From Utricularia gibba (Eukaryota; Streptophyta; Magnoliopsida; Lamiales; Lentibulariaceae): a stretch of 64,000 bases of DNA. Location: assembly GCA_002189035.1 (NCBI GenBank), contig NEEC01000011.1, positions 2,046,001-2,110,000 on the forward strand, written 5' to 3'. Each line of letters starts with the position of its first letter. Position 1 is the stretch's first letter. Of the stretch, positions 1 to 64,000 are shown in pieces. The position numbers were made by a program, and so were the translations under genes. Below the pieces are notes generated by a model that saw nothing but the letters and a program-made list of their open reading frames with translations, had not been told where the DNA came from and made no database searches.

Positions 1-1275
1 AAGGAAGACGCGGCCGGGATTGACGGTTCAGATCCTTTCTGGGATTTTCCTATGCTCCTTCTTCGGGTAGCAATCCCATCCAAGAAACAACAACAATTTT
101 GACCTGAAACAAACTACCATTTTCTTTCTTTTTTTCTGCCGTCTGTTGCAGAGTGACGGTGAATCAGATCACGTTTCTGGTGGGACTCAAGTATTCCACT
201 CCGACGATCGCCTGCGCACTGACCAACGTCACTCCGGCGGTTACTTTCCTGATGGCAGTGCCTTTTGGGTACTTCGATTTCCGTTTCTGAAACAGGCTGT
301 AAATCTTGATCTGAGTGATCGATTCCATTTCTTTATGCCGGTTCAAGGCTGGAAAAAGCGGGTATCAGGAGCAGAGCGGGGCAAGCAAAGGTGTTGGGAA
401 CTGGTATCTGTGTCGGTGGAGCTTTCTTGCTGTCACTATACCACGGCGCAGTGGTGAACGTCGGGAATTTCCCGGTGCACTGGAAATACGCAGAGCACAC
501 AGGGTCCGTCAGCGGCGGCGGCGGCCATGCTAACAGTATCATTCTGGGACCTTTTCTCCTCGTCCTCAGCGCCGTTTCTTGGGCCGTATGGTTCATCGTC
601 CAGGTAACTCTAAGAATCAAATACATGCACTGCACTTAGCCCCTGACAGAAACATGATTTGCAGGCGAGAGTGAGTCACAAGTACAACGCCCCCTACTCG
701 AGCTCCGCGCTCACCTGCATAATGGCGACCTTCCAGTGCCTCATCATCGCCCTCTCCTTCGACCACCGCCCCGCCTCCTGGTCCCTGCGCCAGCCCATCC
801 GGACGGTCTCCAGCGTCTACTCGGTACACACTCACTTCTCTCAAACCTCATAATCGACGATCCTACGTGATGGGCTGATTCCAACCCACTCATTTCCCAC
901 CGCCGCTGCATGTCAAGGGCGTAATCTGCTCCGCCGCCGCCTACTGCCTGATGGCTTGGTGCATCGCCGTGAAGGGCCCCTTTACGTCTCCGTGTTCAGC
1001 CCCTTGCTTCTAGTGATCGTGGCCATTCTCAGCTGGGCGCTGCTACGAGAGAAGATCCATGTGGGAACGTAAGTTCATTGCGATTCTAAGCTACTTCTTC
1101 ATTTTTCCAGCTCCCAAACACTCCGATTCGCAGAATTTGCGGTTCCGTTGCTATTGTTCTGGGGCTGTATGGAGTTCTTTGGGGAAGAAGAGGGAAGCCG
1201 AAGAGGAGGATGAGGAGAAGGTCGCCGGAATCCAAACGGAGGCGACTTAGGAACCACCAGTCCACGTCGGAATGA
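1..1275 (+). CDS. WAT1-related (EamA/nodulin-like) transporter, 3' part, two frameshifts
   Basis: Multi-pass membrane protein of the plant EamA/WAT1-related (UMAMIT) family, whose members export amino acids, auxin or related metabolites. The 5' end lies outside the window. Exons read as <1..66, 152..268, 348..603, 665..823, 918..1068 and 1134..1275. Family landmarks are [30 protein letters not shown], a 53-codon exon ending in [19 protein letters not shown] and [11 protein letters not shown]. Exon 918..1068 has 151 nt, but its borders need 152: after KGP the frame breaks in a CCCC run near 977-980 and the next residues (YVSVFSPLL) are in another frame. A second one-base loss in a GGGG run near 1182-1187 separates LYGVLWG from the usual [13 protein letters not shown] tail, which ends at 1250 in the other frame. 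Either a pseudogene or two sequencing errors. The family is clear; the exact member and substrate are not. Confidence 0.85.
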
Positions 1276-2775
1276 GACCCTGTGCGCTGAAAATGATTTA
1301 TAGTATGAGAGCTCCAACTCGAAAAAGTGTCTCATAGTATAAATCATGCAACTTTATTTTGGTTTTCGATTTCTTTTCCGGTACGTGATTTTATTTTAAT
1401 TTGACTTCCTGTTTTATATAAAATGACGCTTAAAATTTATTTTATTGTTTTATTACAAAGTTAAAAAGATGGATTTGATAGTATGTATTAAGTTATTTGG
1501 TATTAAACATACATAAAATTTTATATAAAAATAATTAATTTTAAAAAACATGGATATTTTATACAGAATGTTTTTTTAAAATAGTTATTTATAATATTAC
1601 ACTTTATAATTAAACTATATATAATATTATTAAAATACTAACCCTATTTCAACAAAAATGAATAATGAAATACAAAAAAATATTTTGATATTTAATTTAT
1701 AGTACTAAAAATCACTTTATCAAATATATAATTAACATTTATTATTCAAATGACATTCTTTTCATATGCTATTAAATTAAAATCAAAGAATTTTGAGCTT
1801 GTGGCACTCGATTTCTCCCTGTTTCTGAGTGCTTTTTCAGGGTGATGATGCCTATGATCTCTCCCCTGTTTCTGGCTCGCTGAGCTTGATTTGCTTGAAG
1901 TTTATAGATGAATCCTTCACTTCATTTTCATTGCTGTGACTCATTTCTAACATAATTTGTCTGCTTCCCGGATCAAAAATCGATAATCTTGTCTAGATTT
2001 GATGCATGTAACATAAAAAATCTCCTTCATGAAGCTGGATATCCAGGCATGGTTGTGGAGAAATTTTTTTTACCATGGTGATACATAACCAGGCCATTTC
2101 TTTGCGCATTTTCATGTTATTCCTGTCATCAGTTATCAATGCGCTTGTTTGTTTGAGACCGAGGGAATGCTTGACCCTATTTCCTTTCATGCTGTAGCAA
2201 CTAAACTCCATAACCCATGTAGTCCTGGATGATCAGTTCGAATCATGATTTCTTTGGATTCTGATTGCCTGGAGATGCATTGCATCCCAAGTCCTCTGTG
2301 GGAAGCCTTCACATGGAGGGTGGTTTGGAGCAGATATAGGAGCTGCACACAGACAAGGATGTTTTGAAGAACCCTTTCTATGAAATGGAGATGCCCATCT
2401 GTTGCGACCTATTTGATTTATATAAGCTTGGCACAAGCTGCCCAAAAGGATCGAGTTGCCTTATTAGGAAGATGAGAACGAACATGTTCCATGTGAATGA
2501 ACATCTAACTATGCACGGGTGTATGTTCTTGAGATTCTACAAAACATCCAAATGATAGCTTTATTTCTGGTATGGTGAATGAATCAGGAGTGCAAAGAAG
2601 CAGAAAAAGATATCACATGGGTGCTGTCTCTAACCAGACTAATTCGCATATTTTTTCCATCAGGAGAAGATATCATAACCAAGACTACAAAGGGACAGAC
2701 AGCACAAGCATTCTCATGAAGCCCAAGTTCAGAATCCACTATTACCATCTCATCTTGTTGCTAAGTGTAACTCGA
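1276..2775. other. Intergenic region, AT-rich then mixed composition
   Basis: From about 1330 to 1790 the sequence is very AT-rich, with no recognisable gene. From 1800 to 2775 composition is more balanced and short open frames occur, including a Cys-rich one around 2364-2555, but none matches a family I know and none has convincing splice structure. The part next to 2775 is the 3' flank and probable 3' UTR of the ECHIDNA gene. Confidence 0.6.
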
Positions 2776-4268
2776 TCATGCAGCATTGAATGCTGTCTGA
2801 AGGGTAGATGAAAACCGAGAAACGAGAGTCTGAGTGGCAAATTGTTGAATCTGCTTCTTGGCATCTGTTAATAAAGACAAACATGTCAGCCCATCAGTCT
2901 CTTGGATGATTCAATCCATGATCAAGGATTAACAAGTTGTTTCATGGGTGGCGGATAAATGATAAGCAGGCAGGAGAGACTGTGTTTGGTGTTGAAAGAT
3001 GCAACCCACCTTTACGGCATTTAGTGAAGCCAATGATATTTGCGATGCTGAGGGTTAAGCATATGCCAACAACTAGAAGATAATCAGCCTGCAGTCTTAT
3101 CAGAGAGAAAATGGCGAAAATGACCCATGCAACTGCCTGCACATAGCAAGTCCCCAGGTCAAGTTCTCGACAGTATCAAGGTCCTTTTCTGATTAAGCGG
3201 ATGGAAAAATACATTTGCTTATAAGAAACTAAACTCGGTTAACTTACCGTAAGGTACAGGGTCCACCAGAACAGCCAAGAATCCTTCTTGTTCATTCGAG
3301 CCAGGGACTGACAGAAACAGATAATGTCTCAATAAGAGGTGGGAAAAATTATCATTTCACATGGAACAGCTGTTTACCTCTTGATCAAGAGACTCAAACT
3401 TCCACACACTTTCTCCATCCTCGTTTATTTCATTCCACCATCTAAGACCCACCAAGATGCGTCCACTTACATTCTTAACAACCCAGAAATCCAACGCAGA
3501 TAAAAGAACCGTGATGACAAATATGATGACAAAGTTATTCACGAAGAGAGCTGAAAGAATGTAAAATGCCAGAGCAGCACCCTGAAACAAATTCAACACC
3601 TCAATTTGGATATCACTGGCAGATAATGATCATAATTCAGAAAATCAAAGAACTTCACCTTAAAAAGGACATGGAAGAAACATATCTGCGGATGGGCATA
3701 ACTCTCCTCTTGGGGCTGAAAAGAGGAAAACATATCTTCATTCGGAGCTGTGTATCATAATGGGAGTGTTTGGGATTGCTTAATCTCCATCCACACCCTA
3801 ATTCTGATACTACAGAGCTTGAAATATAGAAACAAACAGCAAAACGCGTGGCGCAAAAAGTGGCATTACAATCTTTATTTAAGAATTTCATAGCTAATCT
3901 TTCCCTTATTCTGCGTTTTTAAACTAGTACAGCTGATGTTCATCATACATTTTCTTCACCACAAGATCAAGAGGAAGTGAAATACTTCTAAGAAAATATC
4001 ATCCCATTTTGCTCAATGTAAACAAATCTACACCGAAACTTATCACGTCAAGAGCGAGATCAGGAGTAACGAGACTCTGAAGTCCAAAACATTAGAAAGA
4101 TAACAATCCAGGATGATTTAATTCTTAATCCATGACGAATCCCATCAACAACCAACCCATTCGATACTAAAACTAAAAAAAACAATACAGAATTCAACGC
4201 CGGAAACTTTATAGCAAAATCAAAATGTCCATCACCGCAACAATAGAACGTACCGGATTCAGATCCAT
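2776..4268 (-). CDS. ECH: ECHIDNA (TVP23 family) trans-Golgi network membrane protein
   Basis: Small four-pass membrane protein of the TVP23 family. In plants ECHIDNA acts at the trans-Golgi network with YIP proteins in secretory traffic and cell elongation. Six exons on the minus strand: 4254..4268, 3659..3715, 3378..3581, 3248..3307, 3010..3136 and 2776..2864, all with GT-AG borders and consistent phase, giving 183 aa. The first exon encodes only MDLNP. Then follow the family hallmarks [63 protein letters not shown] and [14 protein letters not shown]...[10 protein letters not shown]. Length matches the family (about 185 aa). No damage seen. It diverges from the invertase gene across about 1 kb. 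Confidence 0.95.
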
Positions 4269-5282
4269 TGAGCGAACTTTAATTCCGATCCTCGTTCGAT
4301 TCACAACTTCCTGGGTCAGCACAACTTTGGCTCTAATCGCGAAATTATTGCAGTATCATGCTACGCGCATCCAGTGTACTCCCCGGAAGCTCGATCCCCA
4401 TTTTCTAGTCCGGTTACAAGGTTGAATTTCTAGTAATTATGTGCAAGTCCCATGTTTATCCAGTATTCAAATGTTGCCCCTCATCTTTCATAAAATTTCT
4501 ATAATACCCCAATAATTTTAGAAAACTTGAAATTGAATTAACATTTTTAAGCATAAAAATTAATTACTAATAGTTTTTTATTTGATTTGGTTTATTCATT
4601 TTCAATTTAATTATTTTTCATTTACATTTTATTCTCAAAATAATAAATTAATATTTTTATAGAGCATATCTATTTATCACTTTTTAAATGAGATTCTTTT
4701 TAAAAAAATATCATTTTACTCATTTCAGATTTTCAAATTTCAAAGCACTTTTTTATTTCATAATTGAATCAATTTTTATAATTTATTTTTAAAGTTAAAA
4801 TAACATCAATTTATTTAAGGTATTATTCTTATTCTAAATTTTAAAATTATGTGGGGAACACAATATCGAAATTCACATCAATACAAAAGAAATAGTAATT
4901 TTCCAAAAATGTAGGGGTGTGATTGATAATAATAATAATATCTGAGGTCAATATGTATAAAATGAAGAAATCCAGTTAATGGCTTTGGAAACCGCTACGA
5001 GCCATCCGTTGATGCAATTTCTTTGTGAATTTCTGAGACGACAACTCGTCGTGATGGTTCCTTTCTTCTCTTTTTTCATTTCATTCCTTTGACAGATAGA
5101 TGGCTGATTTACCTTGTTTGCCACGAAATCTGGAGTTGTGAACTTCTCCCTACCCCATAATAAACAAGTAGAAATCTTGTGGGCGTGTTTTCTTGTTGCT
5201 TTTTGTATATATCTTTCTTGATCAGAGTTGCTTCCTTCTTTTTTTTCATTCCTCGAGGGTTTGTTGATCTTTTCAAGCAAAA
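4269..5282. promoter_or_regulatory. Divergent promoter region of ECH and the invertase gene
   Basis: This 1-kb stretch separates two divergently transcribed start codons, so it should hold both promoters. Positions 4440-4950 are strongly AT-rich. From 5050 to 5282 composition is pyrimidine-rich, as expected of a 5' leader of the invertase mRNA. A (TAA)n-like run sits near 4928-4942. No specific binding site can be assigned with confidence. Confidence 0.5.
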
Positions 5283-8019
5283 ATGAGAGCCTTGGTATTA
5301 ATGAACATGAACCCATGTTGCAGAAGCATGTTGTCTCACAAGGGCGGTGCTTTTTTTGCCAAATCTGCTACCTGTTCGACGAATTTCCCGGCTTTCGGGA
5401 TTAGGACCCACAGCCCATCTTCTCCATCGGCCCGTGTTTTTGGGATTAGGAACGCTTTCAACAGATCGTTGAGGGACAATTACGTACCCAGTTTGGGACA
5501 ATCAAGAGCGCTGTATTTGGTTAGTTGCATAGGAGATGTCAGGCATCACTCAACATCGATTGAAAGCCGTGTCAATGACAAGAATTTCGAGAGAATTTAC
5601 GTGCAGGGTGGGGCTAACGTTAAGCCAGTGGCAATTGAGAAGACTGATTTGGATGAAAATGGATTGAAAAAGGAGAGTGATGATGATATTGCGAAAAAGG
5701 ATGGCCCCATTCCTCGGACTGTGAAAGAGGCATCTGCGGCAGAAAAGGAGGCTTGGAGATTGCTAAGGAATTCAGTTGTGACTTATTGTGGTAGTCCTGT
5801 TGGTACAGTGGCTGCAAATGATCCAAATGATAAGGTTCCTCTGAACTATGACCAGGTTTTCATACGGGATTTCGTTCCTTCTGCCTTTGCATTTTTGCTC
5901 AAGGGCGAGGGGGATATTGTTCGGAATTTCTTGCTTCATACCTTGCAGCTACAGGTAGGATTAAATTCCTGCATGATATTTCTATAGCAGATTTTCATAG
6001 AATTGGTGTTATTGCCTTGCTGGGTTTCCACCAAATTCGTATAAATTTGGATGATTTTTTTAATCCGATGGTGAAAATGGCATTTCTCCCTTGTGTGTGC
6101 ATTTTTTATCATGGTTTATGAACTACTAAGTATTTTTTTCAAAATGAATCTTGGTGACTGGAACCATGGAGTAGTTGCATTGCTCTGGTGGAAATGAGTG
6201 GCGTGTCATCTTCTATTGAGGACTGACCTTAATCTATATTTGGTGATTCGGAGAAGAAAACAGATTTGATTCAAATAAATAACGAATCTTGAGGAATGGT
6301 TGATATATATCCAAGTCCATTGGACTTCACGTTCATTTACCGATTTTTGAATGAGCTAACGTGAAGGAAATGCATGCTCTGGTAACATGATCCATCTTCC
6401 CTGTTCACAGAGTTGGGAAAAGACGGTGGACTGCTACAGTCCTGGCCAGGGATTGATGCCTGCAAGTTTTAAGGTTAGAACTGTTCCTCTGGATGATAAC
6501 AAATTCGAAGAAGTTCTTGATCCAGATTTTGGAGAATCAGCCATTGGCCGTGTTGCACCTGTAGATTCTGGTAGTTATTCTGTCTGATGCCCCTTTAGCC
6601 ATCACCAGTTCGGCTCAATGTTTCTTAATTGCAAAAATCCTTTTCTGTAACACAGGACTGTGGTGGATCATCTTGTTGAGAGCATACGGGAAGCTCACTG
6701 GTGACTATACATTACAAGAAAGAATTGATGTCCAAACAGGAATAAAACTGATCCTTAACCTATGCCTATCTGATGGCTTTGATATGTTTCCCTCTTTACT
6801 TGTAACTGATGGTTCGTGCATGATTGATCGACGCATGGGATTCATGGCCATCCTTTGGAAATTCAAGTAAGTGCTTACATCTCAAGGATATCCCATTGTC
6901 TAGACATTTGCATGATTGAAGAATATGCTTCTCACTGGGAGTTGTTTTCCATCTCGTAGTCCTTGTTTTACTCAGCCCTTCGTTGCTCTCGAGAGATTCT
7001 TGCAATGGATGAAGCATCAAAAAACTTGGTGAGGGCCATTAATAATAGACTTAGTGCTCTATCATTCCACATCAGAGAATACTATTGGGTTGATCTCAAA
7101 AAAATCAACGAGATCTACCGTTACAAGACAGAGGAGTACTCGACTGAAGCCACAAACAAATTCAACATATACCCTGAGCAAATCCCTCCCTGGTTAATGC
7201 AATGGATCCCAGAGGATGGTGGCTATCTTATTGGCAATCTCCAGCCAGCACACATGGACTTCAGGTTCTTCACACTAGGAAATCTTTGGTCTGTGGTGTC
7301 CTCTCTGGGAACTCCGAAACAGAATGCAGCTATACTTAGTTTGATTGAAAGCAAGTGGGATGATCTCATCGGACAGATGCCTCTAAAAATATGCTATCCG
7401 GCTCTCGAGTCCGAAGAGTGGCGAATAATAACCGGAAGTGATCCTAAGAATACGTGGGTACCACCATAACAGCAGCACATTTCCAGCTACAGAACTTCAC
7501 ACATCCACTGCTGCATATCTGTTGTTTCTTCTGATTATTCATCTTGCTGATCGGCTTTTTTGCAGTCCCTGGTCTTACCACAACGGCGGGTCGTGGCCAA
7601 CACTTCTTTGGCAGGTAAAGCACCAACCTCTATGAGGGTGTGAACCGCTCAAAACATGATAATGAAATCTGGCATATAATCTGTTTCCCCAGTTCACCTT
7701 AGCATGCATGAAGATGGGGAGGACTGATCTCGCTAAAAGGGCTATCGAAATCGCGGAACGAAGGCTCTCCGCCGATCACTGGCCTGAATATTATGATACA
7801 AAGAGCGGAAAGTTCATCGGGAAGCAATCTCGACTATACCAGACATGGTCCATTGCAGGTTACCTGACATCCAAGATGCTGCTTGATAACCCAGAGATGG
7901 CCTCTCTGCTGTACTGGGACGAAGACTACGAGCTCCTAGAGATTTGCGTGTGCGCCCTGAGCAACTCCAACAGGAAGAAATGCTCCCGCCATTTGGCGAG
8001 GACCCAGATAATTGTTTGA
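5283..8019 (+). CDS. Alkaline/neutral invertase (GH100), organelle-targeted type, one frameshift
   Basis: Hydrolyses sucrose to glucose and fructose; plant GH100 family. Exons 5283..5954, 6411..6570, 6656..6866, 6960..7453, 7566..7614 and 7693..8019 would give about 637 aa. Residues 1 to about 110 look like a transit peptide (rich in Ser, Arg and Ala, few acids), which fits the alpha clade sent to mitochondria or plastids. Landmarks are [94 protein letters not shown] and a tail with [19 protein letters not shown]. Exon 3 has 211 nt where 212 are needed. After DRRMG at 6840/6841 the expected HGHPLEIQ is in the next frame (missing base, expected GGAATTC). The rest is conserved, so a sequencing error is as likely as a null allele. 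Confidence 0.93.
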
Positions 8020-9056
8020 GCAACGCCATTTTTTGTTGCCACACACCTTGATAGTCTTTCCTTTTACTGTATAGAACACGGACGCAGTAGTTCTGCGGTC
8101 TCTAGGTGACCAGATACAGAGACACAGTGATATCGTGTCTCGCAGCCTGTTGTACTGTGTTATAAACATAGGGATATACCACTTTGGATGAACATTTGTT
8201 CATCCACAAGTGTTGACTCGTTACATATGTGAGTAAACTCTGATATCCATTGGGTTGACTCGTCACACATTGAAACTATTATTCTTAATCATAAAAAAAT
8301 GGGTATGTGATGGATTTATGAGATAATTTTTATTCATTTTCGAAAATATTGATGTGATATTTCAAAAATGAGATAAATATTTCGAAAATGATTAAACTTG
8401 TTTTTCATTTTTTTCGAAAACAAAAATGAGGAAACTCAATTTATTTTTGGAAATGGTTTAAAATGTAATTTATAATATTTATTTTAATATTATTTTAATA
8501 TTATAACTTCCAAAAATAGATATGACGTAATGGGAATTTAATAAATAAAACTTAATAAATCAATTTTTGAAAATACCATGTCAGTATTTTCGAAAACGAA
8601 TAAAAATGATCTAATATAAGAATATGAATGAATTTGATAATTTAGTCAAGTTGAATTTCAAATACATTTCAATAATAAAAAAAATATTTTTTATCAAATG
8701 AATTAAATATCTTAATCAGTTGAATCCATAACTTATGAATCGTATTAATATATATAAATTGTATAATGATCAAGTTCAACTCATGATCTCGGATAGGTTC
8801 AACTAGTGCTCAACTCTAAATTACTCTAAAAATCTTGGTTATATCGTAATTAAATGAGATTACATTTAATATTTGATAACTGCATTTTGGTTGACTCCTC
8901 ACATGGAATCCCTGAAGTTATCGCATCCAATTACTGTGACGAGTCCATTTTATTTAATTAATTAATGGCATAAAGAAATTCAACAACCACGCTGCTGATA
9001 CTGATGCTGACGATGTTGATGGGTGGATGGTCCATGGAAAGGAATCCTCGCAGCTT
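8020..9056. other. Intergenic region, AT-rich
   Basis: Lies between the 3' ends of the invertase gene and the DUF538 gene, which converge. The first 200 bases are probable 3' UTR. Beyond about 8280 the DNA is strongly AT-rich with many short direct words such as TTTTCGAAAA, but no clear repeat unit. No gene recognised. Confidence 0.55.
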
Positions 9057-9571
9057 CTAACCCTCCTTCGCTTCCGCCGTCGCATCGGCAGCCGCCTTAT
9101 CCTCCTCCCCTTCCACGGCGACGGCGGCGGTCTTCGGAGTCGCAACCGTCTTCTCCTCCAGCTGGAACGCCTCGACGGGGAAGGTTCGGAACAGGCCGGT
9201 GGGGTTTGGAAGGTGATTTTCCCGGGGCCGTCGAGGTTGATCTCGTTGAGAGTAATCCAAAGCAGGAGCTCCTTCGTCTTGACGCCGGTGAGCTTGCTGA
9301 TCTTCCCGGGCTGAATTACGGCGGTGACTTCTTTAGCGTACTGGACAAGCTTTCCGATTTTCTCGAATTTGTGCTGCGTTTTCTCCTTCTGGATCAACCA
9401 CACGAAGCCGGTTTCCTTGACGTACCCGGCTTCCTCCATGTTCTTCATCGGAAGAAGGCCGTTCGGCAGTCCCATCTCCGTCAGAAGGAACTTCGATTTC
9501 TCCTGACAGATTTCATCCCCGTGGTAGATCTCCGACGCGGCGGCTCTGATCTCATCGGTTACCAGAGACAT
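9057..9571 (-). CDS. DUF538 family protein, frameshifted in a C run
   Basis: Single-exon DUF538 protein of the short cytosolic type. The family has a BPI/LBP-like fold and is often stress-related; the molecular function is not settled. It starts with MSLVTDEIRAAASEIYHGDE and continues through the typical LPNGLLPMKNMEEAGYV and KISKLTGVKTKELLLWI. At 9201-9204 the coding strand has four C where five are expected. Before that point the frame reads GPGKITFQTP; afterwards the conserved TGLFRTFPVEAFQLEE and an Ala/Glu-rich tail ending at 9057 are in the next frame. In the uncorrected frame the protein instead runs on into an Arg-rich tail to 8954. With one base restored the product would be about 171 aa. 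The clean homopolymer change suggests a sequencing error. Confidence 0.9.
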
Positions 9572-9611
9572 CTTCCTTCGTATTATAAGTGAGCTGTGCG
9601 TGAAGCGCGAC

Positions 9612-9619
9612 TTATATAG
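9612..9619 (-). promoter_or_regulatory. TATA box of the DUF538 gene
   Basis: The minus strand reads CTATATAA here, 41-48 bases upstream of the DUF538 start codon. Spacing implies a very short 5' leader, and it is the only TATA-like site close to the start. Confidence 0.65.
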
Positions 9620-11015
9620 ACGGAGGAGGAGTACGGACTCCGTTTAGTTATATTTATGGAAATTGCTTTTTAATAAATGATTTAATAATAAAGTTTTTCC
9701 AATGGCGCTAGTCTTCAATTCTTTATTGCCCTCCCTGCTGGACGCTGGAATCATCCACCCGCATACTATAAATAACCACCGCATCTTTTACGCGCATAAA
9801 TTATTTATAAATATTTAATGTACGTCACGTATGAGCTATTAATTGCACATATTTTATTGTAAACCACAAATACTTTATTTTTGTTAATAATTGAAATTTT
9901 CCATGCTTATACTGCAAACATATTCATTTCCACTAATTTAAAATGAAACAAACGTTTTAAAATCAGATTGAATTCAGTGTTCAATTTAATTCATTTTGAT
10001 TCTGTGTTTTATTATATTTGAGTTCAATTTTTTATATAAAATTAAAATAAATCTGAAATTTGAAAACATTAAATTTAGATACCTATTTTTATTTTTTTAT
10101 AATATATTCATAATAAATTTAATCTATTATAAAAAAGATATGATCATATTCTCTTAAGTAACATAATAAAAAATTAAAAGTATTCTAAGAGTCATGCAAT
10201 ATGTCACATTATTAGTTATTTGGAATCAAAGAAATGCTGAACATTTCATCACTAAATTAATCGTAGAAGGTATAATTTATGAGTTACCAATGACTATGGA
10301 TAAAGTATACCATCATTTTAGTGTTTTAAATTGACTAAAATCAAGAATAATCTGAATGATTGATTAAACCCCTTTTAAAAACATTGATTCAAATATATAT
10401 CAAATGATACCATTTAAACTAAATTTTTAAAAAAATGAAAAATGAAATAAGTTGGCATTTTTATAATTTTAAAATAATTATTTTATCATTTTTTAAAAAT
10501 GAAAAATAGTTATTTTCTACGGGAGTATTAATTTTTCACTTTGAGAATGAAAATGGGCCAAACGTAAATTAAGCCCCCAACTTAGGCGCGTTCCATACTA
10601 TAATCTAATGAATTTGTTTGCAAGTGGCCCCTCAATTAAGTTTCAAACTCGGCCCACGGCCTCACTACATGGGCCTTGACAGTTGACAAATTGACGGAAA
10701 GGGAAGCATGATTCTGCATCTGCACGTGGGGAAACAGTCGAGGAGATGCCACGTGGCAAACACATACGTCACTCATTTTCAGCTCCAGTCCAGCCATCTT
10801 GTTCCTACCTTCATACCCTGCAATTAATTCCTACGATTAGACTATTTGATTTTTTTTAATTAAAAGAAAAAATAACGGATATATTTAAAAAAATTGGAAG
10901 ATTGAGAATTAAATTACTTTCAAGCAGATTGATTTTTACCCCCACACAAAAAAACAGGTGTAATTGAAGATATTTGACATGAAAAAGTAGCAGGTGAATG
11001 AGCGGGGCCTGGAAG
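9620..11015. other. Intergenic region with two G-boxes
   Basis: Upstream region of the DUF538 gene and 3' flank of the bHLH gene. Mostly AT-rich. Two CACGTG cores lie at 10723-10728 and 10750-10755; the second is within the palindrome GCCACGTGGC (10748-10757). G-boxes are bound by bZIP and bHLH factors in light, ABA and jasmonate responses. They are about 1.15 kb upstream of the DUF538 start. No other gene seen. Confidence 0.55.
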
Positions 11016-11561
11016 TCACGCCCCGCCGCTGAGCACGCTCATGAGGGATGCCATGGCTTTCACTTGCATTTCCAGAGCCGCAATATAATCGGTAGTTTCG
11101 GCGATAAGGCCGGGAACTGAGATTTTACGGCAGCCGGGAACCAAACGGCTTAGAGCGTTAATTTTACTCTGCAACGGCGAAAACGGCGATCTCATCCGCG
11201 CCGCCGATATTCTGTGAATTGAGGCGGAGGCGAGGGGGATCCTAGCAGCCTTTTTACGAGTTTCATTGGCGTCTAAGCGGCTGCGGCGGCGGCGGCGGAG
11301 AATTGCTCGGCTCCAGCGCGTTTCTCCCCTGGCGGAAGCCGCGAGAACTCGATCTGCCGCATCGCGGACGACGCGGTTTCCGACGGCATCCGATTCCTTG
11401 CGACGACGCAGGCGACGCAAGGCGCTTACAAGCCTCGACGAATAGATCTGTCTCTCCACCTCCGCCTGCCATCTTCCCTGACCTTCACTTTCAACGTGCT
11501 TTCTCTTCCGACAAAGCAACAGCCTCGATTCCAACGGCGAAGCAGCTTCGAATTTCGCCAT
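11016..11561 (-). CDS. Atypical bHLH factor of the IBH1/AIF (bHLH147-150) type
   Basis: Nuclear HLH protein, 181 aa, no intron in the coding part. The N-terminal half carries RQIYSSRLVSALRRLRR, then VRDAADRVLAASARGETRWSRAIL, the signature of bHLH147-150 (AIF2-4) and IBH1-like proteins. The C-terminal helix-loop-helix reads LQSKINALSRLVPGCRK and TDYIAALEMQVKAM. The basic region lacks the His-Glu-Arg pattern needed for E-box contact, so it should act as a non-DNA-binding inhibitor that pairs with other bHLH proteins in brassinosteroid-linked growth control (family knowledge). I chose the ATG at 11561 (MAKFEA); the in-frame TTG just upstream is not a start. A leader intron with a donor near 11677 is likely. 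Confidence 0.9.
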   Translation of the reverse strand: MAKFEAASPLESRLLLCRKRKHVESEGQGRWQAEVERQIYSSRLVSALRRLRRRKESDAVGNRVVRDAADRVLAASARGETRWSRAILRRRRRSRLDANETRKKAARIPLASASIHRISAARMRSPFSPLQSKINALSRLVPGCRKISVPGLIAETTDYIAALEMQVKAMASLMSVLSGGA

Positions 11562-11758
11562 ATCCAACTCAGATTCCTCGAATCCTCCAACCCTAACCCA
11601 AACCAGTCATTTAACAACACATCAAATCACAGAAATGACGACACACTGAATCACATCCAGATCTCAGAATAACATACCTTAGTCAACTCGCCGGCGAGGA
11701 AATTCCTCAGATCAGAGAAGCATTCAAGGCCGACGAGAATACGGAGGAGAGGGAGCAG

Positions 11759-11769
11759 GGTATATATAG
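11759..11769 (-). promoter_or_regulatory. TATA box of the bHLH gene
   Basis: The minus strand reads CTATATATA about 200 bases upstream of the bHLH start codon. The sequence between is pyrimidine-rich, with a GT donor at about 11677 and an AG acceptor near 11590. This fits a TATA promoter followed by a leader exon and a leader intron. Confidence 0.6.
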
Positions 11770-12356
11770 CAGTCAGCCAGTTCATCACACCGCACATTGT
11801 GTGTACTTGTAGGCAACACGCAAATTCGGATCCTTGTTCGGGTCGGGTCGGGCAAATGATGCAATCATACAAAATGGATGGGTTGGCGGGAGATGGTGTT
11901 GCATGAGGAGGGAACAAGAGTGGGCCCGGGCAGTGAGATTGCTTTTCCACACTTTCCATTTTTTCATGTGAGTGGTGATGCACAAGTTCGCTTACCGTGG
12001 ACACGCCTCGTCCACACGCACCAAACCTTCTTTATTTAAATAAATTAATATATAATTTATTGGATAAAATTTTAAAATGCTATCTAAATCATCAATCTGG
12101 CTAAAAAATATTGATTGCAATAATTATAATAATATAATTATAAAAGTAGTATTATTTGAAAAGCACCGACTGTGATGCGTTCTCATGGTATTTGTATAAA
12201 ATGGGGTTCAATCTATTTTCCAATATATCGAATTCAATATATTTATAAAAATATTATAAAAAATAACATTTATTACCTAATATTAACTTTTTATATTTCA
12301 ATATTTTTTATTTTTTATAAAAATTATTGAATCGGATCAAACTTCCCCAGTTCAAC
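11770..12356. other. Upstream flank of the bHLH gene, AT-rich
   Basis: Open frames here on the minus strand are short and have no family match. From 12030 to 12340 the DNA is AT-rich. No gene recognised. The region ends at the target-site copy of the hAT-type element. Confidence 0.5.
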
Positions 12357-12849
12357 TAGGGATAAAAGTTAAAGCCCAATCCCGTGGGCCGGCCCGACCC
12401 GGCCCTAAAAAACATCGGGGATTGGGCCTGTACATTGATGACCCGAAAGATTGTCGGCTTAGGGCCAAGTTAAAAATAGAATTTATATATATAATAATTA
12501 TAATTATTCTTAATTTTGAATAATTTAAATTCATTTTATATATATAATTTTATTTTAAGGATAGATAATATGAATTAATAATTTGTATAATAATTTTAAA
12601 ATTTTTTCTATAAATTATTTAAATAATATTAAAATGTATATTAATGTTTAATAATTTTTTATTTTTTTATTTTTATATGGTAAGCCCGTGGGCCGGGTAG
12701 GGCCAGCCCGGCCCTCTGAATAATCGGGCTAGGGCCATGTTAATCATATTTTTATGTAATCGGGCTTTAGCCCGGCCCTAGCCCGAAACTTGACAAGGCC
12801 CTCTGAAATAGGGTCGGGCCAGCTCTGCCCGGCCCAACTTTCATCTCTA
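12357..12849. mobile_element. Non-autonomous hAT (Ac/Ds-like) element, 493 bp
   Basis: The left end reads TAGGGATAAAAGTT and the inverted right end TAGAGATGAAAGTT, 12 of 14 matching. Both are close to the Ac/Ds-type terminus (C/T)AGGGATGAAA. Flanking 8-mers AGTTCAAC (12349-12356) and AGTTCAGT (12850-12857) look like a slightly decayed 8-bp target-site duplication. Subterminal regions carry many GGCCC, GGGCC and CCCGGCC words in both orientations (12380-12420 and 12683-12835), around an AT-rich core. hAT transposases bind clustered subterminal motifs of this sort. No transposase frame is present, so it can only move in trans. Confidence 0.8.
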
Positions 12850-12977
12850 AGTTCAGTCCTAGATTTTAACACACTTATTTTGCTTGAGCTGTTTATCCTT
12901 CCCAAGAATCAATTCTTACAAACAAAGCATATGTTGCAGAAAGTGAGAAGCATTTGATGTGAAGTAAAGCAGCTCGT

Positions 12978-14735
12978 CTATGCTTCGTTTAGAGCAAGAT
13001 CCAGACTTGTATCGCCTTGTTTGGACTTGATTTGCTGCATCATGATTTCAAGAATTTGGTGAATTTCTATGATCTCTGAGTGGCCAGAGTCTCCGTTTCT
13101 GAACTCATGAACCACGTCATTGACAGTGATCATGCTGCTTCCAGTTACAGTTCTAACATCTGTTTCCTTCATCAGCTTCCTCACCTTCCCAACCTCCTCA
13201 AAGTCCCCAGCTTCTGCATATATGTTTGACAGCAATGTGTACCGTCCACTGTTTTCTGGCTCCATTTTGAGCATGATCTTCCCCATTTTGTCTGCCAGGT
13301 TTGTTTTCCCCTGTAGTCGTCTAGTCCCAAGAAGGGCTCCTAAAATGGCTGCATTTGGGCTCATTGGCATGGAGTCTACCAACTCCTCTGCTGCTTCCAT
13401 GTATCCAGCCTTTGCTAGGAGGTTAACAATGCAGCCGTAGTGCTCGACTCTTGGCTCGATACCATGATCACTTTTCATGGAGAGGAAGTAACGCAGTCCC
13501 TGTTCAACTAGTCCTGAATGAGCACAGGCGTTCAGCAATGAGATGAAGGTGATCTCATTAGGTCTCACGCAGTTGAGCATCTTGGAGAAGAGGGCGATTG
13601 CGTTTCTGCCCTGGCCATGAGATGCTAGAGCGCCCATCATGGCATTCCAACATGAAACTTGCTTTTGCTGTATGGTCTCGAAGACTTCCCAGGCCAAGCT
13701 GAGCTCCCCACATTTTGCATACATGTCAATCAAGGAAGTTCCAATGACTGCATCTATGGTAATCTTTCTCCTCCTAATGAAACCATGGATCCATTTTCCT
13801 TGCTCCAGTGCTCCAGCATTCGCGCAAGATGATAACACGCTTGGAAGAGTGAACTTGGTGAGTGTATGCTTGTGCTGGTTCTGCAACTCACTGAAGACCT
13901 GCAAGGCCTCTGTATACCACCCTAGTTTGTTGTAGCCATCGATCATCACGCTCCAGGAAACCTCATCTTTCTGACCCATTTTATCGAACAGCTTCCGTGC
14001 CTTTCCAGCCATTCCATTGTTAAAAAGACCTGTTATCACTGTGTTCCAAGAACCAACGTTCTTCTCTTTCATACTCTGAAACAACTTCAAACCGGCTTCC
14101 ACTTCTCCATGCTTCATGTATCCATTGATCATAGCATTACAGCAGATTACATCCGAATTCCCAGAAGAATCAAGCATAAGGCGAGCTTCATCTAGACGCC
14201 CCAATGAGGCGTACATATGAACTCCAGCACTGGCAATATAAGTATCCTCATTAAGTGCTAGTTTTACCGCATGGGCATGGATTTGCAGCCCTTCTTCAAT
14301 AGCTTTTTCTACGGTGCACGCCCTGAATAACAGAGGAAATGTGTATTTGTTCGGTTTGGAACCAGCCATTATCATCTTATGATACATCACAATTACCTCA
14401 GAAAACAGCTCATGTTCTAAAAACCCTCTGATGACAGAGTTCCATACAAAAACATTAGGCTCATTTACCTGTCCAAGAAGGTGAATCAGGGTGGAGTGGC
14501 ATCCGAGTTCAGAATTCGCGTAACATTTGATCAAGCAACCAGCGATGTAATGATCACGGAAAAGACCAGTTTTCAAGGTGTATCCATGCAGTTGTTGCAG
14601 ATTTCTCAAAGAAACTTGGGGTTTCATATTCAAGTAATTTAAAATCATCTTCTTCTGTGAGGAAGATGGAGTACTCAAATCCTGATCTTCCATTGGAGAA
14701 AACTTGAACACGGAGCTGATTTGCAGTGTTCCCAT
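12978..14735 (-). CDS. PLS-class pentatricopeptide repeat protein with E motifs
   Basis: Single-exon 585-aa protein made almost wholly of tandem 31-36-residue PPR helices, for example NVFVWNSVIRGFLEHELFSE, NVGSWNTVITGLFNNGMAGK, DEVSWSVMIDGYNKLGWYTE and NEITFISLLNACAHSGLVEQ. The C-terminal E region includes YTLLSNIYAEAGDFEEVGKV; there is no DYW deaminase domain. Such proteins bind one organelle RNA each and usually take part in C-to-U editing together with a separate DYW partner. The target cannot be predicted by eye. The first 30 residues are a weak targeting sequence. A spliced upstream exon (about 14954-15037) could extend the N-terminus in frame; see findings. Confidence 0.92.
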   Translation of the reverse strand: MGTLQISSVFKFSPMEDQDLSTPSSSQKKMILNYLNMKPQVSLRNLQQLHGYTLKTGLFRDHYIAGCLIKCYANSELGCHSTLIHLLGQVNEPNVFVWNSVIRGFLEHELFSEVIVMYHKMIMAGSKPNKYTFPLLFRACTVEKAIEEGLQIHAHAVKLALNEDTYIASAGVHMYASLGRLDEARLMLDSSGNSDVICCNAMINGYMKHGEVEAGLKLFQSMKEKNVGSWNTVITGLFNNGMAGKARKLFDKMGQKDEVSWSVMIDGYNKLGWYTEALQVFSELQNQHKHTLTKFTLPSVLSSCANAGALEQGKWIHGFIRRRKITIDAVIGTSLIDMYAKCGELSLAWEVFETIQQKQVSCWNAMMGALASHGQGRNAIALFSKMLNCVRPNEITFISLLNACAHSGLVEQGLRYFLSMKSDHGIEPRVEHYGCIVNLLAKAGYMEAAEELVDSMPMSPNAAILGALLGTRRLQGKTNLADKMGKIMLKMEPENSGRYTLLSNIYAEAGDFEEVGKVRKLMKETDVRTVTGSSMITVNDVVHEFRNGDSGHSEIIEIHQILEIMMQQIKSKQGDTSLDLALNEA

Positions 14736-15460
14736 AGCATCTGATTCATGTAAAAATCAATCAAGATGAATACCCAGTAAGAAAAAAGGCAACCGAAGGA
14801 AGAAAAGAGGGTGAAGAAGATCAGTATCAAGCCTGGCCCTCTGATACCTCTGTGGCTGGATAACTGGATAAGGTTTTGCTCAGCCTCGCATTCTTCACTC
14901 TCGGAATACAAGAGTAACAAATATACCTTTTTCAGCACTTGTACCAGACAAAATAGCAACGGAAGAGCCGACGCCGGTGAGAAGGGTAGTGACACCGGTG
15001 ACAGCCATTCCCTCCGTCGCCGCCGGAGGCTTTTTTTTTTCCTCCACGGCCACGGACTTCGCGCCGATCGTCCTCCAAGTATTTAATGTCAAGCTCGGTG
15101 CGAAATGCAAACGAAGGGGCGTTATGAATCGACACAAAGATAAAAATTAGTTCTTTTTTCTGGTACAACTTGAAAAACTATTCTCCGGTGGAAGAAGAGG
15201 AACTAAACCGTGAATTTTGCAGCAAATCCGACCAAGACAAAGACTACTCAAACGAAATCCGTATTTCTAAATTGTTTGATACAGAGAAATTAATGGAAAA
15301 GACGAAGCATCCACACCCTTTTTCTCTCTCCCCATTTGGAAAGAGCATTGCAAGTAAGAGCAGGAAAATGTGGGACAGGATGGAAGAGAGCATTAGGATT
15401 CATATTATTCGTCCATAGAGAGGTGCAACCAGCAAGATAAACAACTGGATACATGATGGT
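14736..15460. other. Leader region of the PPR gene and 3' flank of the DUF7054 gene
   Basis: On the minus strand 14954-15037 encodes MAVTGVTTLLTGVGSSVAIL and a few more residues, followed by a GT donor, with an AG acceptor just before the PPR start. A poly-A/poly-T stretch lies near 15030-15041. The frame on the plus strand at 15170-15418 has no family match. The segment 15140-15460 is probable 3' UTR of the DUF7054 gene. Confidence 0.5.
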
Positions 15461-15560
15461 TTGAGACTGAGTACTCAATGAGAGGAGATCTTGAGACTGA
15501 GTACTCAATGAGAGGAGATCTTGAGACTGAGTACTCAATGAGAGGAGATCTTGAGACTGA
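15461..15560. repeat. Perfect 30-bp tandem repeat, 3.3 copies, spanning a stop codon
   Basis: Three identical 30-bp units start at 15461, 15491 and 15521, followed by the first 10 bases of a fourth. The unit closest to the gene (15521-15550) holds the DUF7054 stop codon (TCA at 15535-15537, TGA on the minus strand). The other units lie in the 3' UTR. No base differs between units, so the array is young or homogenised. Confidence 0.95.
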
Positions 15561-16428
15561 GGGATTTGTTGAACCAGGCCTTCCATTTCCCACTGCCCTT
15601 TCGTGACAGCTTGTCTGCATCATCAATCACCTTGTTCTCAGTTCCCATCTTCTTGCACAACATGAAGTTTCTAACACCAGCGGACCCAATTGTCTCCCAT
15701 GGATTCATACCTGAGCAAACAAATCAATTCACGATGAGAATAGAATGTGCAGAATGTTTGGAAGAACTATCATCATGGTGCTCAATCAAAGGTATCACAA
15801 GGCCATAAAGCCTAAGTTTGTGTTCATTAATTGGGGTCATAAGAATGACATTAATCCAGTGATAAATTGGCACAGGAAAGATCATGAAAGCCAGATTAAA
15901 GTCTCACAAGCAAATCAACACAGGTTGTACATCTAAAACTACATGAGACGAGCAAGTTTACATATGATGAATTTGGAAGCCAACTCAAGAAACAGAAGGT
16001 GTGAATTCTACTAAATGTATGCACTCCGTATGAAAAGCTAACAGGAAGAGTAGAGTGAGAAGAGCCTGCAGAAACAGAACAATTCATATAGATTATGCAA
16101 AATGAAAAGAATTACGCAAGCAAGTCCTCTTCTTGTCACTTTGCAGTGCAAGATATATGCATACATACGATGAAGGATAAGGCGTAAATTTGGTACCTTC
16201 AGAGTCAGAAAGTGGACAATACAGCATGAAGTCTTTCAACTCAGATCCAAGAACAGGGAGTCTTCCCTCACGGGCATATGATTTCAAAGTAGTAGCAATC
16301 ACAGAACCCACAAGATCATATTCACTGACCACAAACCGAATTGGGCCAGCACTCCCAAGAACCGTAACACTAATCAAAAACCGCTTTCCCTTGGAAATAT
16401 CGTTCTTTTTCACCTTGGAAATCAACAT
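15535..16428 (-). CDS. DUF7054 domain protein
   Basis: Two coding exons, 16197..16428 and 15535..15710, giving 135 aa. The core matches a small plant family of unknown function (DUF7054): GKRFLISVTVLGSAGPIRFV, LKSYAREGRLPVLGS, then PWETIGSAGVRNFMLCKK. The C-terminus is basic and Ser-rich and ends KAWFNKSLSLKISSH. The intron starts at GT 16195-16196 and ends at AG 15711-15712. The last seven codons and the stop belong to the 30-bp tandem repeat, so the C-terminal residues are set by a repeat copy. No catalytic motif is visible and no function should be assumed. Confidence 0.85.
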
Positions 16429-17770
16429 ATTTCCTTCTTTCCTGGGAATCTTTCTTCAAATGTCGTAAAATTGCAGAGAAATACCAAGAGCTCGATCAAC
16501 TCAAAAAAAAAGCGTAAACGAAACGGTTACAGGAGTTCAATTCAAGGATCAACGCCAAGGCAGCGATAGTGCCAGCCGACCACGCAGAATCCAAAGCAGG
16601 AATCCGCCGTTTCCAAAACCCCTCTCCTCGACAAAGAGTGTACAACCATTAAACTTGCGCTATAAATTCCCACCATTCACAACGCCGATGGTATCACAAG
16701 AGATGATCTTTATGAATAAACGAACCCAATTCTTCAAAGAAACCTAGGACACACAATGGGATCAGATGCCCGGAAATCATAAAAACAAAAAAAAAACCTG
16801 CCTACGCAATTTCAGGGTTCCTTTGATGAGTCACAACTCTCCGATCGGAGCTTGCCTCGTTCACCAAAGAAATCCCTTTTCCTCATTGCGGTGAGATGAC
16901 CCCCGAAATGCAGTATTTCAAGGCAAAACTCGCCATTTTCCGGAGTGCATGAAGCAAAGGCGTACATGTTCTCGGATCGCAGCCAGACACGTGGCAACCA
17001 GAAAGCGACAGATGTGCATAAAACCAAAATGAAAATATCTCAACCTTTTTGATTTTTAGTACGAACGGTTCCTTTTTTTTATATAAAAACCAATTTTCAA
17101 AATTAAATATTGCATTATCATAGCATTTTTTTTAAAAAAAATCGTACAAAAATTCACTCATGAGTCGTAACGTACTTGCTTGTACTTCTGATCATAAAAA
17201 AATAAATAAATTTGAAATTCAAATATTTTTCCATTTTTGACAATATATTTTAATTAATAATTTAGTTAAATTATTTGTATTGATTAATAAAAATCACATA
17301 AAAATGGTATGTATTTATTAAATAATATGTTTATAATATAAATATAGTTAGAAATACATGCATATTTAAAGATATAAATAATCTTACCAAACACACTATA
17401 AATAGAAAATTCACACCATTTACTATTGTGATTAACTTTACTTAATTTGTATTAATACTAATTAGTAAACTTTGATTCTAATTTGACCCTACAATATGAT
17501 TTGCTAAGGCTAGGGTTTAGTTATCAAATTATTAAATTATAATGCACTCTTTGATAGGGTGTAATTACCAAAAAACCGTTTATTGGAGGAGATAATTTGA
17601 TACCGATTGCGTGTGTGTTTGGAGGGTATTATGGTAATTCCTTGCAAGTCAGAGGTCAAATTTGCTGGTTAAGGTAGTATTAACATTATCCTCTTTCTTT
17701 TACGCGATCCCCAAGTCTGTGACCTTCCAAGCAAAGTGAGAATCACAGTCATTTCCTTGATTCTTCAACA
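16429..17770. promoter_or_regulatory. Divergent upstream region of the DUF7054 and TMEM214 genes
   Basis: The first part (16429 to about 16880) is probably the 5' leader of the DUF7054 gene. A G-box CACGTG lies at 16988-16993. From 17040 to 17600 the DNA is AT-rich. The pyrimidine-rich segment 17690-17770 is the leader of the TMEM214-like gene. No extra gene seen. Confidence 0.5.
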
Positions 17771-20575
17771 ATGGAGGATAAATCGTACAGCAATGGGGAA
17801 TACCTGAATCACGGTGAGGACAATGCCCATGGATGGCAGAAGGTGACCTACGCCAAGAAGCAGCGAAAGAATCAGAACAAGAACGGGATATTGGATTCAT
17901 CGAAACCGGTTAATGGTGGATCCGGGGTCCAGACGGAGAACAACAGCGTTTTCTCCGGTCTGGAGAAGCACGCCGAGGAGCGGAGGAAGAAATTGGAGGC
18001 ACAGCGTACCGCCGCTGCCGTGTATGTCGAGGATGAATTTCCGAGGAATAATCGGCGGAGCCATGAGGATGAGGATGATTTCAGTAGCGATGGGGAGAAG
18101 AGGAATGATGTCCTCGAGGTGAATAAAAAGGAAAAGCAGAAAAAGGTTAAGAAGCCTAAACTTAGTGTAGCTGAGGCGGCTGCTAAGATCGAAAATGATG
18201 ATCTTGCTTCTTTTCTTTCCGGTATCTCGGTATGATTTTGTTACGCTTTTCTCCCAGTCTAATTTTGGGATTCGGTGTAGAGAATCAACAGTATTCATGG
18301 GTTTTTTTTTTATTCTTTTTTCGTTATGTTAGGAATCTTATGAAGGGCAGCAGGATATTCAATTAATGAGATTTGCTGATTATTTTGGGCGTGCTTTCTC
18401 TGCCGTAAGTGCATCGCAATTTCCTTGGCTGAAGTTGTTCAGGGAATCCCCCGTGGCTAAAATTGCTGATGTGAGTGATTAAGGTTTTGATAGAATCTAG
18501 ATCAACTTCTTTGTCAGGATGTACGCATTCTATACCTTGAAAGTCTTTGAAAGTTCATTTCTTCTTGTTCTTAGTCATTCCAAAAATGGAAAGTTTATAC
18601 CTTTGGTCAGCATATTGTGCGGGTACCGTTATTGGTGTTGTGTTATCGGGCATAACTGCATATCTGCTTTTCCCACTTAATCTTTCCTGAAATTAGTTTC
18701 ATATTTTCTTAGTGTTGCGCAGACTGAAATCGTGCTATTTTCCTAACTTTGATACAACATGGATGCAGGTCCCTGTTTGTTATATTTCTGAAGCTGTTTG
18801 TAAGACCTCGATGGACTGGGTCAATTATCGTTCTAATGAAGCACTTGAGAGTTTCGTAATCTGGTCACTGGATTCAATTATTTCGGACATGGCCATTCAG
18901 CAGCCTGGTTCTAAGGTTGCAAAGAGAGGTGGACAACCAGCATCATCCAAGTCTCAGGTACATGTCATTTTCCCTGGTTATGTCTTATTGTTAATGAAGA
19001 CTGGGTAAGAATTATGATAATTTTTCAGGTTGCTATTTTTGTTGTATTAGCTTTTGTTTTACGGCGAAAGCCTGACGTACTCATCAATGTCTTTCCAAAA
19101 TTGGATGAGAACTCCAAATTTCAAGGGCACGATAAGCTTCCAATACTAATGTGGATGATAGTTCAGGTGAGCTGTTTAACCGGTCATCAGAGTAGGCATT
19201 CAACTTTTCCTCCCTTTAGATTTACTTGAGTCTGACATTAAAACTTTTGTTTAGTCATGTCAAGGAAATTTAGCTGTTGGGTTATACTCATGGGCACACT
19301 ATATCCTGCCAATTCTAGGAGGCAAGCCAGGGTCTAATCCACTGACTAGGGATCTGGTTTTGCAGTTAGTTGAAAGGTTTGAACTCTTGGTTCTTTTGCC
19401 TTGTAGTTGTTTTTTATTCCCTGTGTTTTGTCATTTCCTTTTTTCCTTCGATTAATGCACCAATTCATCAGGATTCTGGCTACCCCCAAAGCTCGTGGCA
19501 TACTACTAAGTAATGCTGGTAGAAAGGGTGAGCGCCTGGTGCCTCCTGCAGCTCTTAATCTTCTGCTACATTTAACATTTCCTGCTTCATCTGCTCGGCT
19601 GAAGGTACATGTGGTCATATGACATTTAGCATGATCTTTTTTTGGTCATATTGAAGCTCAAGGGTATTTGGTATTATTTTATTAGGCCACTGAAAGATTT
19701 GAAGCTATCTACCCTGTTCTTAAGGAGATTGCCTTATCTGGTTCGCCTGGAAGCAAGGCAATGAAACAGATCTCAGTGCAGATACAGAGCATAGCAGTGA
19801 AGGCTGCTGGAGAAGGTGAATTGTCGCTTCATGTGTTATTTACCAGTAACCTTTAAGATCCCTGCGGTACGTCTTATGGAGTTTATATTTGTTCAGGGAT
19901 ACCTGAGTTATCTGATGAAGCAATTCGTCTTTTTATATGGTGTCTAACTCAGAATCCTGATTGCTACAAGCAGTGGGTAAGTTTTTGGTACATTCATCAC
20001 GCCTGTTGTCATTAAATGCTGTTAAAGAACTCCAGAAGTTGGAGGATCTTTTACATCGTTGCCACCTTCGTTTTCTCCAGGCCTTTGATTACCTTCTTGT
20101 TTCTTGCTACGTGTGTGTGATGTTATGATCCTTATGTCGCAGGAAACACTTTATGTTGACAACATTGAAGCTAGTGCTGCTGCCTTGAGGAGGCTTGCAG
20201 AGGATTGGAGATCTGTGACCTCTGAAACCTCCTACGCTCAACAATTTGAGGAAACCCTCAAGAGCTTCAGACAAAAGGTTGGCTATCTCTTCGCTCTTTA
20301 TAAAATTCACTTGAAAACTCCGCTGAATTTGCAATTCCTTTTTTCATTCCCAGAACGAGAAAGAACTGAGTAACGAAGCCAATGCTGCTCGCTTATCTGC
20401 TTTCAAAGATGCAGACAGATACTGCAAAATACTATTGGGCCGGTTATCAAAAGGCCGTGGCTGGCTGAAGTCCATAGTGATCACTGCTGTGGTTGCTGCT
20501 GCAGGAGTTGCGGCCATTTCTCCCTACATTGACTCACTGGATTTCAGTAAAATCTCAGTCCTCCTCAACCCCTGA
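17771..20575 (+). CDS. TMEM214-like protein (plant p33-like ER membrane protein)
   Basis: Ten exons (17771..18229, 18333..18470, 18769..18957, 19029..19166, 19255..19376, 19472..19604, 19686..19815, 19897..19976, 20143..20277, 20354..20575) give 581 aa with every phase intact. The N-terminal 150 residues are charged and disordered, starting MEDKSYSNGEYLNHGEDNAH with lysine-rich runs. The middle carries the TMEM214 hallmarks SQFPWLKLFRESPVAKIADV, RRKPDVLINVFPKL, PILMWMIVQSCQGNLAVGLY and WAHYILPILGG. A hydrophobic segment near the C-terminus (SIVITAVVAAAGVAAIS) should anchor it in the ER. In animals TMEM214 recruits procaspase-4 to the ER; the plant role is not established. Confidence 0.92.
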
Positions 20576-22024
20576 GTTAGAAACCAGAAGGATATAAACA
20601 TGGTGTTTGATACCCGTTCAAGACATTCATATATTTCCCAAAACAACCCGATCTGAATGGCTGCAACCTTCTGTAACTTCAATTCCGGTGAGTCCAGTTA
20701 AGTATATTTTTCCCTGAGCCTCTGCTACCTGGTGGAGAAAGAAACTCCTCCATGACTGCTGTCCCACCGCACCCTAGGACACAGAATTTGATACACAGGC
20801 ATGCTTGGTTCTGGATATCTTAAATGTAAATTTGGGATAATCTAGCTACCTGCTACCACTCTCTCTCTCTTGGCTTTTTACAACTGCTGGTTGATTTTCC
20901 TTTACGGTTACTTTCTGATTCCATGGTTTGCTTACCTTTGAGTTTATGAATTAGGGTTTGTGCTGTGTTCTGGAAGCCATATATGCCCTGGCTGTCTGAT
21001 CAGTGTCACCTGATGAGTGTGTGAAGAAAAAAACAAACGTTTCTTGTTTAGCCTTGGGCCTGAATACGGGCCTTCTTATAATGGGCCTGAATATGGGCTT
21101 TTGCAATAGAGAAAGTGGTAGGGGAATGATTAGGTTTGAACACGGAAAAAAGAGGGAGGAAGACCTGAGGCGTGCGCGCCGGCCAATGAGAGAAGAGAAG
21201 TAGAAAATGGAGGGAACATGATGATTGTTTGGCATCTTTTGGTTGGGTCCCAGCGATACCACCGGTGTGTCATATGTGGGACCCGCACCCCACTAAGATG
21301 CCCATTAGGAATTCTATTTTTGTTGTTATTTACGGTTTTAATTGTTTTTGGCAGGGACGGATAGATCTGGATGGGCATGGGATGATCCAACGCTACAGAC
21401 CACCTACATTTAATTATTCACTTTCATTAATCAATTGAATGGGTGCAGTTGCGTTCAGTCAGACATGAGATGAGAAATCCATTTCCAGGACTTGAATGTA
21501 ACATGCAGAGTCATATGGGAGGGTCAATCCCTGTTGTGAATGATCGTCACCACTCCCCCTGTATGAATCTACTGACTTCATTTACAATGCATCGGAGGAC
21601 AGTCATAAAGATGCTAGCTTTAAACTGTTGGATACGTGCCACTTTCTGGGTTTGGGATCAAAGTGGGAGGGGAGTAGAGTCTTGCGGCCTATCATCTTTT
21701 TTCGAGGGGGTTCTTTTGCTTTATGACCGTCCTTTGGTTGTAAAAGTCCAAATTGTAGAGTTTTGCTGTTGATGTCTCTGCCTTTTCAAACCGCCCACAG
21801 TCCAACAATTTGATTTCGTTAACAATATAATTATCGCAACCTTAACCGGATTCTCCTGCTTTGTGTTTCGGTATTTTTGTTTTTGTTTGTTTGTTTTCGT
21901 TTTTTCTCCCTGTGGAAAGTACAGAAGATTTTTCCTCTTCCCTGCTTTGATTTGGCGTTGGGGGGTTTCTTCCTGGGTTTTGGTTCTTTTTCTTCCGCTG
22001 TCTGTATGTACAAGAGCAGAGGGT
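20576..22024. other. 3' flank of TMEM214 gene and upstream region of the MyoB gene
   Basis: No gene recognised in 1.45 kb. The first 300-400 bases are probable 3' UTR. Open frames between 21229 and 21772 have no family match. A CT repeat lies near 20860-20870. The segment 21840-22024, rich in T and G, is the likely leader of the myosin-binding protein mRNA. Confidence 0.5.
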
Positions 22025-24929
22025 ATGGCAGCCAACAGATTTGCCACCATGTTGCACAGAAAAACCAATAGGATCACTGTTATTTTGGTTTACGCAGCTC
22101 TGGAATGGTGTCTGATACTTTTATTGTTTCTAAGTTCTCTATTTTCTCATCTGATCATTAAGTTTGCAAACTTTTTTGGGCTCCAGCCTCCTTGCCTTTG
22201 GTGTACTAGAATCGATCATATTTTCGGTTCATCAAATGGGAATAAGAATTTGCATAGGGATCTTCTATGTGAAGCTCATGCCAAGCAAGTTTCGAGATTT
22301 GGGTTTTGTTCGATTCACCATAGATTGGCTGAATCTCAAGATATGTGTCATGATTGCTTGTTCTCTATGCCAGAGTTTGGTTGCTTCTCAGGGACTAAAG
22401 ACTTCGGGTTCACTCCAAATGACGAAATGGATCAAACTTCTAAGTGCTCTTGTTGTGGGATAAATTTAATTTGCAGAAGAACTTCTTCTTTGGATGATTT
22501 GGCTCATGCCCATGTTTCTAAAGAGGGAGATAATGGCTTTGATTATCTGGAAAGTTGTGATTCTGATAAAAAAACACTAGTTCTTGAAGATGACAATGTC
22601 AAGGAGCGTGTTCACGTTTTTAAAGAATCTTCTTCCAATCAGCATCTGGAGTATTTCTTGGACCACACAGGTCATAACTTGGTTCTTGTGAAGGATGAAG
22701 AAATTACAAATATCAAATGCGATGATAAGGCTGAGAATCAAGAATGCAGGTCAGTTATTGATACTGAGGTTGTAAAGAGGGAAGCTTTGTCTGATGATAA
22801 CGGAAGATTTACTGATCTTAGTGTGGATAAAGATCCTAAGGATACCGAGTTTGAAGCTTTATCTGATGGCAATGATAGATTCATTGATCTTGGTATCAGT
22901 CATGAACCTAAAAATACAGATTTTGAAGTTTTATCTGATGATAATGTAAGATTTATTGATCTTGGTGTCAGTGATGAACTTAAAAGTGCAGCTTCTGAAG
23001 CTTTAACTGACGAGAATAGTAGATTCATTGATCTTGATACCAGTCATGAACCTAAAGATGCAGATTTTGAAGCTTTATCAGACGCCAATGATAGATTCAT
23101 TGATCCTGGTGTCAGTGATGAAGCTAAAGATGCAGTTTTTGAAGCTTCGGCTGATGATAAGGGTAGATTCATTGATCTTGGCGTGGATAATGAATCTGAG
23201 GATGCAGTGTCTGGATCCATTCTTATAGAGGACGATGAAAATTCTATTGCTTTTCAAGAAAAAGACATTCCAGTGAATCATAGTGGAGCTCTAAGCACTT
23301 CCCCTTTTGTGGATGCACGTGATTCCCAAGAAACTGCTGAAGCTGGGGAAGCGAAGCCTCTTGATTCTCTTACCGGTACGCTGTTCATTGTTTGATGATT
23401 TCAAATCAACAGGAATTGTGCATGTGAAAGTAAAGCCTAAACCTTTGTGTTGCAGACGATGAAGAAACTGAAGAAGCTGCTCAGCTTCATATTGAAAACG
23501 AGGCAGTTGTCTCAATTGGAACAGAAATCCCTGAACTAGATATGAGTGACGAATTACGAATAATCGAATCTGTTCATACATGCAACATTGATCATGGAGA
23601 TAACTTATCTGGAATTGCAGCCGTTCACAAGTTGGAAGTGCAAGGTAATACCTGGTTCTTTTCTAGCTTTGAAGCATGAATGCAGTTCCTTTTTGCCATT
23701 TTCGTTGACCTGAAGTTCATTCTGTAGGTTCGGAGCAAGTAGAGGAACAGACAGCTGAGTTGCAACCTCTTTCCCTTGGTCACAGTGCATCATTTAACTC
23801 AGAGACTCCAGAGAATGAAGAAGACAGAGTACCTGATACACCTGCATCTATGGACAGTTTTGTTCAGTTGCACAAGAAGGTGCTTTTCCTCGAGAAACGT
23901 AATTCATGGACCGAAGAGTCTTTCGATGGTAGTGTGACAAGTGAACTTGAGATAGGTGATGGGGTAGTGACTGTCGAAAGCTTGAAATCTGCTCTACAGG
24001 CAGAGAGAAAGGCGTTGAAGATACTGTATACTGAATTTGAAGAAGAACGAAACGCTTCTGCGGTGGCAGCTAACCAGACTATGGCCATGATCAATAGACT
24101 TCAAGAAGAGAAAGCTGCTATGCAAATGGAAGCTTTGCAGTATCAGAGAATGATGGAGGAGCAATCTGAGTATGATCAAGATGCTTTGCAGCTTATGAAT
24201 GAGCTTTTGGTGAAAAGGGAGAGTGAAAAACGAGAGCTGGAGAGGGAGTTAGAGGAATGCAGGAAGAAGCTTTTTGAATACGAGGTAAAAGAGGAGGCAA
24301 AAGTGTATGATAAGAACTGCAGAAATGGATTTTCCGCTTCTTTCAGCATCCATGCTGATGAGAATGAAACAGAAACTCAAGAACTTGGAGAGGAATCTAC
24401 TTCTCACAATATGGCTATCGAAGTAAAGGAACCTCTATTCGATTTTGAACACCAAAGGTTGTCCATTCTTGAGCAGCTCTCTGTTCTAGAAGAAAAACTG
24501 TCCACATTGAATGATGCTAAGGATCAACACCCTGTCCAGACTGCAGATGCTCACCTTATCACCAGCGGTGAGGATTCTGTTCATGCTAATGGTTCCCTGG
24601 ACAGCACGGCCGATAGTAAGCATCCTAAGCGTGATAGATCTACTGTTCATAAGGGAAGGTCTCTTCTTCCTTTATTCGACGCGATTTGTGATGATCAAAC
24701 GGTGCAGTCAAATGGAGTGCACAGTACAGAACAAGACTATGAAGAGGAAATGTGCCATCTTTACGAAAGACTAGAGGCTCTTGAAGCGGATAAGGAGTTT
24801 CTTGTGCACTGCATTAGCTCTCTCAATCAAGGTGACAAGGAACTTGTCCATGAAATCCTTCATTCATTAAGGGAACTTAGAAATGTGGGGCTTCAAGCAA
24901 GAGGCAGAAAACATGATAACCACTGGTAA
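22025..24929 (+). CDS. Myosin-binding protein (GTD-binding domain, DUF593)
   Basis: MyoB receptors bind the globular tail of class XI myosins and link them to transport vesicles. Three exons (22025..23375, 23456..23644, 23728..24929) give 913 aa. I chose MAANRFATMLHRK at 22025 because the open frame upstream is not like the family. A membrane segment lies at about residues 19-45 (ITVILVYAALEWCLILLLFL), followed by a Cys-rich part (PPCLWCTRIDHIF, CCGINLICRR). The GTD-binding domain is in exon 3 from VTVESLKSALQAERKALKIL through a long coiled coil (EEERNASAVAANQTMAMINR, DALQLMNELLVKRESEKREL). A second coiled coil is at the C-terminus. Between residues about 253 and 396 there are six 24-residue acidic repeats of the pattern EALSDDNxRFIDLGVSDE. 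Confidence 0.92.
22781..23212 (+). repeat. Six in-frame 72-bp repeats in the MyoB gene
   Basis: Six consecutive 72-bp units encode 24 residues each. Invariant features are E at position 1, RF at 9-10 and D at 12. The third unit begins EVLSDDN, the others EA. The units are diverged, so the array is older than the 30-bp repeat at 15461, but it keeps the frame. Confidence 0.9.
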
Positions 24930-26220
24930 ACACCAGAAACTCAAACCAAAATTCCATTTTGCCTTTTCACTCTCTTTTTGGCATCATTTGTCTTCATATT
25001 TTCTACCAGAAACGGTGCCATGTGCCTCCTAGAGTTGCTGTTTTTGTTGGGTTCTTAGGGAAAAGGGGAATGATGAATGCATGTGTGTGTAAGTATCGTC
25101 AATGGTGGACCATAACCCACCGTCTGTATGTGCTTTTTGGGATGAGAGTCACAGAGAAAAGCTTGGCCAGACAAAATACGTTGTTGTTAAGGAATATTCC
25201 ATGCCAGGCTGCTGCAAGAAATAGGATTAGATTCTTGCATTATTTTCTTAATTCTTTTATGAAACCGAGGAAGAGACGAGCAGGGCGTTCATTCTCTCCC
25301 TTTATTGCTGCACATAGCGACAGAAGTCCGCGTCTGTTTTGAAGGACAGTTGTATACGTCGTATCATATGCTTGTAATAACTGTATATAAAGAGTGAGTG
25401 TGATTGTGTTTGCTTCCCCCTTCGTTTCCTTTGTCATTGTTATGGGCACTTGTCGAGTAGACGAAAAATGCGAAATGGATCGGAGGATGGACCGACCATT
25501 TGGAGGCGGAGGGACTCGACCAAAATGAAGAGCTCGCCGGCGGCATGATCATCAGGAGAACAATTCGAACAGCGACTACCCAGTTGGGGCATGGAACCGT
25601 TGACCCTCAGAATAACTTCACTAAAGCTTCATATGGTGAGACTTCATGCGTTGAGAAAAAGCTCCATTTTGAGCGCTCCAGTTTCTCCACTCGAACTGGG
25701 TTGGCAAGAATCTATAGAAGCTCGTATTTTTATGGACGGTGGCTCTGATCTTGACGGGATGCGCATTCCATTTCATCCCCCAAAATCTCTGTAGAGGAGA
25801 TGAGAGCTAGTGAACCCTAATCAACCCATGAATGCCGGTGATGTGCAGATGGTAGTTTTCTAAATAACCGTGTCATCATTTCTCCTTTTGTAGTGAAAGA
25901 TAAAGCTCTGCGCTAAACTGCTAAACGAAGCCCCCAGATTCAGAAAGAAAAGGAAGTATGTGAGCCGCATCTACCTTATCTCAATCGGATAATCGCTCTT
26001 GAAACTTTGGTGTAGCTTTTTTTGAGCCATTATAATTATATTTGGGGATCACTCACTCCAATCACCAGTCACCAATCCATTGGTGGATTACCAGTTTTTT
26101 CTGTTTGTGAGGTGTCACGAACACTCGTCATCTTTTTCGGATCTTGTGATTACATTCTTGAATTTATTGTTGGGCATTTTCTGAGTGGTGATTGGGATAG
26201 GATTTGGAATCGTAGGAAAT
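24930..26220. other. 3' flank of MyoB gene and upstream region of PGM
   Basis: The first 450 bases are probable 3' UTR. The open frame at 25500-25748 has no family match. The part from about 25900 to 26220 is probably the 5' leader of phosphoglucomutase, possibly with a leader intron. No further gene recognised. Confidence 0.5.
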
Positions 26221-29759
<3,539 letters not shown>

Positions 29760-29985
29760 ACGCGATGATGCCGAAAACATAAGAGAAGGTTGTGTTGGAA
29801 TGGAATGTGCATACAATTCCAAGTATGTGTGGTATTGATGTCGTGGTTGAAAAATACTTGATATAATTATTTAATTAATGTTATATTTGAATTATTTGTA
29901 TTTAGATAAATATATATTATTTAATGAAAATTAAAAATTTAGTTATTATATAATTCTTTCTCATATATCATAAATAAATAAATAA

Positions 29986-30034
<49 letters not shown>

Positions 30035-30304
30035 TTTAAAAGTCAAAAGAGCTAATATGTCTAACTTTGACTATAAAATTGAAGTGGACTAATAAGTGTT
30101 TAGTATTAATAAAATATTGATGTTATTCGCTGAATAAAAATAATACAATATAATCTATCAAACCGTATCGTGCCACGTGTATTTTCCCAGAGTACTGTGT
30201 GTGTGTTCTGTGCTGTCTTCTGGACAAGCACTCACTGTGTTATTTCTTCGTCCCAAAGGCATTGCGAAGTCGTCGTCCCCAGGCATTAAATTACAGGAGT
30301 AGAT
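29760..30304. other. Intergenic region with an AT microsatellite
   Basis: Follows the PGM stop codon. A short (AAAT)n run leads into a (TA)n tract at about 29990-30030. A G-box CACGTG lies at 30174-30179, about 210 bases upstream of the first CNR-like start codon. No gene recognised. Confidence 0.6.
29988..30031. repeat. (TA)n microsatellite
   Basis: About 20 uninterrupted TA units flanked by (AAAT)n on the left and a T run on the right. Such tracts vary in length between individuals. Confidence 0.9.
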
Positions 30305-30389
30305 GCTTCTCTTTCACGTCCATTTTGTATTATTTTGACCCCGCACGATCGTTCATAGCTTCCCCTTGCCCTTCTTCCTCATCCATCTG

Positions 30390-31271
30390 ATGGCCTCCGA
30401 CGACAAGAATCTTCCCCATGTCAGCCCGGTTGCGCCTCCGGTTTACATGGGGACTCCGGTCACCGCTAATTGGTCGACCGGGCTTTGCGACTGCACCTCC
30501 GACATGACAAACTGTGAGTCGATGATGGGACCTGTTAATTGATCCGACTGCGGCCTTGTAAGATAAATCCTTGCTTTTTTGCTCAGGCTGCATAACGTGC
30601 TGGTGCCCCTGCATCACCTTCGGCCAAATCGCGGAGATTATCGATAGAGGAACCGCGTGTAAGTCATCCAAACTCTTCCCCATCATCAAAGTTCACGGCT
30701 TCACTCCGTTAACTTTGTCTTTTTGAGGAGCACTCTTTCGAGATCTTTAAGATGGATAGATGATCTGATCGCGTCGCTTGTCGCTGCAGCCTGCGGACTG
30801 AGCGGGGCGCTCTACTTTCTGATTGGTGCTGTCACGGGGTGCCCCTGCATCTACTCCTGCTTCTACAGAGCCAAACTGAGGAGCCAGTACTCCCTCCCGG
30901 ATGCACCTTGTGGTGACTGCTTGACTCATTGCTTCTGCGAGCTGTGTGCTCTTTGCCAGGAATACCGCGAGCTCAAGAATCGCGGCTTCGACGTGCCTCT
31001 CGGTACGTACCTGTTTCGATCCTCGTAATTTCTGTGGGTAAATCTACGGATACGAAACCCATGAGCCGATCCACTCCTTACACCATGGATCTCAACAGAT
31101 CCCCTTGAATTTGAATGTCACAGGAACTCGTTTGATTCTTCCGACGTGAATCTGTTTCAGGTTCTAGACTCTCATTAATCGATGTTATTCTTTTCAGGCT
31201 GGCAGGGGAATATGCAAGCACAGAATCCTGGATATGCGGCGCCGCCGGTGATGCCGGGAATGCAACGCTAG
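30390..31271 (+). CDS. PLAC8 family protein (cell number regulator/PCR-like), intact copy
   Basis: Cys-rich small membrane protein of the PLAC8 family, which in plants covers cell number regulators and plant cadmium resistance proteins. Exons 30390..30513, 30587..30658, 30790..31002 and 31198..31271 give 160 aa. Landmarks are [28 protein letters not shown] (the CCxxCxCPC motif), [20 protein letters not shown] with the membrane segment, and [27 protein letters not shown]. The C-terminus ends [10 protein letters not shown]. The role may be heavy-metal efflux or control of cell number; the sequence alone does not decide. This is the left member of a tandem duplication; the right member (32504-33900) is broken. 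Confidence 0.92.
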
Positions 31272-32503
31272 AGGAGGTGAAAGTCTCCCTTCCACGGCTG
31301 ACTTTTTACTGTTATTTGTTACTCTACAAAAGTAAAAAACTGGTATGTGTTTTAAAAAAATTAACCGTTCATGATAGTGAATCTATCCCGCTTTCAAACC
31401 TAATAAAATTCAATATTATAATTTTTTACATTCATATCCGTAATTCGACGAATAAAATGATACTTTTGATAGAATTATATCATATTTGTATCTTATATAA
31501 TTTAAATTGATGATTGTTATATTATGTTTGTATTTATATATGATACATCATTAAAATGATGATATCATCAAAACTAATTAATTTTGGTAACATAATAAAT
31601 TAAATATATAATTTAATAAGTTTAAAAATAAATTATTTTTAAAAATTAAATAACTTATTATATAATTTTAAAATTAAAACTTTTTATATTGATTATAATT
31701 TGAAATACTGTCCACAAACTCCAACCATATATAAACACAAATAATTTATAATACTCTATTAATTAAATTAAGCATGTTTAATGAATCGTGAGCAAGTTGC
31801 AGAAAAAACCAGTGACACAATACACCATCCATCATCCATGAGGTGCATGCAACATGCATCCTATGGCTTCTCTCATTATAATATAATATACGATAACGCG
31901 AAAAAAAAAACCGTTGCAAGACAGCAACTTGACATAGCGCATCATCCGCCGCCGCCCTCCTTGCTGGACGGCGGCCGGACCTCCGGACCGGAGCCTGGCT
32001 TAACCGTGTACGGGGCTTGAGGCACCGCTAGGATCGTTTCAGAAGCTACAAGGAGTTACCAGAATGGATTGGAATAAGAAATCTAAAAAATCATGTAATA
32101 GCTATTAAAATATACAATACCATATCATAAAATGAAATTAACATAATCAAATATATATAAAAAATTACAGATTACAAGTAATACATTGGATATAATCTTT
32201 TTTAATATGATTCATATTTTTTATATACTTAAGTTTTACGCGTGTACTCGTATGATCCATCGGATCCTAAATTTCAACAATAACATGTGATATCTAAATA
32301 CACAATAAACATAAATTACATTAAAAAACATTAGATACAATAATAAAATACTAATGATATACCATATCTTTTATTATTTTATTTTAATTTATCAACTTGA
32401 CATTGTTTGTTCATGCTTATCTTTCCAGTCCATTGTGTATTATTTCGACCCCACGCGCTCGTTCATAGCTTAGCTTCCCTTTGCCCTTCTTTTCATCCAT
32501 CTG
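31272..32503. other. Region between the two CNR copies
   Basis: Outside the JAZ fragment, 31272-31790 and 32060-32410 are AT-rich with no recognised gene. The stretch 31780-31900 is shared with 34320-34440 (it includes the words CATGAGGTGCATGCAACATG) and is common 3' flank of the convergent pair. Unit 2 starts near 32413. Confidence 0.6.
31925..32060 (-). pseudogene. JAZ 3'-end fragment lacking the Jas motif
   Basis: On the minus strand this segment matches the 3' end of the intact JAZ gene at 34464-34730. It has a bit of the last long intron, then the first codons of the Jas exon (VPQ). It then jumps straight to the last exon (PYTVKPGSGPEVRPPSSKEG). The core Jas residues, the Jas intron and the start of the last exon are missing. 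The lost piece is bordered in the intact copy by the short repeat AGCCC, which suggests a microhomology deletion. No upstream JAZ exons are present, so this cannot make a JAZ protein. Confidence 0.85.
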
Positions 32504-33900
32504 ATGGCCTCCGACGACAAGAATCCTCCCCATTTCAGCCCGGCGGCGCCTCCGGTGTACATGGGGACTCCGGTCGCCGCTCCCTGGTCGACCGGGCTTT
32601 CCGACTGCACCTCCGACGTCGAAAACTGTACGTCGATGATGGGACTTGTTAATTCATCTGTGGACTGTGGCCTTGTTCCTTTATGATAAATCCTTGCTTT
32701 TTTGCTCAGGCTGCATAACGTGCTGGTGCCCCTGCATCACCTTCGCCCAAATCGCGGAGATCATCGATAGAGGGAACCACGTGTAAGTCATCCAAACTCT
32801 TCCCCATCTTCAAAGTTGGAAACCACTTCTATTTTTACGAAATTCAATTATATTTACGTAGAATTGATTTTACCTTCTAAACATGTACCTTAGAATTGAT
32901 TTTTTAGAATCAATTCAATTTTCAGAAAAGCATGAATGTATATCTTTTCATTTAGAATTGTTTTTTCAGAATTGATTTAAGAAATGAATTTAATTCATAT
33001 ATTAATACAAAATTACAAATAATATAATTTTTTAAAATAAATACTAATTTATATTTTTTTAAAAAAATATTCTAATTTTACGGTTTAGGGTTTTACAAAT
33101 TTTCAATTAATAATATAAGAATCATTGATTTAAAAATTTTTAAATAGTTTGATAAATATTGATGGTATATAATATATTTTATTTAAATAAATTCACAAAA
33201 TATAATTATTAATAAATATGTAATTTAGTTATAAAAATAACTTCTTATTGTTTTTTTCAATCCAAACAGATTTCAATTTTATAATAATCATTATCAAAAG
33301 CATTTCTAAACATATATGAATTCTGTTAAAATCAATTGTAGAGTGATTTTTAGAAAGGTTGCCTTCTCTTTTGTCTCTTTGAGGATCACTCTTTCGAAAT
33401 CTTCAAAACGGACAATACGAATAGATGATGATCTGATACCGACGCTTGTGGCTGCAGCCTGCGGACTGGGCGGGGCGCTCTACTTTCTGGTCGGATCTGT
33501 CACGGGGTGCCCCTGCATCTACTCCTGCTTCTACAGAACCAAACTCAGGAGCCAGTACTCGCTCCCGGAGGCGCCTTGTGGTGACTGCTTCACTCGTTGC
33601 TTCTGCGAGCAGTGTGCTCTTTGCCAGGAATACCGCGAGCTCAAGAATCGCGGCTTCAACATGGCTCTCGGGACGTACCTGCTTCGATCCTCCTGAGAAA
33701 TTTCTCTGGGTAAATCTACGGATACAAATCCTCCTTGAATTTGAACGCCACAGGAACTCGTTTGATTCATCTGATGTGAATCTGTTTCAGGTTCTAGACT
33801 CTCATGAATCGATGTTTTTTGTGCAGGCTGGCAGGGGAATGTGCAAGCCCAGAATCCTGGATTTGCGGCGCCGCCGGTGATGCCGGGAATGCAACGCTAG
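32504..33900 (+). pseudogene. PLAC8/CNR-like pseudogene, right copy
   Basis: Same exon plan as the intact copy: 32504..32627, 32710..32782, 33458..33670 and 33827..33900. Two lesions are visible. Exon 2 has 73 nt against 72 (GAGGGAACC against GAGGAACC), which breaks the frame into exon 3. The donor after exon 3 reads GG at 33671-33672 where the sister has GT; reading on gives LGTYLLRSS and a stop. One conserved Cys is also lost (GLSDCTSD against GLCDCTSD). Intron 2 is 675 nt against 131. Exon 3 still reads well ([20 protein letters not shown]), so decay is recent. Transcription is possible; a full PLAC8 protein is not. Confidence 0.85.
32825..33355. mobile_element. Putative MITE-like insertion in CNR pseudogene intron 2
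   Basis: The right CNR copy has about 540 extra AT-rich bases here compared with the left copy. Near the ends lie inverted segments TTTACGTAGAATTGATTTTA (32853-32872) and TAAAATCAATTGTAGAGTGA (33327-33346), matching with a few differences. The outermost ends and target-site copies are not clear, so family assignment is not possible. Confidence 0.45.
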
Positions 33901-34463
33901 AGGGGGTGAAATTCTCCGTTCCACGGCTGACTTTCTTACCGTGGTTTGTTACTCCGGCAAAAGTAAAAATAAAAAACTGTTGTGTGTTTGTTAAACAATG
34001 TTGTGAAAAATTTTTAAAATTTGTTTTTATTTTTTAAAATTATTTTTGAAAATTAAAAATTAAAAATAAAAATTAACAATTAATTATTTTTACAAAATTA
34101 ATTTTTATAATTATAATTTTAAAAGTATTTTTGATATAATTAATTTTACAATTAAAATGTTATAAAACAAAAATATTTTTACTTTTAAAAAATAAAAATA
34201 AATTTTAAAAATTTTCCAAAACACTTCTTAGTTTGTTGATTTCATTTAATATTTATAATTGTATAGCATATATTTATAAAAATACAATTATCTAAAAATA
34301 TATTATTAATTAACTTAAGCATGTTTAATGAATCATGAGCAAGTTCCATAAAAAACGTGATACAGGACACCATCCATCATCCATGAGGTGCATGCAACAT
34401 GCATCCTATGGCTTCTCTCATTATAATATAATACATGATAATGCTAAAAAAATTCACAGCGCA
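33901..34463. other. Convergent 3' flanks of the CNR pseudogene and JAZ
   Basis: AT-rich except for the segment 34320-34463, which is shared with unit 1. It is the combined 3' UTR space of two convergent genes. No gene recognised. Confidence 0.55.
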
Positions 34464-35854
34464 TCATGCGCCGCCGCCCTCCTTGCCGGACGGCGGCCGG
34501 ACCTCCGGACCGGAGCCTGGCTTAATTGTGTATGGGGCTGGAGTCATCACCCTGGGTTCCCAATTCATATGCATCAGTATTTTGGTGAATGAAGAATGGA
34601 GGAGACTGGTAGCTTACCGCTCTTTGCGCTTCTCCAAGAACCGAGCCAGAGATGCTTTGCGGGCTTGAGGCACCGCTGTACGTGAGAAGGAAGCAGGATT
34701 AGTTTCAGAAGCTACAAGGAGTTAAAAGAATGGATTGGAGGAATACACGGAGAAAATACCTGAAGACGCTGCAGCAGAAGTAGGTCTCGTGATGGAGGCC
34801 TCCACCTTAACGGATTGAGTATCATTAATCGCCGCCGCAGGGGCTGCGTCTGTTGGGTGGGAGGAAACGGAGATCGGGCTTGCGTGGCGGGAATTGACAA
34901 CACGGTCGCCGGAGGCGGCGACCTTTTGCTGGTCAAAGGTGAGGGGTGGAGGAGTAGCCAATTTTCCAGCAAGGCACATGAGTGCTTTCGCCTGAACTCA
35001 AAACATCTCCGGTCAAACAAAAGAAAGGGATCAGATGAACAAGAAATGGAGTATCGATTACGAACCTTCTCCGGCGTGATGTTGTCAAAAACAGTAACGG
35101 AGCCGCCGTAGAATATAGTTAGCTGCGCCGGGAGATCACGAGCCTTGGTGTTGACTCTGTAAAGAGAAAATAAATGTTGCAAATCGGGTTTATAACATAT
35201 CAAACGTTAAATCGAGACAGAGTCATAAGAAACAGAGCAATATTCACACCTCTGTTCAGTAACGCCGACGACGGAAGAAGGTGAAACAGCGGGGGGCTTA
35301 AGAAAAAAGTGCTGGACAGAATTCTGATCATATCCCGCAAAACACAAGCCCGAATCAAGAAAATGCTTAAGAATAAAAGAGGTTCCATTGTGTAGGAAAA
35401 GAGATGCCCCTGTTACCTTTGCCTGCTTCTCATTTTGATCAGATTTGGGAGGTGTGACAGCAGAAACCTTGTTCGAAAACAGCCATGTAACTCCAGGACT
35501 CCGTGCAAATCCTGAAGATGAGCGGGAAAAAATGACTTCTTATACACAGAGAAAGCAAACTGGATAAGTGAAATGAAGATACATATCTCTTTCGATATCA
35601 AGCTATCCCAGAACAACCTCATCACGAGTCAAGCAACAAAGAACCCAGAAAATAACAAGAACAAAGATTCAAGAAAAAAAAGCCAACAAACTGTAATACT
35701 AGAAGAACAAAGTCAGCTTAAAATCAAAGCTCAAGAACCGCGAATCGGAAGCAGCACAGAAAGGAACAAAAAACAAACCAGAATCTTCAGATCCCCCTTC
35801 TACAAACTCCTCTTTCACAACCCTTGAATTCAAACCCATGAAATCTCTCTCCAT
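34464..35854 (-). CDS. JAZ/TIFY repressor of jasmonate signalling
   Basis: Nuclear repressor that binds MYC factors and is degraded through COI1 when jasmonoyl-isoleucine is present. Seven exons on the minus strand: 35779..35854, 35417..35511, 35250..35323, 35066..35156, 34760..34991, 34618..34675 and 34464..34551, giving 237 aa. The N-terminus MERDFMGLNSR resembles the TIFY6 (JAZ3/4) group, followed by VTWLFSNKVSA. The ZIM/TIFY motif is PAQLTIFYGGSVTVFDNITP. The Jas motif is VPQARKASLARFLEKRKERV, split after KER by a 66-nt intron, and closes with APY. The protein ends GPEVRPPSGKEGGGA. The last two exons are duplicated at 31925-32060. Three G-boxes lie 600-740 bases upstream. Confidence 0.93.
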
Positions 35855-37503
35855 ATCTCCCTCCTTGGCACCTTCTCAACTCAACCGGACCAGAAAAATC
35901 CCAAGACTTCCAATTTCGCGGTTACTACCTCTAAGAAAAAAATCCCAATTCAAAAAGAAAAACACAGAGCAAGAACCCACGGAAAGCTTTAACAATGTAG
36001 GTGAAAGAATCCAACTTGCAGCAACCAACATTTTAGATTGAATTGGAGGAATAAAAATTAATCTTTTGTCACCCACTTGTCTGTGTGTGTCATCCGTTCG
36101 TACATTTTCCCACATTTTTTTCAAGATTTGGGCCTACGCGCATTGAGCAATGATCCATGTGACTTTTAAATCAAATAGAAAATTGCTTTTATTTTAACAT
36201 TAAATAATGCACCTTTATTTTGTCTACTAGAAAAAAAGCATTTTACATTAAAAATTATAATTTTAAATGATTATTAAAATCAATTTGGAAGTAAAATTCA
36301 TCCTAACATCTTCGTCAAAATCAATTTGTGCAGTACATCAAATGCCAATTATAATAATTTTAGCAATATATTTACCAACATGTATTAAATATATAATATA
36401 ATTATATAAAATATAATATTCTCACATGGTTTGTTCGAAAAATAATTGGCCACGTGGCCTATTACTTAATAAAGTGGGAGCAGGGGAGTTAGAATCCAAT
36501 TCGTGTTGGTGGACTTTTACCGGTGACGGGGCACGTGCGTCAGTATTCATTCACGCACGAGCGAGATGGAGGGGTGAGATTGTTCCACGTGGCGTCCAGA
36601 TCTGGGCTGGCCTGAGCAGGTCACGGGGGCCTGGGCCTACGTAAATTGCGCTAAATAATTTAATTGAGCACCGGACCCACCGTCGTTTGAGCCAACCGTT
36701 AACCAGGTTGAGCATTTAGTTTTAAAGTCGTTGCGCGTGGGTTGCTCCGGGTGTTGCGAGCCGGGCCTATCACCCGTCCGGCCCAATTCCAATTTGCACG
36801 TCTAGAGATGAAAGTTGGGCCGGATTGGACTCATCCGACCCAACCCGAGTATTAATATTCTCACCTAATGTAAATCGTTCGATTTCAATTTGGAATCGGT
36901 CAGTTTCATTCAATCGATAGTTCATAACTATGGTTCAATCTCTATTTCGATTTCGGTTTTGATTCAAAACTAGAATAATAAACCTTGAACCTAATCGAAA
37001 TCGTAGTTAAATCATATCGTCTATAATCCTAATCTAATTGTTAATTGGATTGGGTCAATTCTATTAAATTTATCGATCTAAAATTTATAACTATAAATAT
37101 GATGTGGTTAGCCATTATTTTTTAAAAAAATTTTTTTTATGTAAACGTAATAATATATAAATATATAAATTTATTTATTTCTTTAATATTTAGAGTTTTA
37201 TTTTAAAAAAATGGAGCCAATTTTGGTCCTATGCCCTTTGGGCTTTTCAGCCCGAAACCCACTCAGTTTTGGGCCAACAGTAAAAAACCCAAAGTTCTAT
37301 ATTGTTTAGGATTGTGTCGGTTTAGTTCATGAACCTGGACCTCACATTTATCACATTTCTATTTATTCAATATTTTCCAACTGTCAGATTTCAGACATTA
37401 CAAGGTTTTCAATACAATGAAATCAATTTAATTGAATGGTGATAATACACAAATGAAGACGACAAGACACTTCCATGAGACGGGGTCCACACAGAAAACG
37501 CGA
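35855..37503. other. JAZ upstream region and 3' flank of caleosin
   Basis: Positions 35855 to about 36110 are the probable JAZ 5' leader. 36160-36425 is AT-rich. After the G-box cluster, 36720-36870 contains GGCCC-rich DNA and a lone hAT-type end (TAGAGATGAAAGTTGGGCC) at 36803. 36870-37440 shows no gene. Confidence 0.5.
36448..36591. promoter_or_regulatory. Cluster of three G-boxes upstream of JAZ
   Basis: CACGTG occurs at 36451-36456, 36532-36537 and 36586-36591. The first sits in the perfect palindrome GGCCACGTGGCC (36448-36459). The cluster is 594-737 bases upstream of the JAZ start codon. MYC2-type factors bind G-boxes and activate JAZ genes in a feedback loop (family knowledge). That this cluster controls this gene is inference. 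Confidence 0.6.
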
Positions 37504-38463
37504 TCATTTCTGCTTTTTGGCTCTCTCCTCCTCCAGCCTCTCGAACAGCGTCCCGTCGAAAACCCCTCTGACCTGCAACACACAACATGGAGTTATCAGA
37601 ATAACAGGTTCAGACAGCCCGGCGTCAGGATCATACAAAAGGTGTCTGAAGGAAGACCAACCATTTCCTTGTGCAGCAGGCCGTCTTTGTCCTTGGCGAC
37701 GGAGTAGAGGATCGGCCACTCTGCAAAGGCACCGAGCCTGCAGCGAACGCAGCAGAGATTTGAGAACATGAATCAACTGGTTAAGTAAGGAGAAGAGTTG
37801 TAAGAGTATATACCATCCGCCGAAGTCACGGGGCTGGCGATTGGCTTTCATCAAAGCGCCAACTTCCTTGCGCGTCAGTGCATTGGGATGAGTCAGTGCG
37901 TGGGTGGCGAATATCGCATCGAATTTCTTTTCATCAAATCTGCGACATGGGTATGCAATCAAACCTCTTCTTGGGGTACATAAACCAGTTTCTGAGGGCA
38001 GGAATTCATGTGTCTGTATGTGTGTATGTACCTTCCGTCTTTGTCGAAGACTCCTGAATCGCTGGTGTGCTTGGCGAACTTGATGTTCTTGATCTCTATT
38101 GGGAAGTTGAAGGAGAAGGGCTTCCCCTGTTTGTGTGCGCAGAAATCTCAGATCCAGATGTGGAAATGATAGAAGGAAAAGGGATGGGGGTCTTACAGGT
38201 CTGGTTTTGGGACTGAGCAGGAGGTTAACGAACACAGCTGCCAAAGACGACACCACTACTCCCAGCCCAATTGCTCTGCATCCTGAAAAAAGAACAGAGG
38301 TTGAAACTTAGCTTCAAAACAAGAAGGAATCCACTCCCATCCGACGGAATTTCACAAGACCTTCAAAAGTTTCCGATGGGTAAATAAGCCCATCCTTGTT
38401 CCGGTCGAAGAACATGGCGTGCCTCTGGAGATGGGTGACCTCTTCATCTTCACGATTCTCCAT
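37504..38463 (-). CDS. Caleosin/peroxygenase
   Basis: Lipid-droplet or ER calcium-binding protein with haem peroxygenase activity; it hydroxylates or epoxidises fatty acids using hydroperoxides. Exons 38361..38463, 38197..38282, 38032..38126, 37814..37939, 37662..37737 and 37504..37572 give 184 aa, the short class. The EF-hand is [12 protein letters not shown] at residues about 20-31. The membrane segment is [20 protein letters not shown], followed by the proline-knot-like SPKTRP. Haem-binding His should be among [10 protein letters not shown] and [10 protein letters not shown], as in the family. The C-terminal core has [14 protein letters not shown] and [18 protein letters not shown]. All phases close. 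Confidence 0.94.
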
Positions 38464-40366
38464 TTTCCTTTATCCGTCGAACTGTATCACTCTGATGCAT
38501 AGATCGGAAATGGGTGTCGGTTATTTATACTGCAGAAGCGCCGCGAATTGCCCCCGTGGTCGGAACCCGTGTATTCTAGAAGGACGGAGCCGACCCGTTT
38601 TACTTTTGTTTTAATTTTCTTGTTCAAATTATACATCATGACTTTTCAACTGACCAAACGAAGCCGTGGGATCACCGCCGATGCATCCCCGCCGCCACTC
38701 CTCCGGTCACTCTTGTCGTCTTCAATGATGGGGTTGCCGTCTTTTTTAACCTATTTGCCGGGTGTTGGACGTAACATCATAACTGTTCATCCACTGTTGA
38801 ATTATAATGTTATCAACTAAGAAACTTTCTCCGTGTTTATCCCTGGAATATTATTTAAAAAATCACGATCATATAATTGAATCGTGTTAAATTACGAATA
38901 ATTTATAATGCATATATAGGATAAATTTAAATCTACAATATAAAAAAATGAATCGAAATCCAATAGTGGTTTAATATCTATTAAATCATAATTATTTTAT
39001 TTAAAAAATGATGAATTCAATTATAGTTTTCAAGTCAACTCCCCGATTGAATCGAGTGAATCTATATCCGAAAAAAAACGGGTCGAGTGACACATAAAAT
39101 TATCAAATAATTATTATTATTTGTTTTATTTGACTTTGATTACCTTTTTATCATTTTATTTTATTATGTTTATTTCATTTTCTTTAACTTCATGTTGAAA
39201 TTATTTTAAATTTTATTTTTACATTATATCCATATATTGTTTTCTATTAAAAAATCAGCGTATATTTTATATAATAACATTTAAAATATATCTTTTTACT
39301 AACGGTTCACCACAAAAACGGTGCGGGTTATGCATCCGACTTGAAAACGTAGATAAACGGTTCAGTTTTTTTATTATTTAAAACAGTTATTTTTAGGACT
39401 AAAGTGTAGTTAAATGATCATAATTTTGTATCTCAAATGATTAATTTCAATGGAATTAATTCCACAGTGGGTTTAGTGAATTTAATATACTTTGATGACA
39501 TCGCCAATTTTATAACGTACACAGGGGACACGTGCCGTGTCGCAGAAAGAGGCGGACACCTTGAGTTCACCCCTTGTAAAAGTATTGCATACGGGTCGAC
39601 GCTGTAAACCCAACGTGCTACAAACTTGAACTTCAAGGCATTGACATATGGAAAAGTTTTTGATTGAAACATAGCTTCCGTATTTATTTAGATGTGTGAA
39701 ATAAATATTTTATAATTTATAATATTATTTTAAATCTGTTCATTTTTATCCGCTAAGCGCTACGTCATCGTTTAGAATTCTGTAACATCAATTCTAGAAT
39801 TGTTTGAACTTGAAATGCACACACGCGGAAACGATTTTTGACTATTTAGTGGATGTAAATGAAATAAAAATAATTTAATTTATAAGGATTTAAATACTAA
39901 TATTAAAATTGGATATTAAATAGTATTGAGTAGGAACCATAATTTTAAATAAATTTGCATAGATAGAATTAAAAAAATCACGGAATCTCGTATTTATTTA
40001 AATTTTAGAAATAATCATCCTATAATTTATAATATTATTTTTGAATCCATCCATTCTTATTAACTAAACACTACATCAATATTTGCCACAATGACATTTT
40101 ATTTTAAAATTTTTCAAATTTATTAGAATAACACTTGTTCATTTTACAAGTTTTTTTTATCTTTATTGTATCCTACATAAATCTATTTAATGATAATACC
40201 AAGGAAGATAAATATTTAGACAAAGTAATGCATCTCTATACAAATTGCATGATCAAAGTTCAGATTTTTAATATTTCTGAGAGCATATTCTTAATTCCTA
40301 CATTTTTCTTAAGTCACCAATCATTTACATTTAATACCTTTGCACTTGAAACCTAATACATTTACA
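38464..40366. other. Intergenic region left of the palindrome
   Basis: The first 300 bases are the caleosin promoter and leader. From 38820 the DNA is AT-rich. A CACGTG core occurs near 39528. Open frames at 39433-39672 and 40135-40356 have no family match. No gene recognised. Confidence 0.55.
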
Positions 40367-42372
40367 TTCAATTTTCTATGTGAAATTATTTCTTTGCAAT
40401 ACACCTGAGTTTATGATCATGATGTCACTCATTAGTCCATGGTGGGAATTGGGGAATATTTTTTGTATTTTAGGGTTAATTTTTCACACATTATCATGAT
40501 TATTACTATTAATATTATGTTTTAGTATTTTTTCGCAAATGATTATGGAGTGTAGGTATTTGGCTATTATATGATTTTTTATATTCATTTTTCGATTAAT
40601 ATAAGTGAATTTTGCTATATTCAAGTTCTTTAAAATATGTTATTGTATGTTACTTGATACTATTAAATGTATTGAATATAAATTAGAACCAATTTTCTTT
40701 ATTTAAAAAACAAATCAGATTAGATTTTGAGTTTTTTTTCATATTCAATATTTTTTTATAAAAATATATTTAAAAATATTACTTTCAGAATTAATAATTT
40801 CTTCCCATTATAACTTAGCGTTAAGGTTTAGGGTTTAGGGTTTAGAGTGAGTATTAATCTCCAGCACCTGCTTGGAATACTCATGATGGATGTGTGCTGG
40901 GTATTTTTGCACGAAAATCTTGAAAAAAAATGATTTTTTTACACAGCACGAAGAACAAGTTCAGGCTATTGTCTGAAATCAATTCTACACTTGAGTGTTG
41001 AGTGTTTTCAATCAACTTGAACAAGGGCATTCATCGAATCACACCCCGTATCACTATTTTGAAGAGATCCGCCACCCGCACAGAATTTCCATATCCTTCA
41101 TCGCGCTCATGTTGTCGAAGAGGGTGATTGGTTTAATGTTGTCCAATGCTTCCCTTTCTCTGGCTCTTCTTGCCTGAATACTGTCGTCGACAACTTTTAG
41201 CGCCTCTGCGGCTGCGTTGATTTCAGCCTGGAACCGCATTTTCTCTGTTCACAAAGACAATAGAATAAGAATATTATTGTTCGCATTTAAGAAGGAAACA
41301 AGCGCTTCCCTCACCTTCTTGCAGTTCCTTCTGGTATCTCTCTGATTCTTGGCGCCTTTCCGCAGGATGGCTATCCTTGATCTACAGAAAAATCAGTAAA
41401 AATTATAGCCGTATGAATTTCAGACAACAGGGCTGAATCCATGTCTGGTTACCTTATCCTCCACGGACTGATGGGTAGACTTGAAGATGATGTCTTGGAA
41501 TCGTTTCTTCAGAGCAATAGCGCGTTGGGTCTGTTGCCACGCTTTCGTTTGCGGCAGGTCGCCTACTCGACAGGGAATCGGGATCGGGATCGGGATCGGG
41601 ATGAATGATAACAAGAATGAAATCGAAATGAGGAAGAAGGGAACAGAGTGATCATACCCAGAGGGATATCTTTAGCGCCAGAAGGAGTACTCTCCTCTGG
41701 ACTGACTGCACCAGGAGCCTTAGCGCATTGTGAGTCACCGGAAGCGGTGGAACCATTTGACGCCACCGTCGTGACGCCCGACTCATTCGAACGTCCGGGC
41801 GTCCCTTCAATCCCACAGGAATGTATCAGACATCCTGTTCGATACACAATAGGATGGTGATCATCGTTCTTAATCTCACCCTTTTCAATGATCTTTTCCA
41901 GAGCCTGGGGCGCCTTCGCCTTCCCTGAATCCCACATTTTTACGAAGAACTCTTTCAGCTCTCTGGCGTACATGTGAACTCTGTCTCTGGGACGATTGTA
42001 CATGATCCCATTGGCGAAAATGAGACGAACATCCGCAGAAAACTCGTCCGCCGTCATGTACCACCCACTCTCCATACGGCGCTTCACTTTTCCAAGATCC
42101 ATCGAATGCTCCAAACGATCAAAGGGCTTGCAGAAAATGAAAGCCTTGGGATGATTCATCAAATCCTTCAGCACCTTCCCGCAACGCTCCCTTTCTGCAA
42201 CGGCCATCTCCGGCCGCGCCCTCTTTGGCAATCCGCCGCCATTCTCCTGCGCCGCCTTGCGCTTGATCGTCATGATCGCACTTCTTGAATGGCAAGGAAT
42301 GGGAAGAAGCGGGAACTGGGATGAGAATAAGCGGGAACTAATGACGCAGCCATCAGGTGGAGAGCGCCCGCT
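40367..42372. repeat. Left arm of a 2-kb inverted repeat
   Basis: Position p in this arm pairs with 84862 minus p in the right arm (42490-44495). Every checked landmark obeys this rule without an offset: start codon 42273 with 42589, stop codon 41054 with 43808, intron sequence, telomere-like repeat and outer border. So there is no net indel over 2006 bp, and sequences sampled across the arm are identical. The spacer is 117 bp. Confidence 0.95.
41054..42273 (-). CDS. Bromodomain (GTE-like) protein, left palindrome copy
   Basis: Exons 41658..42273, 41453..41562, 41315..41381 and 41054..41244 give 327 aa, mirror image of the right copy. The bromodomain (about residues 25-110) reads FIFCKPFDRLEHSMDLGKVK, ADEFSADVRLIFANGIMYNR and RDRVHMYARELKEFFVKMW, like plant GTE/BET factors that read acetylated histones. 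The MYN stretch keeps the Asn that binds acetyl-lysine. The ZA loop is shorter than usual. The C-terminal exons form a charged coiled coil (RFQAEINAAAEALKVVDDSI). There is no clear ET domain. A TATAAA box lies about 100 bases upstream (42372-42377) in the spacer, which suggests this is the original copy. Confidence 0.88.
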
Positions 42373-42377
42373 TTATA
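42372..42377 (-). promoter_or_regulatory. TATA box of the left bromodomain gene
   Basis: The minus strand reads TATAAA within CTATAAAGC, about 100 bases upstream of the left start codon. All but one base lie in the unique spacer, so the right copy has no equivalent at its matching position. Confidence 0.6.
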
Positions 42378-42489
42378 GCCCGTTGGAGCAGATTTGTTTC
42401 CATAGATAATAATCACCAAGATATGGAATGTTGGACATTCAATCACATTTCAATAAAATAAAATCATTTTTTTGTAATAATCATTCTTG
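42373..42489. other. 117-bp spacer of the palindrome
   Basis: Unique sequence between the two arms. It contains the TATA box for the left gene and, on the plus strand, the AT-rich run AATAAAATAAAATC near 42452-42466, which could serve the right gene. The two start codons are only 315 bases apart, so any promoter here is bidirectional by position. Confidence 0.8.
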
Positions 42490-42588
42490 AGCGGGCGCTC
42501 TCCACCTGATGGCTGCGTCATTAGTTCCCGCTTATTCTCATCCCAGTTCCCGCTTCTTCCCATTCCTTGCCATTCAAGAAGTGCGATC

Positions 42589-43808
42589 ATGACGATCAAG
42601 CGCAAGGCGGCGCAGGAGAATGGCGGCGGATTGCCAAAGAGGGCGCGGCCGGAGATGGCCGTTGCAGAAAGGGAGCGTTGCGGGAAGGTGCTGAAGGATT
42701 TGATGAATCATCCCAAGGCTTTCATTTTCTGCAAGCCCTTTGATCGTTTGGAGCATTCGATGGATCTTGGAAAAGTGAAGCGCCGTATGGAGAGTGGGTG
42801 GTACATGACGGCGGACGAGTTTTCTGCGGATGTTCGTCTCATTTTCGCCAATGGGATCATGTACAATCGTCCCAGAGACAGAGTTCACATGTACGCCAGA
42901 GAGCTGAAAGAGTTCTTCGTAAAAATGTGGGATTCAGGGAAGGCGAAGGCGCCCCAGGCTCTGGAAAAGATCATTGAAAAGGGTGAGATTAAGAACGATG
43001 ATCACCATCCTATTGTGTATCGAACAGGATGTCTGATACATTCCTGTGGGATTGAAGGGACGCCCGGACGTTCGAATGAGTCGGGCGTCACGACGGTGGC
43101 GTCAAATGGTTCCACCGCTTCCGGTGACTCACAATGCGCTAAGGCTCCTGGTGCAGTCAGTCCAGAGGAGAGTACTCCTTCTGGCGCTAAAGATATCCCT
43201 CTGGGTATGATCACTCTGTTCCCTTCTTCCTCATTTCGATTTCATTCTTGTTATCATTCATCCCGATCCCGATCCCGATCCCGATTCCCTGTCGAGTAGG
43301 CGACCTGCCGCAAACGAAAGCGTGGCAACAGACCCAACGCGCTATTGCTCTGAAGAAACGATTCCAAGACATCATCTTCAAGTCTACCCATCAGTCCGTG
43401 GAGGATAAGGTAACCAGACATGGATTCAGCCCTGTTGTCTGAAATTCATACGGCTATAATTTTTACTGATTTTTCTGTAGATCAAGGATAGCCATCCTGC
43501 GGAAAGGCGCCAAGAATCAGAGAGATACCAGAAGGAACTGCAAGAAGGTGAGGGAAGCGCTTGTTTCCTTCTTAAATGCGAACAATAATATTCTTATTCT
43601 ATTGTCTTTGTGAACAGAGAAAATGCGGTTCCAGGCTGAAATCAACGCAGCCGCAGAGGCGCTAAAAGTTGTCGACGACAGTATTCAGGCAAGAAGAGCC
43701 AGAGAAAGGGAAGCATTGGACAACATTAAACCAATCACCCTCTTCGACAACATGAGCGCGATGAAGGATATGGAAATTCTGTGCGGGTGGCGGATCTCTT
43801 CAAAATAG
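42589..43808 (+). CDS. Bromodomain (GTE-like) protein, right palindrome copy
   Basis: Exons 42589..43204, 43300..43409, 43481..43547 and 43618..43808 encode 327 aa, the same as the left copy. I took MTIKRKAAQENGG at 42589 as the start; the longer open frame to 42487 reads through promoter sequence and has no match in the left gene's 5' context. A GATCCC repeat lies at the end of intron 1 (43258-43290). The head-to-head pair may share one promoter region. The duplicate's core promoter differs from the left copy, so expression may differ although the proteins do not. Confidence 0.88.
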
Positions 43809-44013
43809 TGATACGGGGTGTGATTCGATGAATGCCCTTGTTCAAGTTGATTGAAAACACTCAACACTCAAGTGTAGAATTGATTTCAGACAATAGCCTG
43901 AACTTGTTCTTCGTGCTGTGTAAAAAAATCATTTTTTTTCAAGATTTTCGTGCAAAAATACCCAGCACACATCCATCATGAGTATTCCAAGCAGGTGCTG
44001 GAGATTAATACTC

Positions 44014-44037
44014 ACTCTAAACCCTAAACCCTAAACC
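44014..44037. repeat. Short telomere-like repeat, right arm
   Basis: Plus strand reads CTAAACCCTAAACCCTAAACC, three units of the plant telomere repeat (TTTAGGG on the other strand). The mirror copy is at 40825-40848. This is too short for a telomere remnant of any size; telobox-like promoter elements also look like this. Confidence 0.8.
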
Positions 44038-44495
44038 TTAACGCTAAGTTATAATGGGAAGAAATTATTAATTCTGAAAGTAATATTTTTAAATATATTT
44101 TTATAAAAAAATATTGAATATGAAAAAAAACTCAAAATCTAATCTGATTTGTTTTTTAAATAAAGAAAATTGGTTCTAATTTATATTCAATACATTTAAT
44201 AGTATCAAGTAACATACAATAACATATTTTAAAGAACTTGAATATAGCAAAATTCACTTATATTAATCGAAAAATGAATATAAAAAATCATATAATAGCC
44301 AAATACCTACACTCCATAATCATTTGCGAAAAAATACTAAAACATAATATTAATAGTAATAATCATGATAATGTGTGAAAAATTAACCCTAAAATACAAA
44401 AAATATTCCCCAATTCCCACCATGGACTAATGAGTGACATCATGATCATAAACTCAGGTGTATTGCAAAGAAATAATTTCACATAGAAAATTGAA

Positions 44496-45619
44496 ATTGA
44501 AATTGAAATATTAAAATGTATAAAAAATTTATAAATTACTAGTAATTAGTTAAATTGTTATCTTTATTAATATAATCTATATTTGTTATATATATGGTTT
44601 TCATGTGTGATTATTTGATCTATTGAATTCTTAATTTTAACAAGTTTTTGATGTTTGAGACAATGTTCTCCCATTCTAAGAATAAGCATATTCTTGATAC
44701 CCAATGCCATGGGAAGATTTCCGAGCTCACCACAAATCCATTCCCATCATCAGATCCAGCAGCCACATGACATGCATCCACTGCCTTCAACCAAACATTT
44801 CGTAAAGGTCTTCATTCTCCATTTCTTGTCACAATCACTTTTGTTTTTCTTTCTTTTTCTTTTTTCATTCTTGACAACATGCGAAAACCACGAAAAAATC
44901 TTGATTTCTTGCAAGAATCCCACCACATAGTCAAGTTCGTCAAGTAACTGTTAACAAGTCGCTCCATATGATTGGTTGAAGGCAGCAGCCCTTCTAGAAC
45001 ACCAGCAACCTGTCCGCATCTCAGTTTTACAGTCAGCTCGCGCACAGGGAGCAACTCATCATTTCGGGGCAAATAGTTTGTGTCGTTATTTCGTAATTTT
45101 TAATTTATTGACGAGAGGAAACTGCCAATAAAAAGGAAGGTTCGTTGGATGTAACCCATCAGAAGCAATGGTCACGTTCCTACATGCCAAATACATTGTC
45201 ACTAACGTGTAATGTGTCTGATCATTACATGGTGCCAACTTGTTGATACATATCTTAGCCACCGGCCTAAAATACTGGCCAAATGATTTTGTGGGCCGAA
45301 CCGAACCGGCGGTCCACAACGTTGTCACGAGAACCATGCAGCAACTATTGGTTTAAAAAAAAAAAGATATAAACGGGAGTGGTCCCCACTTAACATTTAA
45401 TAAAATTAAAATAATAATATAAATTTAATATTCTTATTCTATTTTTTTTATAAACGATTGATGCGGTAACTAGTTTCAAAACTAATACCTAAATCCCACA
45501 TACTGCGGATTAAATTGTGACATTCCAAACGGACACGAAGTTTGGGATTGGATGGATAGTAACGGGAATTTGGAGATTTCCAGCAATGGAGTTGGAGGAG
45601 AATTTTTTCAGTGCAGGGT
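44496..45619. other. Intergenic region right of the palindrome
   Basis: Positions 44496-44640 are AT-rich. Open frames at 44655-44930 (plus) and 44812-45072 (minus) have no family match. The part near 45619 is the 3' flank of the calmodulin-like gene. No gene recognised. Confidence 0.5.
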
Positions 45620-46183
45620 TTAGAACTTGCGGAGACATGGACCGTTCAGCATCATCGCCTTGAACTCACGGAAGCAAATCGTGCCATTTCCATCGGCGTC
45701 CACACCGCTAATCATCTTCCGGCAGTCATCCAGAGTGCATTCCTCCCCCAAGCTCTTCAGAACGTTGAACAATTCCTCCGCGGAAATGGATCCGTTCTTA
45801 TCCAAATCGAATACCTCAAACGCGTTCCGCAGCGTCTCGTCGTTATCCGAATCATCCGCGGTGTTGAGCGCGATGAATTCGCGCAGATCGATGAATCCGT
45901 CGCCGTCGGAATCCACTTCCTGGATCATCAGCCTTAGTTCCTCCTCTGTCGCCAAATGCCCTAGGCTACTCATTATCTTACCGAGCTCCGCCGCGGAGAT
46001 CTTTCCGTCGCCGTTGGCGTCGAATTTCTTGAATACCTCAACCAATTCCTCCTCTGCCATGCGGTACCTCCCGTTCGCCGAGGAAGCACGTTGCGAATCC
46101 GCCGGAACTTGATTTTCAGATCCGCCGGGGACGGCACTCTGCTTCTTATTCTTCTTCCGCTTGAAGAAGGCGTTAAACCCCAT
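45620..46183 (-). CDS. Calmodulin-like protein with four EF-hands
   Basis: Calcium sensor, 187 aa, no intron. Four canonical EF loops are visible: DANGDGKISAAE, DSDGDGFIDLRE, DLDKNGSISAEE and DADGNGTICFRE, at about residues 59, 95, 133 and 169. Each has acidic residues at positions 1, 3 and 12. The first 45 residues are a basic, Ser/Gln-rich extension (MGFNAFFKRKKNKKQS), which could aid membrane contact. I chose the ATG at 46183; the frame stays open to 46297 but upstream residues do not resemble the family. The CML subgroup (CML25/26/27-like) is a guess. Intronless structure is common in CML genes. Confidence 0.93.
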   Translation of the reverse strand: MGFNAFFKRKKNKKQSAVPGGSENQVPADSQRASSANGRYRMAEEELVEVFKKFDANGDGKISAAELGKIMSSLGHLATEEELRLMIQEVDSDGDGFIDLREFIALNTADDSDNDETLRNAFEVFDLDKNGSISAEELFNVLKSLGEECTLDDCRKMISGVDADGNGTICFREFKAMMLNGPCLRKF

Positions 46184-47746
46184 GGATTGGAGAGCCAAAC
46201 CAAAATGTTCCAATTCTTTCCTGAATGTGAACCCCAGACGGAAGGTTTCGGAATTCTTGCTGAGATTTAGACGTTCCAATTCACGGAAATTTTGCAAGAC
46301 TCAGAAATTCCAAGTCTTCGATAATACCCTGATAATACGTTAATAATTTATTTAAAAAAGAATATTTTATTCATTACAATAATACAACTATACAACAAAT
46401 ATTTTATCAATAATAATAAAAAAATGTAAAAATACATCCGTTTGGGTTGAAAATCCGCTCCCCAATTAGTGCTGCCTAAATTGCGTAATTACGGTAGGTT
46501 AGTAATTAATAATCATTAATTACTTAATATGTCCTTGTAATTATGGTGTTCAAATTTAAACGTAATAATGGCGTCGTTATAGCATACTTAATACTAACAA
46601 CTACCATAATTAAACGTTCAGTTTCAATTTGGATACTCTCTTATTTTACATTTTATTTTCAATTTATCAACCCAAATCTCGTTTAATCATTTTAAAAATT
46701 AGTCAGTTATCGTTTATTTCTCATATACTAGATAAAAAAAATTAATACTTAAAATGATAGTAGTATTAAAATTAAGAATTAAATGAATCTAACGAATATA
46801 TATTTGTGAATTTTAAATAAATAAAAATATATATTGCATTTAAAAAGATTACATTTAATTAATCGTTAATGATTTACAATATATTATATATTTCATTTTA
46901 ATTTTATAATATGAAATTGTTTGTTTTAATAGTTATCTCAAAGATAAATTAGTGTTGGATCTGATCAATCATAAAAATATATTTTTTACGACTTTAATTT
47001 TTATTGTTTATCTAATATATTTTCTTGTTTTTTTAATCGAAATTCAAATTAATATAAAATACATTTTAATTATTCAAATTATGTTTTAATGCAAATGTTA
47101 TAATACTATATTAAAATTAAGAATCTTATGAATTGGATGAGCACATAAATCTTAAGTATATAATAAAAGCATATGACATTTGAAAAGATTAACGTTAATC
47201 GATTACTATTGATTTACAATTTAATATATAATTGATCATTTCACTTTTATTTTCTAAAAGCCTAGTTTTGAATTACTATTAGTGGGGGAGGTAGTTTTGC
47301 AACAAATGATATCACTACAGAAAAACAGTTGGTATGTATTTTAAACCTTCAAGAATTATTATTATTATTGATATGATGTGATTAAAAAATTGAATCTAAA
47401 AGTAGTGATGACACACTACTTGCCAGAAACCCTCGTCACGTCACTCTTTGCAACTATGTCAATATTCGTTTCCAATTGCAATTTGGGTACCTGTGTCAAC
47501 AGGGTAATTGAATGTTGACTTGAACTATAATCATACCATTAAAATCATATTATAAAAATTCACAATTAAATCCAATCAGACATTTGGGGACATTAAGGAT
47601 GATTAGTTAATCTTTTTAGGATAATACATTTTATTTGTTTCCATTACTGCAGCTCGTTCCTGATTTCCCATTGGCGTCATACAAAGGCGACCAGGCCTCG
47701 ATCGGAATTGCAGTTTTGGAGAGAAGACGATGAACTTGCCGGAGCT
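46184..47746. other. Intergenic region, AT-rich
   Basis: From 46330 to 47400 the DNA is strongly AT-rich with no gene. 47400-47630 is mixed. The last 100 bases are probably 3' UTR of the DUF7734 gene. Confidence 0.55.
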
Positions 47747-48360
47747 CTAGAGCAGGTCGTAGAGGGTGAGCCCCTTCTGAATATAATGTATGTTGGCGGG
47801 GTCGAAAGGCGCCTTCACTCGGTCTATCCTCTTGATCACAGCTCTCGCAGGGAGTATGCTTCTTGATGGATCCGAATTGGTCTCCCGGTTCAAGCACGAC
47901 GAGTACCCCTGATCGATCATCAACTGTTAGTCTAGAAATACGCATTTTTCCTCTTCAGAACAATCTCATCTTCCTCCTTATCACTGGTCTATCAGATGTG
48001 AGAAACCCAGAAGTTTTAAAGAAGAAGAAGCGAAAAATCGTTAGTTTGAAGTGATGGTACCTTGTATATGAGGAGTTGAACAAGCTCCTGGTCCAACTGA
48101 GCCTGGACTAACAGAGCCTCGCCGCTTTTGGACTCGCTGTACCTCTCCAAAGCCACTATCTCTTCATTCTCTTCTTCGCCTTCTTGTTCGTCGTCATCTC
48201 TGAGTCTCCTTGTAGCATTGCATACCGCGAGGAATACTGCGGCGGGCTTCGTTCGCCGGAAGGTGTGTGCCGGAGCTGCTGCCGAGGTCGCCGCCGTCCG
48301 GGGAGGCGCAACCTGAGGATGAGGACATGAGCAGAACTTCATCTTCAACATGGACGCCAT
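47747..48360 (-). CDS. DUF7734 domain protein, probably plastid
   Basis: Two exons, 48061..48360 and 47747..47908, give 153 aa. The N-terminus (MASMLKMKFCSCPHPQVAPP, then Ala/Thr/Arg-rich) looks like a chloroplast transit peptide. An acidic run (DDDEQEGEEENEE) leads into ALERYSESKSGEALLVQAQL, and exon 2 reads GYSSCLN, DPSRSILPARAVIKRIDRVK and APFDPANIHYIQKGLT. I recall this last block from a plant family of unknown function (DUF7734). The acceptor CAG at 47909-47911 was chosen because upstream AG sites lead to a stop. The C-terminus (LYDLL) is shorter than I would expect. Confidence 0.7.
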
Positions 48361-48954
48361 CTGTGGAGGGAATGGGAGGGAACAAGGTATGTGGATGTGA
48401 ATGGGTATCATCATATTTTTTGTGGATTTATCCTGTTGAAAATATTCACATATTCCAAGGAGCATATATTCATAGATAATTAAATTGATATTTAGGGTTT
48501 TCTCATGATGGCTTCTGTGCCGTATAATGTAATCGCCGTGACCTCTGTGTCATACAATCGGCGTCGCCGCCGGCGTTTAGCTTCGTTCTTCATCAGATTT
48601 TCCGTCAGCGTCTTTTTTGTGTTTTCTTCTGATCAAGGAGCCTCTGAGGATGATTCGGAAGGAATCCCGGCGATGTTGGAAAATGTGAAAGGAAATGGTT
48701 GTGAATGACTAAAAAACCGGCCATTCGTGTGACAGTTGAGTGGTAATTTGGGAATTGCCTAATTGGTGGGATTATCAACATGGGGTAGCCCATTAAGAGG
48801 GATGGGCCGGGCCGTTATCTGGCGCCGGATGAATTTTCATAGATTTTGATACGGCGTCGTTTTGTTAAGTCGAATGCTGGAGCGGTATGGAGAGGGGGGT
48901 TTAGGGGTTTCCGGAATTCTGATCCGAGGAGGACGGAATCTTGGGTGGGAAAAG
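48361..48954. promoter_or_regulatory. Divergent upstream region of DUF7734 and MED27 genes
   Basis: Both start codons face away from each other over 594 bases, so this region should hold both promoters. The frame at 48505-48708 (Arg-rich) has no family match. The frame of MED27 stays open upstream to 48862, but that part lacks family resemblance. Confidence 0.5.
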
Positions 48955-50797
48955 ATGCAACAGGCGTCCGAAGCCAAGGATACTCAAGGCGCTCCACCGA
49001 AGCAGGTGGCGCAGGCGCTGGAGCAGTTGGGCCAAGCGGGGCGGCTAATTGCTGATGTGCGTATTGGGACAGATAGACTGCTCGAGGCGCTGATGCTGCT
49101 GGGGGAGGAGTCCCATACCCGCCACATTGATAAGTGCTTGAACTCGATTGTGAAGGAGGATGCCTTAATGAACGGTTACTTCCATGAACTCCGTGCTCTT
49201 GGTGGGTCTAAATTCTTTTCATGGCATTGTTTCGTATCGGCTTGATCGGTTGCAAGTTTAGAACTGTGTTAAAAGATACTTTAAAAATCGTTTTTATCTA
49301 TGCCTATACGGTTTACTTTTTTTTTTTTTTTTCAAGAAGGGTGATATTAATGTGCTTTGTTTTTCTGCTAGGAAAGCAGCTGGAGGAATCTGGTGTTTTA
49401 ACTGAGTCTCTCCGCTTAAGAAGTAATACATGGGGTCTGCATATGCCTCTTGTGTGTCCAGATGGTGCTGTTGTCGCATATGCATGGAAAAGGCAGCTTG
49501 CTGGTCAAGCTGGTGCGTCCGCGGTTGATAGAACCAGGTGAAGTGCATCATGATTAAATGTATTTCTAGGTTACGTGCATGAGAATGATGTATTATGCGT
49601 AGATACCGTAAGAATTTCCTATGAAAAATAATTGTCATGATGCTGTGACTTGTGTCAGATTGGCACTTAAGGCGTTCAAGGATCAGAAAAGGCAATTCTT
49701 TCCTCATCTTGAGGACGGTTCAGTTTCCGAGCCACCTGTAAAGAAGCATTGCAGCCAGCTAACTCTACCTCTTGAAGATTGCAGTGATCAAAGGACACTA
49801 CCCGATATCTTGTCTTATTTAGAGAAAGAAGTACCCAATCTTCAGGTATATGCTCATGAGCGATTGCATTGGTTAAATAGGGCGCCACTGTTTCCATCCC
49901 CCAACGAAGGCTCGCTTGTTTCATCGAAGTATCATGGCTTTCCCAGCACAAGAAAGTGGACGGAAGGGTCAGTAACCATGAATTTCTCGGATAAAGCTGT
50001 GGTGGTTGAATTACTGCTTCCGTCTGTCTTTAGAGCAGTTGTATCTCTTCATAGGGCAGGATCTACGGACCCTGATGCGGTGGCTTTCTTTTCACCTGAC
50101 GAGGTAATTTGTTAAGTAATCATTTCAACCGAGTTTTAAATCTTCCAACTTTTCTGGGTTGGAGATTTTCGGTTCTAGTGATCACCTTATGTATCCATGT
50201 GTTATTTCTTATGAAGGGTGGAAGCTTCTTGCATTCTCGGGGGTTTTCATCGCATCATGTATTCAGGCATATTTCTGTAAGTGGAGATAGCGCACTATTT
50301 ATCTGCAAGCTGCTACTAGCTAGGGTGCTTATCCGTATTATGTTTCATGAATTGATCATTACAGGAACACGCATCTATGGCTCTCCAGTACTTCAGTTGT
50401 ACAAAGACAGAGTCAGCCTTGCTGTACCTGCTGGTATTTCCTCTGTTCTCAAAACTACCAAAAAAGTTCTTAGGTACTGATTATGTTTTTTTATTTTCTG
50501 AAGCATTGGGTGTGCAGTTATCAAACCTTATTTGTGAAGCCTTGCAGGTGTGTTTGTCATCCCTTTTGTGTTTCCTTGTTTTCTTAAATCTCTTGTTTTG
50601 CGTCCTTCTTTGATACGTATGATGTGATTCTCTCCAGCAAGTGTGACAGGCTTCTGTCGATGGACAAACAAACTGGTCTATTACTACCCCCAGTTAGACG
50701 GCCATTTCGTTGCTTCGCTCCATCTAGAAGTTCGTCAAAGTCATCCATGCATTCACTCAAAGCATTCCACATGGGCTGTTTTTCGGAGGACAATTAG
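48955..50797 (+). CDS. MED27: Mediator complex subunit 27
   Basis: Tail-module subunit of Mediator, the bridge between DNA-bound factors and RNA polymerase II. Exons 48955..49201, 49372..49537, 49659..50103, 50217..50276, 50365..50433, 50504..50547 and 50638..50797 give 396 aa. Landmarks are QVAQALEQLGQAGRLIADVR, HIDKCLNSIVKEDALMNGYF, VELLLPSVFRAVVSLHRAGS, ALQYFSCTKTESALLYLLHW and the C-terminal Cys-rich part (VCSYQTLFVKPCSKCDRLLS). The last part (HMGCF) completes the MED27 C-terminal domain with paired Cys and His. All phases close. Confidence 0.92.
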
Positions 50798-51316
50798 GTG
50801 AAATGTTACTGGATATTGCCGTGATCTCGTAACCATCATAGCGTTCATGGGATGTTAGTTCGAACAAACACTGCTTTGTATTTGTTGGTAGATGGTGGGT
50901 ACTTTGATGTACTACCTTTCTCAGCAATGAAACTTCAAGTTTTGTAGCATGTTCAATATGCTTAGTTCAATCTTAAAATGGGTCTTTGGCCCTAAGGAAC
51001 CTATCAGTAAGCTTTATTTCAAACATGTGAAAAATACTTTGAATGGATAGAAAAAATGGCATCGCTTCTTAGGGGGGCGATGCTTCGTCCCTTTATGTCA
51101 TTCCCACTTACGTTTCCCTGGTCAATTGTACTATGCTTACTTCCTATATTATCCCTTGCTTCATAAAGAATGTTCCAAACCGGCAGGATATGCAACCTGT
51201 GAAGCATGCTCTCAAAGTTTATATAGTGTATTTGCTCAATTCGTAGTGGGTTGAAGCCCTCCTCAGCAAGAACAGCTACTGTATATATTGAAGATCATTG
51301 TTTCTTTGCTCATTTG
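50798..51316. other. Spacer between MED27 and the cytochrome b561 gene
   Basis: Same-strand neighbours 519 bases apart. It includes MED27 3' UTR and the leader of the cytochrome gene. No gene recognised. Confidence 0.55.
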
Positions 51317-52308
51317 ATGATGTATGTTCCTGAGGGTCATAGGGTCAGATATGAAAGACCACGTTCACCTTTGACTATCCTGGCACACTTGTTTGGCATT
51401 ACTGCGATTTTGCTCTTGCTTGTCTGGCTGCTGTATTTTCGAGGCGGAATGGATATTAATTCAGATAACCCTGTTCGTATTTTCAATGTAAGTCCTTCTG
51501 TAGTCCGACCTCATCTATTTATTTACTTCATCTAGTTACCTTTGCCCATGTTTCTGCAGGTTCATCCCTTTCTCATGTTTTTCGGCTTCATCTTTGTGGC
51601 CGGTGAAGGTATAGAAAATTCAGAACCTCAACGAGTTGTTCATGCATCATGACGCAATCATCTTCACTTTCTGTTGTGCAGCCATGATGGCATATAAAAC
51701 TGTTTTAGCAGAGAGGCAGGTGCAGAAGCTCCTTCATATGTTTCTTCATTTGACTGCAATTGTTCTTGGAGTCGTCGGAATACACGCTGCATTCAAGTTC
51801 CATAGCCGCAGAGGCATACACAACTTATACACCTTGCACTCATGGATTGGTATTGGAACATTCTCCTTGTTCTGCTTGCAGGTAATATAAACTCTGAGGC
51901 TTAGCGCCTTTACCCTCCTCCATCTTCTACTCTCTTCTCCTCCTCCATATCATCACCAGCAAAGTATATCAGATGACATCATTTAGCATGAAAATCTTGC
52001 TGTCAAGTGACCCGACTGCATTTTTGTTCCTCTTACAGTGGCTGATAGGCTTGGTTGTCTTTCTAATGCCGGGAGCAACACAAGAAATGAGGGCAAGGAC
52101 GGCTCCGTGGCATGTCAATGGCGGCAAAGCTCTTCTCTTCATGGCGATATGTGCTGCCCTCACAGGGCTGATGCAGAGAGCCACCCTCCTGCAGCTGCAG
52201 CAACAGACTGAGGCTCATGTTGTCAACTTTTTGGGATTAGCAATCCTGCTTTTTGGAATCTCAGTTGAACTTTCAGTTTCTATGGGAAGATATAATACTG
52301 GAGTTTGA
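51317..52308 (+). CDS. Cytochrome b561, ascorbate-dependent transmembrane ferrireductase
   Basis: Six-helix membrane protein that moves electrons from cytosolic ascorbate across a membrane (tonoplast in known plant members) to monodehydroascorbate or ferric iron. Exons 51317..51487, 51560..51608, 51682..51881 and 52039..52308 give 229 aa. Haem-ligand His candidates lie in NVHPFLMFFGF, KLLHMFLHL, TLHSWIGIG and APWHVNGG, the usual four-His pattern. The conserved GEAMMAYKT motif spans an exon border. The N-terminus is short, with several ATG codons (51317, 51320, 51323); I chose the first. It has no DOMON domain, so it is the stand-alone CYB561 class. Confidence 0.93.
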
Positions 52309-52501
52309 TTTTCTTCCCCTTTGGCAATAGAAAACAACTGATCTGAATCCTTCATATGTGGATGAATCGCCACATGGAATAATACACAAAGAACAGAATG
52401 AACCAAAAGCTGCTTTTCATTGCAAATCACCAACAAAAGAAGCCATTACACATAAAATGATCCACACTTTGAACAAAGCATGCCTCAGTTTCATGCATTA
52501 A

Positions 52502-54880
52502 CTAAACCAAATGTTGTTTGGTTACCTCCATTCTCTTGAGCAATGCAGAAACCTCAGACTGCATTCTTATCTTCATCTTGTAATAATCACGGTGAGAATT
52601 CTCCAGGAGCTTCACCTCCTCCATTTTCATCTTGAGCCTTTCCTCAGTCTCCTCCAAACGAAGTTTTGCCATCTTCTCACCGTACTCTTGATCCAACTTG
52701 TCATGTTGCAGCCTCATCAGCCGCTTGTAGCTTTCTATTTCTCTCCGTGCCTCATCGGCTCGATTCTGGAACATTCTTGCTTCTGCCTCTTTGATTCTTA
52801 CAAGGCCATCAAGGCTTTCAAAACCACCTTTTTTAACAGGCTTGACTGACCATTCATCTTCAACTATCTTTTCGTTGTGACCAAGATCAAAAGTCAGTGC
52901 TTCCGCTATGCCATTTTGCTGATGTGCCAAGGGATCTCTTAAAACTGGGGCTGCTGATACTGTTTCTCGCAAGCTATCTGCAGCTGTAAAGCAGAAGAAA
53001 CTCATAAGTTTCTTAGTCATATCAGATATACAAGAGAAATCAATGCACTTACAGTTAAAGAACTGAAAGATGGCATGGCAGACTTCTGGTGCAGTCATCT
53101 TTTTGTTTTGAAGTTTGGTGAGCATTTCATCAGCCATAAAATGCAGTTCTTTCCCTTTTCGATCTCTGCTTCCTTGAAAGATCTTTTTGACGTAATCAAG
53201 CTCTTTTGACAAGGAATCCGCACCCCAATTCTTAGCACAAGACATGAAAACATCCTTGACAAATCCGAACATTTCTGAAGCATGGCCACAGCAGAGGCAG
53301 TGAAACTGCATCTCGGATGTTCCAGATAAAAAGGGGCCAGGTTTAATGAGATTCTTCTGAAGGCCACAAGCAGCATGGCACCAATGAGAACATGTATCAC
53401 AACCAACCCAACTGCAGGTATTGCTTCCACAATCAAAGTTGAAACAAACAGGGCACATGCATTCACTGCAAAATCCCTTCTTTGAGGAACAGATCTTGCA
53501 GTCACAGTCATCAACTGGAAGTAACCTCCGGCAGTTTATGTTTCGGCACCTTTCCAATGAGAAAATCTCAACTAATTCTATCACAGGAAGTTGGTTTCCA
53601 TCATCCAAAAAACTTGATAAACCTATTTTGATTGCAACCAGGATCTCAATATGGGTCTTAGAGCATTTGGAGAGAGCTTCCTTTGTGAGGTCTGATCTCC
53701 TTGCCAGTTTCTTTTGCATGGTGATCAGCTGATCTCTTCTTTGAGGGCTGTCGACCATATTCTTCAGATATTCCTTCAGAGATGCAACCGTTTCATCAGT
53801 AAGCTCCTTCATCATGGAAGACGCTTCAGGAATAGATTCTGAAACGATTTCCCTAAGTATCCTTTCGGGTCTAGAAAGCCTGCCTGCATTGACTACATCC
53901 ATATCATCTGAATCTCTAACGCTCTCCAAATTGGCTCTTGAATCCCCGGACAGTGAATCCATTCTTGGCTTTGCAGGCAACTCAGACGGCAATGCAGAAA
54001 CGTTGTCTGAGTTTGCCACACATTGATCTTTGAACAAGCTGATTCGATTACCAAGCCCCAGAAGCCGGGCATCACCATGATCAGCTAGTGCAACATTCCC
54101 ATCTCCAATTGGTCTAAACCTGCTATGAACTGAACCGTTAGTTCCTTCTCCACAATTCCAAATCTGATCACAGTCATAGTTTTCAGTGGAGTTCTTTGTT
54201 AATGAGCAGCTGGGGTTGTGGGAGATCAGGCGAGAACAAGACTGCGAATGCGAAACCGCAGTGAAATCATTAGAATATGTCATCCTCGTATTATTACAAG
54301 ATGGTCCCAAAGACTGCAAGCTCCTGCTAGGCTTCAAATGGGATGGAAGAGTCGGATTTTGAAACCTGTCGGAACGAGCCAAAGATAGAGAAACATCAGG
54401 GAGAGCCAAGGAAAGATTCAAAGACTCAACCTTGGACTTCTTTAGCCTATTCTCTCCATCAGCTTCCACATTCTCAATATCCCTCTTAGATGAATTGCTT
54501 CTATGACCATTCAACTGAAGGAGACCTCCTTCCAACCAAGCGTTCTTATCTTCATCATTGCGATCCTCGAAAACAACTGCTTCCTTCCCTTTAAACCTTC
54601 CATTCAAAGAAGTTACCATGTTTTGACGGGTATCCTTCTCAAGACCCACAAGTTTCGAATTTTCACAAAGGTAGCTGAGAGTTAACTCCTGGGAGCTTAA
54701 ATTCAGAGCCCTTTTCGAAATTGAGTCAGATTTCTCACCGAAATCACCTATCATTTTAATTTTATCAGCAGAGCCGTGGTGAAGAAAATGAATACCCTTC
54801 TTTGCAGGCTCGATCTTCCCATTTTGGAAGCCTCCGCTGCTCTCCCCACACAATTCCTCTGCATAACTATCACCCACCAT
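52502..54880 (-). CDS. OBERON-like PHD-finger protein
   Basis: Nuclear PHD-type regulator; OBERON proteins are needed for meristem and root-pole initiation. The N-terminal 300 residues are low-complexity and Ser-rich (ESLNLSLALPDVSLSLARSD). Next is the conserved RPERILREIVSESIPEAS block, then a Cys/His-rich zinc domain with INCRRLLPVDDCDCKICSSK, CMCPVCFNFDC and CSWVGCDTCSHWCHAACGLQ. The C-terminus is a long coiled coil (ADEARREIESYKRLMRLQHD). The whole gene is open from 54880 to 52502 (792 aa), but 52984..53052 looks like a genuine 69-nt intron (GTAAGTGC to TTTACAG). Splicing gives 769 aa. The size and N-terminus fit OBE3/OBE4 better than OBE1/OBE2. Confidence 0.88.
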   Translation of the reverse strand: MVGDSYAEELCGESSGGFQNGKIEPAKKGIHFLHHGSADKIKMIGDFGEKSDSISKRALNLSSQELTLSYLCENSKLVGLEKDTRQNMVTSLNGRFKGKEAVVFEDRNDEDKNAWLEGGLLQLNGHRSNSSKRDIENVEADGENRLKKSKVESLNLSLALPDVSLSLARSDRFQNPTLPSHLKPSRSLQSLGPSCNNTRMTYSNDFTAVSHSQSCSRLISHNPSCSLTKNSTENYDCDQIWNCGEGTNGSVHSRFRPIGDGNVALADHGDARLLGLGNRISLFKDQCVANSDNVSALPSELPAKPRMDSLSGDSRANLESVRDSDDMDVVNAGRLSRPERILREIVSESIPEASSMMKELTDETVASLKEYLKNMVDSPQRRDQLITMQKKLARRSDLTKEALSKCSKTHIEILVAIKIGLSSFLDDGNQLPVIELVEIFSLERCRNINCRRLLPVDDCDCKICSSKKGFCSECMCPVCFNFDCGSNTCSWVGCDTCSHWCHAACGLQKNLIKPGPFLSGTSEMQFHCLCCGHASEMFGFVKDVFMSCAKNWGADSLSKELDYVKKIFQGSRDRKGKELHFMADEMLTKLQNKKMTAPEVCHAIFQFFNCKCIDFSCISDMTKKLMSFFCFTAADSLRETVSAAPVLRDPLAHQQNGIAEALTFDLGHNEKIVEDEWSVKPVKKGGFESLDGLVRIKEAEARMFQNRADEARREIESYKRLMRLQHDKLDQEYGEKMAKLRLEETEERLKMKMEEVKLLENSHRDYYKMKIRMQSEVSALLKRMEVTKQHLV

Positions 54881-55645
54881 CTCAACAACCTACCCTTAAA
54901 CCTTCTGCACAGACTGAAAATAAATAAAGAAAGAGAAAGCCAAAGAAGATCTAAGAAACGTGGGCAAGCCCCAAAATCGGAGAAAATATAGGGAAGGAGA
55001 AAAAAAACCGAGTGCTTTGACTCCAGGGCCAACCCGCCCCCTTCCCTTCAAAGCAAATCTGTATAGGGCAAGTTGCAACGGCCGAATCCTATTTCTTTGA
55101 CTCGAAGATGTGTAATAACGCGTTGGCTAGATAATTGGGTGTACAAGAATGGCCTTTGAATTTGTCAATGCGTCCGAATGATGAGTGACCCTCGTGGTCC
55201 AAAAGACCCGCTTTCTCCATCTCAGCAATTTCCCAGTTTTCCGATGTTCACATGCTGCATACCCCATCTTTTCTTTTGCCCATCTTTGAGTTTACAACAC
55301 GACTTTTGATGGTATCAGAATATTATGTATTTTGGGGGAGCTTTTTGGAGGGAGTATGGATCAGAAGTTGCAAAAAATATATATTTACAAAGAAACAAGA
55401 AAAAAAAATACAGAGGTTTCCGATGACCAAACAAATAGATATATAGCTAGTCCGAATTTTCGACTGAGAAGTCTCTGAAGCAACAGAAAGTGAAGAAGCA
55501 AAGACTATCCCTTCATCATCTAGAGAAGAAGCAGCGATCATCTCATGCTGATCTCTAACGCTTTGACAACTCTATTGCATATCATAAACCGAAGTTCATG
55601 ATGACACTCCCAAGAAAATGGCAGCCACTGGTTTCAAGTGGTTCA
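54881..55645. other. Upstream region of OBERON gene and 3' flank of the zinc-finger gene
   Basis: Same-strand spacing. 54881-55080 is the probable OBERON leader. 55330-55640 includes 3' UTR of the C2H2 gene. No gene recognised. Confidence 0.5.
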
Positions 55646-56353
55646 TCAAAGTTTGAGGTTTAGATCAGGGATGGAAGATGGAGGAGTGGGTGAGGTTGTG
55701 GAGACCATAGCTATATAAGAAGCATGGTGAGAATTCAGGCTGAGATTTTCTGGCAGGTCTCCGACTTGCCGGAAGCTTCCCGGCCATAAAAGTTTATAGT
55801 CATCGCATTCCATATATTGGGGAACACCAATGTAGCCATGGCGTTCAGGAAGTCCAGCTTCCTTTCTGATCCAATGCATATTAGGCCCCTCATAAGTCTG
55901 AAATACTGGTTGGTGCACCGAGCCATGAGCATCGATGCCAAGAGATCGAAAAGGGACTCCATGGATTGGGAGAGAAGGCACAGAAGGGTATCTCTCTGAG
56001 ATCATGCCAAATCTCATGGCCCTCTTGGCTATTGACCTCTCTCTTTTGTGTGCGTTCTGGTGCCCTCCCAAGGCCTGAGAACTATAAAATTTTCTTCCAC
56101 AGTAGTTGCAAGAGAAAACCCGGGAAGGCCGTGCAGGATGGTCACCTGTGGAAGTGGAATCCTCACCAGTTTCTGCCTCTGGCATTGTCATGCCAAGGGT
56201 TAGATCTAGTTTGACAGTGTGGGTGGCACCCTGCTTATGGTTTGAGGAATCCTCCAGGGCCTTGCTTTCTTCTTGGGCAGATGCATTCGAGCTTAAGACT
56301 TGACTGCTCACTTCTGATTCATCTTCCGACTCGATGATCACATTTGGAGACAT
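55646..56353 (-). CDS. Single C2H2 zinc-finger protein with EAR motif
   Basis: Nuclear factor, 235 aa, no coding intron. One zinc finger reads FSCNYCGRKFYSSQALGGHQ followed by NAHKRER, with the plant-specific QALGGH core that contacts DNA. A C-terminal EAR motif (DLNLKL) should recruit TOPLESS-type corepressors, so repression is expected. A second LxLxL-type stretch (KLDLTLG) lies before the finger. The layout (acidic N-terminus, central finger, C-terminal EAR) fits the ZFP1/ZFP4/ZFP7 group; the exact member is unclear. A GA-rich stretch near 57120-57180 lies in its upstream region. Confidence 0.92.
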   Translation of the reverse strand: MSPNVIIESEDESEVSSQVLSSNASAQEESKALEDSSNHKQGATHTVKLDLTLGMTMPEAETGEDSTSTGDHPARPSRVFSCNYCGRKFYSSQALGGHQNAHKRERSIAKRAMRFGMISERYPSVPSLPIHGVPFRSLGIDAHGSVHQPVFQTYEGPNMHWIRKEAGLPERHGYIGVPQYMECDDYKLLWPGSFRQVGDLPENLSLNSHHASYIAMVSTTSPTPPSSIPDLNLKL

Positions 56354-59300
56354 CCTGCAGGGACTTCAGAGCTGTTCCTGCAGGCCATGAGTCAAATGAG
56401 AGAAATCCCATCAAATCAGGCAGAAAAAGTTAGCATAGGATTCCTCAGAGACCTTGTGATCTACAAGTCAATTTTGGTAGTCTGTGTATAAAATTGAAAG
56501 ACCAAACATTTCAAAAGAATTTCAGGATCATGTGGTTGTCTTTGGAATCAAGAAAATTCAAATAAGTCATTGTGCAAGGGCCTTTCATTTCCAAAGAAAT
56601 GCTGATGTTGTGGAGATTCGCATATTTCTTTTACAGCTTCTAGAGATTTGCAATCTAAAGTATCGAGAATTTCCCAAAAAACGCATCTGTTCATAAGATT
56701 GGTTGCTTTTGTAGTCTTGCAGAACACATCAGATCATGAATCCTGCTCTCCTCACTCAAAGTGGATGCAACAAAACTAGTTCCTAACCGGAAAATGAACC
56801 CAGGAGCCCGGAAAAGCATCACCCATGGGAAAAAAACACACACACAAACATGGTGACTGCCAAAAAGAAGATCATATACAACAGATTATGTGAATTCATC
56901 TCATCGGCAGAAAAAACTATATAGATGTATATATGAGCGATGATCACAATAGAGGTAATAGAGAAGAGGGAGGCTATAAACAAACCAAGAAAACAACTTA
57001 ACATCCAGCTGAGATACCTTGAACCCAGGTTCAGATTTGAAAAGACAGGTTGTGAAGGCTGCTTGTTTTGCCAAAAATAGTTGAAAAAACGAAGAAACGA
57101 GATGTAGATAAGACCATTGTGTGTGAGAGAGAGCGAAGGGGGAGAATAAAAGGACAAGAGAGAGAGTGAGGGAGAAAGGTAGAAGGTGGTGGGATGTCAG
57201 ATGACTCAGAAACAAATCAATATTACGCAGCGACAGGAGGGGCTACAAGTGTTTGGGCTCTTTTAACTGCTATAAGCATTATACTAATGTGCGCACTTCA
57301 GCTGACAGCCATAACCAAAGCAAAGTCAAGAATAAGTTAAAAGAGTACCCCAACGCGCAAGTCCCACTTCGCACAGTAACCAAGTGCTTCTTTCTGCCTT
57401 CGATGTATCTGGAGACTGTATTGCACTCTCAGAAACCATGACTTCCTCGAATGGACGAACAATAGTAGCCTAGATGCAGACCCTTCTTCCCTCTTTGTCG
57501 TTTTCACAACAATGACTGTTTGGAAAAAAGAAAAGGTTCGATCTTTAACGCATATTTTATAGAGATTTCAAGCTAGACGCAAGCAACCAAATGCATCCAA
57601 CCTTGTATGTGTTTTTTTTTTTTAATATCAGAAACAGTTTGCGAAGAAACTTCAATCATTCATATGAAAGTGGGCGTCGGACAACAAATGACTACCCATC
57701 ACCTCTTCCCATACTCCACCACCGCAGGACATGCCCTTTTTTTATAGCGCAATAATGAGAAACTGGCCCCTTTTCCAGCCACACTCCGCAGGTTCAAGAA
57801 ATTGAATCTCCCCCCACTCAAATATTTCACTTCTTCCTACGGGGAAACATCTCTGAATCACTTCCCACTCCGGACCCATCAGTCTTTTCAAAACCCTGTA
57901 CCAGTTTCGTGACTTTTTATCTCCTCTCTCTCAACAGCCAGTTCATTTGCAACCAGACCAACCAATACCTGCGATACACAGCTCAATAAATACACAGGGT
58001 ATGGGCAGCAGATCCACAACCCAGACGACTCCTAGGCATCATCACCATCACCATCCACCCATCTGCGAGGAAGCCGAGCTGGGAATCATATTATATGATT
58101 AAACTTTAAAGGGCATCTGCAGCAGCAGCCGCAGCAGCAGGAGCTTTCTAGATCCTTTGATGAACAGGAGAAATGCTCGACTCCATTATTGAGATGGCTT
58201 TTGGTTGGCAACACTCGGCCGCTAATTGCGGGATTAAGCCGACATTATCCTAAATCAATCCAATCAGCAACAGGGTTCCAGGACACAACTGCGATTAAGT
58301 ATTTGGTAGTGGGGGGGCGATGACGTCACTGTCAATGTCCATACCCACACAGCTCCACTAACCCTATAAACCTATATTTTATTACTCCCGTGGGGCCCAC
58401 AGTTTTAGTGCCTAGTGGTGAACTTATAAGAAACACTCACTATACTCTGACAGATGTTACTATGTTTTTTTCTTTAAAGTTCTTGAACATGAATGATTAA
58501 GAGAGAGAATGAGTGGAGGCCCATTTTATATTGGGCCTCCACAAATGGAAGCCCATTACTCAGTCAACATTAGAAAAAAATATTCTTGATTTTTTTGATT
58601 CCCAAAAACCTAATTTTTTTTTGAAGATGAATTCAATTCAATTGTTTAATTTAATCATAAGTTTGAATTTAATTTCTTTTTTATAATATATTGACTTTTT
58701 TTTAAACTAACATATCATTAAAACGATTAGATTAAATTTGAATCGTTTTAAAAAAATAAATAAATCATGATTTAATCATCGTTTGATCACAATTCAACAA
58801 GAATTTGATCATGATTTGATATTTTTCACAAGAAAAATATTAAACAATGAAAAATTTAATCATGATTTGAATTACGGATGAATCCTTCAAATCGCATATT
58901 TTTTGTATAAACGGTTAATGGTTTTTTTGATGATTTAAAACATTATGGGTTTAATCATCTTCATTTCTTTTCAATTATGTTTATTATGATATAATTTTTT
59001 TAAAAAAAATAAAAATCCTTATCTAATTTCTAATTTCATTTTTTTTATCAATTTTAAAAAATCATTTAATCAGATTAAAATTTTTCGTTTGAGCTCAGAG
59101 GTGACCGGTGCGCATGATTATGTGATCATTTTGTATGCTTTGTGTTTTCAAGTTATCTTCTTGCACTTTGTATTGAAGCAGGAGCGAAGAGCTACCAGAA
59201 ATGATCCTTTGTGAAAAGGACGGATTTTTTATGACGAAAGCCATTTGCCATTGCCGTCAAGTTGCATAGAGGACGGTGAATCCTATAGTGCTCCGAAGGT

Positions 59301-59599
59301 CACTCTTGTTGTCACACAATGTCAGCCCGGAAGAGTGGTGTAAAGCCAGTGATCCGGAGAGTTGCTGCCGGTGGTCTCAAGAAGTTCGTCGGTGCCTGGG
59401 GGGAGACATTGAATTGGCTTCAGATATCCAGATGATTTCGATGCCTGTTTCATGGATGATCGAATGCCTGGAACGGATGTTGTGAGTTCCGAGCAGAGGA
59501 ATGGATAAAAATGGCGGAACACTGGTGTGAGATGGGTGGTAAATGTAATTATTTTATGGAGTTTTTGTAATGGAGTGAATACTGTGATAAAAATCTGGT
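56354..59599. other. Long gene-poor region between the zinc-finger and BPC genes
   Basis: No coding gene recognised in about 3.2 kb. 56354-57250 is the upstream region and possible leader of the C2H2 gene, with a GA repeat at 57122-57180. A CAG-type run occurs near 58100-58140. 58600-59090 is AT-rich. Short open frames at 57253-57441 and 59276-59485 have no family match. A non-coding transcript cannot be excluded. Confidence 0.5.
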
Positions 59600-59639
59600 G
59601 GACGGGAAGATGCTGCTCACTCGGCTCTGGTTTTCTTGG

Positions 59640-59800
59640 GTCTTCTCTCTCCCCCACCGTCCCTCTCCCCCTACCCATCTCTCTCCTCTCTCCACTTTCT
59701 CTCTCTCTTCCGGAACGGGGAAAAAGATCTAAAACTAAAGGGGCTGATTACGAGTCAGTACTCCTCTCTCTCTTGTCTGATTTGTCTCTCTCTTTGAGAA
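59640..59800 (+). promoter_or_regulatory. CT-rich tract in the 5' leader region of the BPC gene
   Basis: Plus strand is a near-continuous CT/CCT tract (CTCTCTCCCCC, then CTCTCCTCTCTCC, then TCTCTCTCTTCC) from 59645 to 59710, with further CTCTCTCT near 59762-59795. The other strand is GAGA repeats, the site bound by BBR/BPC proteins. It lies about 560-715 bases before the start codon. A leader intron ending at the AG before 60350 is likely, as in other BPC genes. Confidence 0.7.
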
Positions 59801-60354
59801 GTTCACTTTGCTTTTTATATCTGTATTTTCCCAGTTTCTGGATGTTCATGACGGTGGATTTCTTGGAAATGTTTCGATTTTTCAGCATGCCATTGTTTTA
59901 AATTGCGATTGCAGATCTGGATTTGTGTTTTAGATCGGTTGCGTAATGTCAAAGATCCGATTTTTCTTTTAATTGGGTTTTGTGGAATCAAACCCTTGTG
60001 TATCTTCGTGTGGGATTAGTGTTTGTAGCTTGTCTCATGCTTGTGGTTTTCGGATCTGAAGAGATGTATGATTCGGGATTTCATCAAAAATCGCGGTGCA
60101 TTACTCGGACTTGTATTAGGTTTTGGTCGAAGGGTGTTGGTTCTTGTTCAGACAATGCAAGATTGTTCCTTCCATTTGGATCTATATTCATGTTTTATTT
60201 GTGTTCTATTGTTAAGTGGAGTCAGCATGGCGTGTTCTTCAACTCAAGCATTGATTCCATTGTTAACTGCTTACACAGTTCTGGTTTTTCTGAATGATAT
60301 TTGGAAGCTTGATTGTTTATTCTTCCACTGCTGCCTGTTTGTGCCATAGATTAA

Positions 60355-61197
60355 ATGGACGAAGACAGTTTGAGGAACTGGGGTTATTATGAACCTCCCC
60401 TTAAGGGTCATCTTGGGCTTCAGCTCATGTCTTCTGTAATGGAGCGTGACACAAAGCCCTTTCTCTCTGGTAGGGATAACCCGGCTGCGGTTTCATCCAA
60501 TGGAGGGGCGTTTACACGTGATTATATCGTCACAGAGCCACCCTTGTCCAACATTGATTATGTCCGGGATAGCTGGATAAACCACAGAGAGAAGTTTTTG
60601 CATATGTTACCTGGAAATGGTTACAGCTCTCTGCTTGCTGAGCCATCTGGCTCGCACCATTCAGTGCAGATGGTGCACCAGCCTGAGGCCAATAAAGAAA
60701 TTATGCGTGATGTTGAAGGGCCAGCGCCTAAGAAAGAAAGTAGTGCTACCAAAAGGGGTACCCCTGCTGCAGCTCCAAAAACTGTGAAGGCAAAGAAACC
60801 AAAGAAAGGCCCTGGTCCAAAGGAGAACGTCAATGCCTCTGTGCAGCGAGCAAAGTCAGTGAAAAGGACTGTGGAGGTTAGTATTAATGGGGTTGATATG
60901 GATATCACTGGTATACCGATTCCTGTTTGTACGTGCACCGGGACTCCCCAACAGTGCTACCGATGGGGATGTGGAGGTTGGCAGTCTGCCTGCTGCACCA
61001 CAACCATATCAATGCATCCATTGCCCATGAGCACCAAAAGAAAAGGAGCAAGAATTCCTGGACGAAAAATGAGTCAGGGTGCTTTCAAGAAAGTCCTTGA
61101 GAAACTTGCTTCTGAAGACTATGACTTTAGTAACCCCATTGACCTGAGGACTTACTGGGCGAAACATGGTACCAACAAGTTTGTTGTGATCAGGTAG
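60355..61197 (+). CDS. BPC: BBR/BPC (BASIC PENTACYSTEINE) GAGA-binding factor, class I
   Basis: Nuclear DNA-binding protein for GA/CT repeats, able to recruit Polycomb and other repressors. Single coding exon, 280 aa. The N-terminus (MDEDSLRNWGYYEPPLKGHL) is typical of class I (BPC1-3). The middle is lysine/proline-rich with a likely nuclear signal (KAKKPKKGPGPK). The C-terminal domain has the five-Cys signature VCTCTGTPQQCYRWGCGGWQ with SACC following, then MSTKRKGARIPGRKMSQGAF and LRTYWAKHGTNKFVVIR. The start is fixed by family agreement. Its own upstream DNA is CT-rich, so self-binding is plausible. Confidence 0.96.
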   Translation: MDEDSLRNWGYYEPPLKGHLGLQLMSSVMERDTKPFLSGRDNPAAVSSNGGAFTRDYIVTEPPLSNIDYVRDSWINHREKFLHMLPGNGYSSLLAEPSGSHHSVQMVHQPEANKEIMRDVEGPAPKKESSATKRGTPAAAPKTVKAKKPKKGPGPKENVNASVQRAKSVKRTVEVSINGVDMDITGIPIPVCTCTGTPQQCYRWGCGGWQSACCTTTISMHPLPMSTKRKGARIPGRKMSQGAFKKVLEKLASEDYDFSNPIDLRTYWAKHGTNKFVVIR

Positions 61198-61532
61198 ATT
61201 TGGCAAGCATTTATGTGCCATATTTGATTGGCACCCATGCACTTCTGTTGTTTCTGTTTATTAGTCGGTACTTCGTAGACCCTCTTGTTCAAGATGCATG
61301 TTTCAAGTTCATGCCTGTTGTAGGCCGCGCGTAACCCATAAATCATTTCCTTGTGTAGGATTAATTTTATGGTCATCTTGTGCTCTGAGCACTGTGTTAG
61401 TTTTGGATTCTTGTTTGATATCATGATTTTGCTAATAACAATTTAGCAGTTGTTTTGGAGGCTATACAACACAGACAAGTCCTAACAAAGAATTCGAGCT
61501 TGGTAAGGCAAAGTAAGACAAACTTTTTAGTT
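61198..61532. other. Convergent 3' flanks of BPC and the ANTH gene
   Basis: 335 bases between two stop codons on opposite strands, holding both 3' UTRs. No gene recognised. Overlapping transcript ends are possible. Confidence 0.6.
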
Positions 61533-62606
61533 CTACAGGATGATCAAATCCTGAAGTTCATGAATCGTGGAAGCCCCTGCATGTGAACTCCCTGGGTTCA
61601 TGTCCTCATCAAACTTCTCCCATTCCTCTCTGATTACTGTTGTTAGGTGATCTTCATGGGGATACTTGTCCCCTTCAATCCCTTCCCTGTCTGCAGGTTC
61701 TGCCTCTTGCACAGTCATCTGCAGTTTTGATTCATCCGAGTGGAGCTCATTGGAGTGATTTTCGATGATTTGCCTTAGTTCTTGGATCCCTTGTTCTGGT
61801 ACCTTGTCGATGGTGCATATTTCAGATGCTTTTACTCCGATCTTTTCACAGAATTCCATGTAGGAAATGAAGTCATCAACTTGTTTGGTGGCCTTGAGCA
61901 TGATCTTGAGGGCTAATTTGGCCTCATCTTTGCTAGCAGAATGAATGTTCATCAAAACAGCATTTAACCCTCTGCAAACCCGAGCATGAAGATCGGAAAT
62001 CTCGATGATTATCGCATCCATAACATCCAGAATCATCGGAATCAAAGCAGCTCTCGCCTTGGGCTTGATGTTCAGGAGCAAATCAATCAGACCCTGAAAT
62101 TTCTCAGCCAAAATCAGCTCACGCATCACCGCATTCCCCTTCTCCCCCACACCCTGAAAAAGGACAACCGATTTCTGATCAAGAAATGCGTAGTAGCCTC
62201 TAATGAAGTTGCTGAATGGCCAGTCCCTATCACGAGCCGAGCGCCCATCTCTAAAACAAGACAAATCGACGGGCAGCCTGCCAATTTTCCGGACGCAGGG
62301 GAAGTTGGAGGTGATCAATACGTGGAGGAGATAGAGCCCTTTGAGGGCAACGATCCAATCCGTTGTCTTTTCCATGCGAAAGGAGATCGCCCAGAGAACG
62401 GGCTTGAGATTCGCCGGAGAAATGGCCAGCCATTCTCGGACGCGGTCGATGCGAGGGTAGTTGAAGAAGAGGCCGTTGTGGGATGTCGCGCGAATGACGG
62501 CTTTTTCGATGTCGGGGTCGCGGATCGTGGAACGGGGCGTGGCGTTGGCGAGCCAGAGGCTGTTTTTGTCCTTCAAAGCTCCGGCGGCCCTCCTCCACAG
62601 CCTCAT
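61533..62606 (-). CDS. ANTH/ENTH-domain clathrin assembly protein
   Basis: Adaptor that binds phosphoinositides and clathrin or SNAREs during endocytosis. Single exon, 357 aa from the ATG at 62606 (MRLWRRAAGALKDKNSL); the frame is open to 62672 but only a GTG is available there and a stop precedes it. The ANTH domain covers about residues 1-260: ATSHNGLFFNYPRIDRVREW, RMEKTTDWIVALKGLYLLHV, FSNFIRGYYAFLDQKSV and IEISDLHARVCRGLNAVLMN. The C-terminal 90 residues are acidic. I see no clear NPF or DPF motifs, which fits the At1g25240-like PICALM10 subgroup. Very short spacing to the next divergent gene (325 bases). Confidence 0.9.
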   Translation of the reverse strand: MRLWRRAAGALKDKNSLWLANATPRSTIRDPDIEKAVIRATSHNGLFFNYPRIDRVREWLAISPANLKPVLWAISFRMEKTTDWIVALKGLYLLHVLITSNFPCVRKIGRLPVDLSCFRDGRSARDRDWPFSNFIRGYYAFLDQKSVVLFQGVGEKGNAVMRELILAEKFQGLIDLLLNIKPKARAALIPMILDVMDAIIIEISDLHARVCRGLNAVLMNIHSASKDEAKLALKIMLKATKQVDDFISYMEFCEKIGVKASEICTIDKVPEQGIQELRQIIENHSNELHSDESKLQMTVQEAEPADREGIEGDKYPHEDHLTTVIREEWEKFDEDMNPGSSHAGASTIHELQDLIIL

Positions 62607-62931
62607 TCTCCAACCGCGGGCTCCGGTAACGTCAACCTTTTGCTTTGCCTCCTTTCGTTCTTCGGGATTCACTTGTTATGGCATGGGGCTGATATTAAAA
62701 ATAAAATATATATAATCATTTACCACATTTATTTAAAAATAAATTTTTGAAAATGAGAAATAAATAATAATTAATAATTAGGTATTTTGAGGCCCAGGGA
62801 AAAAAAAAAGTTCGCCGCCGTTGTGGGGTGGGCCGGTCGTGGCCCCTCAGCGCTCTGTGGATTTTTTTTTCTCGAATATAAAAAATAAATAAATAAGGTG
62901 ATGGAGTTTGAGATGAAAAGTGGCCGTTCCG
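62607..62931. promoter_or_regulatory. Divergent promoter between ANTH and glycosyltransferase genes
   Basis: 325 bases separate two divergent starts. An AT-rich stretch at 62690-62775 and an A run at 62799-62808 lie in the middle. No defined site can be named. Confidence 0.45.
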
Positions 62932-64000
62932 ATGCCGGGAGGCTACTATCCGGCAACTGTCGCCGGCGTTGCCCGAGCTACGGCGGTGTCAGTTTTTCTG
63001 TTCCTTGGGTTTTATTCCTTCCTTCTCTACAGAGCTGCTGATTCCATCGGCTTCTACGGTTCATCTCACATTCGCACCCTGAGAGTAGATAGCGACCGTT
63101 GCCCTTACCTGGTGAGCTTACTTTTTTCCCTAGGATTTGTTTCTGTATCTATAATATTGTGTATACTGTGTAATAGAGTGTTCTTTTTGCTACAAGGATA
63201 TTTTTTCTCCTTGTGCTTGAAAGGATGATAGTTATGCTACGGATGATCTCGTTTTCTGGTGATCTAACTAGTTTTCCAATTTGATTTCTTTTCCTATCGT
63301 CATGTTGCTACAATGCTCGGTTTATGATGAAATTTGGTGATAGCTTTGATGCTTGTCGGAACAAATAGCGTGCTCGTACTAGAAAGACAGCTTAGACTGA
63401 GCGATTAGGGCAGCCTGAGTTTTTGGGGATTTGAGATGCTGTGTACTGGCCATAAAATTTTTTGTGTAGCTCTTTTGCGACATTAAGCAGCCATTCCGTA
63501 TTTGTAATCCACATATTACTAACGTTGATTCATAAAGCGCTTGTGGGATGTTTGCATGCGATGCCATGAGAATATCAGAAGTTTCTGTAAAACGTGGTTG
63601 ATTTCTTCACTGTTTTGTAGGACAGAGATAAATGCAGTCTTCGAAGAGTTTTACTGGATGCATCTATGCCAGAAAAGACTGTGATACTGACAACGCTCAA
63701 TGAAGCTTGGGCAGGCCCTGATTCACTTTTTGATCTTTTTCTTGAGAGCTTCAGAATCGGGAAGGGTACTCGCCATCTGCTAAATCATTTGGTGATCATT
63801 GCGTTGGATGAAGGGGCATTTTTCCATTGCACTGCAGTGCACACCTATTGCTATGCTCTCATTACTGAGGACGTTGACTTTTCACATGAGGCTTATTTCA
63901 TGACATCAGAATACCTGAAGATGATGTGGAGAAGGATCGATTTCCTAAGATCTGTTCTGGAAATGGGCTTCAACTTTGTCTTCACGGTGCGGTTTCGTTT
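62932..64000 (+). CDS. Glycosyltransferase-77-like protein (At4g15970 type), 5' part
   Basis: Type II Golgi-like membrane protein with a nucleotide-diphospho-sugar transferase domain (DUF271). Exons 62932..63111 and 63621..63986, with a donor at 63987; the rest lies beyond the window. The start MPGGYYPATVAGVARA leads into a membrane segment (TAVSVFLFLGFYSFLLYRAA). Exon 2 reads CSLRRVLLDASMPEKTVILT, TLNEAWAGPDSLFDLFLESF, HLLNHLVIIALDEGAFFHCT and FLRSVLEMGFNFVFT, with the expected DxD motif just past the intron. The GTG at 62920 and an out-of-frame ATG near 62901 were rejected as starts. Sugar donor and acceptor unknown. Confidence 0.85.

Follow-up and report, generated by a model that had tools for sequence, protein, structure and literature searches.

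Does a perfect palindrome in a plant nuclear assembly belong to the genome or to the way it was assembled, and if it is real, which half came first and could it silence the gene it carries? The question arises at C255:2086367-2090495 in Utricularia gibba, inside the window analysed here (C255:2046001-2110000, the whole stretch of 64,000 nt; positions below are those of the window unless a contig is named). Among spontaneous triggers of gene silencing in plants, inverted gene repeats of natural origin are the best known.

The palindrome and the gene in its arms

The initial annotation described two apparently identical 2006-bp arms in which position p pairs with 84862 minus p, and the alignment of the arms that it called for bore this out at every position: pairing held at 2006 of 2006 sites from 40367 to 42372, with 0 mismatches and 0 indels, and dropped to background directly beyond the arms and within the 117-bp centre. 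A separate repeat search returned the same structure (40367-42372 and 42490-44495, 2006 nt, 100% complementary, 117 nt between). Because it found only one other inverted repeat of at least 60 nt in the window (67 nt, 76%), a chance origin can be ruled out. A search for a third copy of the arm in the assembly (100.1 Mb, 516 contigs) found none, and the palindrome occupies a single locus. Its parts, with the evidence for each in brackets where given, are as follows.

40367..42372, minus strand: left arm, putative source copy, gene on the minus strand (exact pairing, repeat search, collinearity with paralogs)
42373..42489, minus strand: centre, 117 bp, upstream and promoter DNA of the left gene (aligned with upstream DNA of the C3 paralog)
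42490..44495, plus strand: right arm, putative derived copy, its gene lacking the core promoter (exact pairing, repeat search, promoter comparison)
41054..42273, minus strand: left gene, 327 aa, bromodomain; exons 42273-41658, 41562-41453, 41381-41315 and 41244-41054
42589..43808, plus strand: right gene, identical 327 aa; exons 42589-43204, 43300-43409, 43481-43547 and 43618-43808
C3:2353491-2354727: unlinked C3 paralog, 75% identical to the window gene

The head-to-head bromodomain gene pair proposed at the outset was likewise recovered, each arm holding a four-exon gene with consensus splice sites, in divergent orientation, and both reading frames being intact and identical. A Pfam scan of the 327 aa gave a bromodomain (PF00439, 46.4 bits) as the sole match and did not detect a NET (extra-terminal) domain. 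The nearest PDB structures by sequence are BRD4 and BRD2. The bromodomain is short, with residues 30-111 aligning to 96 residues of BRD2 (5dfb), consistent with a shortened ZA region, and the acetyl-lysine site retains its Tyr-Asn motif. The product thus resembles plant GTE/BET proteins in its BET-type bromodomain but differs in its length of only 327 aa, in the undetected NET domain and in the ZA region; the earlier label of chromatin reader keeps the support of the bromodomain and its Tyr-Asn motif and is weakened by the latter two features.

Three further relatives were found in the assembly, the C3 paralog (75% DNA identity) and two on C255 (84-85%). Both C255 relatives carry in-frame stops, frameshifts and a replaced last exon, and look like pseudogenes. 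Against the C3 paralog, the window gene has a dN/dS of 0.41 over its whole length and of 0.32 within the bromodomain, and the duplicated gene has therefore been under constraint. Since these paralogs have diverged by 15-25% from the window gene, compared with 0 differences between the arms, the arms are far younger than the gene family.

The paralogous regions have some features of their own. The last exon of the C3 paralog holds an extra intron-like insert of ~70 bp (GT...AG), exactly absent from window positions 43618-43808. The pseudogenised relatives lie in two arrays, C255:1163826-1168323 and C255:1340523-1346634, that are mutually 85-93% identical over several kb and are best read as an older segmental duplication of the same bromodomain gene family. 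Outside the palindrome, 44694-44728 gives a 36-bp match to DNA beside the C3 paralog, a match that the genome-wide search did not report.

Polarity and junctions

Comparison of the two halves with these paralogs shows that the arms are not equivalent, a point absent from the initial annotation. It rests on the following features at the inner and outer borders.

42372..42377, minus strand: TATA box of the left gene, TATAAA, lying 104 bp ahead of its ATG; the arm end cuts through TATAAA
40097..40357, plus strand: left flank common to the 3' flanks of the C255 paralogs (collinear alignment)
40358..40870, plus strand: segment absent from the paralogs, which have ~100 bp of other DNA there; the outer palindrome border lies 9 bp inside it
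40367..40402, minus strand: tip of a dispersed repeat, closing the left arm on its outer side (24.4 bits by a 26-bp position matrix)
44460..44653, plus strand: AT-rich dispersed repeat of the same kind, MITE/SINE-like, class provisional (nhmmer 118.6 bits); spans the right border, 44495/44496
44490..44507, plus strand: ATTGAA three times in tandem, the right arm stopping exactly where the first unit ends

The motif GGAAACAAATCTGCTCCAACGGGCTATAAAGCGGG found upstream of the left gene is recognisable in all three paralog promoters; from the arm edge onward, the DNA ahead of the right gene is unrelated to them. Within the centre, 42373-42402 and ~42411-42485 are collinear with the upstream DNA of the C3 paralog in the left-gene orientation only, scoring 40 and 58 where shuffled sequence reached at most 22 and 37; the reverse orientation gave 24 against the 58, and the alignment reaches 42485. 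A right-facing TATA box was sought in the centre and not found, the only TATA box there facing left. Because of the promoter motif, the centre alignment and the shared left flank, we read the left gene and centre as the old, ancestral unit and the right arm as a derived copy whose inner end falls within the TATA box. The comparison also shows a right copy lacking a native core promoter, which would then be expressed weakly, if at all. A short telomere-like tract (GGTTTAGGGTTTAGGGTTTAG) lies at ~40824-40848, and at its mirror position, within the segment missing from the paralogs.

This polarity bears on one alternative, that the locus is an older head-to-head gene pair held identical through arm-to-arm gene conversion. 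Conversion is favoured by the short centre and the perfect arms, and the truncation of the repeat on the left side alone can be read as a conversion boundary; a right copy without any promoter of its own is, however, unlike a gene that was once independent, and we consider such a history distinctly unlikely. The right gene as an old independent partner was also evaluated and is disfavoured, since the centre matches paralog promoters in the left-gene orientation only.

At the outer borders, the dispersed repeat (at least ~40 genome matches among the matches listed) is continuous over the right border and breaks off on the left at 40367. Against the repeat start, the last 26 bp at the outer end of the arm reach 24.4 bits, and the next sites in the window score 18.0 and 12.6 once the mirror and known copies are set aside. 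Three readings of these borders can be offered. A homology-guided template switch between the truncated repeat on the left and the full repeat on the right would fit, and so would an arm that was once longer, with the remainder of the repeat subsequently lost from the left copy; a flip of the spacer by crossover between the arms, which would reverse the polarity, is a further possibility. The ATTGAA at the end of the right arm is possibly a junction microhomology. Four more copies of the right-border repeat were found in the window, at 32096-32286, 32412-32276, 46968-46760 and 47257-47024.

Origin of the palindrome

We consider it likely that the palindrome is a recent segmental inverted duplication in the plant nuclear genome and not an assembly fold-back. 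Under this model, a single leftward-transcribed bromodomain gene and its 3' flank would have been copied and the copy pasted in mirror image just upstream of the source gene, most likely through replication template switching (the mechanism we infer) or break-induced repair. The outer junction would lie at the dispersed-repeat tip with its ATTGAA microhomology; only the left copy would have kept the ancestral promoter because the TATA box was cut at the inner junction. Of the origins first offered, a very recent inverted duplication is thus the one that the exact arms and the paralog-matched centre and left flank support, now with a direction, from left to right. Ongoing gene conversion, also among those origins, is not needed to account for the arms, though it may have acted on them. 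If substitutions accrue at 7e-9 per site per generation, an assumed rate like that of Arabidopsis, 0 differences in 2006 bp would give the arms a 95% upper age bound of ~107,000 generations, unless gene conversion or consensus polishing erased differences: the former could make an older palindrome seem new, and the latter can mask true differences between arms. The repeat that is continuous on the right and truncated on the left makes a counterpoint, as the right outer junction could be the ancestral one, with a deletion on the left or a later spacer flip; the flip, through crossover between the arms, would swap source and derived copy.

The junctions resemble those of ODIRA and related replication-based inverted amplification (PMC4689423) in that short homologies mark the inverted junctions and the distal sequence is retained; those events differ in producing a triplication, and the palindrome here is an interstitial duplication.

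Perfect identity across 2 kb, and the failure to find an allelic or second copy in the assembly, are what an assembly or library artefact would also leave, whether from a chimeric molecule folded back on itself or from two haplotypes wrongly joined. The structure of the locus argues otherwise. From a fold-back read one expects a single junction with symmetric flanks, but here the flanks are unrelated and two junctions are needed; a SMRTbell adapter was sought and matched at best 25 of 45 bases, at a site outside the centre; the centre is real promoter DNA that aligns over its full length to a paralog; and a single continuous dispersed repeat bridges the right border. The published long-read assembly of U. 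gibba (HGAP, contig N50 3.4 Mb) was built at 88x from subreads with a mean of 10.4 kb, well above the 4.1 kb of the palindrome (PMC5793159). The assembly error allowed by the initial annotation can be kept as a lesser possibility, less likely than was allowed there in view of the paralog-aligned centre and the repeat-bridged right border, and we give it a small chance.

Long inverted repeats that end in the tip of a dispersed repeat also bring to mind a transposable element with 2-kb terminal inverted repeats. A target-site duplication was not found, the flanking 9-mers being ACATTTACA on the left and ATTGAAATT on the right, no other copy exists in the genome, and the left copy shares its surroundings with the paralogs. 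With the target-site duplication absent, a single locus and an ancestral left context, this candidate was rejected, and its probability is close to negligible.

Possible hairpin RNA and the small RNA pathways of the host

A separate proposal, compatible with the recent duplication, is that the locus is an active source of hairpin RNA like PAI1-PAI4 or VIM4-VIM2. Transcripts crossing the centre would fold into a 2-kb duplex and be processed to siRNAs of 21-22 nt, which would act in trans to silence both the pair and its paralog. Such a target would be available, as 24 of the 964 exonic 21-mers of the arms match the C3 paralog region exactly and 205 nearly so (at most 2 mismatches). The genome holds three Dicer loci with a dimerisation domain besides one without. 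Since the two genes diverge, however, a hairpin needs transcription through the centre. Both are transcribed away from it, and their divergence, together with a TATA box that faces only left and the lack of a right-facing one in the centre, argues against read-through by default. For silencing to occur, transcripts would have to begin away from the divergent promoters, within an arm or further out, and run through the centre. Self-silencing is plausible on this analysis; an active hairpin locus we regard as possible, if unlikely.

PAI1-PAI4 of Arabidopsis, a natural inverted gene duplication to which the palindrome is alike, acts in trans on unlinked relatives, and small RNAs are a feature of PAI. 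The PAI genes stand tail-to-tail, so that a genic transcript can run from copy to copy (PMC13213937), whereas the window genes stand head-to-head. The closer layout, a good precedent absent from the initial annotation, is that of VIM4-VIM2 in Arabidopsis Cvi-0, for which 21-nt siRNAs, silencing in trans and methylation at the locus have been demonstrated (PMC13213937). There too, head-to-head inverted genes have near-identical arms that include the first intron, the centre is very short and non-palindromic (50 bp, compared with 117 bp here), and the gene product is linked to chromatin. The differences are that a deletion joined two inverted paralogs at VIM4-VIM2, in contrast to a promoterless new duplicate here, and that VIM4-VIM2 has start sites lying across its centre, with siRNAs and methylation demonstrated (PMC13213937). 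Natural inverted gene repeats of the PAI and VIM type being already known, the window palindrome appears by its arm layout to be a further case.

The small RNA background of the host may shape the outcome. U. gibba reportedly carries DCL1-4, its DCL3 being without the helicase and the dimerisation domain, and has few small RNAs of 24 nt (PMC8333044). Our genome search found paired ribonuclease III domains at four loci (C255, C244, C3 and C213) and detected the Dicer dimerisation domain at three of the four, the exception being C213, where a missed match is possible in such a search. The Dicer-like locus at C213:2761967-2762970, with paired ribonuclease III domains and no detectable dimerisation domain, matches the published truncated DCL3. 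Hairpin transgenes in plants reportedly become methylated and self-silencing (PMC9263138), and this may be weaker here given the truncated DCL3. What gives the locus its interest is that the palindrome is exact and apparently newly formed, with readable junctions at a cut TATA box and at a dispersed-repeat tip, in a host with an impaired 24-nt pathway, and it would offer a clean natural setting in which to ask if 21-22-nt RNAs suffice to silence a new palindrome. That a fresh palindrome combined with a truncated DCL3 leads 21-22-nt siRNAs to silence the gene and its unlinked paralog post-transcriptionally, without methylation of the Arabidopsis type, we would call a long shot.

To the right of the palindrome, a gene for an EF-hand (calmodulin-like) protein lies at 45620-46297 on the minus strand and points at it; read-through from this gene would cross both arms.
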